In this document: piece after piece, positions 1 to 37,868 of the stretch
Numbering within the stretch: the first letter of the stretch is position 1
How the letters are laid out: each line of letters opens with the position of its first letter
DNA from: a bacterium HR30
GTDB lineage: Bacteria; Desulfobacterota; Binatia; HRBIN30
Direction of reading: 5' to 3'
Assembly: GCA_002898795.1 (NCBI GenBank)
Contig: BEIG01000022.1
Coordinates: 1-37,868, forward strand
Length of the DNA: 37,868 bases
Program-made: the position numbers and the translations under genes
Notes under the pieces: generated by a model
Seen by the model: only the letters and a program-made list of their open reading frames with translations
Database searches by the model: none
Told to the model about the DNA's origin: nothing

Positions 1-503
1 GCCACGGAGGAGGCATCGTCATTGCGGGCGTCGAGTATCAGGTCGGCGAAACTCTCGTACAGGGGAACCCGTTCGGCGTAAAGGCTTGCTAAATCTTGGC
101 CCGGGGCGTGCACGACTCCACGAGCGGCAAGGTCCAAGCCCCGGCGACTCAACGTAGGCAAATCGACGAACAGGTAGACGATGACGCCTATTGCACTCAG
201 GTGAGCCATGGCGCGCGAGCTGTAAACCACACTGCCCCCAGTGGCGACGATTGCCGCTTGCCGCTCTAACTCCAGCACGACGGCCTCTTCCACGGATCGG
301 AAAGCGTCGCGCCCGGCCGACGCAAGCAACTCGGCCGGCTTTCGGCCCGAGCGTTGCTCGATCATGACATCCGTATCGACGAACGAGCGCCGGAGCTTCT
401 GAGCCAAAGTTCGGCCGACCACGGTCTTCCCCGCGGCCGGCATCCCAATGAGAACCACGTTGGCTGCGGCGAAACTTCCATGCTTTGTTCGTTCCGATGC
501 CAC
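1..503 (-). CDS. aroK: Shikimate kinase, 3' end truncated by the window edge
   Basis: The minus-strand frame, different from the listed 19..561 ORF, reads VVLIGMPAAGKTVVGRTLAQKLRRSFVDTDVMIEQRSGRKPAELLASAGRDAFRSVEEAVVLELERQAAIVATGGSVVY. It has a Walker A motif (GMPAAGKT), a DTD motif and ATGGSVV. A GTG start is likely near 503. The frame is open to base 1. Confidence 0.88.
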   Translation of the reverse strand, partial: MASERTKHGSFAAANVVLIGMPAAGKTVVGRTLAQKLRRSFVDTDVMIEQRSGRKPAELLASAGRDAFRSVEEAVVLELERQAAIVATGGSVVYSSRAMAHLSAIGVIVYLFVDLPTLSRRGLDLAARGVVHAPGQDLASLYAERVPLYESFADLILDARNDDASSV

Positions 504-560
504 GCCGGTCGAGCCCTCTCGTTTGCGACGGAAAATGACGGCTGGTAGCTTGTGCGGTCA

Positions 561-1637
561 ATGACGCGGTCCCAGCTCTTCGCAGCGTTCTTTTTTAGCG
601 TCTTTCTCTTCCTGCTCTACCAGTTGTATCGCATGTTCGAGGGTTTCCTCGCACCCCTGGCTTGGGCGGCGCTGTTGGCACTGATTTTCCACCCGGTGCA
701 GAAGCGGCTTGTCCGCTGGTTCCGCGGACGTCAGGGTCTAGCCGCATTTGCGCTGACCACGCTGGTTATTGGCGGGGTGATTCTTCCAGGGCTCCTGCTC
801 CTGGCGTTAGTTGCCAACGAGTCGGTGCTCCTCTACCAGCGCATTGCCACCATGGTGGCGGAAGGAGGGGTGACCGCATGGTGGCTCTCTCTCCAGGACT
901 CATGGCTCGGCCGCTTGTGGAACTACGCTGAGCCGCTGTTGGCGCAGTGGAACGTGGATCTCGCCAATATCGGCGTGAAAGTCACCAACGCCATCAGTGG
1001 CTTTCTCGTCACACAGGCCACCGCCATAGCGAAAAACATTGTCGGGTTTTTGGTCGACTTTTTCCTTTGCACCGTGGCGTTGTTTTTTCTCCTTCGGGAT
1101 GGCGAGCGCATGATCGTCGCCCTCCGCGACTTACTGCCGATGGAGCCGCGCTATCGTGACCTAGTATTGGAGCGGTTTTCCGACGCACTCACGGCGGTGG
1201 TGCAAGGCAGCTTGCTCACCGCGCTGGCTCAAGGGACGCTCGCCGGGCTCGGCTACGTGGTCCTCGGGGTTCCGTTCGCCGTATTTCTCGGATGCGCTAC
1301 GGCCCTAATCTCCCTGGTACCCATGGGGACACCTGTAGCTTGGGGCAGCGTAGCCATTTATCTCTTCGCAACCGGGCACCCCGTTAAAGGCCTCATCCAA
1401 GTTCTTTGGGGACTGCTCGTAGTCAGCGCCATCGACAATGTGATTCGCCCGTGGATCATTGGCGGTCGCACCAGAATCCCGACAATCCTGCTTTTCTTTG
1501 GCATCCTGGGCGGGCTGCAAGCGTACGGCTTTCTCGGGGTTTTCCTCGCGCCCGCAGTCATCGCCTTACTGGTAGCGTTCATTCGCATCTACCGGGAGGA
1601 ATACAAGATGGCTCGGGACGTCGCCGCGGTGGATTAA
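561..1637 (+). CDS. AI-2E family transporter / PerM-like permease
   Basis: Multi-TM protein with the family-typical segments FFLLRDGERMI, GTLAGLGYVVLGVPFAVFLG and ATALISLVPMGTPVAW. Start is ATG 561, or GTG 552 as in the ORF track. Confidence 0.88.
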   Translation: MTRSQLFAAFFFSVFLFLLYQLYRMFEGFLAPLAWAALLALIFHPVQKRLVRWFRGRQGLAAFALTTLVIGGVILPGLLLLALVANESVLLYQRIATMVAEGGVTAWWLSLQDSWLGRLWNYAEPLLAQWNVDLANIGVKVTNAISGFLVTQATAIAKNIVGFLVDFFLCTVALFFLLRDGERMIVALRDLLPMEPRYRDLVLERFSDALTAVVQGSLLTALAQGTLAGLGYVVLGVPFAVFLGCATALISLVPMGTPVAWGSVAIYLFATGHPVKGLIQVLWGLLVVSAIDNVIRPWIIGGRTRIPTILLFFGILGGLQAYGFLGVFLAPAVIALLVAFIRIYREEYKMARDVAAVD

Positions 1638-2629
1638 CCCCTGGCAACACGTCGCTCTGCGGGCACTCGTGCCGCCAAACGGACTAAGACTTCCTCCGCT
1701 TCGCGAACAATGTCGCGTACGACCTCCGCAGCGGGCTTGATTTCCCGGATCAGTCCTAATCCTTGCCCTGCCGGCATGAATGTGCGCTGCGGGTCAGCGC
1801 CCCCCGCAACACCCATGTAATCCATCACCCCTTCCTGGATGGAACGTGCTGCTTGCGCCGGAAAGGGCAAGATCTCGTCCCGCCGGCGCTCCCAACTCTC
1901 GTTGTACGGGTTTCTGATCGCCCGAGCCGGTTTGCCCGTGTAGCAACGGGTTCGAATCGTATCGGATTCGCCGGCCCGCAAGATGGCCTCTCGGTACTCG
2001 GGTGCGGCCTGGGCTTCGGGGGTTGCGATGAACCGAGTTCCCATAATGACCCCTTGTGCACCAAGGGCAAGAGCGGCCACCACACCGCGGCCATCGGCAA
2101 TTCCGCCGGCCGCAATAACTGGAATCCGCACCGCATCGACCGTCTGGGGAACGAGTGCCAAAGTGCCCACTTCTCCCGTATGTCCACCGGCCTCTGTGCC
2201 CTGAGCGGCTACCATGTCAGCACCGGCCTGCTCGGCCCTGACCGCGTGTTCGACTTTGCCGGTCATCACGATGACGGTCATGCCGCGCTCGTGCATTTCC
2301 GCGATAAAGTCGCGGGGGACAGCTAGCCCGGCAACGAAAATTTTCACGTCTTCCTCGAAAATGACCTTCATCTGAGGCCGAATCATGTCCGGGATGGGGG
2401 CCAACAAATCGACCGCGAACGGCTTGTCCGTCAGCTCTCGAACCTTGCGGATCTCCCGACGGAGGCCCTCGGCATCTAACGTCGCCGCTCCCAACACGCC
2501 GAGGCCGCCTGCGTTCGACACGGCCGCCACCAACCGATGCATGGACACCCCTCCCATCCCCGCCAGGATGATCGGGTACTCAATGCCAAGACGGTCACAC
2601 AACTCTGTCCGCAGTATACTTGTCGCCAT
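1634..2629 (-). CDS. Nitronate monooxygenase (2-nitropropane dioxygenase-like flavoprotein)
   Basis: 331 aa. Motifs include PIILAGMGGVS, GADMVAAQGTEAGGHTG, IPVIAAGGIADGRGVVAALALGAQGVIMGTRFIATPEA. Confidence 0.9.
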   Translation of the reverse strand: MATSILRTELCDRLGIEYPIILAGMGGVSMHRLVAAVSNAGGLGVLGAATLDAEGLRREIRKVRELTDKPFAVDLLAPIPDMIRPQMKVIFEEDVKIFVAGLAVPRDFIAEMHERGMTVIVMTGKVEHAVRAEQAGADMVAAQGTEAGGHTGEVGTLALVPQTVDAVRIPVIAAGGIADGRGVVAALALGAQGVIMGTRFIATPEAQAAPEYREAILRAGESDTIRTRCYTGKPARAIRNPYNESWERRRDEILPFPAQAARSIQEGVMDYMGVAGGADPQRTFMPAGQGLGLIREIKPAAEVVRDIVREAEEVLVRLAARVPAERRVARG

Positions 2630-2828
2630 GACTCTTCGCCTACCCGAGAGCCATCGTTAAGGGAAGTACAGGGGCAACTCTTCCGCTCGTCAAGGGATCT
2701 CGACCTACAATTACGTTGGTCCGCGAAACCAGCCCCGTCTCTTGCAAACGGCTGCGAGCGCAGGAACGGTAAATTTCGTGAACGTTGCGGTCGACACCAC
2801 CTTGGCAGCGACGATCAGCGACCACCCA

Positions 2829-2873
2829 AAAAACAAAAGCGGGCACCAGTAAGCCTGGCGCCCGCTTGTTTTC
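2829..2873. terminator. Bidirectional-looking rho-independent terminator
   Basis: aaaacaaaagcgggc...gcccgcttgtttt: GC stem flanked by A-rich and T-rich arms, just downstream of the DsbA-like CDS. Confidence 0.7.
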
Positions 2874-2894
2874 CAAGGCAACAACCCCGGTGTT

Positions 2895-3722
2895 TTACTT
2901 TGCCCGCGCGAGTTCGTCGTCGATAATGGCCTTGAACTGCTCGAACGGATAAGCGCCTTTGAGCGGGCGGCCATTGATAATGAAACCAGGAGTTCCCTGG
3001 ATACCAAGCGCCTGGGCCTCGGCTGCTTGAGCCTTCACCTTATCCAGGGTCTTCTTGTTGTCGTAGCAGTCGGTAAACTTGGCAATATCGATGCCGGTAT
3101 CTTTGAGCGCCTCCAGGGTCTTATCTTTTAGGTTCTGGGGATTCATGTCTTTTTGGTTCTCGAAATAATACGAGTACAGTTTCCAATAGGCTTTCTCGTT
3201 TTGCTCCAGCGCGCACTCCACCGCCACCGCCGCAGGTTCGGCCCACGGGTGGAAGTTCAGCGGAAGATTCTTGTAGTAGAATTTCACTTTGTCCCCGTAC
3301 TCCTTGAGTACTTGGTTCTCGATCGTGTCGTAACCTCGCTTACAGAACGGGCACTGGAAGTCCGAGTATTCGACAATCGTTACTTTCGCATTCTTGTTAC
3401 CCTTGAAGGGCCGTCCCTTGAGGTCGATCTTCTGCATGACGGCCGCAAACGGGTCTACAGTTAGATCTTCCACCTCACCAAAAACCACGTAGCGGCCATC
3501 CTCCGAAATGATGAACGACTGCTTTTGGTTGCCGGCTTGAATCGTGCCCGTTTTGGCGCCTTTGATCTTCGAGGCAGAAAGATCACTCACCGTCACCGAT
3601 GCGTTCGGCGGCACGTTGAATTTCCGCTTGTAATACTCGACTAGCTTCGAGGTGTCTTGAGCTGTCGCCGCGGTTGCCCAGCCACTAAGCAAAAGGCACC
3701 CTGTTGTGATCCATGCTTTCAT
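2895..3722 (-). CDS. Secreted DsbA-family thiol:disulfide interchange protein with an N-terminal DsbC-like extension
   Basis: Signal peptide MKAWITTGCLLLSGWATAATAQ; thioredoxin-fold active site EYSDFQCPFCKRGYD; C-terminal GIQGTPGFIINGRPLKGAYPFEQF with cis-Pro. Start set at the internal Met before the signal peptide. Confidence 0.9.
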   Translation of the reverse strand: MKAWITTGCLLLSGWATAATAQDTSKLVEYYKRKFNVPPNASVTVSDLSASKIKGAKTGTIQAGNQKQSFIISEDGRYVVFGEVEDLTVDPFAAVMQKIDLKGRPFKGNKNAKVTIVEYSDFQCPFCKRGYDTIENQVLKEYGDKVKFYYKNLPLNFHPWAEPAAVAVECALEQNEKAYWKLYSYYFENQKDMNPQNLKDKTLEALKDTGIDIAKFTDCYDNKKTLDKVKAQAAEAQALGIQGTPGFIINGRPLKGAYPFEQFKAIIDDELARAK

Positions 3723-4856
3723 TCGCTTCTCCTCCCGAGTGGTAGTTTGCCGCCGGTTAGCATGCCCAAGGGCACCAAACAACCAGAAGCGGGATGAGGC
3801 TACCCGCGGCGGAAAATGGAAGACTAGCCCCCTGTGAGAGCTGCTGGGTCAGGAAACCCGGCAGTGCGGGAACCTACACCGCGAGAAGAACACCGCCGGA
3901 ACAGGAACGGGTAGAACATAGCCGGCAACCGACGGACGGGCCCAACAGTTCGGTTGGAGCGGGTGGACCGACAAAGGGAGCAACGGACATTTCGGTTGCT
4001 CCGATACTCGTACAAGGCAGTTTGTGGGACCTGAAGGTAACGCTTTAGCCCACCTTCGCGCGCGATCGGTTTCACGACAGCGTCCGTTCGAAGAAGTGGC
4101 CAGCAACAATCCACTGCCTACTGGCCGGCACCCCAGATCGCCGTACCCTCCAGTGCCCTCGCCGACGCAATGCAATTCCGGCCAACAGCCGCCTAGCTGC
4201 CTAAGGTGCTCTACGCCCTGCGGCCGCGACGAAGCTAGCACCGACTCCACTACGGCCTCGGGAACCAAGGACCCTGACCTTCAAGCCCCCCGCTCTCCAA
4301 CAAACACGGCCTCGAGGTATAGGGCGGCTGTGCCCCGTGGCTCACATGCCGCTCCCAAACGGCGGGTACGGCCTTAGGGCAGTGTTACGGCACCGCGCTG
4401 CCCAAGGACTATCGACACATTGGAGCGGCAATGCCCGAGAAGAAGGCCTTTCCCAGCGTTCCCGCACGAGCGCCCTGTGGGCCCATGCCTCAGCCGTGTG
4501 GTGGAGTCGCCGTTGGCCATAGTGCGGCCGTGAACCGATGGGGTCCGCGGAAACGGCCCGATTTGGAGGCTCCCTGCTGGCGCTGGAACCCATTTGTCGT
4601 CTCGATCCGGCGCACGGTTTGCACAATCTCGACAAGAGCAGCACATTCGAACGCCGTGTGGCCAGAAGGGAACCCAGTTGCGAGCGCACGCCCGATCCTC
4701 ATGCGGACATTCGTATCGCCGATGGCCTCCGTTCGCACGGGGCACTAGGGACAGTCCGAGAGACAGTCTTCGCTATCCTCTAACTCGAGCTTTACGTACT
4801 GGTCACGGATCGCATGTACGAGGAGGAACGGAGTCCACCACCAAAGGAGGTTCACA

Positions 4857-5309
4857 ATGCTGACGCTCTGGATGGAGCCACGCAAGCGCATAGCCCTCAT
4901 CGCACACGACAACTGCAAGGCCGACTTGCTGGACTGGGCGCGATTCAACCGCGACACTCTGGCTCAGCACGCCCTCTACGCTACCGGCACCACTGGTGCT
5001 CTCCTTCAGAAAGAGCTTGGGTTAACGATTCACTGCTTCCTCAGCGGGCCCTTAGGCGGTGACCAACAGGTCGGAGCAGCCATTGCCGAGGGCCGTTTAG
5101 ACTTCGTCATTTTCTTTTGGGACCCCCTCGAACCGCAGCCTCACGACGTCGACGTCAAGGCCTTACTGCGCATCGCTGTTGTCTACAACGTTCCGATTGC
5201 CTGCAACCGCGCTAGTGCAGACTTCCTGTTATCGAGTCCGCTCATGGGCGCTTCCTATCCTCGGCAGCTACGAATTCAGCCCCTGAGCACGCCCTCAAGA
5301 GGAGACTAG
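4857..5309 (+). CDS. mgsA: Methylglyoxal synthase
   Basis: [104 protein letters not shown]. Strong RBS aaaggagg upstream. Confidence 0.96.
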
Positions 5310-5405
5310 GAAGATTGACTCTGCCTGTTGGGCTCTGCCATACTTGAAGCTCGCCGTTTCTCTAATCAGCAATCCGCCAAAACGAGCACATTGGATCAGG
5401 AGGTG

Positions 5406-6053
5406 ATGCCTATGGATGCACCGCGTTCTCTCCCGCGTTTGAACGAACCAGCGCCCGACTTCGAGGCACTGTCGACTTTTGGCCCGATCAAGCTTTCCGA
5501 CTTCCGGGGTAAGTGGGTGATTCTTTTCTCGCACCCAGCCGATTTCACCCCGGTATGCACTACGGAGCTGACGGAGTTTGCCCGGCGGCACGAGGAGTTC
5601 AAAAAACTCAACACGCAGTTAATCGGGCTCAGTATTGACAGCGTTTACTCGCACCTGGCGTGGATCCGCAACATGGAGCAACACTTCGGGGTCAAGATCG
5701 ACTACCCGCTCATTGCCGACCTCGACATGAAGGTTGCCCAGCTCTACGGCATGATCCATCCTGGGGCAAGTTCTACGGCAACGGTTCGCTGCGTGTTTTT
5801 CATCGACGACGAGGGCATTTTGCGGGCCATGATCTACTACCCGCTCACCAATGGCCGCAGCGTCGACGAAATTCTGCGGGTGTTGCAGGGGCTTCAGTTG
5901 AACAAGACAAAAGGTGTTGCCACGCCCGAGGGCTGGCGTCCGGGAGATAAAGTCATTGTTCCGGCACCGACGACACTCAAAGCGGCAGAAGAACGAGTGA
6001 AGGATTCGTCGGTGGAAGTCGTGGACTGGTATTTCGCAAAAAAAGCTTTGTGA
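5406..6053 (+). CDS. Peroxiredoxin, Prx6/1-Cys-like
   Basis: LNEPAPDFEALSTFGPIKLSDFRGKWVILFSHPADFTPVCTTELTEFAR, with the PVCTTE peroxidatic motif and the long Prx6-type C-terminus. RBS aggaggtg before ATG 5406 / ATG 5412. Confidence 0.93.
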   Translation: MPMDAPRSLPRLNEPAPDFEALSTFGPIKLSDFRGKWVILFSHPADFTPVCTTELTEFARRHEEFKKLNTQLIGLSIDSVYSHLAWIRNMEQHFGVKIDYPLIADLDMKVAQLYGMIHPGASSTATVRCVFFIDDEGILRAMIYYPLTNGRSVDEILRVLQGLQLNKTKGVATPEGWRPGDKVIVPAPTTLKAAEERVKDSSVEVVDWYFAKKAL

Positions 6054-6062
6054 GCGTTCGAT

Positions 6063-6100
6063 CCTTTGGGTTTGGGGTTGCCTTTCTCCAAACCCAAAGG
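6063..6100. terminator. Strong hairpin terminator between convergent genes
   Basis: cctttgggtttgg-ggttgcctttct-ccaaacccaaagg: 13-bp perfect stem followed by cttttg. Confidence 0.85.
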
Positions 6101-6113
6101 CTTTTGCGCGTTG

Positions 6114-7100
6114 TCATCCTCCAAGGGCGCGGTAGCGTGTGGTGTCACCGTGCTCTTCGCGGATAACCTTGCCCTCGCCACACAGATATTCGAGGTGTGC
6201 CAGTGCTTCGAACGTGGCGGGAAACTGCACGGAAAGGGGAGCCCGTTCATCGAAGCCCCAAGCGAGACTGGCCACCTCGTAAGCCGTTCGCGCTTCCCCA
6301 TGGACCGCGGCAAGCATCTCTCGTAGCCGATACTCGTGATGCTGGATGATTTGCTGCACCCGCCGCTTCAAGTCTGGGAACGGCCGGCCGTGCGCGGGTA
6401 GCACAAGATTCACCGGCAAGTCTTCGATGCGCCGAAGGGAGGCAAGGTAGTCCCGCAGGGGATTCTCCGGGCCTGAGGGGAAACGGCCAATGTGCGGCGT
6501 GATTTTGGGGAGCACATGGTCGCCAACGATCAGCAAGCGTTCTCGCGACAGGAAAAATACACAATGACCAGGTGTGTGCCCTGGAGTAGCGATGACCTCC
6601 ACCTCGCACCCCTCGAACTGGAACCGTTGGCCGTCTGTCAAAGGTAGAGGGTTCGTGACTGGTCGGTAAAACTGTGACCAAAACGTGCCAACCGCAGGCA
6701 CTGGTCCAAGGCGCTCTAACGGGATCCCATGGCGGCGAAAGAACGCGACAGCCTCAGGGCTGTGTTCCCGCCGCAAATAGTGTTGCGCCGCAGCCGCCTC
6801 TGCCGGATGTAGGTAAGCGGACGCTCCGCTTTCCTGCACGATCGGCCCAGAATTCCCAAAGTGGTCTGGGTGGTGATGGGTGACCAACAGGATCCGAAGG
6901 TCTCGCGGGTGGCAACCAACTTGCCGCCACTGGTCCTTCAAGGCGCTCCAGCTTTCCTCGGTGTAAATTCCAGAGTCGAATTGGAGCCAACCACTGCCCG
7001 TGCGCACCAATGTCACATGCACGTGGCTGGGCTTCATGGGCAGCGGAAGGGTGCAAAAAAACACCCCCGCGGCCAATTCCTGGGGCACAAATTCTGGCAT
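6114..7100 (-). CDS. MBL-fold metallo-hydrolase
   Basis: LLVTHHHPDHFGNSG (HxHxDH), TPGHTPGHCVFFL, LIVGDHVLP, VLPAHGRPF. Confidence 0.92.
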   Translation of the reverse strand: MPEFVPQELAAGVFFCTLPLPMKPSHVHVTLVRTGSGWLQFDSGIYTEESWSALKDQWRQVGCHPRDLRILLVTHHHPDHFGNSGPIVQESGASAYLHPAEAAAAQHYLRREHSPEAVAFFRRHGIPLERLGPVPAVGTFWSQFYRPVTNPLPLTDGQRFQFEGCEVEVIATPGHTPGHCVFFLSRERLLIVGDHVLPKITPHIGRFPSGPENPLRDYLASLRRIEDLPVNLVLPAHGRPFPDLKRRVQQIIQHHEYRLREMLAAVHGEARTAYEVASLAWGFDERAPLSVQFPATFEALAHLEYLCGEGKVIREEHGDTTRYRALGG

Positions 7101-7129
7101 GGAAACCTAGAGTGCGCGATCCATGGTCG

Positions 7130-7342
7130 TTACTCGTGCACGCGCTCCGACACAACGAAGCTGAGGTCGATGGTCACGTGCCACTGGGAAACGACTCCGT
7201 TTTCCACCACGCCCCGAATTTCCTTCACGCGGAACCGGCGCAAGTTTTGGATGGTCACCGCAGCACGCCCGATCGCCACGTTAACGGCCTCCTCGATGCT
7301 GGAGGTCGAGGTGCCAGTCAGCTCAATTGTTTTCTCGACCAT
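7130..7342 (-). CDS. Dodecin family flavin-binding protein
   Basis: MVEKTIELTGTSTSSIEEAVNVAIGRAAVTIQNLRRFRVKEIRGVVENGVVSQWHVTIDLSFVV: about 70 aa with typical dodecin pattern. Start 7342, or 7351 as in the ORF track. Confidence 0.92.
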   Translation of the reverse strand: MVEKTIELTGTSTSSIEEAVNVAIGRAAVTIQNLRRFRVKEIRGVVENGVVSQWHVTIDLSFVVSERVHE

Positions 7343-7950
7343 TGTTGCCAACCTCGCAAATGGCCACGCTAGGGAACAAGTCGGTTGGGGTCAACCACTT
7401 CCTCGGTCCTGCGATTAGGGAAACCGCCAACACCCGCGCCGGTGTGACATGCGGGGAACGGGCCCTTCCCTTTTTTGTGCAGTGTCACGTGTCCCTGCTT
7501 TGTCCCATGGTGCAGCTCCCGTGGCTCACCGCATTTCCGGTTCCCGCGGAATCAGGCAGAGGATGGGCCCCTTTCGTTCGCGTTTTTCGGCTACCTGGCC
7601 CTCGCACCCGTGCCCGCGTCGGGCAGAAAAACCGTGCGCGCGAAACCGAACGAGGCCTGTCACGTTTGGGCGGCGGCTATCAAAACCCTCCGGCACGACG
7701 CACGCTCCCCATGCCGAATCCTCGCAGTGCCAGACAGCAGCTTCCGAAGCCCTGATCTCGCTAGGCGAGATGAAACGACCATCCCGTTCTCAGTATGCTT
7801 CCGCTACCATCAAGAGCGATTCCGACCGGCTTCGGCAACATCTCTGCTCTTCCCGCCCACCTAGGTCAGAGGCATCGGTAAACGAGTGCAACTGGGAACA
7901 TGCTCCCACGCCGCGCCGCAAAACTCCACCATCGGTGGGGAGGTCACCAG

Positions 7951-9408
7951 TTAAATCAACGACTCCACCGACCGCCGGGCAATCTCGAACCACGGCGTGG
8001 GAAACAAACCGAGGAGGAACGTTCCGGCTAACGTGGCCACCAAGGCGGCGAACAAATAGGGGCGAGCTGATGTGGCTTCCGCCTCGACCCCACCCTCGGC
8101 CATGTACATCTTCACCAACACGCCGACGTAATAGTACACGGACACGAGGCTGTTCACGACCGCAATCACCGTAAGCCACACGTAGCCCGCCTCGAGCGCA
8201 GCGCTGAACAAGTAAAATTTCCCCATAAAACCGGCCAGAGGCGGCACCCCGGCAAGGGAGAGCATGAAGACCGTCATCGCAAAGCCCAAGAAAGGGCTAC
8301 GCAAGCCGACGCCGGCCCAGTCATCCAAGTCCTCGTGAGGCTGCCCTCGACGACCCAAGGCGATGACTACGGCGAAGGCCCCGACGGTCATGAACGTATA
8401 AACCGCCAGGTAAAACAACACCGCTGCGTTACCGTTCTCTCCACCTGCAACCATACCGACGAGAAGGTACCCAGCGTGTGCAATACTGGAGTAGGCGAGC
8501 AAACGCTTGATGTTGCGTTGGACGAGCGCACTGACATTTCCCACCGTCATTGTCAGAACGGCCAGGATCCAAAGCGCGCCGCGCCAGTCGCCCGCTAGAG
8601 GGCCCAAGCTATCCACAAAAACCCGAACAAACGCCGCAAAGGCTGCTGCCTTGATCCCTGCCGCCATAAAGGCCGTTACGGCAGTAGGGGCGCCTTCGTA
8701 CACGTCTGGAGCCCAACTATGAAACGGCGCGGCCGCCACCTTGAACCCAAACCCCACAAGCAGCAACGCTGCGCCGATCGTCACCAATAAGCGTTGCTCT
8801 CCAGTTCCGGTCGCAGCCACTTCACCAATCCGCGGCAGAAGCGTTTCACCGGAGGCGCCGAACAACAACGCGATACCCAGCAGTAAAAATCCCGAGGCAA
8901 ACGCTCCCAGGATGAAGTACTTCAGTGCGGCCTCGTTGGATCGCACCTGCGTTCGCCAAATACCCGCAAGCGCATACGCGGCAATCGACATCACTTCGAG
9001 ACCGAGAAAGATCACAATCAAGTCCACCGACGTCGCCATCAACACCATCCCGACCGTCGAGAACAATAGAAGCGTGTAATAGTCGCCGGAACGAATGTCA
9101 GTGGTCTCGAGGTAATTCATCGACAGCAACAGCGTGAGCCCCGATCCGACTGCGAACAAAATGGTGAAAAACAACCCGTAACGGTCGAGCACCAACGTGC
9201 CAGCCAGAGTGCTACCGCTCTGGTTCCATAAGAGTGCGGCGCACACTGCTGCTACAATCAAACCGATCAAGCCAAGCCAACCGAGAGCGTCGTAATCGGG
9301 CCCCTCGGAAAACAAGTCCGCCACCAAAACCAGCAATGCAGTTGCGCCGATCACCATGAGGGGCAGCAACGGCAGCCAAGCGACATCGGGAAACGCCAGA
9401 GTCGTCAT
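7951..9408 (-). CDS. nuoN: NADH-quinone oxidoreductase subunit N
   Basis: MTTLAFPDVAWLPLLPLMVIGATALLVLVADL...LEVMSIAAYALAG...APDVYEGAPTAVTAFMA...KRLLAYSSIAHAGYLLVG. The true start is ATG 9408; the 705-aa track ORF is extended into nuoM. Confidence 0.95.
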   Translation of the reverse strand: MTTLAFPDVAWLPLLPLMVIGATALLVLVADLFSEGPDYDALGWLGLIGLIVAAVCAALLWNQSGSTLAGTLVLDRYGLFFTILFAVGSGLTLLLSMNYLETTDIRSGDYYTLLLFSTVGMVLMATSVDLIVIFLGLEVMSIAAYALAGIWRTQVRSNEAALKYFILGAFASGFLLLGIALLFGASGETLLPRIGEVAATGTGEQRLLVTIGAALLLVGFGFKVAAAPFHSWAPDVYEGAPTAVTAFMAAGIKAAAFAAFVRVFVDSLGPLAGDWRGALWILAVLTMTVGNVSALVQRNIKRLLAYSSIAHAGYLLVGMVAGGENGNAAVLFYLAVYTFMTVGAFAVVIALGRRGQPHEDLDDWAGVGLRSPFLGFAMTVFMLSLAGVPPLAGFMGKFYLFSAALEAGYVWLTVIAVVNSLVSVYYYVGVLVKMYMAEGGVEAEATSARPYLFAALVATLAGTFLLGLFPTPWFEIARRSVESLI

Positions 9409-10949
9409 CGAGGACGCCCTCCCTCCGCCACACAAACCGCTTCTTCTCCACACGATGCCGACGCCTGACGGACTCGAGATTCTACCCTTTCCAAGGTCAC
9501 CCGCACCGCAGGCTCCATCCGTACCAGCAATGGCTTTGGATAGAGGCCCATGAATAGGAACAACACCACTAGCGGCGCGAACATGGCAATCTCGCGAGGC
9601 GAGAGATCTTTCAGGGAGGCGTTTTGGGGATTTGACAAGGGGCCGAACATGACCCGCTGAAACATCCATAAAAGATACACGGCGCCCAGGATGACCCCTA
9701 TCGTCCCCAAAACGGCAGCCAGCGGAAAACGGCCAAACGCACCGAGCAAAATCAAAAACTCCCCAACGAACCCATTTAACCCTGGCAGCCCAACGGAAGA
9801 CAGCATGACAACCAGGAAAAAGGCACCGTAAACCGGCAGCCGGGCCCACAACCCGCCAAACTCCGCGATGAGACGCGTGTGCCGCCGCTCGTACAGTGCC
9901 CCCACCGCAAGAAAGAGCCCACCGGTGGACAGCCCATGGTTCAGCATCTGATACAAGCTCCCCTGCACTCCCTGTAGGTTGAGAGCTGCCATGCCCAGCA
10001 TGACAAAGCCTAGGTGGCTCACCGAGGAATAAGCCACGAGCCTCTTCAGATCTGGCTGTACCATGCACACGAGAGCCCCGTAAATGATTCCGATCACCGC
10101 CAGAGCCGCGACGACAGGCATGGCGTCAACGGCGATTTCCGGGAACAACGGGATGGCAAAGCGGAGAAATCCGTAAGTTCCCATCTTCAGTAAGATCGCC
10201 GCCAGGATCACGGATCCACCTGTTGGCGCCTCAGTGTGGGCATCCGGAAGCCAGGTGTGCAGCGGGAACATCGGCACTTTGATCGCAAAGGCCAGGGCAA
10301 AGGCGGCAAAAAGGAGCTTTTGTACCTCCGGCGATAGCCGCAACTGCAGAAGGTGCTCCCAGGCGAAACTGTACTGCCCGATCTGTTGCTGGTGGGCGAT
10401 CGCCAAGTAAATGATCGCGACCAACATCAGCAGACTTCCGGCCATGGTATACAGCACCAATTTGATGGCCGCATAAATTCGATGCTCGCCGCCCCAAATG
10501 CCGATGAGAAAGTACATCGGAATGAGCATGAGCTCCCAAAACACGTAGAACAGGAACAGATCGGTGGCGAGAAGCGCCCCGAGCATGCCCGTCTCCATCA
10601 CGAGCAGGAGAACCAAGTACTCCTTCACCCGTTTCTCCACGTCCCAGGCCTGCAAGAACACGATAGGCATCAGGAAGGTAGTCAGCACCACCAGGAAAAG
10701 ACTGATGCCATCCACCCCCAGCAGATAGTGAATCCCGTAGCGCGGGATCCAGGCAGCCCGCTCGGTCCACTGCAATTCCCCTTTAGCCGCATCGAACGCG
10801 AACAAGAGCCCCACCGAAAGCGCGAACGGCACCAGCGAGAACACGAAAGCTGCCCGCCGCAACGCGCGCACTTGCTCTCTTGGGATCGCCAACAACATCA
10901 ACGCCGCCATTAACGGCGTGAATACGATGAGCGTCAGCAATGGCATCAT
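9405..10949 (-). CDS. nuoM: NADH-quinone oxidoreductase subunit M
   Basis: WIPRYGIHYLLGVDGISLFLVVLTTFLMP, FWELMLIPMYFLIGIWGG, PLHTWLPDAHTEAPTGGSVILA, LKRLVAYSSVSHLGFVMLG. Confidence 0.97.
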   Translation of the reverse strand: MMPLLTLIVFTPLMAALMLLAIPREQVRALRRAAFVFSLVPFALSVGLLFAFDAAKGELQWTERAAWIPRYGIHYLLGVDGISLFLVVLTTFLMPIVFLQAWDVEKRVKEYLVLLLVMETGMLGALLATDLFLFYVFWELMLIPMYFLIGIWGGEHRIYAAIKLVLYTMAGSLLMLVAIIYLAIAHQQQIGQYSFAWEHLLQLRLSPEVQKLLFAAFALAFAIKVPMFPLHTWLPDAHTEAPTGGSVILAAILLKMGTYGFLRFAIPLFPEIAVDAMPVVAALAVIGIIYGALVCMVQPDLKRLVAYSSVSHLGFVMLGMAALNLQGVQGSLYQMLNHGLSTGGLFLAVGALYERRHTRLIAEFGGLWARLPVYGAFFLVVMLSSVGLPGLNGFVGEFLILLGAFGRFPLAAVLGTIGVILGAVYLLWMFQRVMFGPLSNPQNASLKDLSPREIAMFAPLVVLFLFMGLYPKPLLVRMEPAVRVTLERVESRVRQASASCGEEAVCVAEGGRPR

Positions 10950-10976
10950 GCCTCTCCCCGCCTTCTCCCCTTTCCC

Positions 10977-12932
10977 TCAACCTCGGCCAAGGAAGTACCC
11001 GAGGAGCAACAGCGTGCCCACCAACAGCGAAAGCGCGTAGTGCTGCACGTTCCCCGTTTGCCAACGGCGCAACCAACGCCCTGTTTCTTGCACCACTCCT
11101 CCAGCACCGTTCACGGCTCCGTCGACAACAGCAACATCGAATTGGCGCCACAGCACGTGGGCCAACTGAACGATCGGGCGCACGAACAAGGCAGCGTACA
11201 GCTCGTCGACATAGTATTTGTTCCACAAAAGCTGGTATGCCCTCCGCCAACGCGCGGCCAGTTGTTGCGGCGTTTGTGGGGCCTGGATGTAGAAGCGATA
11301 GGCAACCGCAATGCCTGCAAGCGCCACGAACACCGACGCACCCATAAGGGCAACTTCGAGCGCGAGGTGCGGGTGACCACCGGCGTGCGCACTGCCCCCC
11401 ACAGCAGGAGCAAGGAAAGCGCTGAAGCGATCGCCCCAGGCTAAAAACTCGGGTAATCCTACGTAGCCACCAACTACGGACAGCACGGCCAAAACCACAA
11501 GGGGAATGGTCATGGTACGCGGTGACTCGTGCAAATGCGCCCTCGTGTGGGCGTCTGCCCGGCACTCCCCTAGAAACACGAGGAAAAAGAGCCGGAACAT
11601 ATAAAACGCGGTAAGCCCAGCACCCACAAGGGCCAAGCCCCAAAGCATTGGCGCCTCGGCGTAAGCCCTAGCTAAGATCATGTCCTTACTGAAGAAACCG
11701 GCAAAGCCCGGCACCCCGGCAATCGCCAGCGTCCCCACCAGGAACGTAGCGTAAGTGACTGGCAGATAGCGCCGCAAACCACCCATTTTGCGGATGTCTT
11801 GCTCGCCGCCCATGGCGTGAATCACGCTGCCGCTTCCCAGAAACAGCAAAGCTTTGAAAAACGCATGGGTCAACAAATGGAAGATTCCCGCGGAAAACGC
11901 CCCCACGCCCACGGCCAAAAACATGTACCCTAACTGACTGATGGTCGAATAGGCGAGAACCTTTTTGATGTCCGTCTGCACAAGGCCAATCGTAGCCGCG
12001 AACACCGCAGTCAGCGCCCCGACAGTGGCCACCACGTCCAACGAAATCGGTGCCAACTCATACAACGCGTGCAGCCTGGCAATCATGTACACGCCTGCCG
12101 TAACCATTGTGGCCGCGTGAATGAGGGCGCTCACGGGGGTAGGTCCGGCCATGGCATCGGGCAACCAGACGTACAAAGGCAATTGCGCCGATTTTCCCGT
12201 CGCACCAACGAACAGCAGTAACGTCACGCCGGTCACGACGGCTGGCGACAACTGTCGGCCACGCTCGGCAATTTCGCTGAAGCTGAAGGTGTGGCTACCA
12301 GGCCCGAAGCTCCAAAACAGCCAGAAAATACCAACTAAGAAAGCCGCATCGCCAACTCGGTTCACGATGAACGCCTTTTTGCCCGCACTCGCATTGGCGT
12401 CGTTGTCGTACCAGAATCCAATCAGCAGGTAGGAGCAAAGGCCGACACCTTCCCATCCGACGAACAAGAGTAAGAGGTTGTCAGCCATGACGAGGACCAA
12501 CATGGCCACGGTGAACAGGTTGAGGTACGCGAAGTACCGAGCGTAACCTGGGTCGTCGTGCATGTAGACCACGGAATAAAGGTGGATGAGAAAGCCCACA
12601 CCCGTGACCACCAGGATCATGACGGCGCTTAACGCGTCGACCTGAAGGGCAAACCGTACATCTAAGCTGCCCACGGGCAGCCAGCTCCACAGGACTTGTT
12701 GCAACACCAGCCCCGGCGGTCCTAACCAAACACGGATAAAGGCCACCAGGGAGACGATGAACGCCGCAGCCACAACAGACGGCCCGACCACACTTACCGC
12801 GGTTTTCCCAACCCGCCGGCCCAGAAAAATGTGGAACAACACCCCGAGCGCGGGCAGGAGCGGAATCCACCACAGAAACGTAACGTTCTCCACCACCACT
12901 GCGGGTTGGACTTCGTGCATCTCGCCTACCAC
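10977..12932 (-). CDS. nuoL: NADH-quinone oxidoreductase subunit L
   Basis: [78 protein letters not shown]. Start 12932 or 12920. Confidence 0.97.
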
Positions 12933-13234
12933 CGGAGCAAGTTGACTTCGTCGGCGTTGACCGTCTCGCGGTTCCGGAATACCGCCAAAATAATCGCCAA
13001 TCCCACCGCTGCCTCAGCAGCCGCAACCGTCATCACAAAGAACACCATCACTTGCCCATCCATCGCCTGTTGCTGTCGCGCAAAGGCGACGAACACCAAA
13101 TTGACGGCATTGAGCATCAGTTCGATCGCCATGAAAACAATGATCAGGTTACGCCGCACGAGGACACCCAAAGCGCCAATCGTGAACAACAGGATACCCA
13201 GAACGACGTACCAAGAGGCTGGAACCGTGGTCAT
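12926..13234 (-). CDS. nuoK: NADH-quinone oxidoreductase subunit K
   Basis: 102 aa; [43 protein letters not shown]...[24 protein letters not shown]. Confidence 0.97.
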
Positions 13235-13740
13235 CGTGGAATTTTCCTCGCCAGAACTACGGCGCCCACGATGGCGCCTAGTAACAACACTGAGGTCACT
13301 TCAAACGCCAGTGCGTGCCGCGTGAACAACCGCTCCGCAAGAGACTCCACCGACCCAAAGCTTGGAGTCACGGCAACTTCCACTCCCGGCCCAGGCATGG
13401 TCGGCAACCCACGCAGGGCCACGGCCCCCAGGACAAGGGCGAAAACCACCGCGAACGCCCCAGCAATGGTTCGTTGGCCTGGCCGAGCCGTTTCTACCGG
13501 CTCGTGCTGTAAATTGAGCAACATGATCACGAACAAGAACAGCACCATGATCGCGCCGGCATACACGATCACCTGCAAGGCCGCGATCATCCGCGCGTCG
13601 AGCAAAAAGAACATCACGGCTAAGAGGAATAAGGCCACAACTAGCGAAAGCGCCGAACGGACGGGGCTGCGGGCCAACACCACTCCGAGGCTAAACAGCA
13701 CCAACGGAACAGAGAGTAAAAAGAACAATAGTGGGCTCAA
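13231..13740 (-). CDS. nuoJ: NADH-quinone oxidoreductase subunit J
   Basis: 169 aa; [55 protein letters not shown]. Confidence 0.96.
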
Positions 13741-13744
13741 CTCC

Positions 13745-14836
13745 TCACCCCTGGATCCACAAGAGTACCAGCGCCGTCACCACCAAATTCGCTAACCCCA
13801 GCGGCAACATCACTTTCCATCCAAACCACATGAGCTGGTCGTAGCGTAGGCGCGGCATGGTCCAACGAACCAGAACCTGCAAGCAGCAAAAAATGAACAC
13901 CTTGACCATGTAGGCCGCTACTTGCAGCAACACCACAACGACGTGGGGTAACGGAACGCTCCAACCCCACGGAAACACGAACCCCTCGCTCGCAAGGAAC
14001 GGTACCTGCCACCCGCCGAAGAAAAAGGTTGTCACCACGGCAGACACCACGGCAATCTCGACGAAGTCCGTCATGAAAAACATCAGGTACTTGATGCCTG
14101 AGTACTCCGTGAAATACCCGCTTACGATCTCCGATTCCCCTTCGGGCAGGTCGAACGGTGCTCGCTTCGTCTCCGCAATGCCAGCAATGAGCAACAGCAA
14201 AAACGCGAGCGGCTGATAGAGAATCCCCCACGCCGGAATCCAACCACCGATCATGTGTCCTTGCCGCCGCACGATCTCTTGAAAGTCCAACGAACCATAG
14301 GTCAGCACTACTGCCACCACCGCCAGGCCCATGGCCAACTCGTAAGAAATCATCTGGGCCGAGCCCCGAATTCCCCCGAGCAAAGACAGGCGGTTATTCG
14401 AAGCCCACCCCCCGAGAACAACGCCGTACACTCCCAGCGAGGTCATGGCCAGCAAAAACAACACACCGACGTCGATCTCCACTGCCTGCAGGTTCACCAC
14501 CATGTCGCCGATGCGCAGCCGATCACCAAAGGGCACAGCCGCGAACGCTACGATGGCTGGAAACAAGGCCACGCAGGGAGCCAACGTGTGCAGCAGACGA
14601 TCCACACCCCTCGGGATCACATCCTCCTTCGTGAGAAACTTGATCGGATCCGCCAATAAGGTGTTCACGAGACCCGCACCCGCGAAACCGAAAATGGCAG
14701 CCCGGTTCGCTCCGATCCGGTCTTGAATCAGCGCGCTACCCTTGCGCTCCACCCACCCGAGGATGCCCGCCAAGTTGAGTACCATGCCGATGACGATCAG
14801 CGCTTTGATCACCGAAACTACAACCACGGTGAGCAT
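13745..14836 (-). CDS. nuoH: NADH-quinone oxidoreductase subunit H
   Basis: GWVERKGSALIQDRIGANRA, LADPIKFLTKEDVIP, ETKRAPFDLPEGESEIVSGYFTEYSGIKYLMFFMTDF. Confidence 0.97.
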   Translation of the reverse strand: MLTVVVVSVIKALIVIGMVLNLAGILGWVERKGSALIQDRIGANRAAIFGFAGAGLVNTLLADPIKFLTKEDVIPRGVDRLLHTLAPCVALFPAIVAFAAVPFGDRLRIGDMVVNLQAVEIDVGVLFLLAMTSLGVYGVVLGGWASNNRLSLLGGIRGSAQMISYELAMGLAVVAVVLTYGSLDFQEIVRRQGHMIGGWIPAWGILYQPLAFLLLLIAGIAETKRAPFDLPEGESEIVSGYFTEYSGIKYLMFFMTDFVEIAVVSAVVTTFFFGGWQVPFLASEGFVFPWGWSVPLPHVVVVLLQVAAYMVKVFIFCCLQVLVRWTMPRLRYDQLMWFGWKVMLPLGLANLVVTALVLLWIQG

Positions 14837-14906
14837 AATGAACCCTACAAGGTGGTCGACGACCCCCGCCAGCCGCCGTTGCGGTCAACACCATCGCGGC
14901 ACGGGG

Positions 14907-15257
14907 TCAATCCCATTCGAGCGCCCCCTTTTGCCAGACGTACAATAATCCCACACCAAGGACCGTAAGAAAAATCAGCATTTCGACGAACCCAAACCAC
15001 CCTAGGCGGTCGAACAACACGGCCCAGGGATATAAGAACACCACCTCGACATCGAAGATGATGAAAATGATCGCTGTCATGTAAAATTTTACCGGGAAGC
15101 GCCCCCAAGCGCTGCCACTCGGTGGGTTCCCGCACTCAAAAGCCTCGCCTTTCGCTGGCGTCTCCGTACGCGGGCCGAGCAGCCACCCGATGCTGACCAT
15201 AATGGCCACCAGTGTCCCAACGAGCAGGAATGTCACCAATACCGATATGGACTGCTC
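14907..15257 (-). CDS. nuoA: NADH-quinone oxidoreductase subunit A
   Basis: MEQSISVLVTFLLVGTLVAIMVSIGWLLGPRTETPAKGEAFECGNPPSGSAWGRFPVKFYMTAIIFIIFDVEVVFLYPWAV. Start set at the internal Met, ATG 15257. Confidence 0.94.
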   Translation of the reverse strand, partial: EQSISVLVTFLLVGTLVAIMVSIGWLLGPRTETPAKGEAFECGNPPSGSAWGRFPVKFYMTAIIFIIFDVEVVFLYPWAVLFDRLGWFGFVEMLIFLTVLGVGLLYVWQKGALEWD

Positions 15258-15420
15258 CATCGCCACACTCACCCTTTTGTCCCACCGCGGATGCTCCTCC
15301 ACAACCAAGCACCCGGCAGTGCAACGCGCGCGCAAGCACTAGGAGAAGCCCTACTTCCAGTCAAGCCAAGCAGCGGGCGGTGCTGCGAGCAAAAAACTTA
15401 TCCCGGCACCAAGGTGGCGC

Positions 15421-16568
15421 TTATCTTCCTACGACTCCCCACACCAACATCCGGCGAAGTGCGCGCTGCTTACGCACCAACAACGCAGAACCCGTGACCA
15501 CGTACGCAAACGCGAACCCGCAACGCGCCAGAGGATTGGGTGCGGCGAGTTGAGCCAAAAATGGCAAACAGAGCAACGCCGCTTCCATCCAATAACAGTC
15601 GCAAGTCGCACAGCACGGCGATCTCATACAGCGACTGGGCAGCAGTGAGGAAAATTTCTTCCACCTGCCGCGAGTCGAGCCGCAGGGCTGCCACGTGCCC
15701 GGACGCGACACTGTACACCAGCGGCAACGTACCGACGAACAAGGTCCACTAGTTCAGCTTCGACGAAACCGTCGCCTCCAACCCTGCTCACCCCCTGCCT
15801 CGCCAAGCAAAAATGTGGGCCACCAGAATTGCGGGTGCTTCCAAAGCTAGGCGGGCGACCCACTGCACCAGCAAGAACTCGTCGATTCCGTGCCCCTGCC
15901 CCAAAGGCACCAGCGCCTCGGCAAAGGGCTTCGCACTGGCCAGGATCACTGCTCCAGACAAAAATCAAACAACAACAATCCGCCTCCCGATTGCTGGAAA
16001 AGCGGCAATCACGGCTGCCAGACCAACAATCCCGGGTTCCTCCCCTTCGTGTCGCGCTGCCCGGATGAAATACACGAGAAACAAGGCAACCAGAACGAGC
16101 GCGTCTAGCCAATCAAGATGCTCGCGCCACGGACTCGCAAACGAGTAAGCCGTCGCCGCTGCCAGAAACGGAAGCTCCACGACCCGCGTCTCGGGAAGCA
16201 CCAGCGAACGCTTCCGCCACCGCCACCACTGCAGCAACACAAACAAGGGCCAGACAACACCAAGGAGCGAGCGGTTTGCGCCGGTCATGTTCGCAGCCGC
16301 ATAGGCCGTGTATTCCGGATGCGAGGCGGACTTTCATGCGAAATACAAGTTCACTGCGTCTTCCGGCAAAACGGCAATCAGGGCGAGGAAGGCAATAGTC
16401 AGTCCTTGGGACACGTCCATTTTTTGCAACCGCCGCCGCCCATGTGAACAAGAAGGCTGCCCCGAGAACCGCGACGCCGAGCACAACGGCAGCGACGAGG
16501 GCTGGCACCTGCGCTCCGGTCAGCCGAACAGCAAAGGCATCCCAACGAGCCGTGCTGCAGCGACCCAC
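15421..16568 (-). pseudogene. Degraded sodium/calcium antiporter (CaCA-like sodium:proton exchanger)
   Basis: Conceptual minus-strand product: FAVRLTGAQVPALVAAVVLGVAVLGAAFLFTWAAAVAK/MDVSQGLTIAFLALIAVLPEDAVNLYFA*KSASHPEYTAYAAANMTGANRSLLG...RVVELPFLAAATAYSF...GRRIVVV*FLSGAVILASAKPFAEALVPLGQGHGIDEFLLVQWVARLALEAPAILVAHIFAWRGRG*AGLEATVSSKLN*WTLFVGTLPLVYS...EEIFLTAAQSLYEIAVLCDLRLLL/WMEAALLCLPFLAQL. Four stops in one shared frame (16334, 15965, 15788, 15749), a frameshift at an A6 run near 16420-16425 and another near 15580. Confidence 0.82.
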
Positions 16569-17014
16569 AACTAAGCCTCATCTGTTTCTCGAATTCTGCC
16601 GCGCCTCGCGAGGCCGCGCGCGGCACGGTAGAGACCGGGAGAGTCAGCACCCGGAGCCCACTAGCCAGCACGGCCGAGAGCGGTGTGGCGCCTCGATTAC
16701 TGCGAAGCCCTAACTCGCATTCGCAAGAGAGCCGTGCCCCCGCGTGCAGTGTGCGGCGTGGATCGCGCCTCCTGACTCGCGAGGGCCAGGCGAAGCTTCT
16801 CGATGTTGCCCTTCGTTCGAACCTGCTGGTCAACTTGAACCGGCTTGGAAACGGCAGCCCCGTGCAACACCTTATTCCCGCATGGCTTACCCCGTCCAAT
16901 TCCTCGGCCCCCACCCCGAGCAACCACCAAACTTTCGGTCGAGCGACACGCAAGGGTGACACTCGTACCGCTTGCGTTTAGCCAGAAAGCTGCAAACATC
17001 TTTAGCCGTACGGG

Positions 17015-17031
17015 CTTGACGCCCTGTCAAG
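17015..17031. promoter_or_regulatory. Inverted repeat CTTGAC-GCCCT-GTCAAG upstream of htpX (possible operator or promoter element)
   Basis: Perfect 6-bp inverted repeat with a 5-nt spacer, ending about 50 bp before ATG 17083. The left arm contains a TTGAC(G) -35-like sequence. Confidence 0.4.
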
Positions 17032-17082
17032 TGAATGTATCCAAGAGGGCGAGCGTCCGATGGCGCCGCGGAGGAGTCGGTT

Positions 17083-17937
17083 ATGGCGAATTCGATGAAA
17101 ACAGCACTTTTGCTCGGTTTACTCACGGGCCTGATCCTGTGGCTCGGTCAGTTCTTCGGCGGGTCACAAGGCATGATCGTCGCCTTCCTGTTTGCCGTGT
17201 TGATGAACTTTGGCAGTTACTGGTTCTCCGACAAGATCGTGTTGGCTATGTATCGCGCACGGGAGGTGTCGGAAAGCGAGGCACCGGAACTGTACGCCAT
17301 GGTGCACAACCTCGCGATGAAGGCGGGGATTCCGATGCCGCGCGTGTACATCATCCCCTCGGCTGCTGCCAATGCGTTTGCCACGGGGCGTAACCCGCAG
17401 CATGCAGCCGTCGCCGTAACGGAGGGGATCCTGCGCATCATGACAATGGAGGAGCTCGAAGGTGTTCTTGCCCACGAGCTTAGCCACGTGAAAAATCGCG
17501 ATATCTTGATCAGCTCCATTGCCGCAACGTTGGCTGGCGCTCTGGTGTTGATGGCAGACATGCTGCGCTGGGGCGCCATACTGGGCAGTGCATCCCGAGA
17601 ACGCGAGGACCACGCCGGAGGTATTGTTGGACTGATCGCCATGTCCATCCTGGCACCGTTCGCCGCTATGCTCATCCAACTCGCCATTTCCCGCGCCCGC
17701 GAATTTGAAGCTGACGCCAGTGCAGCACGGATTCTGGGCACGGGTGAGCCTCTTGCACGCGCGTTGGAAAAGCTCGAATTTGCCGCGCAACGTTATCCTT
17801 TGGACGCTTCGGCCCAAACCGCACACATGTTTATCGTGAATCCGTTGAGGGGAGACTTCCTCGCCCGCCTGTTTAGTACGCACCCGCCGGTCGAAGAGCG
17901 CATCCGACGCTTGCGGTCGATGCAGTGGGCTAGGTAA
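17083..17937 (+). CDS. htpX: Zinc metalloprotease HtpX
   Basis: [27 protein letters not shown]; zinc motif [39 protein letters not shown]. Confidence 0.96.
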
Positions 17938-17972
17938 CACTCAGGTCCCCCAGACTGGCTGATAAGCGCAAC

Positions 17973-18392
17973 ATGGAAAACAAGGATCAACCAACGGAGA
18001 GGTCATTCAAGGTCGAAGACCGGCGCCGATTCACCCCGACGGGAGATCCTCGACCTGAGGCCGATGCCTTCCCCAGCACACGATCGGAAGCATCCGAGCA
18101 GGCCACAAGGGGCCAAGACTTCCGGGTAGAGGCACCGCCGCCTCCGCCAACGATCAACTTTGCGACTTTTATCTTGAGCTTGAGCACTCAAGCGTTGGCG
18201 CACCTCGGCGAAATCCCAGACCCGGTTACGCGGGAAGTCAAAACCGACCTCACGGCGGCAAGCCAAATGATCGATATCCTGGCTATGCTGGAGCAAAAAA
18301 CACGTGGCAACCTCGATGCAGATGAGGTTCAGCTTTTGAAAGGCATCTTGTACGATTTGCGGCTGCGATACGTGGAGAAAACGAAATCCTAG
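17973..18392 (+). CDS. DUF1844 domain-containing protein
   Basis: C-terminal INFATFILSLSTQALAHLGEIPDPVTREVKTDLTAASQMIDILAMLEQKTRGNLDADEVQLLKGILYDLRLRYVE matches DUF1844; disordered charged N-terminus. Confidence 0.88.
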   Translation: MENKDQPTERSFKVEDRRRFTPTGDPRPEADAFPSTRSEASEQATRGQDFRVEAPPPPPTINFATFILSLSTQALAHLGEIPDPVTREVKTDLTAASQMIDILAMLEQKTRGNLDADEVQLLKGILYDLRLRYVEKTKS

Positions 18393-18472
18393 GTCCGTTA
18401 CGCTGGCCGTGAAACGCATTCGGCCATCTAGCGCCGGAGCGGAAAGGTCCAAATCGGGAAGGAGGCTTGCAA

Positions 18473-19978
18473 GTGATGGTTTGCTGCAGCCGCCCTACGG
18501 CGGCCCTGGCTATTCTTGGATTGATCTTTTGCGGCTCGGTGGCCCGAGAGGCACACGGAATTAGCTTTTGGGGCGAGTCCACCGCCACAACACCGACCCC
18601 GCGGGCAGAGGCAGCACCGCGGGCTGCCGCACCGGAAGGAGAAGCCACACCTTGCTTACCCGACTTTGCTCACCTGGCGGAAAAACTGAGTCCTGCGGTG
18701 GTCAACATTTCAACGTCGTCAACCGCGCCGCTGGAAGGCCCTGGTCAGATCTTTCCCGGTCCGTTTGGCCGCGGCCCGGAAGAGTTTTTCGAGCCCTTCG
18801 AACGCTTTTTCGGGCGGCCGCGGCAATACCGGCAAAGAAGTCTCGGCTCGGGTTTCATCATCAACCACGACGGCTACATCCTCACGAACAATCACGTTGT
18901 CGAGAATGCTGATCAGATCACCGTGCGCCTCGAGAACGAACAGGAGCACAAGGCGAGAATCATCGGTCGCGATCCGAAAACGGACATTGCCGTGATCAAG
19001 ATCGACAACGTGCCGAACCTGGCGGTGGTGACCATGGGCGACTCCGACAAGTTACGTGTCGGAGAATGGGTGCTGGCTATTGGCAACCCGTTCGGACTCG
19101 ACCACACCGTGACGGCCGGCATTGTGTCCGCCAAAGGCCGCTACCTCGGCCAAGGCAGTTACGACCAATTCATTCAAACCGACGCTGCAATCAATCCGGG
19201 AAACTCCGGTGGACCTTTGATCAACACTCGAGGCGAGGTGGTCGGGATCAATACAGCCATCTTCACGCGCGGGGCCGGCAATATCGGGATCGGTTTTGCC
19301 ATCCCGATCAACCTTGCCAAAGAGCTACTGCCGGAGCTGGAAGCAAAGGGTAAAGTCACTCGTGGTTGGCTCGGCGTCCTCATTCAAAAGGTTACGCCAG
19401 ACATTGCCGATTCCCTTGGCTTGGCCAAACCGGAAGGAGCATTAGTTGCCGATGTTGTCGATGATAGCCCAGCGGCAGAGGCCGGTATCAAAGTAGGGGA
19501 CATCATCGTCGAGTTCGATGGCCACACCATCAAGGAGTCGAACGAACTTCCCTTGCTAGTTGCCCGCACACCTGTGGGTAAAGTCGTTAAAGTCAAGCTG
19601 CTGCGGAACAACAATCCTGTAACTGTGGAAGTGAAAATTGGAGAACTAAAAGACGAGGAAACTTCCACAGGACCTGCCGGTGGCAGGGAACAAGAACTCG
19701 GCATCACGGTCCAGCCGCTAACGCCGGACGTCGCCGAATCGCTGGGCCTAAGCCGCGATCTCAAGGGCATGTTGGTTGCCCGAGTCGAGCCTGGCAGCGC
19801 AGCAGAAGAGGCGGGCTTACGCCGGGGCGACGTGATCCTCGAAGTCAACCGCGAGCCGGTCAAAGATCTTGCTTCGTACCGAAAAGCCCTTAAAGCAGCA
19901 GCCAGCAAGAAAACGGTGCTTTTGCTCGTACGGCGCGGCGAAAATACGATCTTCATCGCGGTCAAGCGGGAAAGTTAG
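18473..19978 (+). CDS. DegP/HtrA (Do family) periplasmic serine endoprotease with two PDZ domains
   Basis: LGSGFIINHDGYILTNNHVVENADQITV, DPKTDIAVIKID, QTDAAINPGNSGGPLINTRGEVVGINTAIF. Two PDZ segments. The track start at 18467 is a TTG; GTG 18473 or ATG 18476 fits the ggaagg-agg RBS better. Confidence 0.95.
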   Translation: MMVCCSRPTAALAILGLIFCGSVAREAHGISFWGESTATTPTPRAEAAPRAAAPEGEATPCLPDFAHLAEKLSPAVVNISTSSTAPLEGPGQIFPGPFGRGPEEFFEPFERFFGRPRQYRQRSLGSGFIINHDGYILTNNHVVENADQITVRLENEQEHKARIIGRDPKTDIAVIKIDNVPNLAVVTMGDSDKLRVGEWVLAIGNPFGLDHTVTAGIVSAKGRYLGQGSYDQFIQTDAAINPGNSGGPLINTRGEVVGINTAIFTRGAGNIGIGFAIPINLAKELLPELEAKGKVTRGWLGVLIQKVTPDIADSLGLAKPEGALVADVVDDSPAAEAGIKVGDIIVEFDGHTIKESNELPLLVARTPVGKVVKVKLLRNNNPVTVEVKIGELKDEETSTGPAGGREQELGITVQPLTPDVAESLGLSRDLKGMLVARVEPGSAAEEAGLRRGDVILEVNREPVKDLASYRKALKAAASKKTVLLLVRRGENTIFIAVKRES

Positions 19979-20034
19979 CGTTCGAAGTGCCCCCACTTCG
20001 CGCGTACGGCAGCGAGAGGTCGGGGGTAAAAACC

Positions 20035-22329
20035 ATGTCGTGGCGGCGTTGGGTCCTATATTGTCTCGTTTTCGCTTTCGTTTTGGGCCTCGTCGCTGGG
20101 CTCGTGCTAGTGGCGACGTCTCTCGCCAGCGTTCGAGATATTTCCGAGCGGTTCCGGAACCACACGTGGCGTATCGCTTCTAAGGTATATGCCGACTCGT
20201 ACCTCGTGTATCCCGGAATCGACGTGGTGAGCTCTGGACTTCGCAACCGGCTTTTAGAGCTCGGCTACGCGGAGGAGAGAGGGGAGCCAGACCGCCCGGG
20301 TACCTTCTCCACGCGCGAGGGCCAGGTCTGGGTCGTTTACCTGCGGTCTTTCTCCCCTTTTCGGGAGACCCCGCAGCGCATTCGTTTCGAGCTGCTCGGT
20401 ACGCAGCTTACCCGAATGACGGATATCGACTCGGGAGAGGAACTCCCCGCCATTGAATTGGAGCCGCCGCTCCTCTCAGGCTTGTACGCCGGGGAGTGGG
20501 AGGAGCGCCGCATCGTCAGCCTCGAGGAAGTTCCGCCCCTGTTGATCCACGCAATCCTGGATACCGAGGACCAGCGCTTTTTCCGGCACCACGGCGTAGA
20601 TCTCTACGGAATTCTCCGAGCCTTGTGGGCCAATTTGCGTGCTCGGCGCGTGGTGGAAGGCGGCAGCACACTGACCCAACAACTCATGAAGAATTACTTT
20701 CTGGACGACGAGCGGACCCTCCGGCGGAAAATGCAAGAAGCGCTCATGGCCTTCTTGGTGGAGCGCGAATTCTCGAAGGAAGAAATTCTCGAACACTACA
20801 TCAACGAAATCTACCTCGGGCAACGCGGCGCGCAGGCGATCCATGGCGTTTGGGAAGCCAGTCAATTTTACTTTGGCAAAACGCCCCAGGAACTTACCGT
20901 TGCCGAAATCGCACTCCTTGCCGGTTTGATTCGTGGGCCCAATCTCTACTCTCCCCACCGCGATCGCGATCGCGCTATTCGGCGCCGCAACCATGTCCTC
21001 AACCGGATGTTGCGTGCCGGGCACATCGATCGAGCGACGTACGAGAAGGCAGTGGCCGAACCACTGCGCCTTGCGCCGTACGTTTTACGTACACGAGACG
21101 CCCCGTACTTCTCCGATTTTGTCCGGCAACAACTCACCAAGCTTTACCCGCCCGAGATTTTGTTCCGCGAGGGATTGCGCGTGTTCACCACGTTGGACCT
21201 TCACCTTCAGCGCCTCGCAGAAGAAGCAGTATCCCGAGGTCTGGAGCGGCTGGAGCGCACTTACCCGCGACTTCAAAAGGCCGCGCAGGAAGGCGAAGCG
21301 GTCCAAGCCTGCCTCTTGGCCATTCAGCCGCAGACCGGTTTCCTTCGCGCAATGGTCGGAGGCCGAGATTACCGTACCTCCCAGTTCAACCGCTGCACTC
21401 AGGCGGAGCGGCAGCCTGGGTCCGTGTTCAAGCCCATCGTCTATGCAGCCGCGCTGCGAGCAACCCGCAACAAGGCAACCCCCTTGCTTCCCACAACTCC
21501 GCTCGAAGACGCGCCGTTTTCCTGGACCTACGACAACCAGAATTGGACCCCTTCTAATTACGACGACCGTTATCTCGGCCAGGTCACGATGCGGACAGCC
21601 TTAGAGCAGTCGCTCAATGCGGCCACCGCCCGCTTGGCTTTCCAAATCGGACTGCCAGAGATTCTAGCCACGGCACGCGATTTGGGCCTAACGAGCCCCC
21701 TGCCGCCTTATCCTTCCGTTGTGCTTGGATCCGCAGAAACAAGCCCTCTCGAAATCGCCGAAGCGTACGCCGTCTTCGCCAATGGAGGAGTGCGCACCCG
21801 CCCATTGGCATTGCGTCGAGTCACCGACCGCAGCGGCGTGTCCCTCGAGAGACAACCGATCGAGGTCGAAGCTGTATTACCGCCAGAAACTGCCTTCATG
21901 GTGACTCACATGCTTACTGGCGTCCTCGATCGCGGCACCGGAGCCCGTGCCCGGAAACTGGGCTTTACCCGCATGGCCGCGGGAAAAACTGGGACGACGA
22001 ATGACTACCAAGATGCCTGGTTCGTCGGTTACACTCCTGAGCTGCTGACCGTCGTTTGGGTTGGCTTCGACAGCCGACGCCCCCTCGGGCTTTCCGGCGC
22101 GCAAGGGGCACTTCCCGTCTGGGTAGAGTTCATGAGGCGCGCCACCAGCGGCCTCCCACCGAGTGAGTTCGTTCCTCCACCCACCGTTCGCCTTGTCCGC
22201 ATCGACCCCGCATCTGGAGAGCTAGCTACGGCAAATTGCCCCGAAACCCTCCTCGAAGCATTTTACACGGAACACGCTCCCACGCAGCCTTGCGCTTTGC
22301 ACGGGGCCCCCGACGCGAGTGTGCCGTGA
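20035..22329 (+). CDS. mrcB: Bifunctional peptidoglycan glycosyltransferase/transpeptidase (PBP1B-like)
   Basis: GT51 motifs ILDTEDQRFFRHHGVDLYGILRALWANLRARRVVEGGSTLTQQLMKNYFL; transpeptidase motifs RQPGSVFKP (SxxK) and AGKTGTTNDYQDAWFVGYTP; UB2H-like N-terminus. Confidence 0.95.
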   Translation: MSWRRWVLYCLVFAFVLGLVAGLVLVATSLASVRDISERFRNHTWRIASKVYADSYLVYPGIDVVSSGLRNRLLELGYAEERGEPDRPGTFSTREGQVWVVYLRSFSPFRETPQRIRFELLGTQLTRMTDIDSGEELPAIELEPPLLSGLYAGEWEERRIVSLEEVPPLLIHAILDTEDQRFFRHHGVDLYGILRALWANLRARRVVEGGSTLTQQLMKNYFLDDERTLRRKMQEALMAFLVEREFSKEEILEHYINEIYLGQRGAQAIHGVWEASQFYFGKTPQELTVAEIALLAGLIRGPNLYSPHRDRDRAIRRRNHVLNRMLRAGHIDRATYEKAVAEPLRLAPYVLRTRDAPYFSDFVRQQLTKLYPPEILFREGLRVFTTLDLHLQRLAEEAVSRGLERLERTYPRLQKAAQEGEAVQACLLAIQPQTGFLRAMVGGRDYRTSQFNRCTQAERQPGSVFKPIVYAAALRATRNKATPLLPTTPLEDAPFSWTYDNQNWTPSNYDDRYLGQVTMRTALEQSLNAATARLAFQIGLPEILATARDLGLTSPLPPYPSVVLGSAETSPLEIAEAYAVFANGGVRTRPLALRRVTDRSGVSLERQPIEVEAVLPPETAFMVTHMLTGVLDRGTGARARKLGFTRMAAGKTGTTNDYQDAWFVGYTPELLTVVWVGFDSRRPLGLSGAQGALPVWVEFMRRATSGLPPSEFVPPPTVRLVRIDPASGELATANCPETLLEAFYTEHAPTQPCALHGAPDASVP

Positions 22330-22357
22330 GCACCCGGCGGAAGCTGCCAGGTTCGCA

Positions 22358-24463
22358 TCAAGCCGGAGCCGAACCTGGAGACGCAGAACGTGCGTGCTCC
22401 GCCGCAGAGCGGCCACGCACCTCCGCCACGGTCGTGACAATATCTTCCACGATCTGCGTCAGCGTTGCTTGCCCTGGGGTATAAATCCGGGCTACGCCCG
22501 CACGCCGCAAGGCATCGTGATCTTGCTCGGGAATGATTCCCCCCACAAACACCGGCACATCGCTCAACCCTTTTTGGCGGAGCAACTCGACCACACGGGG
22601 TACGAGCGTAAGATGAGATCCCGAGTGAATCGAGAGGCCGACAGCGTCCACGTCTTCTTGAAGAGCTGACTCAGCAATTTGCTCCGGCGTCAGTCGAATA
22701 CCATCGTAAATGACTTCGATTCCGGCTTCTTTCGCGCGAACCGCAATTTGCTCGGCACCGTTCGAGTGCCCGTCGAGTCCGGGCTTGGCAATCAGCAAAC
22801 GCAGTGGGTGGCCAAGACTTTGGGCCACGCGTTGCGTGTGCGCCCGGAGCGCGGCCAGACGTTCTCCATCCGTCGCGAACGTTACCCCTTGCAAACCCGT
22901 CGGGGCACGGTACTCGCCAAACACTCTGCGCAACGTTGCCGCCCACTCTCCGGTGGTCACACCCGCATGAGCCGCGCGAATCGACGCCGGCATGATGTTC
23001 GTGCCATTTCGTGCCGCTTCTTCCAAAGCGCGCAAAGCCGCCTCGACTTCCGAGGCGTTTCGTCGCGACCGGAACGCGCGCAAGCGCTCGACTTGCCGCC
23101 TCTCGGCTTCTGGATCCACCACCAAAATGGCCTTTGCTCCGCCTCCCTCCAACAGCGGCGACGGTTCGTGTTCTGTAAACTTGTTCACTCCGACAACGAC
23201 AATCTCGCCCGACTCGATCTTGCGCTGCCGCTCGGCATGACTTGCCACCAGTGCTCGCTTCATGGTTTCAATGGCCGCGTTTGGATCACCAATCGCCAAA
23301 ATGCGTTCGAGCTCGGCACGAGCTGCTTCCATCAGCTCGGTGACTTTCCGTTCGATGACCACAGAGCCGGCGAAGATATCTTCGTCGTACTCGAGCAAGT
23401 CCGTCTCGTAGGCCAGCACTTGCTGCATTCGGAGCGACCACTGTTGGTCCCACGGCCTTGGCAACCCCAGCGCCTCGTTCCACGCCGGCAACTGAATCGA
23501 GCGGGCCCGAGCTTCTTTTGAGAGGGTGACCGCTAGCATCTCTAAGACGATCCGCTGTACGTTGTTTTCCGGCTGTTGAGCCGTGAGGCCGAGCGAGTTT
23601 ACCTGTACCCCGTAGCGAAAGCGGCGCTTGGTCGGATCTTCCACACCGTAGCGCTGCCTTGTCAGCTCGTCCCACAGACGGGTGAACGCCTTGAGCTTGC
23701 ACATCTCCTCGATGAAGCGGATACCAGCGTTGACGAAAAACGACATGGCGCCAATCACGTCCGGCATGGAAACACCTGGCCGCTGGCGCACTCGGTCAAG
23801 CACGGTACACGCGTTCGCCAGGGTAAACGCAATTTCCTGTACCGGTGTCGCACCGGCCTCCTGGAGGTGGTAGCTGCATACATTCATCGGGTTCCATTTC
23901 GGAATGTGTTGCACCGTGTACTCGATCACGTCCACGGTCAGACGCAGCGACGGCTCGGGCGGAAAAGCGTACGTTCCACGCGCCAAGAACTCTTTCAGGA
24001 TGTCGTTCTGGGTGGTACCCCGCAACACGCGCGGGTCAGCGCCTTGACGCTCCGCGACCGCCACGTACAGCGCCAGCAACCAAGCAGCCGTGGCGTTGAT
24101 CGTCATAGACGTGTTCATCTTCGCCACGGGAATTTGGTCGAAGAGGAGCTCCATATCCTCGATATGACAAATCGGCACACCAACTTTACCGACCTCGCCT
24201 GCCGCCATCGGGTGGTCGGAATCGTATCCTGTCTGCGTCGGCAGGTCGAAGGCAATGCTCAGACCCGTTTGCCCCTTTGCCAAGTTACGCCGAAACAGCT
24301 CATTGGCAGCACGCGGGTCCGTGTGGCCGGCATAGGTCCGCATTAACCAGGGTTCTTCTCGTCGAGCCATAGTGCGTAGCTTATCAAGCGGGTTGTTCAT
24401 GCGGCAAGCAGGAAGCAATTCTCGAATCGAGGCTGACGCCGCGGTCACGCCCCCACATGCCAT
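22358..24463 (-). CDS. B12-dependent acyl-CoA mutase, ethylmalonyl-CoA mutase (MeaA/Ecm)-like
   Basis: EEPWLMRTYAGHTDPRAANELFRRNLAKGQTGLSIAFDLPTQTGYDSDHPMAAGEVGKVGVPICHIEDMELLFDQIPVAKMNTSMTINATAAWLLALYVAVAERQGA; C-terminal B12 domain LDGHSNGAEQIA...VGLSIHSGSHL...VFVGGIIPEQD. Start may be 24463, 24400 or 24370. Confidence 0.85.
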   Translation of the reverse strand: MACGGVTAASASIRELLPACRMNNPLDKLRTMARREEPWLMRTYAGHTDPRAANELFRRNLAKGQTGLSIAFDLPTQTGYDSDHPMAAGEVGKVGVPICHIEDMELLFDQIPVAKMNTSMTINATAAWLLALYVAVAERQGADPRVLRGTTQNDILKEFLARGTYAFPPEPSLRLTVDVIEYTVQHIPKWNPMNVCSYHLQEAGATPVQEIAFTLANACTVLDRVRQRPGVSMPDVIGAMSFFVNAGIRFIEEMCKLKAFTRLWDELTRQRYGVEDPTKRRFRYGVQVNSLGLTAQQPENNVQRIVLEMLAVTLSKEARARSIQLPAWNEALGLPRPWDQQWSLRMQQVLAYETDLLEYDEDIFAGSVVIERKVTELMEAARAELERILAIGDPNAAIETMKRALVASHAERQRKIESGEIVVVGVNKFTEHEPSPLLEGGGAKAILVVDPEAERRQVERLRAFRSRRNASEVEAALRALEEAARNGTNIMPASIRAAHAGVTTGEWAATLRRVFGEYRAPTGLQGVTFATDGERLAALRAHTQRVAQSLGHPLRLLIAKPGLDGHSNGAEQIAVRAKEAGIEVIYDGIRLTPEQIAESALQEDVDAVGLSIHSGSHLTLVPRVVELLRQKGLSDVPVFVGGIIPEQDHDALRRAGVARIYTPGQATLTQIVEDIVTTVAEVRGRSAAEHARSASPGSAPA

Positions 24464-24584
24464 AGACGAGGTGCATGCACGAGCGAGAAAAGACCCACGG
24501 GTGTGCAGTCATTGCCGCTGGTCAAGCATAGGGCCACGACGCCGCGGGCCAACTTGGCTGCTGCCCTGACAACCGCGGGCGCAC

Positions 24585-24632
24585 CCCTCACCCGCTCATC
24601 CGGCTCACCCCCTGCCACGGGGAGAGGGTGAG
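24585..24632. repeat. REP-like GC-rich intergenic palindrome
   Basis: CCCTCACCCGCTCATCCGGCTCACCCCCTGCCACGGGGAGAGGGTGAG: CTCACCC pairs with GGGTGAG and CCCC with GGGG, between the mutase and the FG-GAP gene. Confidence 0.5.
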
Positions 24633-24753
24633 ATTCCGCGCCATGCCCACCAAAACGCCAATCGCTGACTGCAGTCGAGGATTGTTTCCGACCAGGCAAC
24701 TGTTCGTATCCTGGCAATGTCGGTCATCCTCATTCGCCACAGCATCGGCACGT

Positions 24754-27117
24754 TCACCGAGTAGTGATTCTCCCTCGAGATCGCAGCAACGCGCCCAAAC
24801 CAAGCAACGCCAACGTGGCAACCGCGAGTCCCATCCACCGATCCTGACCCACTGGCACCGGTGCCACGCACCGGGTACTTGTGGCGCAACTTCGGTCGGC
24901 ACAGTCGACCAAGCCGTTTCCGTCGTTGTCGAAGCCGTCGCTACACGCGAAGTCGCCCGCTTCGTTCTCGAACTGGGAAAATGTTGGCGTCACTGTCGGT
25001 GTGTTCGTCGGCGTAACCGTGTTCGTTGGCGTAGCCGTGTTCGTTGGTGTGGCCGTGCTCGTTGGTGTGGCCGTGTCCGTGGGGCTGGCCATGTTCGTGG
25101 GGCTGGGCGTCGGGGTCTCTGTGGGCATGAAGGTGGCAGTCGGAGTTGGTGAAGCCTCTTGCGCCGTTTCGAACGCAAAGACGTATGCTGAACCCTGGTC
25201 CTCTGGATTAATATCGTCCCGGTCCGCTCCACCAACGATCGTACCACCGTCAATGCCCACCGCTCGACCCAAGCCGTCGCCTGCAGCCCCGTCTGCGGCA
25301 GAAAGTTTCACCGTCTCGCTCAGCGACCCCGCCCAACCACCGCCCGGCTTGCCGAACACGTACAGCGCTCCCTGAGCCGCATTGGTGCCAACGTCGGCAC
25401 CCGAAGCCCCTACGACCACTGTGTCTGAAGAGATCCCGACCGAACTACCAAAGCTAAATACGGTTGCGCTGTCAGACGCGGTGAGAGTGGCATTCTCGAA
25501 GAACGAGCCCGAGGGGGTCCAACCCCCACTGGGTTCAACGTATGCGTACGTCTTCCCTCGACCCCCTGTTGACAAAAGCTCGTTACTCGCACCCACAACC
25601 ACGGTCCCACCAGATATCGCTACGGCAACACCAAAGAAGTCACCGGTATGGCACGTCGCCTGCAGTAGCTTTGCTGTTTGATTCAACGTTCCCGCCCAAC
25701 CCGTGATTGGCTTCACAAATACGTACGCCTTCCCCGCGTCGAAACAAGAGTCGCGGTCCGCGAACGGGGCGCCAGCCACCACCTGGTCGCCGGAAATCGC
25801 AACCGCACTCCCCAACTCATCGTCTTCTGCGCCGTCGGATGCCACAAGTTTGGCGGTATGCGCTAACGCGCCCGCCCAGCCGGCAGCGGGCTTCACAAAA
25901 ACATAAGCGGCTCCCTTATCGTTGGAAAAACTCAACGGGGCGCCCACCACGACCACATCGCCCGAGATTCCGACAGAGTTTCCAAACCAATCCCCTGCTT
26001 GGCCGTCACCAGCAATCAGTTTTGCGTTTTGCGAAATCGTTCCCGCCCACCCCGCGGCGGGTTTTACGAACACGTACGCGGCACCTCGGTTGGAGTTCCC
26101 GCTTGTATCGTGCGTTGGTGCGCCAACCACAATCACATTCCCATCAATCGCCACGGAGTCACCAAATTGGTCCCCCACGTCACCATCCGACGGGTTTAGC
26201 GTTGCGCTCTCGGTCATATCGGCCCAGCCACTACTTGGCTTGACGAACACATAGGCTCGGCCGGCGCTCCCCGAGAAAGGTTTGGGTGCACCTACCACAA
26301 TCACGTCACCAGAGACGGCAGCGGCCGTACCAAAAAAATCCGACTCGCCGCCATCCGACGCTGTTAACTTGGCTTTTTGCACCCAGGGATCGATCGTAAT
26401 TGGGTACACTGCCTCGCGGTGATCAACCTCGATCGTGAGCTTGCCCTCGGCGACTTCAAAGTGTGCAGGCAAGCCCAAACCCCGAGCATCCCAGGCCGTG
26501 AGCCCACGATATGCCAGCACTGGTCCAGCTCCTGCCTGCCGCCACAGCAGGGAGCGACGGTCTGCTTGAACGACAGGCTGGAGCGTGCCCGCGTATTGCA
26601 ACTCGACCCGCAGTACCTCACCGGCACGATCTGCACCTTCCGGCCCCGTGATGGTGAAGCCCTGCTGTAGTCCAATAGGGCTGTTGACCCACCACTCAGT
26701 CACTGTGCCGCAACGAAATTCAAGGTAATTCCCATCCACCTTGGGTTTTACGTGCACTTGGTGCGGTTCTTCCGGGGATAAGCCCCGGTGTCTGCAGCCT
26801 GGGCGCCGCAGTACTAGTGCGTCGCCGCCGTAAATCACTTGCACCGCGTCGCCGTCGAACACCGCCTGCAACCCATGGCGCTCGTTCTGGGCGATCACGC
26901 GGTCGCCCGAGACGTCCGTCTTCACGTGGTACGGTCGCAGGCTCCGCCCCAAGGCCCGTGCAATTGCAGGCCATGCTTGTGGGGGGAGGTTCCTGGTCGG
27001 CCTCGGTGAAGCCTCTATTCCCGCAGCAGTTACCGTGGACGTGCTCGGAACAACACTCCCTGCGCAGACAACCGCCGCGGCTCGTACGATGAACGCAACC
27101 AGCTGAGCTAGACGCAT
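24754..27117 (-). CDS. Secreted FG-GAP (integrin-like beta-propeller) repeat protein with Thr/Pro linker and C-terminal membrane anchor
   Basis: About seven repeats of the form KLxASDGxxxDxFGxxVxISGDxVVVGAPxxxxxxGxAYVFVKPxxGWAG, then (TPTNTA)n linker, [21 protein letters not shown], then TM helix [23 protein letters not shown]. Confidence 0.9.
25001..25105. repeat. 18-bp minisatellite inside the FG-GAP gene
   Basis: Plus-strand units gtgttcgtcggcgtaacc / gtgttcgttggcgtagcc / gtgttcgttggtgtggcc / gtgctcgttggtgtggcc / gtgtccgtggggctggcc plus a partial unit. Encodes (TPTNTA)n on the minus strand. Confidence 0.9.
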
Positions 27118-27686
27118 GGCTTGACCTCCTCTCGACTCGAAGCGGCGAAGCCGATGCGTCTAAACCGAGCCCACAGAGACTCACCGCCTCGCGTCCGCAA
27201 TGCCGAACGCGAAAATGTTCTCTGCTTTGCTTTCCAAAAGAACTGGGTCTTCACTACTGCCCTCGCTCGCGAGGAGTCAAGTGGCAAGTGACGAGCTGCA
27301 GCAACCCGTGACGCAACGATTCAGGAAGCCCACTTTCCGGCAATCGCTCTCCCCCCGGGGTCGAAATGTCTGTGGGGCGTCCGGGAGCGCAAGCCAGCCG
27401 AATTGGTTTTGGGTCCGGGGGGCGACGTGCGAACCCTGAGAGGCTGAGTTCTACGTCGCGGGCGTGACCTCGTTCGCAGCAGTCGCTCTTCCATCGGAGC
27501 CCGCAAAGAACGGAGGAGGCCACGCCGACGCAAACTCTACGGTGGAAAAGTCTCGAGGCCAGTGGGCGAGGTGCAAGCGACTTGCGTGCGATGGTTGTCC
27601 CGGTAACATTCCAGACCTTGTCACGAAACGACAAACATGCCACTAACCTAGGACTTTTTGAACTCCGTCTTCGGGGGATATTGCTC

Positions 27687-28994
27687 ATGATTCCGATTCA
27701 GAAAGTTGTGGTTCTCGGCGCTAACGGCACGATGGGTGCAGGAAGTGGTGAAGTGTTCGCTGCTGGTGGGTGCGACGTGGTTTTTCTGGCGCGCACCATC
27801 GAAAAGGCGCACGAAGGTCTTGTGGCCGCCCAAAACATGGCAAAGTCCGTCCGCATCGCCGACCGGATTTCTCTGGGCACTTACGACCAGGATCTTGAAG
27901 AAGCAGTGGCCAAAGCCGATTTGATCTTCGAGGCGTTGGCCGAGGATATCGAGCTCAAAAAGTCTTTTTTCGCCAAGGTGGACAAACACCGCCGCCCCGA
28001 GTCGATCGTCGCCACGGTGTCTTCTGGCTTATCGATCGCCGAGATGGCCTTGGGCCGCAGCGAAAGTTTCCGCCGGAATTTCCTCGGCATTCATTTGTTC
28101 AACCCGCCCAACGTGATCGTCGGCACCGAGGTCATCCCGCACGAGGGAACCGACCCGCAGTTGGTGCGTGAAATGGTGCAGTTGTTGGAGCGTCGCTTCG
28201 GGCGTGTTGCCATCGTAGCTGCCGACAAACCGGCCTTCGCCGGGAATCGTGTCGGGTTTAAGGTTCTCAACGAGGTCGCCATCCTCGCCGAGGAGCATGG
28301 CGTGGCGTTTATGGACTACCTCATCGGGCCGTATACCGGGCGCGCCATGTCGCCGCTGGCTACGATCGACTTAGTCGGCTGGGACGTGCACAAGGCGATC
28401 GTCGACAACGTGTACGCGCACACAAAAGACGAAGCCCATGAAGCCTTCCGCTTGCCAGCGTACATGGAGGAGCTGATTGGGCGCGGCCACTTGGGCAACA
28501 AAACGCCGCAGTTCGGAGGATTCTACCGGCGAGTGAAAGAAGGCAATCAAACGGTGCAGCTCGTGCTCGACCCGAAAACCGGTGCTTACAAGGACTTGCG
28601 CGAAGCGGCCGTGCGCAAACTCCCGTGGCTCGAGAAAATTCGCGACTTGCACCATGTTGGCCGCTACCGCGAGGCCCTACAGCAGTTCCTTTCTGCGGAA
28701 GGGCCCGAGGCCGACTTAGCCCGCAAAGTCGTGTTCGGGTACATCAGTTACGCGCTGAATCGGGTCGGAGAAAAAGAGGTCGTGCGCGAAGTGCGAGACA
28801 TCGATCGCATCATGGGCTTCGGTTTCAACTGGGCGCCGCCTTCGGTGCTCATTGACATTTTCGGACCCGAGGAAACCATCCGGCAACTGGAGCGCTACAA
28901 GTTGCCTGTCCCTGCCATCCTGCGCACCGTCTCACCGGGTCAGAAGTTGTTCCGCGAACCCCACGTGAACATCGGGCGGTTCTTTGCGGCGTAG
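27687..28994 (+). CDS. 3-hydroxyacyl-CoA dehydrogenase (FadB-type HAD domain without crotonase part)
   Basis: MIPIQKVVVLGANGTMGAGSGEVFAAGGCDVVFLAR (Rossmann), DLIFEALAEDIELKKSFFAKVD, FLGIHLFNPPNVIVGTEVIP, DKPAFAGNRVGFKVLNEVAILAEE. Start at ATG 27687 rather than the track start. Confidence 0.93.
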   Translation: MIPIQKVVVLGANGTMGAGSGEVFAAGGCDVVFLARTIEKAHEGLVAAQNMAKSVRIADRISLGTYDQDLEEAVAKADLIFEALAEDIELKKSFFAKVDKHRRPESIVATVSSGLSIAEMALGRSESFRRNFLGIHLFNPPNVIVGTEVIPHEGTDPQLVREMVQLLERRFGRVAIVAADKPAFAGNRVGFKVLNEVAILAEEHGVAFMDYLIGPYTGRAMSPLATIDLVGWDVHKAIVDNVYAHTKDEAHEAFRLPAYMEELIGRGHLGNKTPQFGGFYRRVKEGNQTVQLVLDPKTGAYKDLREAAVRKLPWLEKIRDLHHVGRYREALQQFLSAEGPEADLARKVVFGYISYALNRVGEKEVVREVRDIDRIMGFGFNWAPPSVLIDIFGPEETIRQLERYKLPVPAILRTVSPGQKLFREPHVNIGRFFAA

Positions 28995-29066
28995 CGCTGC
29001 CTGGTTGCAGAAGCGCCGGTGCTGATGATACGTTGCGTGAGAACCCGACAAACTTCGTAGGAGGGA

Positions 29067-30302
29067 ATGATGGCAGCTCCCGTTTACATCTTGGGAGGAT
29101 ATCAAACTGATTTTGCAAGGAACTGGAAAAAGGAAAACAAGCACATCGTGGCGATGATCCGGGAGGCTGTAGAGGGTGGACTGGAGGCGACAGGCATCGA
29201 CCCGAGGGAAATCCAAGTCGGACATGTAGGTAACTTCGCCGCCGAACTTTACGCCATGCAGGGGCACCTGGGAGCATTCCTGGTCGATGTGGACCCTGCA
29301 TTTTCCGGACTACCCACGGCGCGACATGAGGCGGCGTGTGCGTCGGGGAGCATTGCCATCCTAGCCGCCTCGGCAGAAATCGAGGCGGGCCGGTATGACC
29401 TCGCCCTCGTGGTCGGGGTGGAACAAATGAAAACCGTGGACCCGGCAAAGGGGGGAGAATTTCTGGGGACTGCAGCCTGGTACGAACGGGAAGCCAAAGG
29501 AATCGAGTTTCCGTTCCCCAAGCTGTTTGGCCGCTTAGGTGACGAGTACGACCGCCGTTATGGTCTCAAGGACGAGCACCTGGCCCATATCTCTGCCATC
29601 AACTATTCGAATGCCAAACGAAACCCACTGGCACAGACGCGCAACTGGTACATGACGGAAGACCAGGCCCGTTCTGTGGATAAGTTCAACACGGTCATTG
29701 GTGGGCGAATCAAAATCTCCGATTGCTCTCAGGTGACGGACGGGGCGGTTTCCTTGTTCCTCGCCTCGGAAAAAGCGGCGGCCGCCTATGCCAAAAAGCG
29801 GGGCATTGCACTGGAGAGTATTCCTCGCCTGCTCGGCTGGGGACATCGCACCGCGCCCATTGAATTCGACACCAAGATTGCCGAAAGCCGCAACAACCCC
29901 TACGTGCTACCGCATACGCGCCAAGCGATTCTGGACGCTTTCCGCCGAGCCGGAATCCCCGATGTTTGGGCGGTGCAGGCAATCGAAACCCACGACTGTT
30001 TTACCACGTCGGAGTATATGGCCATCGATCACTTCGGGATCACCAAACCAGGCGAGTCGTGGAAAGCGATCGAGGACGGCACGATCGAGATGGGAGGGAA
30101 GCTCCCAATTAACCCAAGCGGCGGCCTGATTGGCTGTGGTCACCCTGTTGGCGCCACGGGCGTGCGACAAGTACTGGATGCCTACAAGCAGGTAACTGGC
30201 CAGTGTGGCGACTATCAGGTGGAAAATGCAAAGCGCGTGGCCACGCTGAATATCGGTGGTAGTGGGACGACGAGCGTATCTTTCGTGGTTGGCTTTGCCT
30301 GA
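29067..30302 (+). CDS. Acetyl-CoA acetyltransferase / SCP2-type thiolase
   Basis: [95 protein letters not shown]. Confidence 0.94.
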
Positions 30303-30426
30303 TCCGGCTTAGCGCTGCCGCCTGGGCCCGAATAGTGAGCCTCGGGCTTGGGGGCACGTAACGGCGCATGCGTTCTTCAGGTCGACTCAAAGTTTTTCTT
30401 TCACTGGCGCCCGTATCGAACTCGTT

Positions 30427-31617
30427 ATGAACGACGACTTTGGTTCCCAATCCGTTTCGCTGCACGGCAAGTTACACGGCAAGGTAGAAGTCCGTAGCAA
30501 AGTGCCCCTGCAAAACCGGCTCGACTTGAGCCTGGCGTATACGCCCGGGGTGGCTCAAGTTTGTCTGGAAATCGCGCGGAACCCGGCCAGGGTTCACGAA
30601 CTAACGGTCAAGCACAACACTGTGGCCGTGGTTTCCGACGGCTCTGCAATCCTCGGTCTTGGCAATCTCGGTGCAGCGGCAGCGATTCCCGTGATGGAGG
30701 GCAAGGCGGTACTGTTCAAAGAGTTCGCCAACGTGGATGCCTTCCCGATCTGTCTGGACACGCAAGACACCGATGAAATCGTCCGCACCGTGCGTGCGCT
30801 GGCTCCAGTGTTTGGAGGCATCAACCTGGAGGATATCGCCGCGCCGCGCTGTTTCGAGGTAGAGGCGCGACTGCAAGACCTGGGCATCCCGGTGTTTCAC
30901 GACGACCAGCACGGCACCGCCATTGTCGTGCTTGCTGCATTGATCAATGCCCTCAAGGTCACACGCAAAGACCTTTCCCAGTGCACCATCGTCTTCAGCG
31001 GCAGTGGTGCCTCAGCTATTGCGTGCGCCAAGCTCATCCGCAGTTTTGGCACCTTGGGCGTGCTCCCACCGCCAGGAGATGTCCTTCTTTGTGACTCCAG
31101 GGGTATCGTTCACAAAGACCGGACCGATCTCAACCCGTACAAGCAGGAGTTGCTCGAGTGGACCAACCGGCACAACCGCTCCGGAGGCCTCGCCGACGCT
31201 CTGAAAGGAGCGGATGTATTTATCGGGCTTTCTCAGGCCGGTCTCGTCACACCAGAGATGATCGAATCAATGAACCGTGAGCCGATCGTGTTCGCGATGG
31301 CAAACCCGGTTCCGGAAATTATGCCGGACCTGGCTCGGGCTGCCGGGGCCGTCGTTGTCGGTACTGGTCGCAGTGACTTTCCGAATCAAATCAACAACGT
31401 TCTGGCCTTTCCCGGCGTGTTTCGTGGCGCGCTCGACGCGAAAGCCACAGTGATCAATGAGGAAATGAAAGTGGCCGCCGCGCAAGCCCTCGCAGCTATT
31501 GTGCTGGAACCGACACCAGAGCGCATCTTGCCCGACCCACTGGATAAATCCGTGGCTTATCGCGTAGGGGAAGCCGTGGCCGAAGCGGCTCGGCGCTCCG
31601 GCGTGTGTCGGCCCTGA
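30427..31617 (+). CDS. NAD(P)-dependent malic enzyme
   Basis: LDLSLAYTPGVAQVCLEIARNP, VAVVSDGSAILGLGNLGAAAAIPVMEGKAVLFKEFANVDAFPICLDTQD, GINLEDIAAPRCFEVE, PVFHDDQHGTAIVVLAALINALK. No phosphotransacetylase domain. Confidence 0.96.
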   Translation: MNDDFGSQSVSLHGKLHGKVEVRSKVPLQNRLDLSLAYTPGVAQVCLEIARNPARVHELTVKHNTVAVVSDGSAILGLGNLGAAAAIPVMEGKAVLFKEFANVDAFPICLDTQDTDEIVRTVRALAPVFGGINLEDIAAPRCFEVEARLQDLGIPVFHDDQHGTAIVVLAALINALKVTRKDLSQCTIVFSGSGASAIACAKLIRSFGTLGVLPPPGDVLLCDSRGIVHKDRTDLNPYKQELLEWTNRHNRSGGLADALKGADVFIGLSQAGLVTPEMIESMNREPIVFAMANPVPEIMPDLARAAGAVVVGTGRSDFPNQINNVLAFPGVFRGALDAKATVINEEMKVAAAQALAAIVLEPTPERILPDPLDKSVAYRVGEAVAEAARRSGVCRP

Positions 31618-31756
31618 CGTTCTGTTCTTCCGGAATCGTCTGCGAACCCGGCCGGAAATTTTCCGGGCCGCAAGCAACCAACTTCGGGTACTCGAAATGG
31701 CTGGTTCGCCACTGATGCTTGCAGTGGTCCCTCACGGCCAGTACGCTCTTTGGCCG

Positions 31757-32419
31757 ATGTCCTCAAAGACTTGCATCGCGAGCCTGAGCAGCATGCTCGT
31801 GCTTGCCAGTGCTGCCCTTGCACAGCTTGGCAGCGTCGGACCCGTGCGGGACACCGGCGGGCCGCTGAGAGAATCGAGCCAAGCGGTGCGCGATGCAACG
31901 GGCGCTGTGCGAGAATCGAGCCTGCCCAACGATGGAGACTTCCGTCGACCGCTCAGCGGGCTCCCCGTCAGCGCTGGTAGCAGGAGCGTTTACGGCAGCG
32001 GGTCGGTACGCGATGCGACTGCAGGATCCGTCGCCGACATTGGCCGCAGCAGCTCGCTGCCGGTGTTCCTGTTCGAATACCCCCTGAATCCGAATAGCGG
32101 AGAAGGTTTGGAGTCGCTCGAAACCAGTCTTCGGACCCTTACCCCCAGCGAAGAGGACCAAACTACGCCAGAAGAAACTGCAAGCAAAGACACGGAAGTT
32201 GCTTCCGATATGGTTACGGAGTCCACGGCCGAGAGCGAGTCGCCTGCCGGCGAGGGCGAGGTGGCTCCCATCAGGGAGCCGTCACAACGCGACATCTCCA
32301 TGCATGACGAGGAGGTGGAACACAGTCTCACCGAAGATTTGAGTTCCGACCAGTCTGCCTCTTCGGTCTCACGTTCCGATGAAGGCGAGCTGCTGCTGGG
32401 TGGCGAACCAACGCAGTAA
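31757..32419 (+). CDS. Putative secreted protein with 7-residue repeats and an acidic Ser/Glu-rich C-terminus
   Basis: Signal peptide MSSKTCIASLSSMLVLASAALAQ, then GPVRDTG-GPLRESS-QAVRDAT-GAVRESS; low-complexity acidic tail. No family recognised. Confidence 0.65.
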   Translation: MSSKTCIASLSSMLVLASAALAQLGSVGPVRDTGGPLRESSQAVRDATGAVRESSLPNDGDFRRPLSGLPVSAGSRSVYGSGSVRDATAGSVADIGRSSSLPVFLFEYPLNPNSGEGLESLETSLRTLTPSEEDQTTPEETASKDTEVASDMVTESTAESESPAGEGEVAPIREPSQRDISMHDEEVEHSLTEDLSSDQSASSVSRSDEGELLLGGEPTQ

Positions 32420-32881
32420 CCCCGGAGCCCGTGGGGGAATGGAGGCCACCTCGATTGCGGCCACCTGCCCCGACTTGAACGGCATCTGCAGCTTCGCCGA
32501 ATCTCCGACCAGTAACCAAGAAGCCAACCGGCCCATATCCGGCTCGTGTCCTACCAGCACGATCGCCGAAGCCGTGTTGTATTCCACCAAGGAAAGCACC
32601 AAGTCTTCGGGCAAGTGACCTGGGGCGAGTGCTGCGTGCTCTCGGACTTCGGCCTTTAGGGCCACGCTCAGGAGCTGAGCCGTTTCTCTCGCTCGCTTGA
32701 GTGGGCTCGCCAACACGACGTCACACCCCACTCCCAACCGCCTCAAGCCCCGCGCGGCAAGAATCGTGTCCTCCCGTCCCTCGCGAGTCAACAACCGAGC
32801 CGCATCGTCGGCCCCCTCGCGCGCCGGCTCTGCCTGCGCGTGGCGGACCAAGTAAAGCATCTTCCCTCCAGACCTGTTCAT
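32369..32881 (-). CDS. sixA: Phosphohistidine phosphatase SixA
   Basis: MLYLVRHAQAEPAREGADDAARLLTREGREDTILAARGLRRLGVGCDVVLASPLKRARETAQLL...ASAIVLVGHEPDMGRLASWLL: RHG motif and SixA layout. Confidence 0.93.
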   Translation of the reverse strand: MNRSGGKMLYLVRHAQAEPAREGADDAARLLTREGREDTILAARGLRRLGVGCDVVLASPLKRARETAQLLSVALKAEVREHAALAPGHLPEDLVLSLVEYNTASAIVLVGHEPDMGRLASWLLVGDSAKLQMPFKSGQVAAIEVASIPPRAPGLLRWFATQQQLAFIGT

Positions 32882-33972
32882 CCGTTCCCTCGAGTCGGTT
32901 TCTTCGGTCGCGGGACCCCGCCTCGCTGCGCCTGGCGCTCGAACTTTACCAGTAGCGTGTAATACGCTGCGCTGTTGAGCGCCCCATCCACCAAGCGCTG
33001 GGCCTCAGCGCGACAAGCCTCACCACATGACTTCGACCCCCGCTTCGTTCGTGTTTTCCCAGCAATTTCCAGCAACGTCTGCGCTCGTGCCAGCGCCTCG
33101 ATGAGGGCAAAAGGGGGATCCACGAAACTCCCCCCGCTTCTGCGCATGAAGAGGAGAGCCGTATTTTTCAAGCAACCGAGTAACTGTCCAAGTTTGTTCT
33201 CCTCCAAGCCCAAACGAACCGCGGCGTCTTCACCGCGCAGGCGAGCCAAGGCGGCGGCCAGGTGTCTTCCGCGCGCGCCCCGTCGTTCCATGCCGACGAA
33301 CTTCGGAACGCGCGCATACACCGCACGCAGGCCACGCTCGAACTTGGAGGCGATGGTTGGCCGCAGTGCGAACTGCTTTCGCAAAGCCTCGGCGATTCGC
33401 CGCAAGTCCCTGCGCGTCCCGCCCCGTAGCTCAAGCTCCACCTCACGGTAACGCAACACACGCTTTCCATTACCCGACCCGACCGCCACCCGGTCGAACG
33501 CTAATTCCAAAACTTCCCTGCGCCTTTTCCCTGGCTGAACATACACCCCAAAGCAACTCCTTCGCACATGGGTGGCCAACACAGGGTGCAAGGGTCGGCC
33601 AGCGACCACCGCAGCAAGGTGCGGCACCATCTCTGGTGGTAACTGCCTCAGGGGTAAGCGCGGACGCTTATCCAGGAGCACGGTTTTTTCTGGCCGCTCA
33701 TGAACCTGGCCCGCGAGCCTGCCCGCCCACTTCGCGGTGAGCTCCCAGCGGCGCTTCGCCCCGTAGGAGCGGATCCTGAGCGCAACACCTGAGCGCAGAA
33801 GCGACCACTCTGCGGTATCCAAATACACCGACCGGAGCCACGCGTCGCCCTTCGAACGCACGGTGTATGGGCCAAGTTGCCCACCGCGCTGCAGCCAACG
33901 CCACAACTGGTCGTCGGGCGCGTCGAACTTGGCCTCCACTTCCCAATCCACGTTCGAGGTGGTCCTAGGCAT
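32878..33972 (-). CDS. CYTH-domain protein (triphosphate tunnel-like) with a divergent helical C-terminus
   Basis: N-terminal VEAKFDAPDDQLWRWL (ExExK-like), SVYLDTAEWSLLRSGVALRIRSYGAKRRWELTAKW, LAFDRVAVGS, REVELELRGGTRRDLRRIAEAL. The C-terminal half is Arg/Lys-rich and helical, possibly CHAD-like but without a clear motif. Confidence 0.8.
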   Translation of the reverse strand: MPRTTSNVDWEVEAKFDAPDDQLWRWLQRGGQLGPYTVRSKGDAWLRSVYLDTAEWSLLRSGVALRIRSYGAKRRWELTAKWAGRLAGQVHERPEKTVLLDKRPRLPLRQLPPEMVPHLAAVVAGRPLHPVLATHVRRSCFGVYVQPGKRRREVLELAFDRVAVGSGNGKRVLRYREVELELRGGTRRDLRRIAEALRKQFALRPTIASKFERGLRAVYARVPKFVGMERRGARGRHLAAALARLRGEDAAVRLGLEENKLGQLLGCLKNTALLFMRRSGGSFVDPPFALIEALARAQTLLEIAGKTRTKRGSKSCGEACRAEAQRLVDGALNSAAYYTLLVKFERQAQRGGVPRPKKPTRGNG

Positions 33973-33978
33973 CGGGAC

Positions 33979-34959
33979 TTAATTTTGCCAGCGAGCAACC
34001 AGCGTAGCGGACAGCACTCCAGCTCCGGCCAACTGCCCGAGGGACAACCTAAACTCGTCACCTTTGTTCTTTGCGAGCGAACCGGCTGACGATCGTAGCG
34101 GGCGTTTAAATAGGGATTGCGGCAATCCAACGTTGAATTGCAGGTGCTCGATTAATTGTTCCGCCACCAGTCCGGCTACAGGGTTACCACTCGCATCCGC
34201 AGGGTAAAACGAGCGGACCCGTTCTTGGCGTATCCCAGCGACTTCGCGGTACTCTCGCCAACGGCCCAGCCAAATTGGATGCTGCAAAAAAGGAGCCTCG
34301 ACCTGAGCGTACACATGGTCGATCAGGCCAGAGTTCGCGTCGAAATACAAAACCGCCCAGACAATGGGCGACTGCAGATGTCGAGCGTACGTAACCCGTA
34401 ACTTTTCCCACTGCTGCTCTTCGGTCGCTTCCCGCCCGACGTATTCGAGGTTCACCCCGTCCATCTCTGCCAACACGAACGGCAAGCCAAACGAGATCGC
34501 CGAGCTGATCCCGTGAAATTCGGTAAACATTTTTTCCTGCGGATCGTCCACCCATCGGCCGCCACGGAACATCCACGACACCCGGCCATCGTACCCGAAC
34601 AGGATTTCCTCCCGTAATCCGATCGACTCCATGCGCAGGATCGGTCCCTGGTGCAACGGTTGTTTGTGAAAGAAAATCGTTTCGGAGGTGGCGTCGCCCC
34701 GTGCATCAAAAATGGTGAGAGTCGACACGAAGGTTACGTCCACTAGCGCCCGCCAGGCCTCCCAGCCTCCCGCAGCCTCAATTGCCTTCCTCAACACCCT
34801 TCCGGCTTCACCGGCCGGTATGTGCGGCTCGCGCCACACCGCTTTTGGCGGCGTACGCTCCTCCTTCGTTGCGTCGCGGCAGGCGCTCACCGAGAACACC
34901 GCAACACACGCCAACCAAACTTTCCACCAGTAACTTTTCGGGTAACATCCCCGGCTCAC
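33979..34959 (-). CDS. Putative lipoprotein of unknown function
   Basis: GTG start overlapping the cytochrome stop (GTGA); hydrophobic WKVWLACVAVFSVSAC with a lipobox-like VSAC; about 300 aa beta-rich mature part. Family not firmly recognised. Confidence 0.75.
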   Translation of the reverse strand: MSRGCYPKSYWWKVWLACVAVFSVSACRDATKEERTPPKAVWREPHIPAGEAGRVLRKAIEAAGGWEAWRALVDVTFVSTLTIFDARGDATSETIFFHKQPLHQGPILRMESIGLREEILFGYDGRVSWMFRGGRWVDDPQEKMFTEFHGISSAISFGLPFVLAEMDGVNLEYVGREATEEQQWEKLRVTYARHLQSPIVWAVLYFDANSGLIDHVYAQVEAPFLQHPIWLGRWREYREVAGIRQERVRSFYPADASGNPVAGLVAEQLIEHLQFNVGLPQSLFKRPLRSSAGSLAKNKGDEFRLSLGQLAGAGVLSATLVARWQN

Positions 34960-35831
34960 GGCAGTTCTCGAAGGTAATCCACGATTGCACGAATCGTGGT
35001 CCGGTCCAATACCGGGGCAAAGTGGGGCATGGCAGGCTCGTGCTCTCGTAGCATGTGCATGATCGCCTTGCGGATGTCCTCTTCCGAACGGCTTTGAAAG
35101 TACGACCGATCGAACCGTATCGTCGGCAAACGTGCAACCTCGCCAATCACGGCACGAACACCCCGGCCGTCGTCACCGTGGCACACGGCACACACTCGCT
35201 GGTACAGCTCGAACCCGGGAGACAGCAACCGCACAAACGCCGCTAGAGCACGCGCTTCATCGTCACGGATCCGGGGCACCAACGCAGGCATACCGGAGCG
35301 CCCGTGCCGCACCACCTCGATCAACAGTGTGTCCGGGACACTCCGTTGCCACGAAGCATCCATTAGGTTGCGCGGGCGCTTTACCCCACTTGGGAGTGTG
35401 GGTGGCGGTTCGCCATACCACCCGTGGCAATCTGCACACCGTGCCCGGTACAAGGCCCAGCCGCGCTCTACCTGGGGCCAGCGTACTCGCGCCAATCGGC
35501 GCAGGTGCTCGAGAATCTCGCCGGTCTTTGCCTGCAAGTCGGCCCACTTTGCCGGATCCGGCGCCAACGACAAACGCTGACCGCTGTACAATCGCTCGAC
35601 CAATTCTTCAGCCTCGTAGGCACGCAGGAAACCCTCCCGCAGATTGCGTGGCGGGCGCGCGAAGCGCCCTGCGTCGACACCATCGCCCCGCGCCTCTACG
35701 CCGTGGCAGTTGGCACAATAGCGGGCATACGCCTCCCGGCCTACCTGAGCGTAAGCTGTCGGCCCCGTAGCTGTGCCAACCAGCAAGGCTCCAACGCCAA
35801 ACAGAAATCTAATCCAGCCACCACGTTCCAT
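34956..35831 (-). CDS. Secreted triheme cytochrome c
   Basis: Signal peptide MERGGWIRFLFGVGALLVGTATGPTAYAQ; three CxxCH motifs: YARYCANCHG, YRARCADCHG, YQRVCAVCHG. Confidence 0.92.
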   Translation of the reverse strand: MERGGWIRFLFGVGALLVGTATGPTAYAQVGREAYARYCANCHGVEARGDGVDAGRFARPPRNLREGFLRAYEAEELVERLYSGQRLSLAPDPAKWADLQAKTGEILEHLRRLARVRWPQVERGWALYRARCADCHGWYGEPPPTLPSGVKRPRNLMDASWQRSVPDTLLIEVVRHGRSGMPALVPRIRDDEARALAAFVRLLSPGFELYQRVCAVCHGDDGRGVRAVIGEVARLPTIRFDRSYFQSRSEEDIRKAIMHMLREHEPAMPHFAPVLDRTTIRAIVDYLRELP

Positions 35832-36677
35832 CCTTTACCTTGTAGCCCTGCACGCTCTCGCCAACCACACTCCTGCCGAGCCCGGCGCCAAACGGGTACA
35901 CCTACGAGTTCGAACCGCGCGCAGCAAACAAAGCAATGCAGTTGGTTGCCTTGTTCGCCATGCACACGGCCTGCAGCTTTGTGGCCGCGGCAACCTCGAG
36001 CAGTTGCCGTAGCGTTCGGCTTTGGTCCATTCAGGTCAGGTCATCACCAGCGTTGCACGGCTCACTGCTGAGCAATTCCGGGCACTGCTGCGGTAGAACC
36101 TACCGGCCCGAAGACCCCTTCCATCACGCCGGAAACCCCAGCGCCGAAGCGGCAGGGTCACAAAGGATCGAAAGGCTGGTCGTTCGGTTGCTGGTCACCC
36201 CAGAGGAATTTCAGCGGGCGTGCCTCGGACGGCATCTGGGCTACGACCTGCCTCCGCAGGCACCCTTCGCGTGAGCCGAACGTGTTTTGTCCTCAACGGG
36301 GAGCCAGAGCAAAAACAGGCATTCCACAGGTCCGCAATCGTCGGCTGTGCGCACCAGTTACCGTTGCTTTCGAACATTTTCTTTCTTCGATCCCGCGCGA
36401 GTTCGTTTTCCTGCGGCTCCGCCGTGGCCACGGTTTCCCACTCCCGACAACAACCGCGCAACTTTTCCCGAACGAAAACCGCCGTGATCGCCTCGACGCC
36501 AGCGAGTATCGTTGGAAAGGAATGAATCGTGCCGCGGTTGCGTTCCAGAGAACGTTAGGTTCGAGCGCTGCATGTACCCTGGAGATGGCCAATCAACAAA
36601 CAACGAGAAAGACCTTCGTTCGTCGGCCGTCTCGCTTTTCAGGGCAAAGCCTGGCCGTTTTTGCCTTGTTCGTCGCC

Positions 36678-37124
36678 CTAGGCACAGCGAGCCAAAGACC
36701 CAATTTGCGCTGCACCGTCCACTGCTAACGGAGCAGCACACGTGCGAGAGACGCGACCCGCCAGCGACTCTTGGCGACCCGTTCCGCCAAAGCTTTCGGC
36801 GGCCACAATGGCTTGTGCTCCGTGATCTCCGGTATGGCAATAATCCCAGCCAAAGCTAGTCGACGGTCCTCGCGCGCCCACCCCCGGTAGCGTGGCTCCG
36901 TGTTTAACCCACTTTCCTTCTTTTACGGTTTCGACAACTGTGACAACCTTCTCAGTGTGGTGGACCATCCGAAACCAGCCCTCGGCAAACTTTTCCTCTG
37001 CAATCTGCCGCTGCCACCACGCCCCGCAAACACTGCCCGTTATGTTGCTGGTAGCGTTAGCAGGGTGCACGTCTCCTGCGTCACTCGCTGCTGTAGCTTT
37101 CAACGAATTCCAACCCTGTACCAC
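36678..37124 (-). CDS. Possible small hypothetical protein (tentative)
   Basis: GTG-start ORF of 148 aa containing a protein-like stretch WWQRQIAEEKFAEGWFRMVHHTEKVVTVVETVKEGKWVKHGATLPGVGARGPSTSFGWDYCHTGDHGAQAIVAAESFGG. No family recognised. Confidence 0.3.
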   Translation of the reverse strand: MVQGWNSLKATAASDAGDVHPANATSNITGSVCGAWWQRQIAEEKFAEGWFRMVHHTEKVVTVVETVKEGKWVKHGATLPGVGARGPSTSFGWDYCHTGDHGAQAIVAAESFGGTGRQESLAGRVSRTCAAPLAVDGAAQIGSLARCA

Positions 37125-37417
37125 GCACGATTAGCCTCCCCTGGCAGTCGGAGTATTGCCGGGAAACGCACCACTTTTCGATGCGGTCGTACGAGCAAGG
37201 CCACGTGCACTCACTCAGGGCTAGCGCGCCCTGCTTGCACCCCACGATCCGTGGCTCGGGGCCAAAATGCAATTTGCCATCTAGCAAAACGCTTTCGAGC
37301 CTTACCTAAAGCGCGGCCCCTTCCTTGCCGAGCCCTCGCCAGGCTCGCAACAAGAAGAACAAAGGCGCTCTGGTTCAGAACCACTGGCGTCGCAGCGCAA
37401 ATAAAGGAGACAAGCTA

Positions 37418-37868
37418 ATGACGAAGGTTCATTCCCTTCCACAGGCAGTGCCGGCTCCGTCGTGGATCGATCGCCGCATTGCTGCTTGGATGCTGGGCGC
37501 CCTAAAGCAAATCGAGGGATCGTCGCTTCGCATGCGCCTGCCAGATGGCCGGTGGTACGCAGTGGGCAACGGCAACGATGGAGCTCTCGTGACCGTAATG
37601 ATCCACCGGTGGGAGCTGTTTCGACGCTTACTCTGGTACCAAGACATCGGCGCTGGGGAAGCATTTGCGGAAGGCTGGTGGGAGACGGACGATCTTCCAA
37701 GGCTTTGCATGATTTTCCTCCGGGCGTCCACAATGTGGACCTCGCCTTCGCTCGTCCGTACACTGACCCGCTTCCCCCAGTACATCCTGTGGAAGCAGCA
37801 ACGAAACACGCGGCGCGGGAGTCGTCGCAACATTGCCTACCACTACGATCTCAGCAACGATTTCTACC
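37418..37868 (+). CDS. Cyclopropane-fatty-acyl-phospholipid synthase-type SAM methyltransferase, 5' part, truncated by the window edge
   Basis: Not in the ORF track because it runs off the right edge. ATG 37418 after RBS aaggag: MTKVHSLPQAVPAPSWIDRRIAAWMLGALKQIEGSSLRMRLPDGRWY...LLWYQDIGAGEAFAEGWWETDDLPRLCMIFL...RRNIAYHYDLSNDFY, with the family signature NIAYHYDLSNDFY. Confidence 0.92.
   Translation, partial: MTKVHSLPQAVPAPSWIDRRIAAWMLGALKQIEGSSLRMRLPDGRWYAVGNGNDGALVTVMIHRWELFRRLLWYQDIGAGEAFAEGWWETDDLPRLCMIFLRASTMWTSPSLVRTLTRFPQYILWKQQRNTRRGSRRNIAYHYDLSNDFY

Follow-up and report, generated by a model that had tools for sequence, protein, structure and literature searches.

The four genes described here probably form a composite operon specific to their genus, in which a CYTH (triphosphate tunnel) protein and a SixA-type phosphatase persist after the loss of polyphosphate genes, beside an envelope cytochrome and an envelope lipoprotein. 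They lie near one end of the window (the whole stretch of DNA analyzed, 37,868 nucleotides), which is one entire contig of a 3.73-Mb genome of 95.8% completeness. The genus (Binatia) was sampled as three species (G000, G001, and G002; each 95–96% complete, all probably MAGs), and gene models in GC-rich DNA were based on codon usage. The best-supported reading is the co-transcription, which we infer, of functionally separate proteins. The features of the array are as follows:

34956–35831, minus strand: secreted triheme cytochrome c, 291 aa (CANCH/CADCH/CAVCH, Sec signal peptide, Cytochrome_CBB3 match)
33979–34959, minus strand: lipoprotein, 326 aa (SAC lipobox; probable LolA/LolB-type fold)
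32878–33972, minus strand: CYTH (triphosphate tunnel) protein with a degenerate C-terminal half-CHAD, 364 aa (CYTH match and alignments)
33307–33972, minus strand: CYTH domain of this protein, residues 1–222 (aligned with homologs and with E. coli ygiF, 5a60)
32881–33306, minus strand: half-CHAD remnant of this protein, approximately residues 223–364 (alignment; below Pfam detection)
32369–32881, minus strand: SixA-type phosphohistidine phosphatase, 170 aa (His_Phos_1, TIGR00249, and solved SixA-type matches; alternative start at 32860)

The preliminary description had placed four genes of these families on the minus strand at 32369–35831, with a GTGA overlap between the cytochrome and lipoprotein genes (34956–34959), a 6-bp gap between the lipoprotein and CYTH genes, and an ATGA overlap between the CYTH and SixA genes (32878–32881), all of which is borne out by the sequence. 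The last overlap is uncertain, as it depends on the choice of SixA start, and an internal ATG at 32860, which opens the conserved MLYLVRHA, has a stronger ribosome site (GGAGGG). Across the window, six of the 21 same-strand neighbor pairs overlap or lie ≤12 bp apart, three of them in the array and three in a large membrane-protein operon (7951–14836), and the packing of the array exceeds the window background. A single promoter upstream of the cytochrome gene would probably serve the whole array; a promoter and terminator scan of that upstream region returned nothing convincing.

At its downstream end, sixA overlaps tail to tail by 51 bp (32369–32419) with a forward-strand ORF (31697–32419). 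This antisense coding overlap is found in all three genus members, as is the product of the ORF, which evolves fast, is probably secreted, carries repeats of VRD/ETGG..RES-like motifs, and has no family match. On the other side, between the cytochrome gene and cfa (35936–37362), lie the decayed remains of two genes that are intact in G001, one for a MerR/B12-binding regulator and one, frameshifted, for DUF1365; of an amine-oxidase-like gene between the two, the window shows no clear trace.

The four-gene order and tight spacing recur in all three genus members, and in G001 and G002 the array has the same convergent neighbor gene as in the window. The GTGA overlap between the cytochrome and lipoprotein genes is common to all three species, and the remaining two junctions span ~12–28 bp in G001 and G002. 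With a shared strand and overlaps or short gaps across species, the four genes are an operon-like array, and the earlier claim of operon-like packing stands. For all four genes dN/dS is below 1 (well below 1 in most comparisons), with dS saturated, and on these values, the saturation notwithstanding, the genes are probably functional.

Nearly every predicted gene of the window is matched collinearly on a G001 contig, most at ~80–98% identity (a 37-kb block), and the array genes rank with its most diverged members (cytochrome 70%, SixA 77%, CYTH 54%). Because the whole window is collinear, the conserved order within the genus represents inherited background rather than evidence of joint function or selection, and we rejected genus gene order as independent functional evidence. 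This collinearity agrees with a chance juxtaposition, in which a rearrangement brought together same-strand genes with no functional relation that were then inherited with the block, as do the divergence of the four genes, the differing compartments of their products, and the other partners that each gene has elsewhere. We regard such an origin as rather unlikely, given that all three junctions have stayed at ≤~28 bp, and the GTGA overlap has been kept, in three species whose array proteins are only 43–76% identical. On the same grounds, co-transcription at least seems to have been maintained.

Gene neighborhoods in relatives speak both ways on the grouping described earlier: order and packing are shared within the genus, whereas outside it the four genes are scattered over separate loci. 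There, ppx, CYTH/CHAD, and sixA genes are contiguous in G003, G004, and G012, ppx-CYTH-sixA occurs in G009 and G011, and the fuller arrangement ppk1-CHAD-ppx-CYTH-sixA occurs in G016. In G006, ppk1 and pst genes lie beside CYTH/CHAD-sixA, and several relatives have their CYTH/SixA loci near pst-phoU. A related-locus search using the CYTH protein alone gave no match. The CYTH and sixA genes of the array derive from an ancestral phosphate/polyphosphate locus of this kind (ppk1, ppx, CYTH/CHAD, and sixA, often beside pst-phoU).

PPK1, PPK2, Ppx/GppA, and CHAD were not detectable in any of the three genus genomes, while most relatives and the control genomes gave matches. The PPK/PPX test with PF02541, PF02503, and PF03976 likewise gave none in G000–G002 and matches in most relatives. 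Incomplete assembly is an unlikely cause of the same four families being absent from all three genomes, since each is ~95% complete, and the genus has instead probably lost PPK1, PPK2, Ppx, and CHAD, though it may have a polyphosphate kinase of a novel kind. Among 20 genomes, PPK was present in all 10 that bear CHAD versus four of the 10 without it, a split with a one-sided chance of ~0.005 by counting, uncorrected for relatedness. Three further relatives (G007, G010, and G017) likewise have no detectable Ppx, PPK1, or PPK2, which suggests repeated loss of polyphosphate genes within the class.

The CYTH family match to the window protein (4e-10) is accompanied by retained metal/substrate residues (E11, E13, K15, E177, E179, and K210). 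The E-x-E-x-K motif (E11/E13/K15) and the acidic metal-site pair E177/E179, which aligns with E160/E162 of E. coli ygiF, are invariant in six homologs. On this sequence evidence, the protein is probably a short-chain triphosphatase which, its catalytic tunnel being intact, would hydrolyze short triphosphates in the cytoplasm, presumably PPPi or similar by-products. An AlphaFold model of the protein was poor (pLDDT 47), too low for a fold search.

The same protein has an extra C-terminal half, the degenerate half-CHAD, which went unmentioned in the preliminary description. In the genus the protein measures ~355–364 aa, compared to 540–558 aa with a full CHAD in G003, G004, and G012, and by alignment the second CHAD four-helix bundle is missing. 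PF05235 (CHAD) found no match either in the window CYTH protein or in the genome. The H-x2-R-x3-R polyphosphate motif of the first bundle is not kept in the genus; where relatives have LHDMRVAVRRLR, the window CYTH protein reads LGQLL-GCLK in the alignment, and none of the three genus members has the His. In CHAD proteins, the residues of this motif contact polyphosphate and mutating them lowers binding (PMC6537752). Between genus members, the C-terminal half is 26–43% identical versus 51–59% for the CYTH domain and, by these identities, diverges faster. The ancestral CYTH/CHAD protein would have been reduced to its CYTH enzyme plus a half-CHAD that is decaying. The pairing of CYTH and SixA had been taken to suggest polyphosphate or phosphohistidine metabolism, of which the polyphosphate reading is sound as heritage, in view of the ppx, CHAD, ppk1, and pst-phoU loci of relatives, but not for the genus as it is now: with PPK1, PPK2, Ppx, and CHAD undetected and the half-CHAD lacking its polyphosphate motif, that reading fits the ancestor and not the window organism.

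SixA matches His_Phos_1 (1e-11) and sixA TIGR00249 (8e-20), the latter at 71.3 bits and just under the 74.5 cut-off, while its homologs in G003 and G012 score above it (93.0 and 96.6 bits). The catalytic RH and second His are retained (LVRHAQAE and LVGHEPDM, shared by the three species and aligned to 3f2i), and the window protein is probably a phosphohistidine phosphatase. In E. coli, NPr and Ndk are reported targets of SixA (PMC7948535, PMC6282199, and PMC12934123). The genus has an HPr-family gene, the product of which is a possible substrate, and SixA may dephosphorylate phosphohistidine proteins such as HPr/NPr or Ndk.

Both CYTH and SixA thus remain under apparent purifying selection with intact active-site residues though PPK/PPX are gone, a state compatible with the pair having taken a new role (e.g., PPPi clean-up or the control of histidine-phosphorylated carriers) with a respiratory link through co-expression with the cytochrome. 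The presence of HPr would suit this proposal, as would the association of cytochrome homologs elsewhere with stress and low-oxygen-type genes. The more distant G010, however, also keeps CYTH without PPK and does so without the four-gene array, and we consider the proposal improbable. The same holds for its stronger wording, in which the orphaned CYTH-SixA pair was recruited into an envelope electron-transfer operon that ties PPPi/phosphohistidine hydrolysis to respiratory state.

Turning to the envelope pair, the cytochrome matches Cytochrome_CBB3 (2e-30) over three stretches, corresponding to three CBB3-type heme domains, and would carry periplasmic electrons. Its homologs are widespread across the class at other loci, where they adjoin universal-stress, CBS, pyruvate:ferredoxin oxidoreductase, or cytochrome oxidase genes. 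The lipoprotein had no Pfam or NCBIfam match, none of its seven homologs had a useful Pfam match, and a search of its profile against solved structures (PDB) by sequence matched none. Its predicted structure, a model of moderate confidence (pLDDT 62.6), led Foldseek to LolA-type proteins (best E 7e-8, TM ~0.43–0.55); judged from this model, the lipoprotein probably has a LolA/LolB-type fold and may be an envelope lipid- or lipoprotein-binding protein.

Homologs of the lipoprotein are present in G007, G008, G010, and G012, four further members of the order, and in an even sample of 297 phylum genomes full-length matches were seen only in the window genome and G007, so within the sample the lipoprotein appears essentially restricted to the order. 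In each of the four genomes with homologs, which belong to other families, a PolyA_pol/CCA-type gene directly follows the lipoprotein gene, with selA and/or selB nearby in G007, G008, and G010. The genus retains the PolyA_pol/CCA-type gene, but on another contig. A selenocysteine at a TGA inside the G007 lipoprotein match (a gene beside selA/selB) was considered and rejected, as the match extends beyond the stop codon that ends the gene model. Within a record titled Luteimonas (L113:5860-8270), the genes for two lipoproteins related to that of the window lie ~600 bp apart, with identities to it of 28% and 25%.

The preliminary description had also raised, as speculation, a redox-linked phosphate/polyphosphate module. 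In such a module, the cytochrome and lipoprotein would sense or drive redox state and CYTH and SixA would adjust polyphosphate or phosphohistidine in response. Tight packing in three species and the inheritance of CYTH/SixA from a polyphosphate locus are in keeping with it, but PPK1, PPK2, PPX, and CHAD were not found in the genus, the polyphosphate-binding motif is lost, the cytochrome and lipoprotein genes sit at separate, unrelated loci outside the genus, and the products are predicted in different compartments. We judge this proposal very unlikely. Under the preferred reading of a composite operon, the cytochrome and lipoprotein genes would have come to lie upstream of the CYTH-sixA remnant, and the envelope pair and CYTH/SixA would act independently.

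If so, this is a lineage that lost both polyphosphate synthesis and breakdown, in which CHAD, the part that binds polyphosphate, is decaying but the CYTH enzyme and SixA have been retained. The functions of CYTH and SixA would then be separable from polyphosphate, providing a natural test of their role without it, and the case cautions that CYTH plus SixA alone are insufficient to infer a polyphosphate module.

Each component resembles a known system in part. The cytochrome is akin to periplasmic class I multiheme cytochromes c with CcoP-like domains, sharing the three CBB3-type domains and having CcoP as its closest solved sequence; unlike CcoP, it is apparently soluble and secreted, with no cbb3 oxidase nearby. 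The lipoprotein has a predicted half-barrel resembling that of LolA/LolB-type lipoproteins (P. gingivalis LolA3, 9tp6; LolA superfamily, 3buu), from which it differs in its ~10% identity, the TM of ~0.43–0.55, the lack of a sequence-family match, and an extra C-terminal region. SixA has the RH motif, second His (VGHEPD), and similar length of the TIGR00249 family and its solved members (PDB 1ujb and 3f2i), although it scores below the family cut-off. The CYTH domain aligns with the N-terminal CYTH of E. coli YgiF, a CYTH-CHAD inorganic triphosphatase (PDB 5a60/5a61; phmmer 1.4e-13), with the metal-binding Glu conserved, whereas the CHAD that follows is halved and degenerate in the window protein. 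The closest likeness in gene arrangement is to the ppk1/ppx/CYTH-CHAD/sixA locus of related Binatia, in which CYTH and SixA are adjacent in the same order; in place of its ppx, ppk, and full CHAD, the window genome has the cytochrome and lipoprotein genes upstream.
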